64,000 nt of DNA from Liolophura sinensis. Lineage: Eukaryota; Mollusca; Polyplacophora; Chitonida; Chitonidae. This document shows, piece by piece, positions 1-64,000 of this stretch. The position numbers were made by a program, and so were the translations under genes. How positions within the stretch are numbered: the stretch's first letter is position 1; every line of letters starts with the position of its first letter. A model generated the notes under the pieces. That model had not been told where the DNA came from. It was given only the letters and a program-made list of their open reading frames with translations, and made no database searches. The stretch is taken from contig NC_088304.1 in assembly GCF_032854445.1 (NCBI RefSeq), positions 23,943,704-24,007,703 of the forward strand, given 5' to 3'.

Positions 1-151
1 CTTCATGAGGAGAAGTAGCTGTGTTCTTGGGTTATAGAAATAACTCATACCTGACTGATTAAATTTTATAACACAGCGACGCTTTAAATTTCTCAATGTG
101 TGCAATTATGTCTACTTTGATCTCTTTGCCTCTCACACTATTCTGACTTAC

Positions 152-232
152 CAACAAGACAGTGTTGGCTTCAGAGTACAATGCCCTAGCAATAGAGACT
201 CGCTGTTTCTGTCCTCCACTCAGATTTATACC
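152..232 (-). CDS. SUR-like exon 15 (ABC signature)
   Basis: 81 nt, phase 0 to 0, acceptor TTTACAG|GGT and donor TTG|GTAAGT. It encodes [20 protein letters not shown] and EANTVLL, with an intact LSGGQ. Positions 1-151 are intron; the Walker B exon must be further left, outside the window. Confidence 0.93.
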
Positions 233-3200
233 CTGTAAATACCAAAAATAAAATATCTCACATACTTGAAATGGCATTAATGGTACATTTTCACACAAAT
301 TAAAACCCCTAAATCAGTTTCCCCCAAAATGTCCAACACATCCCATTTACTGTTATTATAGTTTTGCACACAAAGGGGGATTAAATTAACTGACAAATGC
401 GGATAAATTCCGGTACAATATGACCAAAAGCAGTTACTTTGCGTGCAAAACAGCAGAAGCACCAACAAATGGCTCTACGCTTTTTGTACACAAAAAAATT
501 AAAGTCACTTTGTCATCGTTGAATAGAAAAATCCTGACACCACTTTGTACACTAAAAGGTCAAAATCACTTTGTATACAAAAAATTTGGGTTATTTTACT
601 ACCAAAAAGATTCAAGTTATTTGTACACAAAAAAGTTTGAAGTCATTTGTACACACACTGCTTGAAGTCACTTTGTACAAAAAGTTAGGGTCAAGACACC
701 TTGTTCTTGCTTTATTAGGTTGATGTCGACAGGAATACCTTTTCTCCGATCTCCGTCAAATCACCACCAGGTAATAGCTCGATGTCTGTATTCAAAGCAC
801 AGGCAGCTAGAATCCGTTTGTACCTAACAAGAGAGTAAACAGAATGAAGTTTGTCATATGTGTCCTCACAGCTGATCACAAGATTACTGAATTATTCATT
901 TGTCACAAACCAGAAGGTACGATAAGGTTTAACTAGATCACTGGCGAAAGTACACCTGAAAGGATTGGGCTTACTTTCAAGACTTAACGGCAAAAACCAC
1001 CTTAAAATAAAGTACGTATCAGATCAAAGACCATTAAAAACTGTCCAGAAAAATAGTTGGACTTTTATTGGAATTTTATTTTTATTGTGACCTTTTCTGA
1101 CCACAATGAGATCACTGACGTCACATAAGTTTTTTCGGTCCTTAACACACATTACACTGTCACATTTCATCATTCAAAATGCATATATATACAGATCTAT
1201 GAATGCATTCACTGATTTGACCTTGAGACAAAATAATTTCAGGCCAAAAGCATAGATGTTACATAATAGATACCTTCTGGGTCACAACAGACCACCGCAG
1301 AATCTGAGCTATTAACACAATTTTACCCGATTAGAAAAAAAACATAAATCCAACTATTTTCCTGGACAGTTTTTAATGGTCTTTCAAGTGATCTATACTT
1401 CATTTTAGAGTAATCTTTGCCATTTAATTTTGGAAGACGGATTAAACAGGTCTGAACAGCAATAGCCATTTCCCTCTCAACTTGGTATCAATCAGTTTCT
1501 AATTAGGCAATGAGCATTACTTATACCCCATGCCCATATGACTTATTAGGCAATGAGCATTCCTCATACCCCATGCCCATATGAGTTATTAGGCAATGAG
1601 CATCCCTCATACCCCAAGCCCATATGACTTATTAGGCAATGAGCATCACTCATACCCCATGCCCATATGACTTATTAGGCAATGAGCATCACTCATACCC
1701 CATGCCCATATGAGTTATTAGGCAATGAGCATTCCTCATACCCCATGCCCATATGAGTTATTAGGCAATGAGCATTCCTCATACCCCATGCCCATATGAG
1801 TTATTAGGCAATGAGCATCCCTCATACCCCATGCCCATATGAGTTATTAGGCAATGAGCATCACTCATACCCCATGCCCCTATGAGTTATTAGGCAATGA
1901 GCATTCCTCATACCCCATGCCCATATGAGTTATTAGGCAATGAGCATTCCTCATACCCCATGCCCATATGACTTATTAAGCAATGAGCATTCCTCATACC
2001 CCATGCCCATATGAGTTATTAGGCAATGAGCATTCCTCATACCCCATGCCCATATGACTTATTAAGCAATGAGCATTCCTCATACCCCATGCCCATATGA
2101 GTTATTAGGCAATGAGCATCACTCATACCCCATGCCCATATGACTTATTAAGCAATGAGCATTCCTCATACCCCATGCCCATATGAGTTATTAGGCAATG
2201 AGCATCCCTCATACCCCATGCCCCTATGAGTTATTAGGCAATGAGCATTCCTCATACCCCATGCCCATATGAGTTATTAGGCAATGAGCATCACTCATAC
2301 CCCATGCCCATATGACTTATTAAGCAATGAGCATTCCTCATACCCCATGCCCATATGACTTATTAGGCAATGAGCATTCCTCATACCCCATGCCCATATG
2401 ACTTATTAAGCAATGAGCATTCCTCATACCCCATGCCCATATGAGTTATTAGGCAATGAGCATTCCTCATACCCCATGCCCATATGAGTTATTAGGCAAT
2501 GAGCATCACTCATACCCCATGCCCATATGACTTATTAAGCAATGAGCATTCCTCATACCCCATGCCCATATGAGTTATTAGGCAATGAGCATCCCTCATA
2601 CCCCATGCCCCTATGAGTTATTACGCAATGAGCATTCCTCATACCCCATGCCCATATGAGTTATTAGGCAATGAGCATCCCTCATACCCCATGCCCCTAT
2701 GAGTTATTAGACAATGAGCATTCCTCATACCCCATGCCCATATGACTTATTAGGCAATGAGCATCCCTCATACCCCATGCCCATATGAGTTATTAGGCAA
2801 TGACCATCCCTCACACCCCATGCCCATATGAGTTATTAGGCAATGAGCATTCCTCATACCCCATGCCCATATGACTTATTAGGCAATGAGCATCACTCAT
2901 ACCCCATGCCCATATGACTTATTAGGCAATGAGCATCCCTCATAACCCATGCCCATATGACTTATTAGGCAAATGAGCATCACTCATACCCCATGCCCAT
3001 ATGACTTATTAGGCAATGAGCATCACTCATACCCCATGCTCATATGACTTATTAGGCAATGAGCATCACTCATACCCCATGCCCATATGAGTTATTAGGC
3101 AATGAGCATCCCTCATACCCCATGCCCATATGAGTTATTAGGCAATGACCATCCCTCATACCCCATGCCCATATGAGTTATTAGGCAATGACCATCCCTC

Positions 3201-6200
3201 ATACCCCATGCCCATATGGCTTATTAGGCAATGAGCATCCCTCATACCCCATGCCCATATGAGTTATTAGGCAATGAGCATCCCTCATACCCCATGCCCC
3301 TATGAGTTATTAGGCAATGAGCATCCCTCATACCCCATGCCCATATGACTTATTAGGCAATGACCATCCCTCATACCCCATGCCCATATGAGTTATTAGG
3401 CAATGAGCATCACTCATACCCCATGCCCATATGACTTATTAGGCAATGACCATCCCTCATACCCCATGCCCATATGAGTTATTAGGCAATGAGCATCACT
3501 CATACCCCATGCCCATATGACTTATTAGGCAATGAGCATCCCTCATACCCCATGCCCATATGACTTATTAGGCAATGAGCATTCCTCATACCCCATGCCC
3601 ATATGACTTCACTTAAGCAAACAGTGTTAGGGTGACATCAGCAGAAACATACAGCATACATTCAATATATATTATATCAAGCTAATCATGTCTTAGGGAT
3701 TGATCTCACATGACCAAGCAGTTAGCATGCTAGCGCAGTACAATGACCCAGGAGACTCACACCAATGCGATCACTGTGAGTTCAAGTCCAGCTTATGCTA
3801 GTTTCCTACGGATTGTGTGTTTCAGTCGAGCTCTGCCCAGTTCTTCCAACGATAACGGTGGCAAACATCGTATACATATAAGTGAAATATTCTTGAGTAT
3901 CACAAAAAAACTGTAATTAGATAAATAATAAATATGTCTTGGTCTGCACCATGTTTATTGCACCTATGTATGTACAGTACGGGTCCCTGAGGCCACTTCC
4001 ACTAAACTTGGTTAATCATATTTCTCAAAACATTTTGTGCAAAAGATGTCTGGCTTATTATACTGCCATAAGACGATGTCACTTACGAGAAAAACTACGA
4101 AAAACTGAGTTACAAAGTTTGTCAAAGTGGCCCCTGATGGCAGTCAACTTTATCTGTGCAGAAGGCCGGACTTAGAAAGGACATAATTCACCCAAAGCTG
4201 TGAAACTATTTCTAACATAAAACCAAAATCAGCTAAAGAGCTGCATAGTAGTAAACAAGAATTTTTTTTAAAATTTTTTTTTGGCATAGCACTTTAGACT
4301 GGTCATTAAAAACTTTGGGAAGACAACAAAAAAATACTCACTTTTTCCAGACAAATGGCTGACCACCAAGAATGTTGTTTCTCAGGGATGTATTCAAAAT
4401 CCAGGGTTTCTGAGCTACATACGCTATTTTGGTCCCTCTAAAACAAAAAAAAGAAAATGATTGATTGATTTATGTTGTTTGAATGATTACTAGAGAATTT
4501 TTCACTCACAGGGGCATATCTTGAAAAAAAAAGGCCCAAAAAACTAAGGTTCTAATCCCAAACTTTTAAAGGTGGCATCATGACTGTGCATCAATGAAAC
4601 TGTGTAAAAGGCTAAAGCCACATGATGATCCTCGACAGTTTTTAAGTTGGTGAATGAAAGAAATTTGTTGTAAAAACTGAACTTTTAATTCATAAACTAT
4701 TATATTTTGGCTAAATTATTTGTTAGTTTTAATACAACTTGATTAGTTTGGGAGCTCAAACTTTTTCTGGAACTAAAATGACTCTAGGTATGGCCCTGAC
4801 CTATGCCCTAATTAAACAATTCTTAAGTCGTAGCCTAGCAACTTATTATTTGTTTATTTATTTGAATGGTGTTTTATGCCGTATTCAAGAATATTTCATT
4901 TATACAATATCAGCCAGCAATATGGTATTATGAGAAACCCATGACCATTTGCAGGTTGCTGGCCTAGCAACTAGGAGGTGTAGCCAAACACCTGACCAGT
5001 GATCACCTACATGGGGAATGCTTGATGCATGCCAACCTGGGCCAAAAGCTCCCACATTGTTTGGTCGTTCTAGGTAGGTAAAGCTAAATTTACTGTCACT
5101 TTTCAACTTTTCTGCATGTTTGCAAGGTGTTTATTTCAAGTATATTCTGAAGGCATCATTCCGTGTGGACTGATAAAATTATACTTTCTGTGATACTCTG
5201 ATATTGGCCAAACCCAACCAATGTAGTTCTGTCTCCAACATCTGATTATCAATGTGTATAAATTGCACTGAAAGTTGTTCTCTCATAAGCAAAAAGATCA
5301 AGGAGTTAGGGTAACAGTTCCACATGCTGAAAGCTACATCGTTAACTATGGCGGTCTTGTTGGCATTTAACGACAGGTATAAAAAAAATTAATATTGTCA
5401 AAGCCAAGGTTTATTGGTTATTTAAAACGAGATATGTATAAATGGTATCACCATTCATAATCGGAATAAATAATGTACGAATTACCGGCACCATTCCAGT
5501 GTCCCTGATAGGGTGATCATCTCCCCGAGTAGAGCAGAGAGGAGGGAAGACTTCCCCGACCCAACCTGGCCGATCACAACCGTCAGCTTACCTGTAATTA
5601 TGGGGCAAGGTATCAGCTATGCGGGTGTAAGCATATGTAATGTAATGTAATGTAATGTACATGTATGAACATTAGTGGTTTTGGTGGAGTTTAATACCAA
5701 CTTGGCCTGGCCAACTTCAGATACATTTATCTATGCCGGAATACCATATTTCCCCTAAAATCAGCGTCACATATTTAGCTTGATTCTGAATGATTCATCC
5801 ACGTTAAGAAAGTACAATTAAAGATTTTTTTTTGTGAAGTTTGATTAATTTTGAAAGTCTGTATCAAAAGTATCATTTCAAAACCTCTGTGTGCTTCTGA
5901 GAGTGTATTTTTCGATACCAAAGTGAAATACGGTACAATTGTGTTATATGAAAAAAAAACAAAACAAAAAGAAACGTGATCTGAATGTACATGTAAATGA
6001 TTACATAACATATCTACATGTACATACTGAATTTCACCAAAAGTCTGACCGACAGAAATGCACTTTGGGGAGCACACAAAGGCTTTAAAATAACATTTCA
6101 TGCCAACCATAATCTTTTTGATAAGAAATTCACCAAATTTCAAAAAACAATACCAAAAAAAAAAAAACCCCCAAGGTGAGTGTATCATAGAAATCCTTTT

Positions 6201-9200
6201 TTAACGTATTAACAACTACTTTCCGGGCAAAATCGAGGCTTTTTTTTCTGTTTCGAAAGACCATTTCAGAGACTAAAAACAGAGACAAAATATTTTTGTA
6301 CTGATTAAAGTAATTATCACTGCCTATATATGAACTCAAGCTGGCCCCCTACGGCTAGTTGATACTGCAAAATGATAACCGACACACACTGCAGTCACTC
6401 TAGACTGTCACTCTAGACTGACAGAAACTCACAACATGAGCAATTTGTTTTGACATCACTTTTTGACAAATATTCAATAGTAATGAATCAAGACAGAATG
6501 GTCATGCATAACTAACTTATGGAATATGTGGTTGTCCCTCTCGGTCTGTAAAAGGAAATGATCTAAAGACCAAAAAAAAAACATCTGAAAAATTAAAAAT
6601 GATGCAACGCTTTACATGTATACTAGAAACTAATCTGAACAGTGCATCCAGATGAATGCTCTGTGCATTATCTAAATTCTCTTGAAATATTATACTTGCT
6701 TGTCCAAATAAAAGAAGACTTCAGTCAACACAAGTCCAATTTCAATTATTGACAGAGTACAAATCACACGAAATTTACCCCAAACATCAGCCACCGGTAA
6801 CGAGAAAATAAAGAGACCCACAATAGTGAATTATGGCATGGAGCAATCACTCTGTCACAAAGGCTACATATTTAGACGGATAAAATATTGTGCTACTTCA
6901 TGTATCAATGAATTGCCACTTTTTCCACGAAAAAGTCTTTGAAAAGCTCAGTCTTTGAATAAAAAACCTGATGTTATAGCGAATCGATTTCTTCGTGTGC
7001 TCACTTTTTACTTAGCGTGAAAACACAGTATATGTAAACTAATGACTCATGAATTTCAGTGAAAAACGGTGTATCTTTATACATCATGCAAGATTGCAAA
7101 TTGTACATGACAGACATGACTTTAATTGCCAGTGGCATTCAGTTTGCAAGTACACAACTCACCGACTGGAATTTTCACCGAGATATTTTTCAGAAAAGGC
7201 TGATCACTGTCAAACTCCCAGCAGAAGTTGCCTCCCTTGACTTCCACAGAGTTTCGTACCTCGACCAGAGACTCCCCTAGGCCTGTCTTGATGTCAGACA
7301 CATCCTCTGTGGATACCGAACTAGACACCATGACAGGCTGTTCAGTGTCGGAGTCAGGGTCAGAGGTCGTTCCTGCATGATACTCATTCTTATCCACAGA
7401 GGAGCTACTTGATTGGCCACTCTTACGGCCCGGGTCCAGGGGTACCAGTTGACTGGCGTTAAGGGAGTTTGAAGAGGGTTTTGGTCGCATATCTTTGTGT
7501 TTTCTTGCATCCAATCCCGTTATCATTCTCGGCGGTGCGCTGTGCTTTCGTATCTTCTTCATCGGTGCCTGAAGTTTTTCTGTTGATGAGTTTTGCTTCT
7601 GTCCATGGTTAAATCCCTCCGAGCTTTTTCTGGAGGCAGATGTCAGGAACTTTCCAGATCCAATTTGAAATCTTACGCTTAAGTCATGGCCAAACTGTGG
7701 TGAGAAGATACATTACACATTAGTTTTTATGTTCTTTTATTTGGTCAGAATTCTCTGCTCAATATTTCACTTGTACAATGACTGATATTTTATTTATTTA
7801 TTTGATTGGTGTTTTACGCCGTACCCAAGAATATTTCACTTATAAGACGGCGGCCAGCATTATGGTGGGAGGTAACTAAGCAGAGCCCGGGGGAAACCCA
7901 CGACCATCCGCGGGTTGCTGGCAGACCTTCCGGAGAGGAAGCCAGCCAATGACTGATAGATTCACAGATTAAATAAATCTCAGTATTTCAGCCATATCAG
8001 AGAAAGAAAATGATAGAACAGTAAATGTCACATAAGGAGACTACTGCAAGTATTTTATTTATTTATCTGCTTGGAGTTTTACACTGTACTCAAGAATATT
8101 TCTCCTATAAGATGGTGGCATTTTGGTGAAGAAAAAACCACCAGGACTTTAAATATCAAATAATTTTTGGGTGATGTGCATTTTGGATATATGGCAATTT
8201 CTTTTCACATGCACTAAACACACTTTGTTTAAAGTGCGACATCTGTTGTGTCATTTTATGACAAGAAACATCAAATGTTTAGCATTAACTTGTAAATGAA
8301 CATGTTTGAATAACCACAAGAAGATATCAATTGTCAAAATCCGAGGTCAAAACCTTCCAGCTCCACCAACTGACCTCCACTCGTTCCTCGCCCTCCTCCG
8401 CCGCCTGTATTGCCTCTGAGGTCATGTGATCATCATGAAGACTCAACCCCTCAACCTCAGGAGCCATTAGGAATGGGACAATTCGATTGGCACTGACACG
8501 GGCATTGACGATATTATGCAACACGAGGGTAAAGGTGAACAGCGGTAAAAGGAAAACGTTAAAGAGCGCGACAGTGGAGAAGACCCGCCCAGATGTCATA
8601 GGTTCCTCTTCCACTAGGGTGTAGACGGAGAAGGTCTATACAAACAAAGAGTCAGTGAAGGATCAGGTAGAAGTCAGGATTTTCTTCAATTGCACACATA
8701 CACGTATTCAAACAGACAGTTCTAATCGATCACAATTCAGAGGGTCATATTATTCAGCATATTATCAGCATAGTCCAGATACATTTTAACCCCTTAGAAT
8801 TCCATACATTTTAAGTGATTTTTCAGAAACCAGGAACAACTATTGTCACACTACAGGAAAACTACTGGCACACAACAGGTAAATAAATAGCAAACTACTG
8901 GCAAACTAATGGCACACAACAGGCACACTAGTGGCACACAACATGTGGACAAGTAGTAAGACACAGGCAAACTAATGGCACACCACAGGCTAACTATGAG
9001 AACACCATGTTCACATGTGTGACAAACCACAGGTAAACTAGACAAATTACAGTCTAACTAGGGGTACACTGCAGACAAAGTGGCATACAACAGGCAATCT
9101 AGTGTCACACTAGTGACATATTAGTGGACCACTAGAGGCAATCTACTGGCACACTACAGGCAAACTAGTGACACACTACAGGAAAACTAATTGCAGACTA

Positions 9201-12200
9201 CAGGAAAACTAGTGGCAAACTACAGGCAAACTAGTGGCAGACTACAGGCAAATTAGTGGCAGGCTACAGGAAAACTAGAGTCAAACTAGTGGCAGACTAC
9301 AGGCAAACTAGAGGCAAACTAGTGGCAGACCAAAGGAAAATGAGTGGCAGACTACAGGAAAACTAAAGCCAAACTAGTGGCACCCCAGAGAGAATTAGTG
9401 GCACATAACACAAAATCTAGTGACAGACCACAAGCAGACCACAAACAAACTAGTTGCATACTACACGTAAACTAGCAGTACACTAATGGCAAAATAGTGG
9501 CACACTAATGGCAAAATAATGGCACACTAATAGCAAAATAGTGGCAGACTATCGGTAAAATTTGTGGCACATTACCGGCAACCACACCCACCACACATTG
9601 TTCAGATATCTGGAGAACTTACACTCTAGCTAACACAATACACCCAGATTAAAGTTAGCATATTGTGCTACAAGACAATTTTTCTGGGAAATAACATTGA
9701 ATTATTACACCTTTCTTGCAGTGTAATCCACATTGCATGTTTACTATTAAACTTACAATTAGCATGCCTGCAACTGGGGTTCCTACAGTGATGAAATCTG
9801 AAAAAATAAAAGTTCAGATGTAAATGAATGTCACAAAAGAATGTTCTGCAAATATAGAGGCAGAGCCAAAAGGCGTGATCGGCTTGTTAGGATGCACCGC
9901 AGCATATGTGTGAGGAGAGGAACAGAATGTGAATGTAGCTGACAAAGAAATGACTGCACCATTTGAAACAAAACAAAACAAAATGTAAACACCATAAAAA
10001 AAAAACAACAAACAAACACAAAATTGGCCCAGAATGTTGCTGTGGCTATCTTAGGGAAAGTTGCTTTTTTTTCTGCTTCAAGTTTCATGTACACACATTG
10101 TGTTTCAGTAGTAGTACACCTTAATGTGATCTGAACAAGGCAATGAGTAAATTAAAGCATTTGTACTTTAATGCTAGTGTCCTTTGAAATATTTTTAGTC
10201 TGTTTGTTGTTTGTCTACAATGTCTCAAAACTATTTTTATGCTAAAACACCTTATTAACCTTTGATGGAGAAGAAAACACAAAAAAGGGGCAAATTTCAG
10301 AAGAAAGAGCAAATAAAGTTATTTATAAATATGGTCTTTAATATATTTTTAATACCTCTTGGTATATTATGTATGAATGAAAGAAACCTTTATTTAAAGA
10401 GGGTAGCTGTCTCAAATTAACAATCTGCTCTTCCCAGAGGCCCTCCATAACAACACACGAACACTGAACAAGTAAAAACGGTATATACTGATTACATTTT
10501 TAAAAACATAAAAACAGTCAATAAAACATCACATGTACATATCAGCTTATATAAGTTTACTGGTTGAAATAATTTTTCAAATAACGTGAAAACAGAAAAG
10601 CGATGGTGCTGTTTTAATTAGACACTACTGTAAAACTGTTTTTATAATAGTTCATGCAGTCATGAGTTATGATCATGAACGTGAAATTTGTTAACAGTTG
10701 ATAAGAAACTTGTTGTGTACTGTTGTGTTTTTAACAAGCAATTCTTCTTGATCTAGTGGTGACTTATCATGCAATGATTTAAAAATGAGACAAATCATAT
10801 CATATCTGATCATGAAGCGATCAGTAATTGGAATCCAATGTAACTCTAATAGAATTGGAGCTGTAGAAGTATGTATTTTACAACCTAAAATGATTTTAGT
10901 TGCACTTTTTCGAAGCTGAAATAATCTGTCAGAAAGTGACTGTAAAGTTCTCCACACTGAACTACTGTAATCGAAATGTGGCAAAATATAGCTATAAAAA
11001 GTTTTTCTCGTCTTGAAATCCAGATAAATCTTGTTCTGCCTTAAAATTCTAAGTGAGTGAGTGAGTGCTTGGGGTTTAACGTCTTACTAAAAAATTCCAA
11101 GAACTTTTGAAATTCTTTTGCATTTGACATCAATATGATCTTGCCATGTAAGTGTTTCATTTATAAAAACACCAAGCAATTTTGTTAGTGTTCTATTGAA
11201 GAGTCTTCAATTTTTAGGTTTAAGGCATTGTTTTTTACACTTCTGAGACACAGACGAGATCTTATCAACCTAGTTTTGGTTTTATCTGGATACATTCCAC
11301 ATTCATAAGGCCGCACAATAACAGCTTTTAAACTTTCGCTCAAAACTTTCTTAATTTCTGTAACAGTTTCAGCACTACAATGTATTTATTCATTTATCTG
11401 ATTGGTGTTTTACACCATACTCAAGAATATTTCATTTACACGACGGCGGCCAGCATTATCTGTGGGAGCAAACTGGGCTCTAGGGAAACCCACGACCCTC
11501 CTTAGGTTGCTGGCAAACCTTCCCACGTACAGACAGAGAGGAAGCCAGCATGAGCTGGAAGCACTACAATGGATAGTTGTGTCATTAGCAAACTTCTCAC
11601 CATGAGAAGTATTAATATATTGTGGATGGTCATTTATATATATGATAAAAAGCATTGGTATCAAAAATAAATAAATAATAATGTTATAAATAAGTATGTG
11701 ATACAAGAGTGAGATACATGTGTCTGATACAAGTATGTGATACAAGTATGTGATACAAGTGTGTGATACACTATACAAGTAATTGATCCACTGTGCAAGT
11801 ATGTGATACACCGTACAAATATGTGATACAACTATGTGATTTATTTTATTTATTTATTTGGTGTTTTACGCCGTACTCAAGAATATTTCACTTATACGGC
11901 AGCAACCAGCATAATGGTGGGAGAGGAAGCCAGCCTGAGCTTGAACTCGACCACATTGGCTCCTGGGTCATTACGCTGCACTAGCAGGCTAACCAACTAA
12001 GCCACAGAGGCCCCCGATACAAGTATGTGATACAAGTATGTGAGTCTTACCCATCAATCCTAGTAAGAGAGAATGCCTGAGGACAAACTTCATCTCTTCC
12101 TTTCTCATGGCTTCCACCCTCTTACAAAACAGCGTCTCCCAAGTGAAGAGTTTGAGTGCACGGATACCGTGGACCAGCTCCGTGGTCTTCTTCATTCGCT

Positions 12201-15200
12201 CATCTGAGTAGTGCTGCAAACAAAATCAATATTTATTTATTTATTTAACTGAATTCTAAAGCCATACACAAGAATATTTCGCTTATATGATGACTGCCAG
12301 CATTATGGTGGGAGTAAATCTTACGGAGCTCAGAGGAAACCATCATGAGCTGGACTTGAACTCGCAGAGACCGCACTGGTCGGAAGCTCCTGCGTCAATG
12401 TTCTGCACTAGCACACTGACAACTAGGCCAACTCGGATGTCCATCCCCAAACATTTCCAAAAATTAAGAAAGAAAACTAAGAAAACCTTAAAAAAATCAC
12501 AGGACATCACGTTGCTTAGTTTGGCTAATATAGACTGTTGCATGGGATATTCGTTGGGTTACATTGATGCATTGATTGAGTTGTTAACTTCGTCTGGGGG
12601 GTATAATAAAATATCCAGGGCCATATCTACAGTCATTTGATTTCCTGAAAACGTTTGGGATCCCTAACTATTGGTGCCCACATTAATCACGCTGTATTAA
12701 AATTAAAAGTAATTAGAATAAAAATATGATTTTTTTGCAATAAAAACAATTACATGTAGTTTTCATACAAATTTTATTCACTGACAAAAAGGCTCTCAAA
12801 AAGCACTGTAATCTGAGTTACAATTCACAAAATATCTTTATGTTCAGTTACTATGTCACCTGATGTTTGTGATCAGTTACTATGCCACCTGATGTTTGTG
12901 ATCAGTTACTATGTCACCTGATGTTTGTGATCAGTTACTATGTCACCTGATGTTTGTGATCAGTTACTGTCACCTGATGTTTGTGATCAGTTACTATGTC
13001 ACCTGATGTTTGTGATCAGTTACTATGTCACCTGATGTTTGTGATCAGTTACTATGCCACCTGATGTTTGTGATCAGTTACTATGCCACCTGATGTTTGT
13101 GATCAGTTACTATGCCACCTGATGTTTGTGATCAGTTACTATGCCACCTGATGTTTGTGATCAGTTACTATGCCACCTGATGTTTGTGATCAGTTACTAT
13201 GCCACCTGATGTTTGTGATCAGAACCTTCAATTTCTTTCTAGATAAGGCTCTGAGATCAATATGGGCTAAAATATGTCATAAAATATTTAAATATATATA
13301 TATATATATATAGATATATTACATAAAATATAATCATTTAGCTTTTGTCTGTGAGATATTACACAAACATGTATGTGGGAAGGTTTGTCGGCAACCTGCA
13401 GATGGTCGTGGGTTTCTCTTGGGCTCTCCTCGGTTTCCTCCCACCATAATGTTGGCCGCTGTCATATACGTGAAATATTCTTGACTTCAGTGTAAAACAC
13501 CAATCAAATAAATAAATAAATCTTACACAAATCACCAATAAAAAATTTTGCTCAAGTTTAGTGATTTTCCACACAGATAGGGTAGGAAAAATGTCAGCAT
13601 CCATCTATTTTTATTAGATGTACACAGTTATGCGTCCTACTTGAAAACACGTAAACTGGTGAGGATCATACTGATACATTCTATTAAAATAGTACGTCTT
13701 TATTTGGGAGGATTATCCCAAAATTGTAAAGAAAACTCCGCGGCTTGAATCTAAGAAAAAATTGAAAGCCAGTGAACATTTACCGCCATATAATAAGACT
13801 ATCCCGCTCTATGATTTTAGATTGCCATGGCATCCCTCATTTCCTTCTCACTTGTACCTTTCAAATGTTAATCTTTATCTACAGATATGTTAAAAACAAA
13901 TAAACACAAAAACTACACACAACAGAAAACCTCTCACCAGTATTTTTTTCTGGAGCTTTGACAGGGTTCTGGCGACCAAATACTGGAACGGGACGACAAG
14001 CACCACAACAGAAGCTCCAATAACAGCTGAGATTCCCAGTTTCATGTACATCAGCACAAAAGCTATTGTCATCTACAACATGGATAATACCTCATCTTGC
14101 AATATTTATTATTATTTATTTTTATCCCAATGCCTTTCAAGGATGTATTAAATGAAAAAGCCTCTAAAAATCAAAGTTATCATCACTCTAAAATAAACCA
14201 CTTAAAATTATGCATAAATATACGTTCATTTCTTTTTTCGATTTTTGCGAAGAGAGTTAAAGGTGCTCAGACATTTGAGATTTAAGGTGGGCTTTATGGA
14301 CCATACTATCAAAGGTTAGCTCTAACGTCATAGGAAGTTTATGCATCTCTAATCACGACACTGGATGTTGGAATAACTCTTTGTACCTATCAGTAAAAGA
14401 TTACAGAACTAACTATCCCATAAATTCCTTTCTTCTGGTGAACATCAGTGAGGTCAGAATTCTTAGATACCGTCAGTATGGCTCATAAAGCCCACCATAG
14501 TATTCAAATATCTGAATGCCTTTCAAAAAGGCATTTTTTTTAAAAAATCTGAAAAAATAAGTGAAAGTATTTTTAAGCATAGTTTTCAGTTGTCTGTATG
14601 AAGAGCCTTACTTCATATTTTACTTTAGGCCCTGGTCAGGATTCTGCGTGACAGATATCAGCTGGCTCAGAGTAACTCCCTGTGCCAAATGTGATGGATC
14701 AGGAAATGACCTGTACAAGAAATGCCCACATTCCTTACACAGTAACTGTTACCTGTGATGTACGACATTACCCGTATAGGAACAACCCACACATGAATGT
14801 AATGTATCAACATAATACCTGTCTACGGTCGTGATTATCCCATGGTTCTGTCTGGTTTCTTCCCACCGTAATACAGTGCCTGCCATCATGCAAGTGAAAT
14901 ATTCTTGAGAATGGTGTACAACACCAAGCAAAAAAACTAACAAATAAATCATCACATAACCTGTAGAGGAATTGACCATATATAATGTATCATGACATTA
15001 CCTGTACAGGAATTGATAATATCTAATGTGTCATGAGATTACCTGTACAGGAACTGACAATATATAATGGGTCATGACATTACCTGTACAGGAAGTGACC
15101 ATATATAATATATCATGACATTACCTGTACAGGAATTGACCATATATAATGTATCATGACATTACCTGGGCAGGAAGTGACCATATATAATGTATCATGA

Positions 15201-18200
15201 GATTACCTATACAGGAAGTGACCATGTATAATGAATCATGATATTACCTGTACAGGAATTGACCATATATAATGTGTCATCACATTACCTGTAGAGGAAT
15301 TGACCATATATAATGTATCGTGACATTACCCGTACAGGAATTGATAATATATAATGTATCATGAGATTACCTGTACAGGAACTGATAATATATAATTGGT
15401 CATGACATTACCTGTACAGGAATTGACCATATATAATATATCATGACATTACCTGTACAGGAAGTGACCATATATAATGCGTTATGAGATTACCTGTACA
15501 GGAACTGACAATATATAATGGGTCATGAGATTACCTGTACAGGAATTGACCATATATAATATATCATGACATTACCTGTACATGAATTGACCATATGTAA
15601 TGCATCATGAGATTACCTGTAGAGGAATTGACCATATATAATGTATCATGAGATTACCTGCACAGGAAGTGACCATATATAATGTATCATGAGATTACCT
15701 GTACAAAAAATGACCATATATAATGAATCATGAGATTACCTGTACAGGAAGTGACCATATGTAATGCATCATGGCATTACCTGTACAGAAATTGACCATA
15801 TGCAATCCATCATGAGATTACCTGTACAGGAAATGACCATATATAATGTATCATGAGATTACCTGTACAGGACTTGATCATATATAATGTATCATGAGAT
15901 TACCCGTACAGGAACAGCCCATATGTAATGCATCATGACATAACCTGTACAGGAATTGACCATATATAATGTATCATGAGATTACCTCTACAGGAAGTGA
16001 CCATGTACAATGTATCATGAGATTACCTGTACAGGAAGAGATCATGTATAATGTATCATGAGATTACCTGTACAGGAAGTGACCATGTATAATGTATCAT
16101 GAGATTACCTGTACAGGAAATGACCATATATAATGAATCATGAGATTACCTGTACAGGAAGTGACCATGTATAATGTATCATGACATTACCTGTACAGGA
16201 AATGACCATATGTAATGAATCATGAGATTACCTCTACAGGAAATGACCATATATAATGAATCATGAGATTACCTGTACAGGAAGTGATCGTGTATAATGT
16301 ATCATGAGATTACCTGTACAGGAAGTGATCGTGTATAATGTATCATGAGATTACCTGTACAGGAAGTGACCATGTATAATGAATCATGAGATTACCTGTA
16401 CAGGAAATGAAAATATATAATGAATCATGAGATTACCTGTACAGGAAATGACCATATATAATGAATCATGAGATTACCTGTACAGGAAATGACCATATAT
16501 AATGAATCATGAGAGTACCTGTACAGGAAGTGACCATGTATAATGTATCATGAGATTACCTGCATACCAACTGTCCATATGCAATGTACAATGTATACCA
16601 TGTATTTACCTGTACAGGAACAGCCCATATATAATGCATCATGAAGAAGAGATTATGTAGGAAGTAGGCGTCTGTGGACATGTAGTTGAGAATCTGGCCT
16701 GTGGAAAGCTTGTCGGACGATAACATCAGAGTGGATAAACGCAGGGCCTTCTCGTACACCATACCCTGCAAAGACGACATAAATTATTGTAGCAAATGCT
16801 GTGGTAAGAAACTGACAGTATATGTATTTTAATGTAATAAAGTTCTCTGACATGTTGTTGTTGTTAGCTGCTGAATCCTTAGAACTCTTAAGGAAACGAA
16901 GGCAAGAAAAGTTATTAATTGCACTGTTAACCAGAATCGCTATCTGCCAACGTGCAAGGCTGTACTCCTTGCATGTTTGGTGAGGGAGGTAGCTTATCCA
17001 AAGCACAATGACCAATGAGAGGCCTACAACCTTCTCTGCGTTGTGGTAAGTAGCTGTGTACAAAAATCCACCATGTGAAAGGTAACTACAGTGATTGAAA
17101 AAGACCACCATTGGTAGAACCTACTGAAATAGTTTTTGAATTTCCTTTTTCCTTTCATTATTTTTATTTGGACATGTTATGTGGGCTTTTAGCACATTAG
17201 TGCATGCTAGTATATCTCGAAATTGTAAATTTACAACATAACTAACCCGGCACTTTCACTTGCAGTTCGCAGCAGAATGACCACAAGTTATTGCACATGA
17301 TGCAAAAAAAAAAATTTCTGTACTTATATATTATAATATATGATGTTAGGACAACCGCTTGCCTCTAAAAATGCATTTTATGGGGCAAGATTAGAGTCAT
17401 TTTCCAAGTTGACTGTAGCATTGATTAATTTATAGAGTTTCTACCTGTACAGAATTCCTCAGCCTAATGGCCTCTCTGATCACAAGAAAATGGTGATTTT
17501 GAAGGAATGTCTTCTGCAGCAAACAGGTGAAAAAGAGGGTCGCGGACAGTACGTAGCCATTGCTGAAGAAACTGTCCACGTGGACATACCTGTCAACCTG
17601 AAACAAAACAATATGTGAGTGATTAATGAACTTATGTCAGGTATCTTCATCATCATGGTTTTAGGTCTTGCTGACTTAACTGGCGACATTGGCATGTATG
17701 TAGCTGCAACTCTGAAACAAGACAATCATCGAATGATCGATTGATTTATGTCTGATAATACAGTCATTGCTCAGAAAACTGTCCACATGCACATAGCTGT
17801 CTGGAAAAAAAAAACAACACAAAAAATGTTTCAATGACTGAATTATTCCTGATAAAACTGACACAAGACAATTTTGATTAGACAAGATTGATTTATATCA
17901 TTGTAGCACATAGGCATGGGTGACGAAGGGTTCATATAGGCATACATGTACCTGCCATTCTGGACCAAAGGTCATGATTGATTTACGTGAGAAAATTTCT
18001 ACAACTTTTCATCCATGAAATTTCTCCTCAAAAAAGTTCTCCTCTAAAAAGCGATTTCTATGACTCCCTGAGAACACAGCCTTACTGTAGCGTTGTGGGT
18101 GACATTATCCAGCACCGTCCTGTCCCTGGTCACATAGGCATAATCCACAATAGCCTCAATAAACCATGGTCCCACAAAGCCCAGCAGGTCCCCCAGCAGT

Positions 18201-21200
18201 TTGTAGACCCCTGCTAGTGCCAGCATTGGCCAGAAGGCCTTCAGGTAACTCCGTGTTAAGGATGGCTCTCCTCCACGATTACCTGCCCGTATCTGCAGCG
18301 AAAACATTACAAATCAATGATACACGGGAGGTATCAGTGAGGCTGATTTTTCATGTTTTTCTAGGACCATTTTTATAAAGCTTCGAAAGACATGCATCTC
18401 ATAAATTTCATTTGGTACGGCAATGTCATTTTGCGAGAAAAGCAAAATGAAAAATTGATTTATGAAATATTAATAAGTGGACCCTTCTCTGTTCAATACA
18501 CACTCATCAGAAGAGAAGTATTCAAACCGTTAAGTATGACATTATTACAAATCTCTCTGCTCTTCACAATATTATAGACACCGTATATATGCAAATCACT
18601 ACCCAGCGTAACCAATAACATAACAAGGTTTTGACATTTACATGTAAGATACGCACTTAGCCATTTTCTTTCTTTGATTTGTTGCTTTTTGCAGTTGTTA
18701 TTACTGGTAAATTTATATTAAAGAATGTTTCACAATAGCAGCTAGTGTATTTATGGATTTCAGAGTAATAAACCACGTGATTTGGTGCTTTCCTGATGGA
18801 CCCAAGTTCGACATATGTCATAATATAAAGCGGTCTCTGACAGACTTCATGTAAGACCACATGAACTTAGTAACTCCTTGGTCAAGACCTAGTAATACAT
18901 GTATATTCATTTTGTTTACTTATTCGCTTGTTCTTTAACACTGTTTGACACTGTCAAGGGTCTCTCAGCCAGAGCGAACAAGAGATTTATCCATTTGAGC
19001 CAGAAAGCGAGGTTTTGGCAAATCTATATTAAATATCCAGCCAGTAAATTCACTGATGCACACACTATTTACCTTCTCCTCTTCAAAGGTTCTGTGGAGT
19101 TTAGCCAGGTTTGTTTTCGCATGTTCAGTCTGAAACACAAAAAAAAATTTTTTTTAAACTTATTTAATGTACTACATGTAGGTATAAATGTACTGGACAA
19201 TTTCTGAGTTTGCAGAGTACTTAATCATTTTAATTAAGCTAAGTTGTTGCAGAAGTGTGCGAGCGGGTGATCACATAGCGATCTTAGACTTTCAAATCAC
19301 TTTAAAATTGTTATTTCTTACGTGACAATCTAAAACTATTACTTGACAACATAAATTCTGCTAAAGTTATTGTTAAACAAATTTGATATAAAATAACGGA
19401 AAGAAACATACCAAGTTTTTTGACTGAAATTTTGACTTTAGTCTGAGATCGCTACGTGATACGAGGGTTTGAACTCCCATCATACGAACCCTAGTTTCTT
19501 TCCGACAGACAAAATGTTATTTTTGCATAATAGTTTAATTAATAATTCACACTGTCTCTATTGACTTCAGCTTAGAGATTGATTTGGTGATTTTGAGTTT
19601 GAAGATGAATAAAACTGAAATGAAAAGCATCAAATATGATGCAAATTTCAAAAATGGGCTTAATAAATGATTGATGTATTAATCTATTAATTCAGTTATT
19701 TATTCATGTTCCTTCTTCTTTTCATGATTTTGGGCCAACTGTATTAACCGCATTTCACTTGTTACATAGGAGCATATAATGTACAGCAGGATTTTTCAAA
19801 AAGGGCAAGTAACAGGTTGCAGACAGCTGCCTACTGCCTTCCATGTAGCCGTCTACTTTGGGTGCTCTGACCATTTCATCAATAGTAATTGTGACATAAT
19901 TTCTTTGAATTGAGCCACCTACTTTTGAGCTCTGATCTCCTTCTCAAATTACAAATGAAAACCCTGGTACAGTGTAGTCAATCACATTATTTCAGCCCAT
20001 GGGCAGTAACTCATTTGGAATCTTCTATGACTGGAATTATGAAATCAATTCTTAAATTCTTAAAAATACACTGAATAGTGGAAAATTTTCAATCCAGAAA
20101 CAGCTGTAGCTGCTACCAATGTCTTTTTTGTTAAACATGAACCTAGCGTATTGACCACACTTACGCTTGGTAGTCGCCCAAGGTGTTGCAGGTCCAGCAC
20201 GTGTTTGTACCCTTCCCTCAACAAGCCTAAGATCCACCAGAAAGTTGCCTTAGACAGAAAGTTTACGTAACTATAGATGTAACGTGTCTCCGCAATCTCA
20301 TCAAGGGGTTGGAGCAGATTCTTCTCCTTGAACAGGGCGTAACGCTGAAACAGGTTAAAATGTAAAGTGTATGTCCTGCATGAAATTGGATGCACATTTG
20401 TGATAAAAAAAAAACCTGGTCAAAATTAAAAAACCAGTAACCTGCATATGTAGAATAGTGCCCTTACCACATAACTAACAGTTCATTTCACTTTAGGGTC
20501 ACACTCTGTAACCATAAATTTGGGTTAAACTTTGTCAAATATCCTCTTTTTCGGTGCACTGACCTCCCAGTCATAGTTGGGAAGTCGATGATACGAAAGT
20601 GAGGCTCTTGTACTTAGCCTTGTGAAAAATGTGCAGCCACATTTGGCGCCATTGAAAAAAAAAGTGTTTTGCTTCTCGCAGAATGCGAGTACAGTATCTC
20701 TATGTTGGATCTTCCTACAAAAAGAAAACAGCCTTTTTCGAAGTATATAACTTTCCGACAAAGTTGCTAAGGGTATAGAAGAATATTATTTTTCTTGCTG
20801 TGATTGGGACTGTATGTCATAACACAGGAGTGGTTTCAGACCAAATCATCAAAAAAGATCAGATCAGATCGATGTTGTTGTTGGAGCACGTTAGACAAGA
20901 TAATTCTATTCTGAATGATACTAACGATGTTTTTTGGAGAGAAATAAACTATATTTTGGAATGGGTTTGAGAGTGTTTACCTGGCGGAAAGGTATTACAT
21001 AACCAGGAGAACAAAACAAAAGATCACAAGGTTGAGTATAGGTGGATCCTTCTGCACCTGGCGTCGGATGCAGGTGGGGCTAGAATAGGCAGGTTGGATA
21101 AGCTACATGAAAACAATTTCTGATTGTGGCAAAAGAATTATATGTCAATATTTCCACATGTATTTCCATCTTCCAGCAAACAACATGGTTTAAGGCTCAA

Positions 21201-22468
21201 AATGCTTGGTCATTCACTCATTTTTAAGACAAAAAACAAGATAATAATAAAAAAATGATGACCGCAAATTGAGGCCAATTCATCAAACAGACGACTTTGT
21301 ATCATGTAAATATATCTTATCTCACACATAAAGATTACTGTATAGTATCCACTACCATATTGTTTAACAATCTCATAAATGGAATGTAATACATAATACA
21401 CATTTACATCAGTTTCGAGTTGTGATGAATTCATCACTCTGAAGAGCATAAATTATCAAACATTTTACCACTTGCCCTTAAAATTCTAGGCAAATTAAAC
21501 AAATGCTTCAGTTTTCAGAAAATATGTGAAACTGAACATCAGTCATGACAGCCCACCATCATGACCATGGCGTTACAGTTAGCTTACTGTCTTTACTTGG
21601 CTTTGTGTCAATCAAAGGAAGTACTAGAGCTCTACGTTTCATATACGGGTGACCTGCCTTCGGTTGGAACTGGGATTTCCCCTTTTTTTGGCCACAAACT
21701 CTTTGAAAATGTGACATTATCAAAAATTAACAATTTTAAATGAAAAGTGCAAATTGTTCAATGGCCAACTCCAATTTTCGACAGATATTGAGGCTGGAAG
21801 GAAAACTTAGGAATCCAGCATCATTTGTTTAACCTCTGGGCTACAGCAATGCTGTAACCTTTTATCATGCTCCATTTGTCGTCTCATTTCCTCGTTTTTC
21901 TCACCTGAATCCTAAGCACATTGAGCTCAATTAGGAGGAGGACTGAGTAGAAGACTATACCGATTAACGTAAGCCAGAAACGGACATCTGTCAGTTCTAC
22001 ACCATCTGAGGTTATAGACACGATTTTCAGAATTTTACACGTCACAGAACCTGACCAGTATAGTAACAGTAAGACTAGGAATCGAGGGGAGTTCCACATT
22101 TCCACACTGTGATAGTATGCGATGCTGATGCCAGTACTGATTGTGGAGATACACTGTGGAATGAACACGTGATATCTGAGATGGCCGGGGTCCAAGGAGG
22201 CAAGTAAAACTCCTTCTGCAATCTCCACAACGTTCAGACACAACAAACTCAGCGTGATGATCCATCGTAGAGTGTGGCCTTGAAAGTGCACCCAGGTTAC
22301 GATGTTTAGCTTCCCAAAGAATGAATGTCTCCAAGCAACTAGGATAGATACGCTGATCAAGAAAAACACGCTGTGAGGAATGATGTTAAGAACATCAACG
22401 TAACACTCATTAGCCAAAACGCCCGTTTCCACACTGAGTGCATTGGTAGACGGGCCACAAAACCCCAT
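152..22468 (-). CDS. ABCC8/ABCC9-like: Sulfonylurea-receptor-like ABC transporter, subfamily C (15 exons, 3' end off window)
   Basis: Fifteen minus-strand exons join in phase (listed separately) into about 939 residues. The N-terminus is diagnostic: Cys4 and Cys22 flank a segment ending [17 protein letters not shown], which matches the start of SUR1/SUR2 rather than of other MRPs. Five hydrophobic TMD0 helices follow, then the L0 linker (about 189-270), the first six-helix domain (about 300-590), a long Ser-rich linker, and NBD1 with Walker A GQVGSGKS (Lys about 830), Q-loop AQKPW (Gln about 861) and signature LSGGQ (about 916-920). By family knowledge SURs sit in the membrane with Kir6 channels and couple ADP/ATP to KATP gating. 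Walker B, TMD2 and NBD2 must lie left of position 1. The stretch before Walker A is about 110 residues longer than in mammalian SUR1. Another TMD0-bearing ABCC is the alternative, but TMD0 argues for SUR. Confidence 0.88.
739..823 (-). CDS. SUR-like exon 14 (NBD1 helical subdomain)
   Basis: 85 nt, phase 2 to 0, acceptor TTGTTAG|GTA and donor AAG|GTATTC. It encodes [20 protein letters not shown] and DLTEIGEK, matching the [24 protein letters not shown] region of SUR1. Found by splice signals and phase. Confidence 0.88.
988..1422. mobile_element. MITE-like foldback element, ~75-bp terminal inverted repeats
   Basis: The left end (GGCAAAAACC... at 989) and right end (...TAATCTTTGCC near 1421) are inverted copies over about 75 bp, including a near-identical core AGACCATTAAAAACTGTCCA. 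About 435 bp with no coding content. Probably a non-autonomous DNA transposon; family unknown. Confidence 0.75.
1505..3609. repeat. 43-bp minisatellite, ~49 copies, in intron 13
   Basis: Uninterrupted head-to-tail units of 43 bp containing TTATTAGGCAATGAGCAT and ATACCCCATGCCCATATG. Variants alternate (GAGTTATTAGG / GACTTATTAAG; CATTCCTC / CATCACTC / CATCCCTC). Repeated variant orders in the middle suggest multi-unit duplications. No unique spacers, so not CRISPR. Confidence 0.97.
3712..3912 (+). mobile_element. tRNA-headed SINE (family A), diverged
   Basis: It contains GTTAGCATGCTAGCGCAGT, a B-box-like GAGTTCAAGTCCAGC and the body motif AAGTGAAATATTCTTGAGTA. These are shared with the near-complete copy at 49609-49866. 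Confidence 0.75.
4342..4437 (-). CDS. SUR-like exon 13 (NBD1 Q-loop)
   Basis: 96 nt, phase 2 to 2, acceptor TTTTAG|AGG and donor AAA|GTGAGT. It encodes [20 protein letters not shown] then NNILGGQPF, the Q-loop and following region of an ABCC NBD1. Confidence 0.92.
4851..4965 (-). mobile_element. Family A SINE, 3' part
   Basis: TTTATTTATTTG tail followed by GGTGTTTTATGCCGTATTC and GAATATTTCATTTATAC, then GAAACCCATGACCATTTGCA. Inverted relative to the gene-sense copies; the head is missing. Confidence 0.75.
5486..5591 (-). CDS. SUR-like exon 12 (NBD1 Walker A)
   Basis: 106 nt, phase 1 to 2, acceptor TTACAG|GTAAGC and donor CCG|GTAATT. It encodes [20 protein letters not shown] and [14 protein letters not shown]. 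Walker A GxxGxGKS is intact. Confidence 0.93.
5636..5660. repeat. (GTAAT)n microsatellite
   Basis: Four to five perfect 5-bp repeats of TGTAA near 5636-5660 in intron 11. Confidence 0.8.
7163..7694 (-). CDS. SUR-like exon 11 (Ser-rich linker and start of NBD1)
   Basis: 532 nt, phase 0 to 1, acceptor CACAG|TTT and donor GTCG|GTGAGT. About 135 residues are Ser/Lys/Asp-rich and probably disordered (for example [14 protein letters not shown]), followed by [12 protein letters not shown] and [12 protein letters not shown], the first strands of NBD1. The linker is much longer than in mammalian SURs. Confidence 0.87.
7788..7949 (-). mobile_element. Family A SINE, 3' two thirds
   Basis: TATTTATTTGATTGGTGTTT, GCCGTACCCAAGAATATTTC, GGCGGCCAGCATTATGGTGG, and GGGGGAAACCCACGACCATC up to GAAGCCAGCC. 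The tRNA-like head is truncated. Confidence 0.88.
8051..8126 (-). mobile_element. Family A SINE tail fragment
   Basis: TTTATTTATTTATCTGCTTGG, then GTACTCAAGAATATTTCTCC and a degenerate stretch. Only the 3' ~75 bp remains. Confidence 0.6.
8375..8635 (-). CDS. SUR-like exon 10 (end of TMD1)
   Basis: 261 nt, phase 0 to 0, acceptor TATAG|ACC and donor GAG|GTCAGT. It encodes [20 protein letters not shown] and [18 protein letters not shown], the final TMD1 helix and the RVSxxRIxxFL segment typical of ABCC proteins. It then continues into an acidic linker. Confidence 0.9.
8855..9580. repeat. Degenerate short-period repeat (about 20-24 bp) in intron 9
   Basis: Long run of imperfect units built from ACTAGTGGCA, CACTACAGGCAAA and related words. 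The period is uneven and the array decays at both edges. No coding signal. Confidence 0.85.
9757..9797 (-). CDS. SUR-like exon 9 (41-nt small exon)
   Basis: 41 nt, phase 1 to 0. With the split codon it encodes [14 protein letters not shown], fitting the fifth TMD1 helix. Acceptor TTTTTCAG|ATT and donor ATT|GTAAGT. Recognised only because the phases of exons 8 and 10 require it. Confidence 0.78.
10620..11668 (-). pseudogene. Non-LTR retrotransposon (LINE) reverse-transcriptase remnant
   Basis: Minus-strand translation gives [18 protein letters not shown] and [11 protein letters not shown] (equivalent of the RT FADD motif), continuing after a SINE insertion with [13 protein letters not shown], then [16 protein letters not shown] and finally [11 protein letters not shown]-type sequence (here [20 protein letters not shown]) with KIILGCKI and [10 protein letters not shown]. 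This order is the C-terminal half of jockey/CR1-type RTs. The second catalytic Asp is replaced by Asn (FAND). The copy is broken by a SINE (11383-11559), a second-family SINE scrap near 11044-11090, and stops. The 5' half and endonuclease are absent. Dead element in intron 8 of the ABCC gene. Confidence 0.85.
11383..11559 (-). mobile_element. Family A SINE inserted in the LINE remnant, with 12-bp target duplication
   Basis: Tail TATTTATTCATTTATCTG, body GTACTCAAGAATATTTC-like, ending in GAAGCCAGCATGAGCTGG. The 12-bp word AGCACTACAATG flanks it at 11371-11382 and 11560-11571. Removing it restores the RT reading frame. Confidence 0.92.
11693..11840. repeat. ~13-bp minisatellite (GTATGTGATACAA)
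   Basis: Repeats of GTATGTGATACAA with variants; a few more units reappear at 12016-12045 on the other side of a SINE. The SINE therefore inserted into a pre-existing array. Confidence 0.8.
11841..12015 (-). mobile_element. Family A SINE, internally deleted
   Basis: Complete tail and head (ending GCCACAGAGGCCCCC at 12015) but missing the middle about 80 bp. It lies about 35 nt inside the intron from the exon 8 donor. Confidence 0.88.
12051..12213 (-). CDS. SUR-like exon 8 (TMD1 cytoplasmic loop)
   Basis: 163 nt, phase 0 to 1, acceptor TTTGCAG|CAC and donor TGG|GTAAGA. It encodes [20 protein letters not shown] then KLFTWETLF, the conserved ERxKxxxExxxGIxxLKLxxWE loop of ABCC proteins. SINE copies lie within about 35 nt of the donor and 16 nt of the acceptor. 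Confidence 0.92.
12229..12436 (-). mobile_element. Family A SINE next to exon 8 acceptor
   Basis: Tail TATTTATTTATTTAACTGAA, body CACAAGAATATTTCGCTTAT, and head with GAGCTGGACTTGAACTCGC. The tail begins only about 16 nt upstream (in gene sense) of the exon 8 acceptor. Confidence 0.85.
12846..13221. repeat. 29-bp minisatellite, ~13 copies, in intron 7
   Basis: Units contain TGATCAGTTACTATG and CACCTGATGTTTG, very homogeneous (T/C variants at one site; one unit short by 2-3 bp). Recent expansion. Confidence 0.96.
13290..13320. repeat. (AT)n simple repeat
   Basis: ATATATATATATATATATA run between exons 7 and 8. Confidence 0.9.
13373..13526 (+). mobile_element. Family A SINE, 3' two thirds
   Basis: GGGAAGGTTTGTCGGCAACC, GATGGTCGTGGGTTTCTC, CCACCATAATGTTGGCCGC, GTGAAATATTCTTGAC, and an AATAAATAAATAAAT tail. 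Confidence 0.88.
13938..14072 (-). CDS. SUR-like exon 7 (TMD1)
   Basis: 135 nt, phase 0 to 0, acceptor TTGTAG|ATG and donor CTG|GTGAGA. It encodes a transmembrane hairpin, [20 protein letters not shown] followed by [13 protein letters not shown], matching [20 protein letters not shown] of SUR1. Confidence 0.9.
14257..14525. mobile_element. MITE-like inverted-repeat element
   Basis: Left arm AGGTGCTCAGACATTTGAG followed by GGTGGGCTTTATGGACCATA is mirrored by TATGGCTCATAAAGCCCACC and ATTCAAATATCTGAATGCCT at the right end. About 270 bp, non-coding. Confidence 0.72.
14749..16560. repeat. 41-bp minisatellite (~40 copies) derived from the exon 6 splice junction
   Basis: Head-to-tail 41-bp units read on the plus strand as ATTACCTGTACAGGAATTGA then CCATATATAATGTATCATGAG. 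The array abuts exon 6 of the ABCC gene, and each unit is a diverged copy of that exon's last ~35 nt plus the CAG|GTAAT donor. A SINE at 14820-14950 splits off the first two degenerate units. Confidence 0.95.
14820..14950 (+). mobile_element. Family A SINE fragment inside the 41-bp array
   Basis: CGTGATTATCCCATGGTTCT, TTCTTCCCACCGTAATACAG, GTGAAATATTCTTGAGAATG, and an AACAAATAAATC tail. Minisatellite units resume on both sides. Confidence 0.8.
16610..16765 (-). CDS. SUR-like exon 6 (TMD1)
   Basis: 156 nt, phase 0 to 0, acceptor TTTGCAG|GGT and donor GTACAG|GTAAAT. It encodes [20 protein letters not shown], then [20 protein letters not shown], ending with the IWAVPVQ helix start. The last ~35 nt plus the donor are the parent of the adjoining 41-bp minisatellite. 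Confidence 0.9.
17445..17597 (-). CDS. SUR-like exon 5 (TMD1)
   Basis: 153 nt, phase 0 to 0, acceptor TTTCAG|GTT and donor CAG|GTAGAA. It encodes [20 protein letters not shown] and the following [20 protein letters not shown], aligning with the second TMD1 helix. A decayed copy of its 5' end lies upstream at about 17691-17811. Confidence 0.9.
17691..17811 (-). pseudogene. Decayed duplicate of exon 5's 5' end (ABCC gene)
   Basis: The minus strand encodes [12 protein letters not shown], close to [12 protein letters not shown] of exon 5, preceded by a strong pyrimidine tract and CAG. The surrounding intron words (CTGAAACAA.ACAAT, GATTGATTTATGTC) are duplicated too, so the unit includes exon and flank. 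It lacks the rest of the exon and a donor; splicing it in phase 0 hits a stop. Further fainter copies extend to about 17990. Confidence 0.7.
18086..18292 (-). CDS. SUR-like exon 4 (start of TMD1)
   Basis: 207 nt, phase 0 to 0. It encodes [20 protein letters not shown] followed by [20 protein letters not shown], matching the first TMD1 helix of SURs (ADLLGFAGPL). Donor ACA|GTAAGG. Residues about 268-336. Confidence 0.9.
19073..19129 (-). CDS. SUR-like exon 3 (L0, 19 codons)
   Basis: 57 nt, phase 0 to 0, acceptor GTTTCAG|ACT and donor AAG|GTAAAT. It encodes [19 protein letters not shown], an amphipathic charged helix in the position of the L0 lasso region. Too short for an ORF scan; found from splice sites and phase continuity. 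Confidence 0.75.
19268..19475. mobile_element. MITE-like element (family M1)
   Basis: Terminal inverted repeats CACATAGCGATCTTAGACT and AGTCTGAGATCGCTACGTG around an AT-rich core. A second copy with the same core words (GTTATTTCTT, ATAACGGAAA) lies at 27360-27565. Confidence 0.75.
20165..20344 (-). CDS. SUR-like exon 2 (L0 linker)
   Basis: 180 nt, phase 0 to 0, acceptor TTTCAG|CGT and donor AGC|GTAAGT. It starts RYALFKEKN and contains [11 protein letters not shown]-type sequence (here [16 protein letters not shown]), the L0 segment that follows TMD0 in SURs and MRPs. Residues about 189-248. Confidence 0.88.
21905..22468 (-). CDS. SUR-like exon 1 (TMD0)
   Basis: The start ATG lies in a good context (GCACCATGG). 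The exon encodes residues 1-188, the whole five-helix TMD0, in one piece. It ends LRIQ at CAG|GTGAGA, phase 0. Hydrophobic segments include [35 protein letters not shown] and [20 protein letters not shown]. The paired cysteines 4 and 22 correspond to the extracellular cysteines of mammalian SURs. Confidence 0.9.
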
Positions 22469-23228
22469 GGTGCTGCAGCTAAAACAGTCAGGCTATATGT
22501 ACTTCATCCTGCAAGCTGTGACTGTGAGTCTGAGTGCTTTTGTTTGTGGGCTTATTATAATGCCATCGGTAGATATTTTACAAGCCCTGTCAGTTGGATC
22601 TATTCCCATCCAATCATTGAAGCAGAGAAAAAAAAATCACATATGAGTGTCATCAAAGTGAGGGACTGGAACACCTGTATTTTTTCAGCGCTTTTTCTAA
22701 CTGTTTAACTACGGCTAAAGGGCCGTAGCTGGAAATGATTGATGACCATGGGTAACCATTGATCGCCTTCGTTCTGCACCGCCTTGTATCGTTGTCAGTC
22801 GCAGTTAAATATGCACTTGCAATGATTTCAACTGCAGTTCGCACAAATGGAAGATTTTCGCGTGAGTTTGATTTACATCCTCGTATCAAAATTACATGTA
22901 GTATCCTGCACAACGTGCCAATCGCCCGCCCAACAACATCTCCGCTTGTGTCATCCGCATTTCCGGTCGCAATGTAGTACAGGTTTAGCTCGCGATATCG
23001 GGCGCGTAGGAAATCTGATACGAGCTACAGGATCCATTATCTTTGACATGCATTGCTATTTTTCATCAATAGGTACACAGCAGGTCCAAGCCGTATAGAA
23101 TCGATCACAGATCCTTGCGCACCTGCCCTGTTGTTGATATCTGACGTTGTTGCTGCACGTTGTCAGACAGGTAGCCGAAGAAAAGTGAAAATAACTTAAC
23201 ACTATAACTGCACGGAAAAGTAGCCAGG
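22469..23228. promoter_or_regulatory. Divergent intergenic region between the ABCC gene and SPT4
   Basis: About 760 bp separates two oppositely directed start codons. It is expected to hold both 5' UTRs and a possibly shared promoter. It is relatively GC/CpG-richer near 22980-23020 (CGCGATATCGGGCGCGTAG). No clear TATA box seen. This is inferred from gene layout only. Confidence 0.5.
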
Positions 23229-23298
23229 ATGTCGTTAGAAACTGTTCCAAAGGAACTGAGGAACTTAAGAGCCGTGCCTCCTATGTTCACTAGTAAAG
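23229..23298 (+). CDS. SPT4 exon 1 (contains +1 frameshift)
   Basis: 70 nt where 69 (23 codons) are expected; donor AAAG|GTAAAA. Frame 1 starts [15 protein letters not shown]. After the extra G near 23274 the conserved CLLCSLVK continues in the next frame. Confidence 0.85.
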
Positions 23299-26200
23299 GT
23301 AAAACTCTAAGTACAGGTGTTTATGTTGTGGAACTTTGGGGCTGTGGCAACGCTGGTAACAAATTGGACAGTGTCCAATTATCGTTATGTTGGTTTGAGA
23401 CAAATTACACATCCTAGTAACCTGTTTAGGTTTTTGGAGACGCAGATATCAGTATTTTTACTTTGCCGGTGTGATGTGGTAACATATGTTTTTAGAATAT
23501 GTATGTTTGTAAATGCCCCATGACAGCATGAAAATAGTCCCGAAAAGCTCCAACTCTTTTCCTTATATTGGCCTATCGTCGTTGGATTCTCGATGCTAAC
23601 AATATCAATTTCGTACTAAACGAAGGTCCAGGCAGATTCTCTTTGCTGTCAAACAAGTGTTGTGCAAATGAAAGAAACCAACCTAAACACCGGCTTTCCG
23701 CTCCCACCGCACCGCCACCATATGTCTCTACTCGCTTTAGAATAGATTTATTATAGCTATGAAGACTTCCACAGTACATGCTTCTTGGCGGTGGCCACCA
23801 TGTTGGGCAGCTACATGTAGGCCCACGCGCATGTTCTGCTTCATAGTGGAACAGTAAGAAGATGGTTGCCACGGCTGAAGCTTTCATGGTAATAATTAAT
23901 CTATTCTAAAGCAAGTATTTATTTATTTATTTGATTGGTGTTTTACGCCGTACTCAAGAATATTTCACTTATACCGCTACGGCCAGCATTATGGTTGTTG
24001 GAACCGAGCAGAGCCCGGGGGAAACCCACGACCATCCGCAGGTTGCTTACAGATCTTCCCACGTACAGTCTAAAGCGAGTAGGGGCATATGGTGATCTTG
24101 TGGTGATGTGGAAAGCAGACCTTTAGGTTGGTGTCTTTTATTTGCATGAGGCTTGCCCGATAACAAAGAACAAGAGAATTGGCCTGGACCTTTATTGAGT
24201 ACGAAATATATACTGTCAGTGTTAAGACTCCAACGACGCTTGGCCAATATATGAAAAGGAGTCTTTCGGGGCTACTCTACATGTTGAAAAGTGAAAGTAA
24301 AAGTAATCTTCTCTAGCAATCCGTTAGATACATTGACTAGTACTTAGTGAAATATTTGGATACGACAGATATTTCCTCACTCACAATAGCTCAGTCTCTT
24401 AAAAATTAAAGGGTAGTGTCATAGCCTGGGTTTTAGTCTGTAGCTTCTACATGATTCTTAACACAGAATGAGAAGACTTAAAAAATCATTGTATACCAAA
24501 CATTAAAATTGTGTGGATGAGTTTGAGTTGAAAAGGTTCAAGGAAACATTCTGCATGGCGTTGAATGATAGAGCTTCACGTATTACGGAAACTTCAGCTA
24601 ACCTTTGAGCTGTAAGAAGACAAACTTTTTTTTTCTTGTAAGATTGATATTTCTGTCATGTTTTGGACAAAAAGACTATGTTGAAGTGACTGGCTAGAAA
24701 TAACTAACTGATCCTCAGGGTAACAATATCACAGGACTGTATTGACAAAAAAAGCCAGTTAAGTTAACCCCAAGATGTAATTGGTTATATACTTTTTATT
24801 ATTATACCTCACAGAGTCATCCTTGGTTTCCAGTGGTCAGCACACAATTTCATGTTATTCCAGAAAACATGTGTAATGATAATGATCCCAAGCAAAGAAA
24901 TGTCACACTCACAAAGTAATACCCTATCCTCACGAGGCAACAGCCAACAGTCTCCTCCAGTAATAGTTAAAGAATTCTTAATAAATGTTGAGGGTTGTGT
25001 CTTAAAAAGTACTGCATGTATATATGGGAAAAAAAATAGTAGCAATACAAGTGAAGTGTTGCGTTGTTGCTGTCCTACCTGCATATTTATTACTTATATT
25101 GTTGATTGGGGGCCCTCCTTGGCTCAGTTGGTTAGCGTGCTAGCGCAGTGTAATGGCTCATGCTGGCTTCCTCTTCCTCTACGTGGAAAGGTCTGCCAGC
25201 AACCTCCTGATGGTCATGGAGGTGCATGCCCGGCTCTGCCCGGTTTCCTCCCACCATAATGCTGGCCGCTGTCGTAAAAATGAAATATTCCTGAGTATGG
25301 CATAAAACACCAATCAGATAAATAAATAAATATATTGTTAATTGGAATCAATGTCAAAGGAGAAGAAAACTTAAAAACATGTCACTATATGCTGAAAAGA
25401 GCACATTTTTTCATATCTGGTGGTGCCCTCTGTATAATTTTGTGATTTTTCCTTGCCATACACGTAAAGCCTGAACACGGCAAAGCTGGCATAAATCGCT
25501 GAGTCCATTTGGTCCTTCATCTTTAACACCCTGTAATTTATGTTGAGGGTGTGTTGCCTCTCAGCCAATGAGAGTCTTTAAGACTGCCGGCTTGCTCTTG
25601 TTAACTCGGAACCTACATCCAACATTCCAGTATCCCGATTGCCAAGTGGAAAACAAACTGTACTGTTCGCTACCGTCTGGGAAGAAGAGTTCTACCAGAA
25701 ATGTATGAACTGCACTTCGGCGGTTCCCGACGGCGATTCTTCTCCTAACACAGAAAACTTCAGGACTAGTTCTGAGGCAAAATGGAGTCGCCCACAGCGG
25801 ATGTTGGCACAGACTTTATTTATAATTTATCATCTTTGAGATACATATTAGAATTTATTTTATGGCATGCACCTGCAAGGAAATGCATACTGTTTTCAGT
25901 GGTACATGTATTTGATTGATATTTAAATTTTCTTCTCCTTTAAGGTATGTGTACTTCAGATCTTTCATCGTACATGGGAAAAATTTGTTCATTGCTTGTT
26001 TGATAACCACAACGTGTATGCATGTATCTTATAGTTTTAGTACATTTTATCCAGAAAAAAGCCTGGCAGATGGCATAATTGAGGTTGGCAGTAGCTTATG
26101 GAATGTAACATTAAGGATTTTTGTCCTAGGCCTTGTAACTTAAGCATTACAATCTGGGGTTATCGCAGGGTTTGACCATAAAAGCGAAAGGAGCCTCTCA

Positions 26201-27896
26201 ACCATGCGATCGCTGTGAGTTCAAATCCAGCTCATATTGGGTTCCTCTTTGATCCTACTTGGGCAAGTCTGTCAGCAAGTTGTGGGTGATCTTGTCCTTC
26301 CCCAGTGCTGTAACAGGTTTCCCAATACCATAATGCTGGCTGCTGTCATATAAGTAAAATATTCTTGAGTTCGGTGTAAAATACCAATCAGATAAATAAA
26401 TATTAAGTGGTAATCTGTGTGGAGATCCAATGATTGAAGTAATTATTCATTATATTTATTTAATTATCCTGAAAGCACCCTGCTTGGTTTTCGTGGTTTT
26501 CCCCAGTGCTCTGCCTGGTTTCCGCCCACCATAATGATGGCAGCCATTGTATAAGTGAAATATTCTTGAGTACGACCAGTGAAATAAACAAATGAATCAG
26601 TCATTTATTTCTTGCAATTTGTCAGACATTCGAGCAATTTGAGTTTGATGGCTGTGACAACTGTGAGGAGTATCTTCACATGAAGAACAACAGAGATGCT
26701 GTGTACGAATGCACCAGTTCAAACTTTGATGGGTAAGATCTTCCTGCTCTCGCATTTTGTTTTCAAAAAAACCAGAGTACCAATAATAGATAGTCTTACT
26801 TGTTACATTTTTACTACATGAGTAGTCCGGCACCTCAAAGTCGGGAGACCTGGGATCAAAACCTGGGTCAGAACATATCAAAGGCTTTAAAAATGGCACA
26901 TGTTTGTGTCTTGTTTGGCATGGCGAGGTTAAAGCTGGGAAACAGAACTGCCTATCCCAGTGTCCTTGTGACTTTGTGGGGTGTCATGGTGGTGTCTTCA
27001 GCATGATACCTCAGGGGCAGCAGCATATTGGAGGCATGCCACAAGAAGACACTATATATGTACACGCTTATGACTCCTCGTCATGGCTGTAAAACATTCT
27101 TTGGTGAGTTAGTCTAGCTCAGTTGATACACCATACTCCTTTTGGCATGTTCGCTGTTTTATATACTTGCTTTACATCATTGCCACCACAGTAAAAATTT
27201 TGTACAGAAATCTTGAACACTGCCAAGATAACTGGGTCACAGTGATCAGGCCAAAATGTCAGAAAACAAGAATGGTTCTGTCTCGCATTTTGTCTTTGTT
27301 AATACCAGATACACATGCATGCATTTTCTATAACTAAAGTGATTTCAGTGGACACCAGGCCCTTGGGTCACACAGCGATCTTTACAGACTTAAATCAAAG
27401 TTTAAATCAAACTTTAGAATTGTTATTTCTTGTGTAACAAGGTCAAAATATTGCTTGACAATGCAAATTCTGGGTAAGTTAATGTAAAACAAATTTCAGC
27501 TAAAATAACGGAAAGGAACTCACCAAGTTTAATGATTCTTTAAGTCTAAGATTGCTTTTTGATCCTGGGGCCTGTAAATATTTTACAGCTGAATGCTGAT
27601 CATAGATCTAGGGGAGGTCATTAGAGATCAGGCTCAGTCTTAGTATGGGTTACATGTGGGCCAAAGGTCAAACTTGTCTAGTGATGGCAGTGATGTAAAG
27701 CAAGTGTACAGAGGGGCTGATGCATTTAGCCAAGGAATGTGCTTATAAATACTGTACATGTATACACACAGTTGTAATGTGTTTGACCATTGACATGGCA
27801 GAGCAAAAGACATATTCTGACCAATCAGATTGCTCTCCTATAGTAATGTTAGTGTACCAGATAGACTTTAGGACACATAATGTTTTTGCTTATGTA

Positions 27897-27938
<42 letters not shown>

Positions 27939-29300
27939 GTATTTCAATGCAAAGGAAACACTAACATGAAGTACATATTAGATGAAAGAACATTAAACAC
28001 TGAAAGGAAAAGAAAGTAGATATACCATTACCCTAATTCTTCAACCTTTTCAGCTGCCTCTGCGTGAAATACTTCGAAACATTCTGAAAGAACTATAGGG
28101 TGTAGAGAAATAATCGACGCAGTTTTATGAAGCTTGCATCTTAAGTGACACAACTATAAGTTATCGTCGTATAAGTTAAATATCCTTGAGTACGGCGTAA
28201 AACACCAATCAGATAAATAAAATAAATAAAGTACATCGTGATGACATAATTTTGTTAATAAATGTGCAGTTATCTACAATATGTATACTAGTACTTTATG
28301 GTAAAATACATGTATGTACAGGGGATGTGGCTTGAGGGAATGTTTTGTATTAATAATAGAAATGCCACAAATGCTATTAAATTATCACTTTTTGGTGATA
28401 AAAAACATAAATGATCTGAGACATTGTTAGATATAATGTATATGATGTAGGTGTCAGATACTTAAAAAATAGATCAAGTGTAATTTTTCATCAGGCTCAT
28501 ATTACTTTTTATTATCATTTTTTATCTTGTTTGTTTTTGGATGTTGCTGATATAGAGTCGTGGCAATGATGAGCCCTGAGGATAGCTGGGTGGCTAAGTG
28601 GCAGAGGATAAGTAAGTATTTTTTTAAAAATTTTCAGATTTATTTGTGCTATTTGTGCATCAAGTTTTTTCCATTTCCTGCAGGGCGTTCATTAATCTGT
28701 AAGTATGTATCTCTGCAGTGTTGCATTACTGCTTCCAATTTTACAGTATCCTCCAACACAGCGCATTTCTACTGCACGTATGATTTGACTAAGAGAAGAT
28801 GTAATCCATCTGATCCAAAGATATATACAAGAAGTAAAAACGAACAAAAATGCAAGACTTGCTGCCCTAGTTCTGGGACATCTGGTCTTCTCTTTTTAGC
28901 CAAAATACATAAAATTGTAACAGGAAAGCACCATTTCTTTTTTTTCCTATGGTTACCCCAACAAATGATGAACATATACATATCCCCCCCTCCCCCCCCC
29001 CCCCCAAAGAAACAGCTGAGAGAGAAATGTAATCTTTTTGCTTTCCACACTAATACCTGATTCTCTTAAACATTAGGAGAATTACTGGAATGTAACCTTT
29101 ACCAGCAGAGTAGCATTAATGAAAAATACATGTAACTGTCATGGCTTATGTATGTATTTTGTTTTTTGTTTTCTACAGATAGATTTACTAAAGGATGTTA
29201 TGCCATATCAGTGACTGGGAGATTGCCACCTGGTATTGTGAGAGAGCTGAAGAGTAAGGGAGTCAATTACCGACAGAGAGACACCAGTCAGAAAACATAG
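23229..29300 (+). CDS. SUPT4H1: Transcription elongation factor SPT4 (DSIF small subunit), 4 exons, with apparent frameshift
   Basis: Four plus-strand exons (23229-23298, 26626-26732, 28556-28611, 29179-29300) give a 117-residue protein, the usual SPT4 length, once one extra base in exon 1 is ignored. Recognised by [47 protein letters not shown] and [20 protein letters not shown]4 is a nuclear zinc-finger protein that pairs with SPT5 to form DSIF and regulates RNA polymerase II pausing and processivity. Zinc ligands Cys33 and Cys36 are in exon 2. The first pair (Cys16, Cys19) is encoded in exon 1 only in the shifted frame after an extra G at about 23274. As written, the transcript would stop early in exon 2, so either the assembly is wrong here or this allele is null. 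Confidence 0.93.
23525..24280. mobile_element. Long inverted repeat (foldback) with related ORFs in both arms
   Basis: Left arm about 23530-23750 and right arm about 24070-24275 are inverted copies. Shared words include CGTCGTTGGA, TTTCGTACT and AAGGTCCAGGC, and CTACTCGCTTTAGA. The left arm (+) encodes [16 protein letters not shown] and the right arm (-) [16 protein letters not shown], so both keep a similar ORF of about 60 residues. The loop carries a SINE. Family unknown. Confidence 0.75.
23916..24070 (-). mobile_element. Family A SINE in the foldback loop
   Basis: TATTTATTTATTTGATTGGT, TTTTACGCCGTACTCAAGAA, GGGGGAAACCCACGACCATC, CAGATCTTCCCACGTACAG. Head truncated. Confidence 0.9.
25108..25334 (+). 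mobile_element. Family A SINE, nearly full length
   Basis: Head GGCTCAGTTGGTTAGCGTGC (A-box-like), body CCACCATAATGCTGGCCGCT, tail AATAAATAAATA. The B-box part is deleted between GTAATGG and CTCATGCTGG. Confidence 0.92.
26191..26402 (+). mobile_element. Family A SINE
   Basis: GCGATCGCTGTGAGTTCAAA (B box), CATAATGCTGGCTGCTGTCA, AAATATTCTTGAG, and a GATAAATAAAT tail. Lies in SPT4 intron 1. Confidence 0.9.
26491..26598 (+). mobile_element. Family A SINE 3' fragment, just upstream of SPT4 exon 2
   Basis: GTGCTCTGCCTGGTTTCCGC, CACCATAATGATGGCAGCC, GTGAAATATTCTTGAGTACG, ending about 28 nt before the exon 2 acceptor. Confidence 0.85.
26626..26732 (+). CDS. SPT4 exon 2
   Basis: 107 nt, acceptor TTTGTCAG|ACA and donor GG|GTAAGA, phase 0 to 2. 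Encodes [20 protein letters not shown] and [13 protein letters not shown] with the second zinc-ligand pair. Confidence 0.93.
26820..27110 (+). mobile_element. Family B tRNA-headed SINE
   Basis: Head CCGGCACCTCAAAGTCGGGAG and GGGATCAAAACCTGGGTC, shared AAGACTTTAAAAATGG-type word (here AAGGCTTTAAAAATGGCACA), GTGTCTTCAGCATGATACCT, and ACTCCTCGTCATGGCTG near the 3' end. The same order occurs at 51296-51640 and, without head, at 48800-49060. Confidence 0.75.
27360..27565. mobile_element. MITE-like element, second copy of family M1
   Basis: CACACAGCGATCTTTACAGAC at the left and TAAGTCTAAGATTGCTTTTT at the right, with the same interior words as 19268-19475 (ATTGTTATTTCTT, AAATAACGGAAAG). Confidence 0.72.
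27897..27936. repeat. (AT)n simple repeat
   Basis: About 40 bp of alternating AT in SPT4 intron 2. Confidence 0.95.
28025..28165. repeat. Dispersed repeat M2, partial copy
   Basis: CTAATTCTTCAACCTTTTCA and AGTTTTATGAAGCTTGCAT, shared with 34545-34745, where the fuller copy has inverted ends. Confidence 0.65.
28160..28230 (+). mobile_element. Family A SINE tail fragment
   Basis: CGTATAAGTTAAATATCCTT, GAGTACGGCGTAAAACACCA, AATAAATAAA. Confidence 0.75.
28556..28611 (+). CDS. SPT4 exon 3
   Basis: 56 nt, acceptor GATATAG|AGT and donor ATAA|GTAAGT, phase 2 to 1. Encodes [18 protein letters not shown]. The apparent longer ORF downstream is intron read-through. Confidence 0.92.
29179..29300 (+). 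CDS. SPT4 exon 4 and stop
   Basis: 122 nt, acceptor TTTCTACAG|ATA. Encodes [20 protein letters not shown] and [19 protein letters not shown], then TAG. Confidence 0.93.
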
Positions 29301-30497
29301 CCTGTGTTTTTCCAGTATGTGTAAGCTAAAGACAGGGTGGATATTCCAGCCGGTGGACTAGGGGAGTGAATAGGGAGAGGGGAGACAAGGTGATACACAT
29401 TTGTAAGGACAGCTCCTTGAGCACGTGTGGTCTTATGCAAGTTAAGATTATGGCTGCTCTTCAGTCACCCTCATTTGGTACACTGGCATGATTCGTACAT
29501 TTATGTGTGGACTTGTCGAGAGACACATAGATTCCTGCATTGTTAAAATGGTTGAAATGGAATTTAATATTACAAAAAGACTCCTATGTTCTTGAAACAA
29601 TGCAAATATAGGCCTTGACTCCACCCCCCCAAGGAGAGGCATTCAGACACTGAAAGTTGGGAAGAGGAAAAGTTGGTAGAGGAAAAAGATTTCTTGAATG
29701 TTTAAGGTCAAGAAACAGAATTCAAGAGTCATTTTAACATCTCTGTGTGTAAATCATAGTGGTTCAGTTGTCATTTTTTTTCTTTTTTCTGTCATTGTTC
29801 ATGCATGTATATTTTATGATTTTGGTTGCCATTGTCAGGCATTTATGCAGTAAATTTAATTTTATACCTGCTAACCATTTTTGTTGTTATGGAAAATACT
29901 CTTCCCAGTCTTAACACACATGCAGTTTGTGACCATCTTGAAAGGCTGTCTGCAAGACGTATCATGAAAGGAGCTAAAAGTCTACAAGTAAACGTGTTTT
30001 AGTGTCACAGAAACTTGTAAGACATCTGTTTTGACATTTGTGTTCTCACAAGCTTTTCTCATATGTGCAAGTATTAAAATAGGTCAATTCCCTTCCCTTA
30101 GTACTGTTTTCTTGTCAGGATTTTACTTTAGTCGCCATACAGCACGACACCTTTGAAAGCCCATTGAATTACAGATATTCAGACTTTGTTCAGAGATGCT
30201 GCACCTTAGTTGAAGAAAATTAATGGTGGGTTTGGATAAACTTCTGTGTCATTGTATGTACGTGTACATGTAACTGCAAGATAACATTTCAAATCCATGA
30301 GTATGACTTTGAGCTGCCCCTCTCATGTAATACAGAAATTCTGGATGTTTCTGTCATGCGGATCTAATCAATTTTATTTTTTCGTTGTAAAGAATGGAAT
30401 ATACATCCAGGTTTCAGGAAGATACAAGTACTTATGTAATTATGCTACATGTGTATCATTTTATTAATGTCTGATAAATTATTCCTACTTACTGAAG

Positions 30498-30503
30498 AAT
30501 AAA
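30498..30503 (+). terminator. Candidate SPT4 polyadenylation signal
   Basis: AATAAA about 1.2 kb after the stop codon; another AATAAA lies at 30627. Either would give a long 3' UTR. Which is used cannot be seen from sequence. Confidence 0.4.
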
Positions 30504-31718
30504 ACGATTTGTAATCTTGTCTAAACAGCTTTTCTCAATCAAATTGATAGAAGTAAAGCTGACCTTGACCCTGTGGTTAATATGCATGTTTTTGAACCAT
30601 GGGTTAAAGTGAAGATGAAGTAAGCCAATAAAGCTGAATTAAATTATGAAGTAACATTCTAGAAATGTTCTAAAAGTATTTTAAAAATCCGCTTATCACC
30701 AAAATAAATAGCAGTACCTAGTCACTCATTTGATGACACCATTTTGCCATGTTATAGCCATCTAGAGTGAAGTCACAAAACCTAGGAGCTCTCCCGTAAT
30801 ATCGGTATTAAACAATGTGACCATGGGAAAATACAAGCAAAAATGCCCGATACCCAACCAAAGGGTATCAGCTGTGTTCATTGCTCGAAGGCCTGATATT
30901 TCTTTTAGTTAGGCACTTGATCAGGGCAATGTTTGTGGACACAAGTGTTGTGTTTTAGTGGTCCTGCTTGTCCTCGTCTTGCATGGATGTAACCATTTAC
31001 CGAACATAGCAGGACTTTCTGATTGATAACAGACCCTTTCATTCAGATTTTGGGAAGATATTTTTGTAACAAATCTGACTTTGCTGAGGGAAAAAAATGC
31101 ATCCGTTTAATAGTTAAACTAACGGAAAAATCCCAAATAATTGCATTGATATCTATCTATCCACTATAAGAAACCACCCTGACCATCGAGAGCTAATAGA
31201 TTTTTTGTTGTGACAGCCAATTATCATATGACGCTTTCAGCGCTAGTGATTGGCCAAGTTCATCAGGCCTTCAGCAACATGGCTACTGGTAGTGAATTGT
31301 TCGTCAGTGCCCCAGTGCTGAGCTTTATCTTCTTGGCTTTCAAAACTTTATATAATTTTTTCCATATTTTTCTTGGGCAACTGTGCCCTATGTCATTTTT
31401 TCTATGTATATATAGTGGCAGACTTTATGTTAACTTTAAATATACCTGTCAGAGAGAATACATTTGAAGATTTTCTGGATCCATTTTTCCCAGTGCCTTG
31501 GTGGCAATAAGCTGTTGACAGCACACATTAAGACAACTTATACATGTGTGTTTTTACACCCTTGACTTTTTCAAGATCACTTCTCTTCTACCAGTGTGGC
31601 ATACACACTGAACTTACTGGACGGAGGTATGTACACCAGGCACTCCAGTTTCCTGTCATTGCACATGTATGAGAGAAATAATCTAGCTCACCATGAGAGC
31701 CAAACGTGGCTTAATAAG

Positions 31719-31957
31719 TATTTATTTTATATTTGATTGGTGTTTTACGCCGTACTTAATAATATTTTACTTATATGACGGCAGCCAGCATTATGGTGGG
31801 AGGAAACTGAGCATAGCCCAGGAAACCCACAACAATCCCTTCTCATGCATGAACTGCTGAAGAGGAAGCCAGTATGACCTAGACATGAACTTACAGTGAG
31901 GCTCCTGGGTCATTGCACCATGCTGGCATGCTAAACACCTTGGCCATGGAGGCCCCT
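31719..31957 (-). mobile_element. Family A SINE, full length
   Basis: Tail TTTATTTTATATTTGATTGG, body GGCAGCCAGCATTATGGTGG, B-box complement ACATGAACTTACAGTG, and A-box region ending TGGCCATGGAGGCCCCTG. Lies between the convergent SPT4 and SPATA22 genes. Confidence 0.92.
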
Positions 31958-32615
31958 GTTTAGTAAGTAAGGTGCTATAGTCCTAACGACTAGGCACATG
32001 AGGTGCTAGTCAAACTCAGGCTGTAGTAGGAAATTGTAAATTTCCGACTGTGATTGTTTTAATGACCCTTGGTCATCCACCATTATGGCTTGTAAGTTTC
32101 TAGATCACAGGACAGTGAAAAAATCTTGAGTATGGCATTGAACTACATGGCATTAGACACTAATACAATGAATGAATTCAGCCACCCACAACAGCACCAA
32201 TATTCAGGCAAAGCAATGTCCCTGAATATCGATGATACTGCACTGTACTTGTACAAATGTAGATATAAAAAGCACGATACATGCACGTTCTTGGATGGAA
32301 TTTTAGGCCATTTCCTGCATTTTGCAAATTCCTTGGGCAGTACAAATGTACACCATGAACACAATAATGACAAAAACAACATTTTGATAACAACACGTCA
32401 CTCTGAGCTTATTTATTACTTTACAAGATAACAATACACGAGAAATCACATGTACATGTATATACAAACAACAATGGTTTAGCTTTCTTTGTCAAACATT
32501 ACATGTATTCTCAGGATAAGCTTCAATGTTTTACAGTGAGTACTGGCAAATAGGATTATCACAGTTTCTGATGCAGTATAATACTTTTGGTGCCCTAAAT
32601 CCAGATAAAAACAAC

Positions 32616-32621
32616 TTTATT
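32616..32621 (-). terminator. Candidate SPATA22 polyadenylation signal
   Basis: AATAAA on the minus strand about 36 nt after the stop codon. Plausible but close to the stop; other TTTATT words lie further left near 32408. Confidence 0.45.
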
Positions 32622-32656
32622 ACTGTCTATAATGTACTACAGTGTAAGTAGGATCA

Positions 32657-32807
32657 CTAGGTTTCTCTCAAGTCTCTGACCAGCGCCTTCATTGTTTCCT
32701 CTGACAGTGGCAACATCAGTTTAGCCAGATTGCGTTCTGGAAGGTTTGATCCTCTAACAGAGACACACTTGAACATCCCCAGCTTGCGGTCAAATGTACC
32801 CATGCAT
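32657..32807 (-). CDS. SPATA22-like exon 8 and stop
   Basis: 151 nt, phase 2, acceptor ATTCAG|ATG. Encodes CMGTFDRKLGMFKCVSVRGS and a C-terminal helix ending RDLRET, then TAG. Confidence 0.88.
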
Positions 32808-35800
32808 CTGAATATGTAGGATATAAAGCAAAGTAGATCAACAGTATTCTAAGTTTAGTTAAGAAGTCAAAAGTGGGGCATGTTGTAATCATCTTACAAT
32901 ATAGCTCTGGGGACGATTCCACAAAGCCATTTCTGACTTAAGTCAAAATTTGAAACACGATCTCATTTTGGGGTTTAAACTCTCAATACCAGCTTATTTT
33001 GGATTTTCAGAAATTTTGTACCCCTCATCAATGTTATCTTAAGACAAATATGTCAAAATTTACTCTTTCAGTACCAAAACCTAAGCATCATGCTGAGCTT
33101 TTAAATTTTGACTTAAGTCAGAAAGGGCTTTCTGGAATTGGCCCCAGAGATCAGTTGGTGATGTTCCTAGCTTAGCATTAGTCTACTTTATTCGCTTCAA
33201 ATAGATACTTTCAATAATCTGGAACTTGGTCCTGTCACCTGCGATGTCCTCAAAATGTCAAAGCTGTACCCGCCAAAAACAGGCTTCTCTTGATCGTAAG
33301 GTAATCTTAGTCCTATCACCTCATTATCTGTGATTAATGAGACAACATCATCACACTTAAGACAAAAATGTAATCAAAGCATGAAGTCGGACGTCATCAG
33401 AATTCTGCAACCCGCAATGTGACTTTCGTGAGAGGGCAAACTTCCAAAAATCAAGACTATATTCCAGTTCATTATTAAACCAATAATTAGAGCTAAGATT
33501 CAGGTTCCCAAGCATGATGTCACTCTATCACTAGTGTATTGCGCCTTGTTGTATCCAGGTGCCAGCCACATTCATGTCAATGCTGACATTATAGAGTGAG
33601 TGAGTGCTTGGGGTTTAACGTCGTACTCAACAATTTTTCAGTCATATGACGACGAAGGAATCCTTAGGGTGCATGTACGTGTAATGTGCCTCCTTGTAGC
33701 AGGACGGATTTCCACCGCTCTTTTATTTAGTGCTGCTTCACTGAGACGACTTACCGAAGGCAAGTAAGCCGCCCCACCCGAGCCATTATACTGATACGGG
33801 TCAACCAGTTGTTGCATTATCCCCTTCATGCTGAACGCCAAGCAAGGAAGTTACAACTTCCTCTTTTAAAGTCTTAGGTGTGACTCGATCAAGGATTGAT
33901 CCTAGATCTACCGGTCCCGAAGCAGACGCTCTACCAACTGTGTTATCTGGGCCAGTATGACATTATAGTCTTTTAATGGTATTGATAAATAACTAAATGA
34001 TATGAAGTCAGAATTACTTCACAACTATGGGAAACCTGTTCTTGTAGTGTACAGCTTTGACATGATGAGGACAGCACAGTTGAAAAGTTCCAAGTAGGCA
34101 AATGGAAGAGTACAGGTCTGTATTTGTGAAAGCTCTCTGATCTGTATCCATCTATACATATACATTGTATTCAAATCAAAATACTGAGATTGTCAGAATG
34201 AATTTGTTCAGTTACTTCTCTTATTTATTAAGCTAAGTTGTTCAGTGGATCAACCAGATAGAGCCATATACAAAGTATATACATGATTGAATATACAAAT
34301 ATGTTACACTGACTTGCTTATTATCAAGACACTTGGTGGCTAAGTTGTTCAAGTCTCTTGCTGGAGAGCACAGGAACCACTGTGTTAAAGCAAATTAGGA
34401 CGGGCATAAAGACTGGATCAGAATAGAGGTAAAAAACATGGCATTTGTGAACCACTGCATCAAGTAGTATGTCTGAAACCAGCTCTCCTCTGCTGAACTC
34501 CAGGTTATGCATTATTATACATGTAGGTAAAGTTGAAAATTTTCATTTACTCTAATTCTTCAACCTTTTCAACCACCTTTGCATCCAGTTTTTTGAAACC
34601 TGAGAGAGTTATGGGATGCAGAAAACTAATTTAACTAGTTTTATGAAGCTGGCATTTTTAGTAACACCATTTTGATAACAATTGTATCATTTGTATACTT
34701 AAATTCTACTGAAAAAAATTGCTTTAGAGGTTGAAAAAGCTGAAGATTTACAGTATATATTTATTTTCTTGCCTTTCTCATGAATATTTCACTTATGCTA
34801 CGGCAGACAGAATTATTGTGGGAGGAAACCACGCAGAGCCGAGGGGCAACCCATGACCATCCATAGGTTGCTGACAGACCTTATTACGGATGACCAGAGA
34901 GAAAATAAAGTGTTGCTTTGTGAAAAAATAAACTGTACACTTACCTATACCAATGTCCTCTGATCATTAGTGGCAGTCTCCTATCCTGAAATGGGAAAGT
35001 GTGAGGGATGAATCCAAACAACTTGTGTCCCATGCCAAATATACATGAATCTTCAGAGGTCGACTCAATACAGAAGTCTATCTTCATGCAGTAGAAGCAT
35101 TAACCGATATTACGTGCATGTATGTATGTAACACAATATGTACCTGATAATACTGATAAAAATTGTACATGTAGCTGTTCATATATTTTAATTCACTGAT
35201 AACAGTACATGTATACAGTACAGTAAAACAAAGTTTGTTTTATCAGCCTTTTTTGCAATTACACATGTAGTTCATATTACTATGGCAGTTTTAAACATAT
35301 TAAATGTGAAAAGTAAAGGTAAATAACTAAATGATATGAAGTCAGAATTACTTCACAACTATGGGAAACCTGTTCTTGTAGTGTACAGCTTTGACATGAG
35401 ACCTGTCTAGCTTACCATTAGTAATTATCAGCCAAAATTTAAGATAGTAATCACTTGTTGATGACTACTGCAGACGCTTGCTTTTTATAGGGTATATTAA
35501 TTTCATGTAGTTTATGCATTATCTGAAGTCCACTGCACAAACCTAAACAGTCTATACTTTGTTCAAAATTCCAGGTTCTGCCTCCCTTTGTTTTTGTAGC
35601 ATCATGTCAGCTGCATTTTATTAAATGTGAATGAAAGAGCTAGAATACTTAGACATCATCACATTTTGAAATGATGTGATATACATTTTACACACATTTC
35701 ATAGCACATTTATTGAAAAAAAAAGGTAGTGAATATATCTGTTCACAATGAAGGCTACCACAGCTCTGATACAGCAGCCTGAGTACATGCCTCAGTTCTG

Positions 35801-38800
35801 TTAAACTAAAGGTTCGACATTTAACCTTTAAATGTCACATATTTATGAACATGAAATGCTTTTATCACTTTGCAAACATAGCTATTTCCTCCAACATACT
35901 CATTACTATGGAAATTGGCTTTGAGATAATAGCTCTGTTTACAGAGTTACTGCAACTCTCCCCTTACAATTTCAAAGAAAACACATGGTATACTGCCAGT
36001 TTCATCTCGAAGCAGGAATTCCTTCCCCTGCATTACAGCATTGGCTGTGACTGCAGCATTTAAAGTACCTATTTAACAGAGAAAAGTCAACACATAAAAT
36101 TACACTATAAACTATATCCTCTGCTTGAAATTAATGATATATGCATACAGTTTTAATATTTTTTAAAATAATTTGTGATTGAGTGGGACCATGGGCAAGG
36201 GTTTATTTATTTATTTCATTAGAGCTTTACACTGCTCTCAAGAAAATTTCTGAGGGAACCCAACAAGCATCTGCCGGTTGCTCATGCTGCTGGCAGACCT
36301 TCCCATATCGACCGTAGAGGAAGCCAGTATGAGCTGCACAGAGATCCCATTGGTGAGTGGCTCCTGGTGCTGTACTAGCCTGCTAACAATTGCCAAGGGT
36401 TTACATTGCCACTGCCATTTGGATATGTTCTTATTATGGCCAGATGTGACTAAATTATCTATGCAAAACAATGACCATCCACATGTTGCTGGCAGACCTT
36501 GTCATGTATGGCCGGAGAAGGAGCCAGTGTTAGCTGGAATTGAACTCGCATTGGTGAGAGGCTCCTGGACACGCTAACCACGGAGGCCCCCATAGAACAA
36601 CACAATGCCAGTTTAACATCATTAACATGATTATTATGAATTATGTTTTCAAACTGCATCTAAAGTTTTGCATACATATACATTCCTGAACAAACTTGTG
36701 GAAGGTTTTTTTTTTTCAATTTAATCAATTTAATAATTACACTCTTTTTTTCTCTGTAAGTACAGAATAATTAACATGCCCTTACCATGGATCTCAAACA
36801 TGACAGGTACTGAATGTGGTGAGTTGCCCCACTGCCTGAGGATAGAGCTGTGCCAGTCAGCACCCTCAGAGATTTGTCAATGTCCTGTTTGTTGTTATGA
36901 TATGCCTTCTGTTTGCTTGTCAAAGAAGTGGCATAGCTTGTAGATGGCTGAAATAGTATAAAAAAATTCAAAGAACAGCCTTAAATTTGAATCGCTGTAA
37001 TGCTTAGAGGAGACTGACAAATGCATGTTTATAAATCTAACATTTTAAGTGAAACATCTTTAGTATTGTAATTAAAAGATTATTAAGGGAAACTACATAT
37101 TCATTTCCACACAACAAGTCATTTGTTACAAATATGCAATTATTACAACCTCATTTAACAGTATCATTATCATTTAAAATAAAAATAGCTTCTCAGGTCA
37201 ATGTGGAACCAGACTTATAAATAAACAAAATAAAAAGGTGGATTTTAAATGTTATTTTTATTCTATTTTTTGATTTTATTAGTGCTGGCTCTACAGTAAA
37301 ATACAATAAAATTGGTGTTGCCCTAAAGCAAACAAAACTTACTATACGCTATTACTATGGCCTGCATAACAGATTAATTTACCTGTGGACTTGAACACCT
37401 TGTGATATTGGAGTTCTGAGATTGGCTTTGTATCTGACTTCTGTTAAAAGCCTGTGTGCTAAACTTCTGCTGGGACGGAAAAGAAGATCTTGCACTGCTG
37501 ACCTGACTGACATGGCTGAGCTGATTCACACTGGACATGGTGGATAGCCCCATTTGTGCAGTGTGGGATGTCGTCCTGTTGGGCCAGTCTTGACCAGATT
37601 GCTGATACTGTCTTTTCTGGTTGAAGCTGCTACAATGGCATTTCCAATATGCAACAAATACATTACTTGATTCAACACCATACTTTCAGTTTCATTTAAA
37701 CAGGAATTAAGGAATGCTTGATTTTTATGTCAACAATGGTCGATCTGCAAGTCTGGGCATCAAAAATGTAACTACAAATGATAAATTCTAAATTAACAAA
37801 ATTTATTCCTCAGCAATATTAATATATTTTTTCAAACCTGGTTTTGTTTCCTTGAAACCCCGGAAAACTAGATGCTTGAGGCTGGGAGGTTCCTTGCCTT
37901 GTATTATTCATGTTGCTGCTTTGAAAGTTTGTTTGACCTGCTGATAATGCTCTTATCTGACCTGAAGAAAATATAGTAAAAAATACTAGTATGTAAATAA
38001 CAGCCAAAACACATGAAAGCATAAACCTACAATAAATGCACAAAATTCAACATAGGAAAACTAAAGCAGTGTTCTATGCCGTACTCAAGAATATTTCACT
38101 TATGTGATGGCGACCAGCATTACGGTGGGAGGACAACTGTCAGAGCCAAGGGGAAGCATTATTATATTCAAATCATACACAAATACATGCATAACATATC
38201 AAATATATGATCTTTCCTTTCTTAAAAAAAGCTTAGTTCATGTACTGAAACTCATAGCGACATCCGCGACACAATATCCTGAATTCTACGATACAAGTAT
38301 TCATCACTGCTATCATATGTAGATGCAAGTTGGCCTGATGAGAAACTGTGTATATCGTATAAAAAAGTGTAACAAAGAACAACCATTACCACCAGTAACT
38401 GTTACTTTTCTTGTGGGTGGAGCTGCCTTGGAATAGCTCTGGTTCTGTGTGACGTGCAGGTTGGACCCTGCCTTAGCCATCTTCTTTGACTGGTATTGGG
38501 GTAAAGAGGGTTTGGGTGGGAGAAGAGCAGTCATCATAGAGGGGTTTGTCCTGCCCTGGTTCCATGATCCAGGCTGTGTCCTATGCATGGGTCCAGTGTG
38601 TGTGGCAGTGGGACCTGGAATATTTCAAATACCCTAAACAGACTGATGCATGTAATATGTTTTGTTGACCAAAGACACTCAATATTTTATGGAGTTGCAC
38701 AGAATTATGGTCAAGTCTGTTAAGACTATATAGGGACTTAGGGCAGCAGCTATTAGGCCCTTGACCATTAAGGTTCCATGTTCAAATCTACTCTTTCTGT

Positions 38801-39416
38801 GTCTGCTGCAGCTTTAAGTACGTATGTTGTTGTCTGCCTGGCTAAGATTGATTTACTTTACTTTAAGCACTATTTCACAAATAAACATGACCCTCATAGT
38901 AGAAGTGAATACCTCCTGAGTGTGGATTCAAAATACCAATCAAATAAATACATACTCTGGACATGCGTGTCCACATAAAATGTAGGCTACATTTAAAAAT
39001 TTAGGAAATTAGCTAAATTAGCTTAGAGTCTTTTAGCTGAGAGTTGATATAGGTCTTCACTGGTAACCAATTAAGCACGACTGTACTCTGTATAAATATG
39101 ACCAAGTCATCTGCTCCACAACACTTTGAATTAAATTTTGAAATACCTTTTGTGAACAAATTTATTATAATATGACAAGGGCATCTTTACCATTTATGAT
39201 TATTGCTATATCATACTACCAAGTCATCTGCGCCACCTGACTTAAGCCAGCAATACAGACATCACTTTGGAACCAATTTTTTGTTATATAATATGAAATG
39301 GGCATCTTACCATTGCTGATACTTAAAGCTGTTGATTGACTGTCGAAGGGGTCTGAAACTAGTGCCTGTCGAGGTCTCTTTGTGATGTTAAATATGGGCG
39401 CGATGAGTCGGTCCAT
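32657..39416 (-). CDS. SPATA22: SPATA22-like meiotic recombination protein, 8 exons, with apparent frameshift
   Basis: Eight minus-strand exons give about 385 residues (mammalian SPATA22 is about 363) once one missing base in exon 5 is allowed. The N-terminus LIAPIFNITKRPRQ resembles the LPVPLFNQKKRNRQ region. The middle is low-complexity, Ser/Gln/Asn-rich and probably disordered. The C-terminal OB-fold-like part is diagnostic: VPVMFEIHGTLNAAVT, KEFLLRDETGSIPCVFFEI, DRRLPLMIRGHWYRCMGTF and GMFKCVSVR line up with FEVLAVLDSAVT, PCVFYEIDRELPRLIRGRVH and FQCVSVR. In vertebrates SPATA22 partners MEIOB and RPA on single-stranded DNA during meiotic recombination; this role is inferred. All other exon phases fit. 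Confidence 0.88.
32905..33149. mobile_element. MITE-like palindromic element, ~47-bp inverted ends
   Basis: CTCTGGGGACGATTCCACAA... at the left and ...AATTGGCCCCAGAG at the right. The inner arms both contain TTTCTGACTTAAGTCAAAAT or its complement. About 245 bp, only a few mismatches between arms. In SPATA22 intron 7. Confidence 0.85.
33595..33956 (-). mobile_element. Family C tRNA-headed SINE
   Basis: Starts GAGTGAGTGCTTGGGGTTTA ACGTCGTACT and ends with a tRNA-like head in antisense: GACTCGATCAAGGATTGATC (B box) and GACGCTCTACCAACTGTGTT (A box). A scrap of the same end occurs at 11044-11090. Confidence 0.8.
33987..34065. repeat. 79-bp exact duplicate, copy 1
   Basis: Begins AAATAACTAAATGATATGAA and ends CAGCTTTGACATGA; identical base for base to 35321-35399. 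The copies lie in two different SPATA22 introns on either side of exon 7. Confidence 0.92.
34545..34745. repeat. Dispersed repeat M2, fuller copy with inverted ends
   Basis: Left CTAATTCTTCAACCTTTTCA and right GGTTGAAAAAGCTGAAGATT are inverted. Interior shared with 28025-28165. Likely a small non-autonomous DNA element. Confidence 0.65.
34757..34891 (-). mobile_element. Family A SINE, 3' part
   Basis: GAATATTTCACTTATGCTAC, GTGGGAGGAAACCACGCAGA, GACCATCCATAGGTTGCTGA. Confidence 0.85.
34945..34985 (-). CDS. SPATA22-like exon 7 (41 nt)
   Basis: 41 nt, phase 0 to 2, acceptor TTTCAG|GAT and donor TATAG|GTAAGT. Encodes DRRLPLMIRGHWY plus a split Arg codon, a strong match to the DRELPRLIRG signature of SPATA22. 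Confidence 0.88.
35321..35399. repeat. 79-bp exact duplicate, copy 2
   Basis: Identical to 33987-34065, direct orientation, 1334 bp apart. Confidence 0.92.
35968..36068 (-). CDS. SPATA22-like exon 6
   Basis: 101 nt, phase 1 to 0, acceptor AAATAG|GTA and donor ATT|GTAAGG. Encodes TLNAAVTANAVMQGKEFLLR and DETGSIPCVFFEI. Confidence 0.88.
36201..36591 (-). mobile_element. Family A SINE pair (one internally duplicated or two nested copies)
   Basis: First part 36201-36398 runs from a TTTATTTATTTATTTC tail to the head. A second set of middle-to-head words (GACCATCCACATGTTGCTGG, GTGAGAGGCTCCTGG, CACGGAGGCCCCC) follows at 36469-36591. Confidence 0.8.
36786..36947 (-). CDS. SPATA22-like exon 5 (contains -1 frameshift)
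   Basis: 162 nt where 163 are needed for phase 1. The first part reads KQDIDKSLRVLTGTALSS; the last part reads RQWGNSPHSVPVMFEIHG in another frame. The break is at about 36838-36841. Without the missing base, exon 6 is entered out of frame and meets a stop. Confidence 0.8.
37383..37629 (-). CDS. SPATA22-like exon 4 (tandem NAGNAG acceptor)
   Basis: 247 nt, phase 2 to 0, donor CCACAG|GTAAAT. The acceptor is TAGCAG, so splicing at either AG keeps frame and adds or drops one Ser. Encodes SFNQKRQYQQSGQDWPNR and a Ser/Gln-rich tail. Confidence 0.82.
37838..37961 (-). CDS. SPATA22-like exon 3
   Basis: 124 nt, phase 1 to 2, acceptor CTTCAG|GTC and donor CCAG|GTTTGA. Encodes QIRALSAGQTNFQSSNMNNT and QPQASSFPGFQGNKT, low complexity. 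Confidence 0.8.
38072..38153 (-). mobile_element. Family A SINE fragment
   Basis: TATGCCGTACTCAAGAATAT, CACTTATGTGATGGCGACCA, CATTACGGTGGGAGGA. Confidence 0.8.
38390..38614 (-). CDS. SPATA22-like exon 2
   Basis: 225 nt, phase 1 to 1, acceptor ATTCCAG|GTC. Encodes GPTATHTGPMHRTQPGSWNQ and a Pro/Lys-rich stretch. Two in-frame donors (GTGGTA and, 3 nt later, GTAATG) would differ by one codon; the second is the better match and was chosen. Confidence 0.8.
39311..39416 (-). CDS. SPATA22-like exon 1
   Basis: 106 nt, phase 0 to 1, donor AATG|GTAAGA. Starts MDRLIAPIFNITKRPRQ. No in-frame stop is seen just upstream and an acceptor-like CTTCTTAG lies about 25 nt before it, so a 5' exon is possible. 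Confidence 0.8.
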
Positions 39417-39459
39417 GGATAGGCCTACATGTGGTGCTCTAAGAAGGAATAAAAGGAAA

Positions 39460-41400
39460 CCGAAAACGTGTTGTTTTCACTCTGTTAAAAATAAATCTTT
39501 ATTCGACAAGTATAACCATGTTCTGAATAATCTGACTTCTGAACTTAAGCCTATATTTTAAGCATGCATAAGTAAAATATCTTGGAGCCGTTTTAAATCT
39601 AAATGTTAGACTACACATTCAAAAGACATTAAATTAAACAAGGAACGATAAATTCGTTATTTCGTCTTTTTGTCAGTTTTCACGTCCACCCACCCTTCGT
39701 TTGTACTTTTTCCCTTGCTGTTCGGCAGTTTCAGTCTTGTTTAGTTTTACTCTTCTTTACTCGTGTCTTTCGAATCAGGAATGAAAGATAGATTTCCACG
39801 GTGCAACGAAGACGTCGTCTGCAATGACAGTTATACCAAAAACACCTCCACACTGAAGAGCACCCATCTTCCTAAAATAAAGTTCTGTCTCGCCACTCTG
39901 GAATCACGCGAGACCTCGCTTATCAGTTTCACGTCAGTGCGCTTTTCGATTCCACAACTTATAGTTTGGTAATTTGGTATTTGGTAATTCTCTGTTGAAT
40001 AGACCCTATTCTTGACAGAAAATTTATCCATCAAGATTAGCAGACCCTGCCAATCCTGATATATAGACGGAAATATTGCTGTTTGCATCAGTTCCCGTGG
40101 AGTAGACCCTGCTTCCGAAAATTCAGTCGGCCTTCAGAAGTAAAGGTATGAAACGACTTTCGGCTGGCACCACCCATTGTATCCAAAATTCAAGAAATAA
40201 AGCCGTCAACCTCCAACTTTTTCACTCCCTTCCCCATCTGTGGTTATTATCTTCTCGAATCTGCTGTAAGTATTTCCAAATCAGTGGTATTTTGTCCCAG
40301 TGGCACCCGTATGTGCTATCTGACCTATTTTGTGACGAACTTTCTTCGTTGTCTCAAAACAAATTCGTGTGGGCGTATATGACGCTTGTCGTACATGGAA
40401 ATATGCTCCGTACAATGTTTTCCTACAATAATTTGTTATTAATTTGCTGAAAAGGCTGGTTAAATTTAACTCACAGAGTCGTAAGTTTCTTTTGGCCGTC
40501 AGTTAATATTACGCCTAACCCCATATTAAAAGATCACAGTCGAGATCCTTGGCTACCCAGCGAACTACAATCGTATGTGCGTTTCTAACATTCTCAACAA
40601 TATGCTGAAAGCGGGAGCAGCTGTGAGGCCATGCCACATGAGATATTTCATTGAATAGAAGGGATGCAATCAGGCCTTTCCTTGGTAAAGAGTAGACAGA
40701 TACCTGTACCCAAGACGTCCCCGTAACTGTGTAATTGTTCTGTGCAGGTGGGAAGTCTTTTGCAGTGCTAGAAAAATCGATCCAGTTTCACCACCTTTCA
40801 GTGAAGCATTTAATTTTTTTAGCAGAGCTGGCTGATTGTGGACTTAGTTGAAGTGCTGTTAATACTGCCTGGTCCCCAATATCTACCCTGATTTCTCTCC
40901 CAAATGGTGAATGTTTCGGTAGTGTTATGTATGACTATTTAACGTCTTCATGTACTGCTAGTCTGCGGACCCTTGTGAAAGCATAACAGGCCCTGTTATA
41001 TATGTACAGCGCGGACCTGATGGAAAGCACCTTGTTCAATGCTCTGTTTATTTAACTGGCTGTTCATTGGCTGTTAATTCTGTGTTTAAAAATAGTTGAA
41101 TCCACCTGGAGCGTATATAAGCCGTGTTTTCTGTGCAGAGAGGAGGTATTTTTGCTGCATCCACTGGGAGCCAGGAGAGTGTGCGACGCTCTCGTATCGA
41201 GTCCATTTTATTTATATGAGCTGGTGATGCCAGTTTCGTTTGGGAGGACAGATTTTTATGCCGGCACCGTTTGTGTACCACAGTAGTACTGATGTCTGGT
41301 TTATGTGAATTTCTGCGGAAGTTCACGACATGTTAATACCTGGCACGTTGGGTGTTGTGTTTAGGTATTTGAGAACATCGTCACCTGTTTAAAGTTTGAC
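39460..41400. other. Intergenic tract without recognised gene
   Basis: No recognisable domain or coherent exon set on either strand. Only short ORFs. A TATA-like CGTATATAAGCC occurs near 41110, followed by GC-richer sequence, and could be a promoter or retroelement terminus, but there is no supporting gene start. Confidence 0.5.
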
Positions 41401-41519
41401 TTCAAAGTAATTAACGTTGAGAGATACAGTTTTGTTATCTTTGCTTACTGCACAAAGGTGTCAGGCTCGTCAGTTATTTGATGTCAGTGACATGGTGCTC
41501 ACAGAATCTAAGTCCGTGA

Positions 41520-41950
41520 TTGTTGTTAGATCCTTGTTGAACCTGATAAGCACTTAAAATCGATTGAGTTATTGTGCTATGATTCTGATGAAACGCTTTG
41601 CGTCGTTCACTGTTTAAAAGAGTGTATTGACAGAACTTGTGGTAGAAGGGGGAGATAACTCCTTCTTGCTGTTCAACTACCGGGGACCACATAATCCAGT
41701 CTCTACTGAGACAATTGCACTGTTGATCAAATCGGTACTCCAGCTAGCAGGAGTGGACACAAATCTGTTTTATGCTTACGGTACACGAGCAGCTTCTGTT
41801 TCTAAAGCTAAAAGTAGTAATATGTCCATAAATATTATCCTGTCTAGTGCGGGCTGGTCATTGGAAAAAACGTTCGCCCCGTTTTATAACAAGCCATTTA
41901 GAGAGGCAAATTTTGGAAGTCATTTATTGGATTCTCGCTTTGCTACATAG
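41520..41950 (+). pseudogene. Degraded tyrosine recombinase (DIRS/Ngaro- or Crypton-like) fragment
   Basis: The main ORF (to 41950) reads FLLFNYRGPHNPVSTETIAL, LAGVDTNLFYAYGTRAASVS and ILSSAGWSLEKTFAPFYNKP. This is the C-terminal catalytic region of eukaryotic tyrosine recombinases (H-x-x-R, a later W/H and the FY nucleophile). In frame -1 just upstream, KSIELLCYDSDETLCVVHCL and KECIDRTCGRRG supply the preceding segment. A frameshift in the G-run near 41648 separates them. The usual His of HxTRAAS is Tyr here. No reverse transcriptase is seen nearby, so assignment among DIRS, Ngaro and Crypton is open. Non-functional fragment. Confidence 0.75.
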
Positions 41951-42194
41951 CGATTGAATTATATGGTCGTTTTACAACTGATCCGTTCACAGTGAGTCGT
42001 CAAGTGAGTTTAAAAAAAAAATAAAAAAGTTACGGTGTTTTTACTTCGTTATATATTCAGTTATATTATGTCTATGTTCATATGAAATTCATGAAGCATG
42101 ATAAGCATACGAGTCGTGTCCACAGGCTTTAAAATCTCACGTGATTCCGGAGTGACGTAGACCTGTGACGAGATAGAATTCAAATATTAAAGGA

Positions 42195-42425
42195 AACTTA
42201 CCTGTAAGTTTGATTGTGATTTTATCGAGTCCTCGGTCATAGGAACAGAGGATTTACGTGCCCACCCGAACGTATCCCACCACTGACGTAATCTTCTGTC
42301 TGTACCCACTCGGCTCTAAATACAGACGTGAAACTCATAACCGCAATCTCACGTAATTCTTCTATTCCTGAACTGTGACTGGGTTGAATCACAATCAAAC
42401 TTAAACTTACAAGTAAGTCTCGTTT
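42195..42425. repeat. Inverted-repeat segment downstream of the recombinase fragment
   Basis: CTTACCTGTAAGTTTGATTG TGATT at the left is mirrored by AATCACAATCAAACTTAAAC TTACAAGTAAG at the right. It may be a terminal structure of the same retroelement or an independent MITE. Confidence 0.6.
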
Positions 42426-42821
42426 AATTTTTTAATTGTCCTTCCTTAAACCCCCTCGTCCACTTGCACCGGCCTCGACCTTAAACACGAAACGTTTCAG
42501 CACCATCGTTGGCTCAAGACGTCTACATCATCATGCTAGGTTTCAGACGACATTCCTCTCACCAATAAGGCCAAGGGTTCGGATCCAGCTCCCGATAGTC
42601 TCAGTGAGGTTTTTACCTCAGCAAGCTTTTGTCAGGTAGGCCTAGACCTTCCAGGGGAAGGCCGGATTATTTTCGGTTTCCAACGCATACACTTGACCGA
42701 TGTCACAGGGTAAGCAGCAACTTTACCTACCAGTGAAATTCATAATGTAGATCGGTATACCCTTTTTCACCATGCATAGGTCTACCTGACAAAATTGGGA
42801 AGAATTAATTAAGGATCACAT

Positions 42822-42825
<4 letters not shown>

Positions 42826-42880
<55 letters not shown>
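42826..42880. repeat. (AT)n simple repeat
   Basis: About 55 bp of alternating AT. Confidence 0.96.
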
Positions 42881-42883
<3 letters not shown>

Positions 42884-42889
42884 ATGTAT

Positions 42890-44760
42890 ATTAGGTTGGA
42901 TACTTTATACTCCACTGGAAGATCAACTGACACACCGTTCTATTCACCGGTCTATTAGATTCCCTTATTGTAGGAAGCAAAGTTGTGTCCCTTGGATTGT
43001 TTGGAGGATTCACGGGAGATTTTCTTGATTTCTGGAAAACCTTAATTCTCTTGCGAGTGCTTGGGTTTATGGTGATGTCGATCACTAGACAAAAGAAGAA
43101 TAATTATAAATCTAGCTAAGCAGCAATTCCGGGGTTGAAGCTGGTATTTCCTTTCCTTGCAACTTCTCTTCCGGTTTATTAAATGGTGTCTTTATGCATT
43201 AGGAGATGAACAATTTAATTAGAAAGTGTACATATGTGTACGCTTACATGGCAATATTTTACACAAAATGAGCTTGCAATTATACCACACATAGTAGGCC
43301 TAATTTTTTTATCGTGGGCAATTTGGTGGCAAAAACAGATAATGCATTTATGCATTGGCATCTTGAATGCTGTTCTTCTTATATCTCTAGGTCCATTTGT
43401 AAAACATTTATACCATTTCTTTGGGTTAGATGACGTCATTTCTGAGTTGCAAAAGTAAATGGTTATTCCTTGCCTTGGGGAATCTATAATGCTTTTTCTC
43501 TCATGTCTCAAGGGTTATTTGTAATGATGATGAATGATGCCACTTCCGGTCCGTTAAAATGAGTTTATTACTCTATGTTGTGTGTGATTTTTTTTGTGGA
43601 ATTGTTTTTTTGCCATGTTGTCTTATTTTGCTCACTGATAGCTCAAAGTCACTCCTGGCCACATCCGGACCCATTTGTAGGGCAGCTTCAATACAATTAA
43701 ATCGCTGTGCAAATCAAGCCCTCCATTAGTTTAAATACGTAAATTGTTTGTCACACCATGAGGTTTACAAACATTTTGCTATATTTTGTTTTAGTTCTAC
43801 TTGCGTATTTTACCAATTTTGGCATTCTTTCGCATGGTTGTATTCAACACTGATGTAAAAATAAACGAAGAATGCATTCGAACTTGCACACAATAAGAAA
43901 AACGATCGGGGTACAGCTGTTCGGCTCTGCAGGTCCTGTATAAATTTTATAGGTAATACAGTTGTAATAACAAAAACAATGCACGAAGTCCCCATGTTAA
44001 GTAGATGGAGACTTTGGAACAGCTTTGACAACTTTTGGTTTTATTTGCCTGAAAACCACACGTAACAGAAAAAACTTATTGCAGATTTGTCCTCCTGACA
44101 GGAAGTTGTACTACACAACGCTTTGTTGTTTTAAACGGTGGTTAAAATTAACCTACTTTTCACATCTTACCCAAGGACTAATTTGAATAAAAATCCAAAA
44201 TTGAAAAACTGCAAATTTTGGATAAGGTCATGAAAACAACACTATTTTCATGTCAGTAGATTCATTCGTCTAAGACGAGTTTTATTTTAAAACGCTTTTA
44301 TTAAAACCCAATATGGCCGCCAAGTCACTTGGTTATGGGGCACAACCTTAAATTATACCCTAAAATATAATAAAATTCAGTGAATTTATGACTGTCCGTT
44401 TTCGTGACAGAAACGTGACACAGTTTTGTTGAGAATGATAATGATCCTAACCATAAGAATATTGTTTCTAGCCAAAAGTCTTGGACCCATAATTAAGTTT
44501 CATTTGGGGAAGACCAAATATGTTTATACAGTTTTTTCCAGCTTCTGACATGCAGTTTTAGCTTTAATGTTGCTAATGTGGTGTAAATCCACTTCAAACG
44601 CCAACATATAAATAAAAGTATCTAGGCTGTAAGATCTTAGAATTGACAGCCTTGGTACATCCGGCAGGTCTTGGCGCATGTACCACGAGCCAAATATGCG
44701 TGGATCAAATATAAGGCCTACTATTGTCGGCTTACTGGCTTTACTACACCATGCTTGCAT
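42890..44760. other. Intergenic tract without recognised gene
   Basis: Anonymous AT-rich sequence. A 74-codon hydrophobic ORF at 43234-43458 (+) has no recognisable family and no splice context that supports it. Confidence 0.5.
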
Positions 44761-44771
44761 CCAGCGGTGCT

Positions 44772-45035
44772 CCTACAGTTGCATCCGAGTGGGTGTCTTG
44801 TCTGGTACCAGAGCACTACCGTTGCATCCGAGCGGGGTGTCCTGTCCGGTGTCAGAGCACTACAGTTGCATCTGAGCGGGGTGTCCTGTCTGGTGTTAGA
44901 CCTCTACAACTGCAACCGAGCGGGGTGTCTTGTCTGATGTTAGAGCAGTACAATTACATCCGAGCTGGGTGCCCTGTCTAGTGTCAGTACACTGTGTTTG
45001 CTTTCGAGCACGGTGTCCTATCTGGTGTCAGAACC
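44772..45035. repeat. ~44-bp degenerate tandem repeat, about 6 copies
   Basis: Units carry GTTGCATCCGAGCGGGGTGT, CCTGTCTGGTGTCAGAGCAC and TAC. Three overlapping ORFs in this stretch are by-products of the repeat. Confidence 0.9.
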
Positions 45036-46004
45036 ATGAACATGATGGCATTGTGACTTGACTGCCAAAAGCTTACACCGTACACAACAAACATTTCATA
45101 TGCCTGGTAAAGATGCTCCTTTAAACAAAATACTTGTTTAAGCCAGAGAAAAGAAGAAAACAAAAGACAGAAAAACCTTAGGACGTTTCATAAAACCGGG
45201 TTCAGACAATTATATCGCTGTAATGTGTAAAGAAAAAGAAAATGACCGCATCTTCATCATCGTTACGCACATTCTGTGCTTGAAATTGGTCGGGTGATTA
45301 TAACATGCAACTAGCGTAGATAAGTGGCCATTATTATTGCGTGATATCTGCGATTAAACGGCACATTTTGGAAAGTTAATGAAGCAGACATAGAGATAAT
45401 TTGCATGTGAGTGTTATCACCAACAAACCGGAAGTATCTGTAGCTCTGGAATAATTATTCAAACCATACACATCATGACAGTTATAGATGTACTTGTAAA
45501 CTGGAAATAAGGTTGACTTAATTCGCCCGATACACCTCTACTAGTTAAACCCGTTTTTTTCACTAGAACTGTACATAACCTATATGTATAGCTATAATAG
45601 GCTGCAATTATTTTCATTTATCTGTCATTTACAAAAAGTGAATTATATATGGACCAACAATATATAGACATGAACACATATATCGCTATATGTGTCAGTA
45701 TGTACAATCATACATATACATGTTCATAACACTATCTGCAATGGTAGATATTTATATAGGGATCGGGAAACTGTTGTCCCTAATGGTCTTTAATGGTCGA
45801 GGAATGGAAAAGAGCGTGGGGTATACCCGAAGGCTTTTCAACTTGACCTGTATATGTAGTTCTCTCTTTTGCAAATCTACATTTGAAATTAAGGCAGACG
45901 GAAGGTTTGGTCGGTCAAATGTCTTGTAATAAAACTATTGAATGGATCGTCACATGGTGTCGTCTATATTGTTTTTTAGTGTGGCAGCTGTGTCTATGGA
46001 TATA

Positions 46005-47584
46005 CAGTCATGGAAAAAATTATTAGACCACTCATATTTTCTTTGGTTTCTTGTTCATTTTAATGCCTGGCAACCCTAAAGGTGTATTAACCGAAGATTA
46101 CAATGAATACGACAAAAATCCAGCTGATTCCATAATACTTTGTCGTACTTGATATGCTTTAAGGTCAGTTGTATTCCTAGGGTGTATGCGAGGCAATTTC
46201 ATGCTTTCCATTTACATGCAGACTTACATAAAGAGTGGTTTCCTGTTTACATGTCGGCTTACATAAATAGGGGTCTCTTGTTTATATATTAAGACGCAGC
46301 CCAACTCGGTAGTTGTCAGCTCTCATAATGCCTAAAACGAAAGAATTATGTGGAGCCAGAAAGGCAGCCATCTTGGCACAGCTGGATACTGGATTGAGCG
46401 AGCGACAAGTGGCCAAAAAAACTGAAGATCTCTAAGACAGCAGTTCATTACACCAAGAAAAAGCAAGCCGAACATGGTACTACAAAACTGCTAGCTGGTT
46501 GAGGCAGGAAACGTCTTTCTACCCCACGAGATGACCGAGCACTCATCCGGTCCTGTATCAAGAATCGTCGTCAGACCTCCAGAGACCTTAGAAATGAGTG
46601 GGCATTGTCAACAAATGTGACTTGTTCAGCAAGAACAGTTCGAAACCGACTTCTTGAAGCTGGTCTAAAGTCGCACAGGGCACTGGAGAAGCCCTTCATC
46701 AACGAGAGGCAGCGGAAGGCCCGCTTGCGTTTTGCGAGGGATCACAAGAATTGGACTGTTGATGATTATGCTAAAGTTCTCTTCAGTGATGAATCCAATT
46801 TTGAGTTGATGCCTACTCCAGCCAACTTACTGGTTAGGAGGAAGCCTGGGGAAGCCCACAAACCAGACTGCCTTGCTCCTACTGTAAAGCATGGGGGTGG
46901 ATCAGTGATGATACTCTTGAAAACAGTCTTCTTCCATCAGCTGCTAAACTCTTTCCTGGCTCGAATGACTGGATTTTCCATCAAGACAATGCCCCTTGCC
47001 ACACGGCAAGGTCAGTTAAAACCTGGATAGAGAACCGGAACATTCGAACCATGAATTGGCCTGCTCAGTCACCTGATCTGAATCCAATTGAAAACCTGTG
47101 GAATATTATCAAGTTCAAAATGGAGAACCACAAGCCCCAAAACAAAGCAAATTTGTTCGAATTTTTGCAACAGGAATGGGCTGCTGTGACCGCAGGGCAA
47201 TGTAACAAACTGGTGGAGAGCATGCCAAGGCGCATGGCTGCAGTCATCAAAAACAATGGGCATGCAATCAAGTACTAACTCCCGTGTGAGAATGAGAGTC
47301 ATGTGACTACGTGACTAGGAGACAGGAGAAAAAATTGAATGCCAAAATGTTTTTGAGAATACAGTTGCCACATCTACAGACGTATGAACTTAAGTGATTT
47401 TGGTCATTGTCAAGAAAGTCATAGAGAACTGATAGATATCACCTCTTAAATAAAACCCTTATGAACTATTTCTGTTTTCATCACTTTCTTTGCCCAAACA
47501 AATGTTCCTTCAGTTGTGCAAGGTTTTAAAATGAACAAGAAATGGGAGAAAGCAAGGGTGGTCTAATAATTTTTTCCATGACTG
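46005..47584 (+). mobile_element. Tc1-like DNA transposon, complete ends, dead transposase
   Basis: Inverted terminal repeats CAGTCATGGAAAAAATTATT and AATAATTTTTTCCATGACTG sit at the two ends; the similarity continues inward to a shared TTCTTGTTCATTTTAA. TA dinucleotides flank both sides (46003-46004, 47585-47586), the standard Tc1/mariner target duplication. Length 1580 bp. The interior carries a degraded transposase ORF in the plus orientation. Confidence 0.96.
46328..47278 (+). pseudogene. Tc1-like transposase, inactivated
   Basis: It begins MPKTKELCGARKAAILAQLD with an N-terminal helix-turn-helix region. An extra A in the run at 46425-46431 shifts the frame. A TGA at 46500-46502 replaces an Arg codon (probably CGA to TGA) in the GRKR motif. 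The catalytic core follows: LFSDESNFEL (first Asp), an internal deletion plus frameshift near 46915, HQDNAPCHTARSVKTW (second Asp) and SPDLNPIENLW (Glu), a DD34E spacing. It ends NNGHAIKY with TAA. At least three disabling changes, so it cannot encode an active enzyme. Confidence 0.93.
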
Positions 47585-47624
47585 TATGCCGAAGCCCTCG
47601 TTGCATGGCTGACATTGTTAAACA

Positions 47625-48373
47625 ATGTCGCAGCAACTGTTTGGCTCTCGACCAAATGAGGCCTCATCTTCAACTCCAGTTTTCGCTGCTTTGAATGTAG
47701 CTTTATGTCAGAAATATCTCTGCATTGATTTAAATGATGCTGAAAACTATAACCCTCTCGAAGAACATAAATGTACAAGCAACGTTTTCTCTTCAGTGTC
47801 CTGTGCAATAACATTGACCGCCGCAGTTAATGACACCCGAGCATTAAGGTATGGGTCCAGTTTACAAAGATGTCGCGTATGTACGATAATCGCATATACA
47901 GACAAAGGTTCGGTAATACTGACGCACAAAAATGTCGCACACTGCTTTGTGAAACCGGACCCGGGTTTCTGCATGACCTATATAGGTGGGCTATACATGT
48001 ACATATAAATTAAAAGCAACTGAAAGGTTTTGCTCTTTCATATGGGCAGTATCACGACATATCAGTGATAAGTAGAGGCTCTATATTTACCCAGCTGGTC
48101 TGTGTATGAACCCAGCTCAGATGACTTTAGACGAAGTTCAATTAATGGCTGCCTGGACGAAGTCATAAAAAAGGGCAATTGACAATCCTGACAGTAAAAA
48201 TAGTAAGTCGTTCGGACACAAATAATAATTTGTTGTCGATTCTGGATATGTGATACGTATACATGAGAACATTCGCAAATTATTGGAAATCGCCAGAGGA
48301 CAGCACTGTAATACTAAATAGATGGCTTATAATGGATACATGCGTGTGTATATATAGCCTACACATTTTAATC
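47625..48373. other. Unassigned sequence right of the Tc1 element
   Basis: It holds the longest unexplained right-half ORF (127 codons, 47625-48008, +), with no recognised domain and no conserved look. I do not call it a gene. Confidence 0.35.
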
Positions 48374-48595
48374 GGGGGCCACCGTGGCCGAGGTGAGGAG
48401 CGTGAGGTATCTGTGAGTTCAAGTCCACCTCATGGCAGCATCCTCTCCAGCGGTACGTGTTAAGGTCTGTCTATAACTTAGCAGTGGATGGTCGTGGGCT
48501 TCCTTCGGGCTCCGTCCGATTTCCTGCCACCATAATTCCACTGTCCTATAAAAAATTATTCTTGAGTACGACGTAAAAACCAATCAAATAAATAT
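48374..48595 (+). mobile_element. Family A SINE, full length, diverged
   Basis: GGGGGCCACCGTGGCCGAGG, GTGAGTTCAAGTCCACCTCA, GGTCGTGGGCTTCCTTCGGG, TTCTTGAGTACGACGTAAAA, AAATAAATAT. Confidence 0.9.
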
Positions 48596-48799
48596 CTAAA
48601 CAGTGTTTATCAGATGTGACCGCTGCACGCCAATCTATACCACTGAATATAAAACCTGGAAAATTTCTCTTGACAAGCGTGGAGCATATCAAAGGTAAAT
48701 ACATATATGATCGTTTGCAACCTACGAGTGATTCTAAGAAAGATTATGTGATAGTGTAACATAAGATCTTGTTATATGCACAACATAATATCCCGTACC

Positions 48800-49060
48800 A
48801 AATGGCACTTGCTGCTGTCTCGCTTGGCCTTCAGCACTGAGAGATCAGAGTAAGGAAACAGGACTGGTTGGCCAGGTGTTGGTATAATGTGACTGGGTGT
48901 GGTGTCATGTCTGATGTCTTCGGCAGGTAACTTCAGTGGCGACAGCACTTTGGTAGCATGGACTCGCCCTGCTACAATAAGAGACACTCAATATATGCAC
49001 ACACCGAAAGACTCCTTGTCGTCATGTGACTGACGAAAAGTGTAAGTACGACGTCACTCA
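48800..49060 (+). mobile_element. Family B SINE, body
   Basis: AGAGTAAGGAAACAGGACTG, GTGTTGGTATAATGTGACTG, TGTCATGTCTGATGTCTTCG and CTCCTTGTCGTCATGTGACT, in the same order as 51296-51640. Confidence 0.8.
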
Positions 49061-49336
49061 AAAACTTAATCGGTTAAATTTAACAGAAAGTCTGTTATCT
49101 GGGTGATGCTAGAATGTATTTTGTTACTGATGCAGATTATTCTGTTGAATGTAACACACATATTCTGTTAATTCAACATAGAGATTCTTTTAGACTAACA
49201 GGTTATTATGTAAAATACGACACAATTTTTGGTTATAATAGCTATAAGCTGTACACTCTAGCTACAATAACAACATACATTCTAGCATCAGTCGACAATA
49301 GACTTTTCCTTAAATCAGATTAATTTTCTGAGAGTA
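49061..49336. mobile_element. MITE-like element (family M3), copy 1
   Basis: Left ACTCAAAAACTTAATC and TTTAACAGAAAGTCTGTTA; right AATAGACTTTTCCTTAAATC and TTTTCTGAGAGT, inverted. Inner arms carry GTGATGCTAGAATGTATTTT and its inverted partner ACATACATTCTAGCATCA. Confidence 0.78.
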
Positions 49337-49338
<2 letters not shown>

Positions 49339-49407
<69 letters not shown>

Positions 49408-49408
49408 G
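49339..49408. repeat. (AC)n(AT)n compound microsatellite
   Basis: About 50 bp of CA repeats running into about 18 bp of TA repeats. Confidence 0.97.
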
Positions 49409-49608
49409 ATTGCTAAGAACATTTTATGTTTCATAGCGATATGAACAGCAGAGCAAGGGCAAAATAATCCGCCATTAAGCCCCATTAATTCACACGGTAC
49501 GATTTGCCGTATCGGCGTGTCGGACTCTACCACCACTGGCCCGTTGAACGAAGAAGTCGCAAAATGCGCTTTGCGTAGCTTCTATGACAACATTACATAT
49601 TGAAAATA

Positions 49609-49866
49609 GGGGCCTCCGAGGCTCCATTGGTTAGCGCACTAGCGCAGGGTAATGACCCAGAAGCCTCTCACCAATGCTGTCGCTGTTCAAGTCCAGCTCA
49701 TGCTGGCTTCCTCTCCGCCGTAAGTGGAAAGGTCTGTCAGCAACCTGCGGATGGTCGTGGGTTTCCCCCGGTCTCTGCCCGGTGTCCTCCCACCATAATG
49801 CTGGCCGCCGTCGTATCAGTGAAATATTCTTGAGTACGGCGTAAAACACCGATCAAATAAATACAT
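49609..49866 (+). mobile_element. Family A SINE, best full-length copy
   Basis: Head GGGGCCTCCGAGGCTCCATT GGTTAGCGCACTAGCGCAG (A box), B box GCTGTTCAAGTCCAGC, middle GAAAGGTCTGTCAGCAACCT, GGTCGTGGGTTTCCCCCGG, CCATAATGCTGGCCGCCGTC, and tail CAAATAAATACA. About 258 bp. The tRNA-like head is the internal pol III promoter of a SINE, not a functional tRNA. Confidence 0.95.
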
Positions 49867-49869
49867 ATA

Positions 49870-51290
49870 TGGAAAATATTACGCCATCATATGAAATGCG
49901 CTTTAACCAACGTTGCTTCATGTACATGTATGAACAGCTTTGTAAAACGAGCTTTTTGGGTACGTTTTACAACTGTGGCAACGCCACGCCAAGCGCATTT
50001 ACCATGGTGACGTATCTCTTCACTTATATGTTGTATTGGACGTTACACCGGACGCAGTTCACGACAGCTTTAGAAACCAGGCCCCTGCAATGTACACACC
50101 GGATGTCACAGATTCGAGTTCAGTCTTCGAGTGGGTCAGATGTAGCCTTTAATTAGAATATTTGCCAGGTACATGGTGAAGGATGAAGCATCGTTAACGG
50201 TTTCCTCCAATTAGAAACCTAACAGCAGTCGTATGTAAGAGACCAAGTCTTGAGTACGTAGTCAAACTGACAGCGTTTACCAAAAAACAGAACTAAGAAA
50301 ATCAATATATTAAAGAGGTCATACGAAAGATTTTTTTGTCAAAAAATCGATCAAAGTGATCGAATTTTTGCTGATAATTTAAAGTAACCCAAATAATTAC
50401 CTTTCAAAAATATCAGCCTGTGCAAGTGTTGTCGTACAAAATCGGTAATGAAGTTCAAAAAAATTATACAGCGGGTCTTCATAATCATTGTAGAATTGCA
50501 AATAGTACAGGTCAGCGTCTGATGTATTCTGGAAGGTATAATTTCAGGTATTCTTGGTAATTACAGAAAATTTGATATGACAGCGAGTATATTTTTTTCT
50601 TTACGAAAAAATTTGCAATATATGTATATCCTCTAAACTTGGACGTTCGTGTCGGGGAGTATGGTTTAATCTGGTTTGCTGAAAAAATGAGAATAAAGAA
50701 AAGTCCATGCACTTATTAAACAGTTCGTACCGTTTGTAGGCTTGAGCAAAAAGGCTCAGCAATGCTAGGTGTTACGTAACAAGTTCCTCACGCGCACATG
50801 CAGGCTGATGTTCCACCATTGCACAAATTCTTGTCAAGTCGACGCTTTTTGTACGAGAGCCAAATTTTCCACTTTGCAGACGTTTTTCTTAAACTAGTTG
50901 TTAATTGGATCTACCGCCTTTGAAGGCAAATGCAATTACATGAATGTTGAATTAAAAAAGGTAGATATTTTTAGCACAGAGAACACATTTAGGTTACATG
51001 TATTTCTTACTTGTATACGGTGCAAATATAGTGTATGTTTAGGATAACTGGTATAACAGTGTCAGTAGGCCTAGTTTTCATGACCCGGAGCTTACGTAAC
51101 TCACTACTTATAATATTTTACTGTGTATTACTTTAATTTCAAAGGGAATTGACAGACTAACTAACTGAAGTTAAGGCGTAAATGTATGTATTTTGTTAGA
51201 TTGCACGGATATCTGAAGGAATATTTCGCATTTACGACGGTTTTAACATGATTGTGCAATTTACTTATTTTTTTCTTTCGAGGCTGTTTA
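49870..51290. other. Intergenic tract without recognised gene
   Basis: Short ORFs only; no domain, no convincing splice-bounded exon, no clear repeat. Confidence 0.5.
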
Positions 51291-51295
51291 ATGCC

Positions 51296-51640
51296 ATATA
51301 CTCACAAAGCTTTAGACCGCTTCGGTGGCCTAATTGTTAGAGTGTCAGAGGTCTGGAGATCCGGGATAAAACCCGCGTCGAGTTATACCAAAGACTTTAA
51401 AAATGGTACTTGTTGCACTGAGAGTTTAGAGTAAGGAACCAGGACAGGTTGATCCTGTGTTAGTATAATGTGACTGAGTGGGCTGTCATGTCCGGTGTCT
51501 TCAGCATGATACTTCACTGGCGGCATTATCGTTGGCGGCAAGGACGAAGACACAGTATGTGTACATGTACACACACATAATGACGCCTCGTCGTCATATG
51601 ACTGAACAATTATTAAGTTCGACGTTTAACCCCAAACATT
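51296..51640 (+). mobile_element. Family B tRNA-headed SINE, near full length
   Basis: Head TTCGGTGGCCTAATTGTTAG and GATCCGGGATAAAACCCGCG, body AAAGACTTTAAAAATGGTAC, GTCTTCAGCATGATACTTCA, and 3' end CCTCGTCGTCATATGACTGA then TTCGACGTTTAACCCCAAAC. The 3' end resembles the inverted start of family C. Confidence 0.85.
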
Positions 51641-52524
51641 CATGCGTATATTCATTCAAAAAGCTTTACAGGTAAAAACAAAAAAAGAATATGAGTGCTT
51701 GTTATAAGCTGCCGGCGTGTGGCAAGCTACATTGTGCTATGGAAGGACACTTAATTGGTGTCCTAGCTATTGAAAGGCAAGCATGTTAGCCATTCTGCTA
51801 CGGCTTGCTCCAGATAAGATGTACAAGCCGAGCGCATCGTTGATGATCATACCGCATCTTAACAAATACCTAATGAACTGACCGTTTGCCGGGCAGCTGC
51901 TGTATATTCACAGTTTGCAGAAATTCTGTCTACGTTCCGACAGCTTTGGCTGTAGTCCTTTAGACATAAACAAATCAAAAGGTGGTTTTCCACGAATACT
52001 GGGTGGGCTACGGCTTTTGACGCACTGGAAAAGAATATAACAGCCACTGGCGTATATATCATTAGTGATGTGCTCTATAGTGTTGTCTTTGAACTGAGAC
52101 TGTAAGAAGTACAGATATGTGTGTCTGGTGTGAGACAAAACACTTATATAAACGAATCTTCCGCCATCGCATCATTATTTGATGAACTGGTTGGAAAGTA
52201 AGGTTATACCTATGATGGCTCCTGGCTGTTAATCCAAATCCCTACGTCAGAAGACTTTGTATGGCATACACAGTTGGTGAAAGGCCAACCTAATTAAAGC
52301 CAGATCGCTTGCGTTGACTTCTATGATCAGCGTTAGCTTCGTACATATTTATAAACGATCTGATGTTAAAGATCCACTATGATGAAACAGAACTGCATTT
52401 GCGTTTTACAGTGTGTAGTATGAAGACAAAAATAGAATCTAGGCCTAAGCGTAGAACAGGACATTCGCACAATTCATAAAAAGGCCTCTAACACAAACCA
52501 GAAAAAAATTAGGAGAGTATGTAA

Positions 52525-52668
52525 AGTTCGAAATTGGGACGAAATCATGTAAGGAGAAGAGGTCCACAGTTTTCAATGATGTTGAACAGCCGCAAGGTAT
52601 GCTCTTTAAGCGACTGAGTAAAATCAGTTTAACCTCGTGTACCATGATAGTATAAGTTGCCCATGACA
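52525..52668. repeat. Dispersed repeat D1, copy 1
   Basis: Shares AGTTTTCAATGATGTTGAA, CGCAAGGTATG and GCGACTGAGTAAAA with 61605-61758. No terminal structure recognised. Confidence 0.75.
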
Positions 52669-53749
52669 AAATATGTATCTCAGTTGCGCTTTGATTGCTT
52701 CTCTTCATATATCCAATATGGCGTTCTTATTCAACACGATGAGTATACAGCCCCTAGACCTGGGTTACGCTGAATTAGACACAATCATGAAACAGAGTGT
52801 CAGATATTCTGCGCGCTCTGTCCATATTTACTTACAAGAGAATTATACTCATTGTAAAACTTAGGAAACTTATGGAGTGAAGACCTGTGATGGAATAACC
52901 TTGATACACTAGTTTTTGCAGTAACAACGCAGGACGTTTGTTGACACCCTTACATTACAGGCAACACTCAGTCCATAAATGTTGGTTAATTTATATCTTC
53001 ATTTTGACCATACACACAACTTATGACATCAAATAGAGACCTATAGACCTACCACGATGACAATCATCGAGCGGTGAAAGCCCCATTTGGTTACCGAAAT
53101 AAACCGAATGTAAGAAGCTCATTTGAAGATATAAAACAATAATATACTTACATTTTCATTAGTTTTACTTTTCATCAGATAATTTCGATATTCTAAAAAC
53201 CCCATCAGATTTGCATTAGCTGGTTATATCAGTATTTCAGTTCGGTATTCTTCATCTTGAAACCTAACCGTTGACATATATAGTGGAAAAGTCCGTTTTT
53301 CAAGAACATGCTGTTAAACACAACCCAGACAAACAAACAAACAAGTAAATAACTAACTCCAGATATAGACCACGATACGTACAGAAGACAGCATAACTTC
53401 AGACGTGTTTTCGTTGCATATCGCTGTCTTCATCTGCCATCTTCACCCATCTGTCACACTCCTTACAGCGCATGCACAGCTCTCTGCATTCGCTTTACTT
53501 CACTGCCAACACTAGCAAATTTTGTACTCGCCGAGGTCACTGGGGTCATGGTGATGAGGCAGAAAAAGTAATGCCAGAAAACAAACAGTCTGTCTCAACC
53601 TTTGTTTCTAATATTATCTCAAGTACGGTATGTAGAACATGATTCGAGCCAAAACCTGAAACAATTCTATCGATGAATGCTGATTAAAGAGTTCCGCACG
53701 AGGACACAAGTGATAAGGGCAAACCTAAACAAGCCTACATGTGTCACAC

Positions 53750-53835
53750 AAGCTCCAAAGTTCAAGCTGTCTAGTGGTGGTAGTGATGTAAAGCAATTGT
53801 AGAGAGCGGCACATCACTGTAAGGAGTATGTCCCT
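53750..53835. repeat. Dispersed repeat D2, copy 2
   Basis: CTGTCTAGTGGTGGTAGTGA TGTAAAGCAA matches CTTGTCTAGTGATGGCAGTG ATGTAAAGCAA at 27665-27745. Unclassified. Confidence 0.65.
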
Positions 53836-53839
53836 CTGT

Positions 53840-56800
53840 AAAGCCTGCTCAACGCAAACGTTATCCAACAACTTACCGTCTGATCGTTGACCTGCGTTAC
53901 CTGAGCCCGCCCTCCCCGGGTTGGATGATATGGCCTCCTAATGGGTTGTGTGTGTAGCTGTGCGGAGTAAAGGTGTTAACCGCTCATCATCAGATACCAT
54001 CTACCTGTTAAGTTCCTAACCGCTGACACCTGTTATAGACTGGGCTCTTTCTGTAAACTCTCAGTCGAAACCTTTTGATGGCGATTTGTTTTGAGGAAGC
54101 CGTAGAAGCTTGTAGTCTGCAGTCTGGTATGTTTGGGAAAAGTAAACACATTACTGGCTGCTTTCCTAATTTACAAATAGGTCAAGAAACAACTGATGGG
54201 TGCACGGATAAATTATTACGAAATGCAACGGTGTGCTTTTTGAAATTTTTGAAAAGAAATGCATGACCAATACATATTACTTTTCACACGTTTGTATTAA
54301 ATGTCAAATTACAGATTTAAGAGGTGAAATTATTACAACATTTATTAAGCGCACAGGGTGGTCAATGTGTAAACATGTGTGAAGTCATGCAAAACAGTGA
54401 TTCAATGATGGTAGTGGAAAGTCGTGCGTTTTCCCCGTGCGTTTTCCCTCCCCATGTAATGCTGGTCGCTGTCGTATAGGTGAAAGCAAATCACTAACGG
54501 TCATATCCGGACAGTACGAAACAGACTGTTGGGGGAAAGAGGATTTAAGCAGCAGTCTTAAGCCCGGTGGAATAGGCAGTGGGGGTTTACGGTCTGTGCG
54601 GTATATCAATGTTGTGTGTGCAGGGGTATCGTATACCGGTGTTGATGCATTTTGACTCTCAATTAAATGGCGATAGACACATTAGTTATATGCATGTAGC
54701 TGTATGATTGTTCCTTAACGTCTTCCTGAAGAGTTTTCCAGTCTATACCATGATGATCAGTTTTATAAATGTTTTGGGGAAAACCACCGATCTTTCATAC
54801 CAACGAACTTTTGTTCTTTTTACATGCAGACTGGCTTGCCCTATTGGTGGTAGACACGTTGTTTTCAACCAACGCCAGGTTTCGCAAACGCTCCCGCAAG
54901 CAACGCCGATGGCTTGCTGTCACAAAAGACACAGTGGGAGAAAGAGATGTGTACAAATTCCATGCCCAAGGGTGCTCACACTTTTGAACCCGTCTAGGAA
55001 AGGCTTACAATGTGGATGATGGAAATGTGTGGGTTATTTTGTGAAGCGTTTATCATTTACATGTATCTCTCGAATTGGGTGTGGGCTAGGCTCAGAAATT
55101 TGCATGGGGGAAGGGCAACGGATATTTTAGCACTCCGTTTTCTCCTCTCCATAAACCTGTGGCCAGTCGTAGTATAAATTAAAAAAAATCTCCAGTATAG
55201 CTGTCATAGCATTGTATTCATCACGTTAAATTAGATCGCCGCGTTGGATATATGAACAGTTACAATCAAAGCGCAACTGAGATACATAGCTTGATTATCG
55301 GCACCTTGCAGTGGTAACTTGCAGTGTCTTGGATACTGATTTCATTCATTCGCCTTTAACATTCATTGCGTCTTTCGAAGAGCATAGAAAACTATTAACT
55401 GCTTGTCTCTGTATGAATGCGTCTTAAGTTCGCACTTTAAATACTTTATTAGTTCTTTGCACTAAACCTTGGTCTGGGAACTAGCAATGCGATTATTAAT
55501 CAGGAGCTTCCATTTTGACTCCTAAATTAAAACAACAATCGGGTAACTAAAAAGGAAATAACCGATTGTAGTAATGCAAAACTCCTGAATTTATAACAGA
55601 AGTATGGATGATGAAAATCTACTGTAAGACGCATTGACCGACCTCAATGCGTAGAATAGCCTTGTACTTGCAATGCACTCTGGACGCCCTTAACCTCCAG
55701 ATTATAGTGTAGAGATGGAGGTTGGCCTTAATGTCCAGTGAAGTTGCCAGGTTGTGAGGACCTAGCACCCCTGGTCCAGTGTGATTGGGTTGATCTACAG
55801 CTTCTTAATTCAATTCCACAAAACGTTTTGCTCAGCCAACCGCAATAGAACTTCAAGAGGCACGTCTTGTTTAATTTTCCACTAGAAAGAATGTCATTTC
55901 ACACGATAATGACGTTTGGCTTTGCAGTGTCGCTGAGACGTTCAGGCACCCATCGACTTTTCACATCCACCAACAGATAATGCTCTGCTTTTTATATATG
56001 CTCACTTCACAATCTCGCCTAAGTGGCAACCACGAACGGTTGTCATTAACAAAGTCAGGCTTGGTTTATCTTGGTGGCCCATCTTGATAAAATTGTCCAC
56101 ATGGTTTTGGTGGCAGAAACATTCAAACATTTAAATTACCTTATAATTTATAACTCAACAGTGTTGAGGACTTCAAACAAAGCAAAATTAAGAAAGAAGA
56201 AACCCAAAACAGAAGTAAACATGTCGGAACATGTATTTCTTTGGACACGGTGCCTTTACGTTTGAAACAACTGGTCAAATGGAGGATCGTGCGATTCGAG
56301 TTTAACATTGTCACACCCAGTATGCTTAGGTCTACAAATTCGGATTCCTTAAAACAATTTTTGACATGTGGAAATTAAAAAAAAAAAAAAAAAAAACCCC
56401 AAAGAAACAAAATAAAAACAAGAGTCTTTAGTTTTCGGCACTGTATAGCTTTAATCTGTGGATACTTTATATTTGATGGGTGGTCGAATTTATACTCTAT
56501 GGCTGAACCGGAAAAAAATGAACTTTGAAGTCACTTTTAAAATCGCAGATAGGTGTTACCTGCATGTACCCGCCAGAGCGACAAATCAGAAATTGGAAAA
56601 CCAAATTTAAAATTTTATTACAATTATCAGTTTATTTCGTTAAATAATTTAAACTTTAACTGTTTATCTCTATCAACTCATGGAGTTCTAAAAGAATAGC
56701 CGTTTCCAACTGTGTTTTAGTCAATACATATGACTACAGCATGGGACATAATACTAGAACTGACAAATGGTCACAGGTAAACAATCATAAAAGGGTAATC

Positions 56801-57290
56801 TTTGTGGAATCTCTCCAGGCACAAATCCAACCTCTTAATACGTTCTTGTCGCTACCAACAGAGCTTGGCATAACCAATGTCTTCTGTAGTCTGGCGGAAT
56901 CACATTGTCTTTAACTTGGCGTTAACTTGGCCAGGGGAACTGATGTTTTGAAATATTAAACCGCTGTGTTTTAGAGCGGAGACGAAAGTTACTTTTGATA
57001 GTTTTCTGTGCGTGAGTTTATTTAAACAATAAAACACGAAAAACGATGCCCTGGTACAGGACAGTGTTGGATGTAAAAACATTTACATGCATGTAGACCC
57101 ACCGACGTCATCTACTTGAAATCAGCTGCTTTAGTATTTCACATTTTTTAACAGTTCGTTATACATGTACGTGGAAATGTCCAGTGCAGGTAGTAATTGA
57201 AGTATCCAAATCACCCTACAGAATGCTAAAAGTGAAATGACTAAACACCAGTTTCCTAAATAAAGCTAACATCAGTCTTTTAAAAATGAA
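53840..57290. other. Intergenic tract without recognised gene
   Basis: Several short ORFs (the longest, 54708-55019, 103 codons) show no domain. A scrap of family A SINE (CCATGTAATGCTGGTCGCTG) lies near 54455. Confidence 0.5.
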
Positions 57291-57363
57291 GAAGATGGTT
57301 ACGTGGATGCGGAAGTATAGTCTGTATTTTGCAATGATGTCGATCATATTCTCCGGTTTTGGA

Positions 57364-57424
57364 GATGACGATGGAAAATTCTAACAATTCGCTCCAGACG
57401 TCGTACCAACAATCCATACCACAG
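57364..57424 (+). other. Weak candidate first coding exon of a gene to the right
   Basis: An ATG at about 57365 opens MTMENSNNSLQTSYQQSIPQ and ends exactly at CAG|GTTAGT. The peptide has two N-x-S/T-like glycosylation sites, as in extracellular N-termini. No second exon was found in the window. Confidence 0.2.
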
Positions 57425-57601
57425 GTTAGTACATTTTTAATCTTGAAAAACGTAGTTGGATGTTCACCTCCAAAAAGATCGTTTTCTATGCTACATCGTT
57501 GATTTCATTTCTTGCACTGGATTGTTTTGTTTTTCTTTGTAATTAACCTTTTTGTTGTTGTTTAGAGATCATTTCCTGTTCTATATGTCTTTTTTTCTGG
57601 G

Positions 57602-57735
57602 GCAATTGCTCTACTGTAGCAATTGGTTTTTTTTTGGAGCATTTGTTTGACTGAAACATTTGTTTACTGGAGCAATTGTTTTACTGGAGCATTTGTTTTA
57701 CTGGAGCAGTTGTTTAACTGGAACATTTGTTGCAC
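57602..57735. repeat. ~17-20-bp degenerate tandem repeat
   Basis: Alternating TTTACTGGAGCATTTG and TTTTACTGGAGCAATTG words, about seven units, fading to 57860. Confidence 0.85.
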
Positions 57736-57869
57736 ATGTACTAGAGATATCGTTCTCTGTACTATGTGCATCGTTTGTTTTTCTTTATCAGCTGGTTTAA
57801 TGGAGCAATTCTTGAACTGAGGCATTTGTTTCGCAGGCACAAATGTAGTATTAAACCATTGGTTATTCT

Positions 57870-60840
57870 GAAGCATTTGATGTGTACTGAAAACAAATGC
57901 GCGGAAACATTTCGCCCTAGCCACCCTCTGTTTTGCTTCGAACACATACTTACCTCCACGAAGGAACAGTTTAGGCTACATCAATGCTAGGTATACAAAT
58001 AAATGAAATTTTCAACGCGGGGGTTCGTGTGACATGCTGTTTAACCATAAATCTTAACGGTTTCTACATTGACCGAGCTTCGTCTGGCAAAACGCCTAGC
58101 ATTTCGACAGCATTATGGATACTTTAGCAGTATTACGACGCTATTCTCCGGCTTCATACCAGACACACACGTGGTGAGAGCGGGTGATAAACAAGATATT
58201 GTCTCTGAAGTTACCGCTGCATAGGTATGTCAGGAACATTTGGCGCAGTATCTACTGAAGTCAGTAACCAACCAGTGACACGTAGGCGACCCCTCCAAAG
58301 TATAGCGTGTTCAGAGAAGTCGATTTAATTCAGCAATTTCGAATTTTGAGTAGACATTTACAAATAACATTCAATGTGATGACAACACAATATTTTGAGT
58401 AATTCTAAACCAGTGACGCCTGAGAAATGGCAAGAAACATCACTGCATATTTGCTTTGATTCTACATCGGTGCTGAGGGGCGTGACAATTACTACTTTTT
58501 AAGTATATACATAAACAGTCGGAATAAAACCTTAACTGAGGTAAACTGACAAGGGGTCGAATTTCACGGGTAATATATGTGACCATTTCCCAACTATCAC
58601 ACTGGCGTTACTGCTTTAGTTTTACTCTCTGTACTGTAGTCTTTTATATTTCGAATTATAATTCTTAGTTTATTAATTGCTCCGCTTTATTCAAATTGTT
58701 ACCCAGCTGTGTCAGCTTTATTTATACTTAAAATAAAGTGGTCTCAATTTTAACACGAGGATTGTTTATATGTTAAAATGGTAATTGCGTAACGTCTCAA
58801 ATTTGTCAGGGTCTTAAATGTACCGGAATCGGCCTCAGATTTAGTTTCTTGACCAAGTGGTTAGCATTAGCTATGTATAGGTCATTAGTACGCAAGCTAA
58901 AAAGGCGAAGTGGATCTCACAGAGCGGGCAAGATTGTTATCAGAAACGCATGTTCTTCTTGTTTTTTCCGCTATGCAAAGATGTAAATACTTGTACCTTC
59001 ATCATATTCATAACACCGGGGTTATCATACGCTGTTGGTGTGTCCGAGGGAGGGGTGGGGGACCAATCTGTCACTCAGGAATGTGGTATCTTCACATCTT
59101 AAGTCTGTGTATACACCAAGACCTTGTACTGGGTCACATCTCTCCAGGGTTCCCGCCTTTGGGTGCTTTGTAATTTTCTTCGCCCAGGATCAATTTCTAA
59201 ACACAGAAATTACTGTGGCCGTCAACCCGTAGAGCCATCTTTGTAATCCCATGAGGCTTGTCCTAAGGCCGTCGTTCTCTTTGCTAGTATCGACCGACAC
59301 CCCATCGGCAGGACCTTGACCAGGCTCCGTCCAGATAATGGCATGTAATATCCTAAATGCCACTCGCCACAAAAACTTTCATTTATTGTGCCTGACAGGA
59401 GGGCGAGACAAAGTCTGTGGTTGTTAGCGCGTGAACAAAGCTCGGCACTCGTCAGTCCGACTTAAGCTGCCTTCTTCAAACGACACTCAAGCATTGGCTG
59501 ATCATTGTCCGGAATACTACCAAATCTCCACCAGATGTCGTGAGGAGCCGACGTCATTGCCAGCTACTTCCGCATCCAGACTTATCTTCATGACGTCATC
59601 ACCGGACTACTTCCGTAATCAAGGCTTATCTCAATCACGTCGTAAACGGGCTAGGACATCTGCGTTCAAGACAACCACACACGGCTTATCCCATCCTATT
59701 TCTCCAAAGCAACGATGAAAGACTTTTATCACGCGATAGCGACCAAGTAAATCTATCCAGTTGGATGTGTTCAGTCACCAAGCCTTCTATGATATTGTGC
59801 AGTTTTTGTACTTTATGCTTTAACTTTTACGGCTAATGGAAATCAAGAAATTAGTAGAGATCACAATCTGCGATTATCTGCAAAGGGGGTCCTTTTGAGA
59901 CATTTGAAGGAAGAATCTTTTTACCTGATATCCTCCAGTGGTATTTAGAAATTGATGGTCATGATGTGACACCTAAGAATAAAAAAGAATTTCCCTTGTT
60001 TTTGCCAGTGCAACTGATGTATTCATAAACTACGTTAGCAGCCTGAAAAAATTCGGTCACTTCAGGCACACCTGAATATGATTCATAAACCGAGATATAG
60101 AAACGACCTGTTTAAACGTTCATGTATTTCGCAAGAAGTTTAACATTTTTCACGTGACAAATTTTGCCTGATTCTGATGGGTTTATCCACCTTAAAGCAC
60201 TAATTAAGAGTTTCTTTGTGATATTTATCTAATTTCTTTTGAGAAATGGTGTTGACATCAAAAGCATCGTTAGGCATTTTTGTGCTTCGCAAAGCGCATT
60301 TTTACCTGCAAAACTTTAGGTAAGGTATACTGTAAATATGCGTTGTTTTTGGGGGTTGAAACTGCCAAGATCATTGTCATATGACTAAAAAATTGTTAAG
60401 TAAGACATTAATCCTCAGGCATGGATAAATGTATGTACATACTTTCCCCGCATCTGAGGAAAAAAAAACAGATTCTATTCCAAACAGATTGCTGAAAATC
60501 GCAATTAGTATAAATATATATGCTTTGAAATCAGAATTTCTTCAAGAAAAAACTGAATAATTCCCAGAACAACTATGTGTACTCTCTTCGCCATTCAGTA
60601 TACGGTTGGTGGGGTAGAGCAACTTTAAGCGATTAACAGTCCTTTGTCGGTCACATCACTGTATTTACTTTTTACCTGTTTTATCCAGTGCCACGGGCGT
60701 GTAATTTTTTATTTCACCAGTTACGTCTGACCTTTCGTCAGCTATCACACTGTCCCCACAGCTGTGATTTTACTCTCACATACTGGATTTAACAGTTTTC
60801 CATATGACACAGTGTTGTCCCCTGGACTGCCATTAGGCCA
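57870..60840. other. Intergenic tract without recognised gene
   Basis: Nothing supported on either strand. A family B SINE 3' scrap (TGTCATATGACTAAAAAATT GTTAAG) lies near 60377. Confidence 0.5.
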
Positions 60841-60859
60841 AACATTGGGGTGAGGTCAA

Positions 60860-60892
60860 TGGCTGGTCCAACAAACGGTGGCAAGGCACATG
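60860..60892 (+). other. Weak candidate first coding exon
   Basis: An ATG in good context (GGTCAATGGCTGG) encodes MAGPTNGGKAH and ends at CAT|GTAAGT. No partner exon identified; could be chance. Confidence 0.15.
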
Positions 60893-61604
60893 TAAGTTAT
60901 CCCGACATGATGTTGATTAATTAGTGGTAATGCTCAAAGAGAGATTGACATAATTAACACGCTTACAAGGTTCATTTGGCTAATTCATCTCAATACCGTT
61001 GTGATTCCTGTGTACTTCGTTTATGATTTATGAAGCTTTGTACCACTTTACCAATGTTTCCTGTATTATTTAGACACCATATGACCCACAAAAGCGTCTG
61101 TAAACGTTTCCTGTTATTTCTGCAAAACTTCATTAACCGGACACTAGGGCCAGAAAATCGACTATATTCGGCCAATGGCTGCAGAATGCAGAACGGACAA
61201 ATCATCATACATGGGGAATTGGTGATTCCGATAGCGGACCTGACTGAGAGCGACAGTGGGGTTGATTGAATATTATGGAAATTCTCCTGATGTACTGCTC
61301 GCCTGTCCCGATTTAGTTGTTTAGTAAACCAACCGTTATACAGCGGCTTAAGAACGCTTAACAGTCGCTTAGCAACCTATTTCTGAAACTGATCGCCCCT
61401 CATTTTCTGAAAGGTGTATCATTAGAATCTATAGCTTCATAGATTACATGGTGATTAGAGCAACGCAGCTAAAAGCACGTTAACCGTGCGGATCAATGCG
61501 TCGATAGAGACATTTGTATACCAACCAACAACCAATAAGGACGTTCCGCCAGGCCAATTCCCCAAAACGATGCATAAGACAAACAACCAAAGAACTAAGT
61601 ATAT

Positions 61605-61758
61605 AAAGTACGAAAATAGAACGGAATCGTGCAAAGAGAAGCAGCCAACAGTTTTTCAGTGATGTTGGAAAGACGCAAGGTATGTTCTAGGCGACTCGGT
61701 AAAAGCAGACCATAACGTCTGTTATTCGTGTACCCCAGGTAGCATAAGTAGTGCGCAT
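61605..61758. repeat. Dispersed repeat D1, copy 2
   Basis: AGTTTTTCAGTGATGTTGGA, CGCAAGGTATGTTC, GCGACTCGGTAAAA; diverged copy of 52525-52668. Confidence 0.75.
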
Positions 61759-61908
61759 GTTTCTAAGCGTACACGAGTAGATCCGAGGACTCTACAGGAT
61801 GCGTGATACGGGGATGTGTGGTTAAATCTGTTTCTAAAGAGAGAAGCGGATGTGTTTTAATTATAGCAACACGTGACTGCAACTTATCATATTACAAACA
61901 ATTCCACC

Positions 61909-62120
61909 AGCTGTGAATAAATGTACTGCAGTTGGACCAGATTTTCATTTGTCGTACATATACACATCGGAAAAGTTTTGATACACCAATAGCACTGTCC
62001 TGATACGCCAGTGGATCAGCTGTGAATAAATGTACTGCAGTTGGACCAGATTTTCATTTGTCGTACATATACACATCGGAAAAGTTTTGATACACCAATA
62101 ACACTGTCCTGATACGCTTT
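61909..62120. repeat. 109-bp tandem duplication
   Basis: CAGCTGTGAATAAATGTACT through CACTGTCCTGATACGC occurs twice with a 109-bp period and nearly no differences (AATAGCACT versus AATAACACT). Very recent. Confidence 0.95.
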
Positions 62121-62134
62121 TGCCGCAAATTACA

Positions 62135-62386
62135 CTCAAAAAATTAGACTTCGTTAAATTTTAACAGAAAGTCTGTTGTCTGAGTGACGCCCGAATGTAT
62201 TTTGTTATCATAACATAATGCTGAGTCATATTCAGCACAGTATCCTCTTAGTCTAATAGAATCTTTGTGATAAATTAATGGAATATGTGTGTTATATTTT
62301 GCAGACCGCTTTGCTGCAACAACAGAATACGTTCTTGCATCACTCAGACAACAGACTGTTCAAATGAAATTTTGACTGTCAACAAA
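62135..62386. mobile_element. MITE-like element (family M3), copy 2
   Basis: Left TTTTAACAGAAAGTCTGTTG TCTGAGTGA and right TCACTCAGACAACAGACTGT are inverted; same family as 49061-49336. Confidence 0.78.
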
Positions 62387-62428
62387 TGTGAATGAAGACT
62401 CTTTAGAATAGTTCACGGCTAAGTAAAG

Positions 62429-62577
62429 CCTTATAACATCATGATAAACATAGCCTTATAACATCATGATAAACATAGCCTTATAACATCATGATAAACA
62501 TAGCCTTATAACATCATGATAAACATAGCCTTATAACATCATGATAAACATAGCCTTATAACATCATGATAAACATT
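62429..62577. repeat. 25-bp perfect tandem repeat, 6 copies
   Basis: CCTTATAACATCATGATAAA CATAG repeated six times without visible change. Confidence 0.97.
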
Positions 62578-63361
62578 AAACAATACATCTATAATTTTGA
62601 TTTTAACGGACGTATCATTCCGTTCTTAGTTCCGTTTTCTGGGGAATTTGTGCTCAAATTATGCTAATGAAAGGCACACACCAAAAACACACCTCTGCTC
62701 TGCATATTTTGTCGTGTTATATGCGTGTATTAAAACAAAACACGGCAATTTCCTTACAAATTCTACACCATTCCTGACAATAAACTTTATAACGTGTGTT
62801 TTGGTTCTGACAGACTTCGTAACATTATCTCGTCCTAGTTTTTATAACAGCTTCAGCTTAAAGGCTGGTGTATTGAGTGGAATTAACACGAAAATAAAAC
62901 AGAAAACCTTCAAAGGGATTTGAGCTGGTAACCGGATAACTTTGTCAGGATCTACGCCATAAACCAATTTTCGGGTTTCACTATCTTTGTAACTTTCCCT
63001 TTGATATATTCTGGTAAACATTTTCATTTTGGCATTAAAGAGGGCAAGGAAGAAAGAAAAAAAATAATTTTCTTCGCCACACCGCTACTTTTCCCTCAGA
63101 TATTTTATAAGCCATAATATTCCTCATGGAGAACGCCTTCGCTTGACTGCTACAGCTTTGGCAACAAAAAGTCGACAATGCATCCTAGTAGCCTACACTA
63201 TTTATATATGATCGATTAGTTTTGTCTGGGCAAATTCGCTATTTTCCAGGCCTTATTTTTCAGGCGCTATTTTCCGGGCGCCATTTTATGGCAGTGAAAG
63301 CACGAGATCACATGAGTGCAAAGAACAACAGCACTGTGTTGAAACAGTCCAGGTAAAAATT

Positions 63362-63615
63362 ACTTATTTGATTGAGGTTTCATGTCGAACTGAAGAATGT
63401 TTTACTTATACGACGCCGGCCGGTATAATGGTTCGAGAAAACCGGGCAGAGACGGAATGAAACCCATGACTATTCATTGCTGGTAGACCTTTCCACGTAC
63501 AACCGGAGGGGAAGCCAGTATGAGTTGGACTTGAACACACAGCGATCGCATTGGTGAGAGGGTTCTGGGTCATTGTGCTGCGCTGGTACGCTAACCATTA
63601 GACCACGGAGATCAC
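63362..63615 (-). mobile_element. Family A SINE, full length, diverged
   Basis: ACTTATTTGATTGAGGTTTC, ACTTATACGACGCCGGCCGG, GGACTTGAACACACAGCGAT, GCTAACCATTAGACCACGGA. Confidence 0.9.
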
Positions 63616-64000
63616 CAAGGTATAATTAAGAATAATTTTTCAGTTTTCTCCGCCTGAAAAAAAAGGTGGCCACACAACATTCAGGTAGCATATATTTTAT
63701 TCTAATGGCGGTTTACAGGTGTGAGAGAGTAGAGCCGTCAACACGGATTTCTGTATTGTTTCTCCTCTCAGTGGTTTTACACGAAAAATAGAAATAATAG
63801 AGTTACAGATTGGGTTTCGTCCCCACCTCCCGATCTATCCAACACCCTCGAATCGCTTAAAAACCGGTCTCTCAAACTGACCGTCCCTTACTTTCTGACG
63901 GAGTGTCATGAGAATGCCAAGCCATCAGGTCACGTAATGATTGGGCCCACTCCGCATTTTAATCGAGCGCATGATAATTGGCACATATGGAATGGTGGCG

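Follow-up and report, generated by a model that had tools for sequence, protein, structure and literature searches.

A minisatellite resembling a coding exon end and its splice donor in the next intron of a SUR-like gene of Liolophura sinensis

Analysis of a 64,000-nucleotide window of the Liolophura sinensis genome (contig NC_088304.1) showed that a coding exon of a putative SUR-like gene is followed directly by a minisatellite of one irregular 50-bp copy and 39 regular 41-bp copies, in which the last 35 nt of the exon plus GTAA recur. The sequence comparisons supported the derivation of these copies from the end of exon 6 and its donor. The look-alike splice sites could cause mis-splicing, or they could be skipped harmlessly.

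By sequence comparison, the gene is SUR-like (ABCC8/ABCC9-like) and lies on the minus strand, being closest to SUR, a regulator of potassium channels, over the TMD0-like frame and the TMD1 exons. The TMD0-like frame gave SUR in 10 of 10 matches to solved ABCC proteins, and with joined exons 4–7 SUR took the top 11 of 43 matches; the joined exons also matched the Pfam family ABC_membrane. Exon 6 alone had no Pfam match and was nearest to ABCC4. Exon 6 (numbered as in the preliminary description; 16765–16610, minus strand) was an open segment of 156 nt in phase 0 that matched ABCC proteins, with the acceptor GCAG|G and the donor CAG|GTAAAT; its end encodes WAVPVQ, where SUR1 has WAMPVQ. The donor had been given as 16610, which is in fact the last exon base, the first base of the intron being 16609. 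The intron between exon 6 and exon 7 (14073–16609, minus strand) was 2,537 nt long and in phase 0, with copies occupying about 65% of it, and exon 7 (13938–14072, minus strand) was 135 nt long. Only two A(A/T)TAAA words were found in this intron, both close to the acceptor, and U1 shielding of intronic polyadenylation was considered for it. A search of 13800–17000 against Rfam at gathering thresholds gave no match.

Tandem Repeats Finder reported a 41-bp unit in 39.4 copies at 14948–16562, with 88% matches. The first copy begins at the exon 6 donor and runs from this true donor (16609) to the first decoy donor (16559), occupying 50 bp at 16560–16609 of the minus strand. After site 16559, the Tandem Repeats Finder result and the unit table placed 39 units of 41 bp at 14955–16559 (minus strand), with donors running from 16518 to 14960 in a fixed 41-bp register. 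The earlier count of about 40 units of 41 bp stood for these 39 but not for the irregular first copy (16609–16560). The regular array stopped near 14955 and was followed by a dispersed-repeat fragment (about 14827–14950, minus strand), which blastn also placed at 17 sites elsewhere in the window with 74–84% identity, except for one 21-nt match at 95%. ARAGORN found no tRNA over the window, so a tRNA-derived origin of this repeat has no support here. Beyond the fragment lay degenerate copies (14700–14826, minus strand) that resembled the array units; 14771 and 14710 were donor-like sites, and a further GT stood at 14752.

Alignment with the end of exon 6 (16610–16644, minus strand) showed that the copy consensus matched 31 of 35 exon positions, or 35 of 39 when GTAA was included. 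The 39 regular copies had a mean identity of 84.8% with the last 35 nt of the exon (range 27–33 of 35). Mononucleotide-shuffled exon ends matched the consensus at 9.4 ± 2.6 of 35 positions, with a maximum of 22 in 100,000 shuffles, and the best ungapped match to the unit elsewhere in the window, on both strands with the array and exon end excluded, was likewise 22 of 35. These values bear out the preliminary proposal that the tandem units are copies of the exon end. The word TTCCTGTACAGGTAA, with up to 3 mismatches, occurred 72 times against 2.4 expected, a count that takes in plus-strand matches because CCTGTACAGG is a palindrome. Ten tandem-array consensuses, hand-picked from 38 Tandem Repeats Finder rows, were compared with the window; that of the exon 6 array aligned with the neighbouring exon end over 35 nt (88.6%, E 1.5e-5), while none of the other nine matched the rest of the window below E 0.01. 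Searching viral and prokaryote collections for exact 21-mers gave 0 matches, a result with little bearing on animal DNA.

The relationships among the copies also suggest descent from the exon. Copy 15903 had the exon base at all four positions where consensus and exon differ, and in the tree it paired with copy 14771 (85), separate from the other copies (90); these two exon-like copies point to such an origin. Adjacent copies were more similar to each other than in permuted orders (14/2000), as local copying would predict, and similarity was also found at spacing 8 (15/2000), but not at spacings 2, 3, and 11 (943, 85, and 429 of 2000 permuted orders). By eye, likeness to the exon did not rise or fall steadily along the array. 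At positions +5 and +6, the copies had T in 39/39 and then C (25/39), G (13/39), or A (1/39), bases that differ both from the intron (AT) and from the exon bases next to it. A TAATC word begins 46 nt from the exon end, TAATC being present in 1.3% of the 15-mers of the strand. As a guess at the founder junction, this word would fit TAA microhomology with a 6-nt deletion.

GT was present at the donor place in all 39 regular copies, and exact CAG|GTAAT in 31 of them. With human splice-site matrices and a human U1 end, the true donor scored 4.82 (within the top 0.4% of GT sites) and 31 of 40 copies scored 3.28 or 3.36 (within the top 1.3%). The U1 pairing value of the true donor was −8.8; many copies lay between −8.3 and −8.8, and one reached −9.6. 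The genuine exon 5 donor had a matrix score of only 0.64, and with the overlapping U1 pairing values this makes the donor matrix a poor ranker of sites. As predicted anatomy, the array of near-consensus decoy donors put forward in the preliminary description is sound.

That description treated the copies as donors only, which was right for the donor half and overlooked the acceptor-like half. The unit carries CTGTACAG|GTAAT, so each copy combines a decoy 5′ splice site with an acceptor-like site. AG|GT was found in 38 of 40 copies (37 of the 39 regular ones), and the median acceptor-like score of the copies was 4.95, close to the 4.94 of the exon 4 acceptor; this median was reached by 1.0% of background AGs, and the lowest copy score was −1.07. 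Since nearly all copies have AG|GT, and in most the acceptor-like half is good, any one of them might function in either role. A join between exon 6 and a copy's AG rebuilt CAG|GTAATC, GTAATG, GTAATA, GTACTC, or GTTATG. At the sequence level, the copies have the acceptor joined directly to the donor that marks a recursive site, and recursive (zero-length-exon) splicing, in which the mRNA stays normal, could be a third outcome.

Frame analysis showed that all 42 later donors modelled gave the same truncated protein end, in agreement with the earlier expectation of truncation. The first stop for transcripts reading on from exon 6 was an in-frame TAA at 16556–16558 (minus strand); this codon (16558–16556) sits inside the first decoy donor, 17 codons past exon 6. 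The TGA that had been described after each copy is therefore not the operative stop when a later donor alone is used, and becomes so when the acceptor of a copy is used first. Early stops also ended 780 of 780 modelled cryptic exons; with these and a unit of 41 nt, the array does not consist of in-frame coding units that could be kept or removed. The sole modelled misuse without an early stop was the joining of exon 6 to a copy AG, which rebuilt the donor tracelessly.

Evidence for selection keeping the decoys was weak. In column permutation tests against other columns, donor-core conservation gave p = 0.08 for −3 to +5 and p = 0.41 for −3 to +6, and AG|GT gave p = 0.09; the three G|GT columns, which were invariant, gave p = 0.034. 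Of the 41 contiguous blocks, the core from −3 to +5 (8 columns) varied least. RNA structure was also considered as a possible mask for the donors. Three units folded better than shuffles (z −3.6), the median predicted accessibility of the copies, set against 2,256 background GTs, ranked at the 30th percentile and that of the true donor at the 54th, and when the following intron was shuffled, accessibility fell below the real value in 13 of 60 cases; the fold and accessibility results were judged too weak, and masking was rejected.

Donor-bearing minisatellites at exon borders are already known, and the array described here is a variant made from a coding exon end; the literature search found no donor minisatellite derived from an exon in this way, which leaves absence from print unproven. 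For the human ABCA7 intron 18 VNTR, use, polymorphism, and a disease link are established, and splicing at the next donor brings in one 25-bp unit, with a frameshift and a stop (PMC5954066). In that ABC-transporter gene too, the array comes right after an exon, its first GT is the true donor, and every unit has a donor. However, the ABCA7 unit, as described there, starts at the donor and is intronic, whereas here 35 of 41 bp copy a coding exon end, AG precedes GT in the units, and use of the copies is a prediction from sequence. The minisatellite units of IFI6 (6-16, G1P3) are cited as acting as splice donors (Turri et al. 1995, cited in PMC4526556), a use that is only predicted for the present sites. 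In UBC, AG|GT occurs at an equal place in each tandem unit and its dual use is reported as established (PMC10809524); the same dual use is predicted here, but the UBC units are described as 228 nt long, coding, and in frame, while those of the exon 6 array are 41 nt long, intronic, and mostly lead to stops. Tandem duplication of an exonic AGGT segment is described as supplying splice sites in intron gain, with fission yeast genes having several copies of a 24-bp segment cited as a case (PMC4974935). The exon 6 array shares the duplication of exonic AGGT sequence with that model, but its duplication crosses an exon-intron border that was already present and makes the intron larger, and a new intron is not evident.

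The explanation we prefer, with confidence just short of even, is that of an exon-end minisatellite in which the true donor is mostly chosen and the copies are used at a low level as tolerated noise. A tandem duplication that took in the 3′ end of the coding exon together with roughly 4 bases from the start of the donor would have founded the minisatellite, and unequal exchange or slippage would have expanded it to about 40 copies within the intron. With its higher score and an ordinary coding exon at its side, the true donor would be chosen mostly, and the array would be removed as intron. At a low level, a copy may function as a donor or as an acceptor: cryptic exons or use as a donor would bring an early stop, followed by decay or a short protein, and recursive use would rebuild the donor at the exon 6 junction and yield normal mRNA. 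The array would then be tolerated noise, and more copies may lower gene output. Exon likeness, frames, and site scores were computed; the course of the duplication, the use of copies, decay, and any effect of their number are inferred. As a counterpoint, costly misuse might erode the AG|GT core, yet this core falls in the least varying 8-column block.

It is rather unlikely that the exon-derived array is an inert passenger, with the true donor and exon definition winning fully while the copies drift and are homogenised. Donor-core conservation not clearly above that of other columns (p 0.08, 0.41), the matrix lead of the true donor, and its ordinary accessibility would suit such a passenger; U1 pairing of many copies equal to that of the true donor does not, nor does the reported use of like arrays in ABCA7 and IFI6. 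A ladder of recursive sites made from the coding exon's own end seems improbable. Here, the copies would act as zero-length exons and the intron would leave stepwise with a normal mRNA, occasional donor-first use giving stop-containing isoforms. AG|GT in 38/40 copies, an acceptor-like median that falls within the top 1.0% of AGs, and the rebuilding of CAG|GTAAT, or of one among four similar forms, on joining exon 6 to a copy are consistent with it. Since the join restores this site at one point, removal of the intron in many steps would leave no trace in the mRNA. However, recursive splicing is known best from long introns, and this one is short (2,537 nt). In UBC, dual use of AG|GT is described as keeping or removing units, with no zero-length steps (PMC10809524). 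Still less probable is regulated tuning, the idea of the preliminary description, in which copy number or a splicing factor would set the share of stop transcripts and hence the protein level. All modelled donor-first misuse led to a stop, the least varying contiguous block was the −3 to +5 core, and VNTR length is reported to affect ABCA7 splicing (PMC5954066), but the other selection tests were weak, and Duan et al. found the UBC array to be under neither feedback nor tissue regulation (PMC10809524). A reverse or separate origin, in which the repeat was there before or arose at another genomic place, and overwrote the exon end or resembles it for some other reason, is very unlikely: the unit search covered this window alone, which leaves some room for it, but SUR1 shares residues that the exon end encodes, and no comparable unit match occurred elsewhere in the window.

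The array would be a clean natural example of a minisatellite seeded by the end of a coding exon instead of by intronic sequence alone, setting about 40 closely similar sites in competition, and, as far as the sequence suggests, a parallel outside humans to the ABCA7 VNTR. If the gene is expressed, the array would show how the spliceosome picks among dozens of like sites, and would inform on recursive action of AG|GT copies and on the tolerance of genes for such arrays. If the recursive ladder were true, copy number would set the splicing kinetics or the output of a gene for a putative potassium-channel subunit, and recursive sites could in general be built by copying an exon-donor border in tandem.

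Exon 6 of the host gene (16765-16610, minus strand) consisted of 156 nt encoding 52 residues and ended in CAG|GTAAAT. The preliminary description had placed about 40 tandem 41-bp units directly downstream of this exon, and this layout was recovered: the array (14948-16562) contained 39.4 copies with 88% matches, with 39 regular copies in a fixed register (donor G from 16518 to 14960) and a single irregular copy of 50 bp separating the true donor from site 16559, giving 40 copies in total. The array consensus, TCATGATACATTATATATGGTCACTTCCTGTACAG|GTAATC, was identical to the last 35 nt of exon 6 at 31 of 35 positions, and the regular copies at 27 to 33. Shuffled exon ends reached a maximum of 22/35 against the consensus (100,000 shuffles), and the best ungapped match in the window outside the array and exon end was 22/35; the units were thus diverged copies of the exon end, as had been proposed. 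When 10 tandem-array consensuses, hand-picked among 38 repeat rows, were each compared with the rest of the window, the consensus of this array matched the adjoining exon end (E 1.5e-5). For the other nine, nothing below E 0.01 came up in that comparison, exons elsewhere in the window being unannotated.

Exons 4 (18292-18086), 5 (17597-17445) and 7 (14072-13938), all on the minus strand and numbered as in the preliminary description, were joined with exon 6; each length was a multiple of 3 and the translation was stop-free. The joined protein matched ABC_membrane (PF00664, E 1.6e-15), its top 11 of 43 PDB matches were SUR1/SUR2 chains (best E 2.3e-38), and all 10 matches of the upstream open frame 22492-21887 were SUR chains (best E 2.9e-36). 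By these matches the host gene is SUR-like, which narrows the earlier ABCC assignment; exon 6 alone, however, was nearest to ABCC4 (E 8.5e-7, versus 1.3e-4 for SUR1), which counts against it. The character of the gene and of its introns suggests an animal source. The exon 5 end also read TTCTGTACAG|GTAG (17442-17455, minus strand), and the CTGTACAG|GTA common to the ends of exons 5 and 6 was probably a coincidence of V-Q codons.

Since the copied end encodes a stretch aligning with SUR1 (WAVPVQ versus WAMPVQ), the exon 6 end is, on sequence grounds, the natural source of the repeat unit. Copy 15903 (copies are named by donor G position) shared 33/35 bases with the exon and had the exon base at all four positions where consensus and exon differed (-28, -15, -13 and -12); the degenerate copy 14771, outside the array edge, had it at three of them (GGGTTGTTCC versus GGGCTGTTCC). 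In the exon-rooted tree of a 49-column alignment, with uncertain gaps in copies 14771 and 16559, copies 15903 and 14771 paired (85) and the remaining copies formed a clade (90); this grouping was suggestive only. Adjacent copies were more alike than in permuted orders (14/2000), as were copies 8 units apart (15/2000), and copies 2, 3 and 11 units apart were not (943, 85 and 429 of 2000).

Between the regular and degenerate copies lay a dispersed-repeat fragment (about 14950-14827), which matched 17 other places in the window on both strands (for example, 11380-11473, 49753-49861, 7789-7905 and 25232-25335) at 74-84% identity, except for one 21-nt match at 95%. Because of this divergence, the insertion, and hence the distal array edge, may be old. 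The repeat looked like a short interspersed element, although ARAGORN found no tRNA.

Other repeats in the window included a 43-bp array at 1502-3606 (48.9 copies, 94% matches), with nothing alike below E 0.01 in the rest of the window, and a 29-bp array at 12837-13222 (13.4 copies, 97% matches). The latter lies in the gap from exon 7 to the exon-like stretch that follows it near 12214, and nothing in the rest of the window matched it. A 25-bp unit repeated 6.0 times at 62427-62576 (100% matches) was probably very recent. The diverged 11/22-bp array family at 8838-9571 (67-84% matches by row) had none alike in the rest of the window. A 130-aa open frame at 10694-11083 (minus strand) read like a retrotransposon reverse transcriptase end.

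GT was present in 39/39 regular copies and AGGT in 37/39. Columns -3 to +5 were the least variable of 41 contiguous 8-column blocks; random column choice gave p 0.08, and 0.41 once +6 was included, and selection on the donor core is not claimed. The palindrome CCTGTACAGG, found in 26/39 regular copies and at the true donor, is predicted to permit copy-copy and copy-true donor pairing (three-copy folding z -3.6); the predicted accessibility of the true donor was ordinary (54th percentile).

Donors were scored with human frequencies against 3,827 background minus-strand GTs; caution is needed, as the real exon 5 donor scored just 0.64. The true donor scored 4.82 (reached by 0.37% of background GTs), 31/40 copies scored 3.28 or 3.36 (1.3% and 1.2%), and three (two GTTATG, one GTACTC) scored below 0. 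The predicted U1 pairing energy was -8.8 kcal/mol at the true donor and lay between -8.3 and -8.8 in most copies; some copies paired more weakly (to -6.1), and a single one reached -9.6. Scored as acceptors, the copies (all 40) had a median of 4.95 (reached by 1.0% of 3,517 background AGs), a mean of 4.11 and a range of -1.07 to 7.02; the acceptors of exons 4-7 scored 4.94, 7.05, 6.00 and 1.76. With donor and acceptor-like scores and AGGT in 38/40, the copies can therefore be regarded as candidates for the dual-specific class of splice site described in PMC10809524.

Reading on past exon 6 met TAA at 16558-16556, 17 codons beyond the exon. In the model, each of the 42 later donors (the 40 copies plus distal sites 14771 and 14752) led to this same truncated end, in agreement with the earlier claim that later-donor use should truncate the protein. 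All 780 modelled cryptic exons, from a copy AG to a later copy donor, also stopped early, after 2 (8 cases), 3 (763) or 14 (9) added residues. Such stop-containing RNAs would be expected to decay. Joining exon 6 to a copy AG with nothing kept rebuilt a donor (CAG plus GTAATC, GTAATG, GTAATA, GTACTC or GTTATG). As modelled, array misuse would be either cut short or invisible, a point absent from the preliminary description.

The ABCA7 intron-18 VNTR (PMC5954066) has a nearly identical arrangement: the first GT of its 25-bp units is the exon 18 donor, and splicing at the next donor inserts 25 nt with a frameshift. An older example, cited in PMC4526556, is the IFI6 minisatellite. UBC (PMC10809524) parallels the dual-site part of the exon 6 array, and the model in which introns are gained by tandem AGGT duplication (PMC4974935) parallels the duplication part. 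Unlike in these known systems, the unit of the exon 6 array is mostly coding exon end, so that each copy carries its own acceptor-like half.
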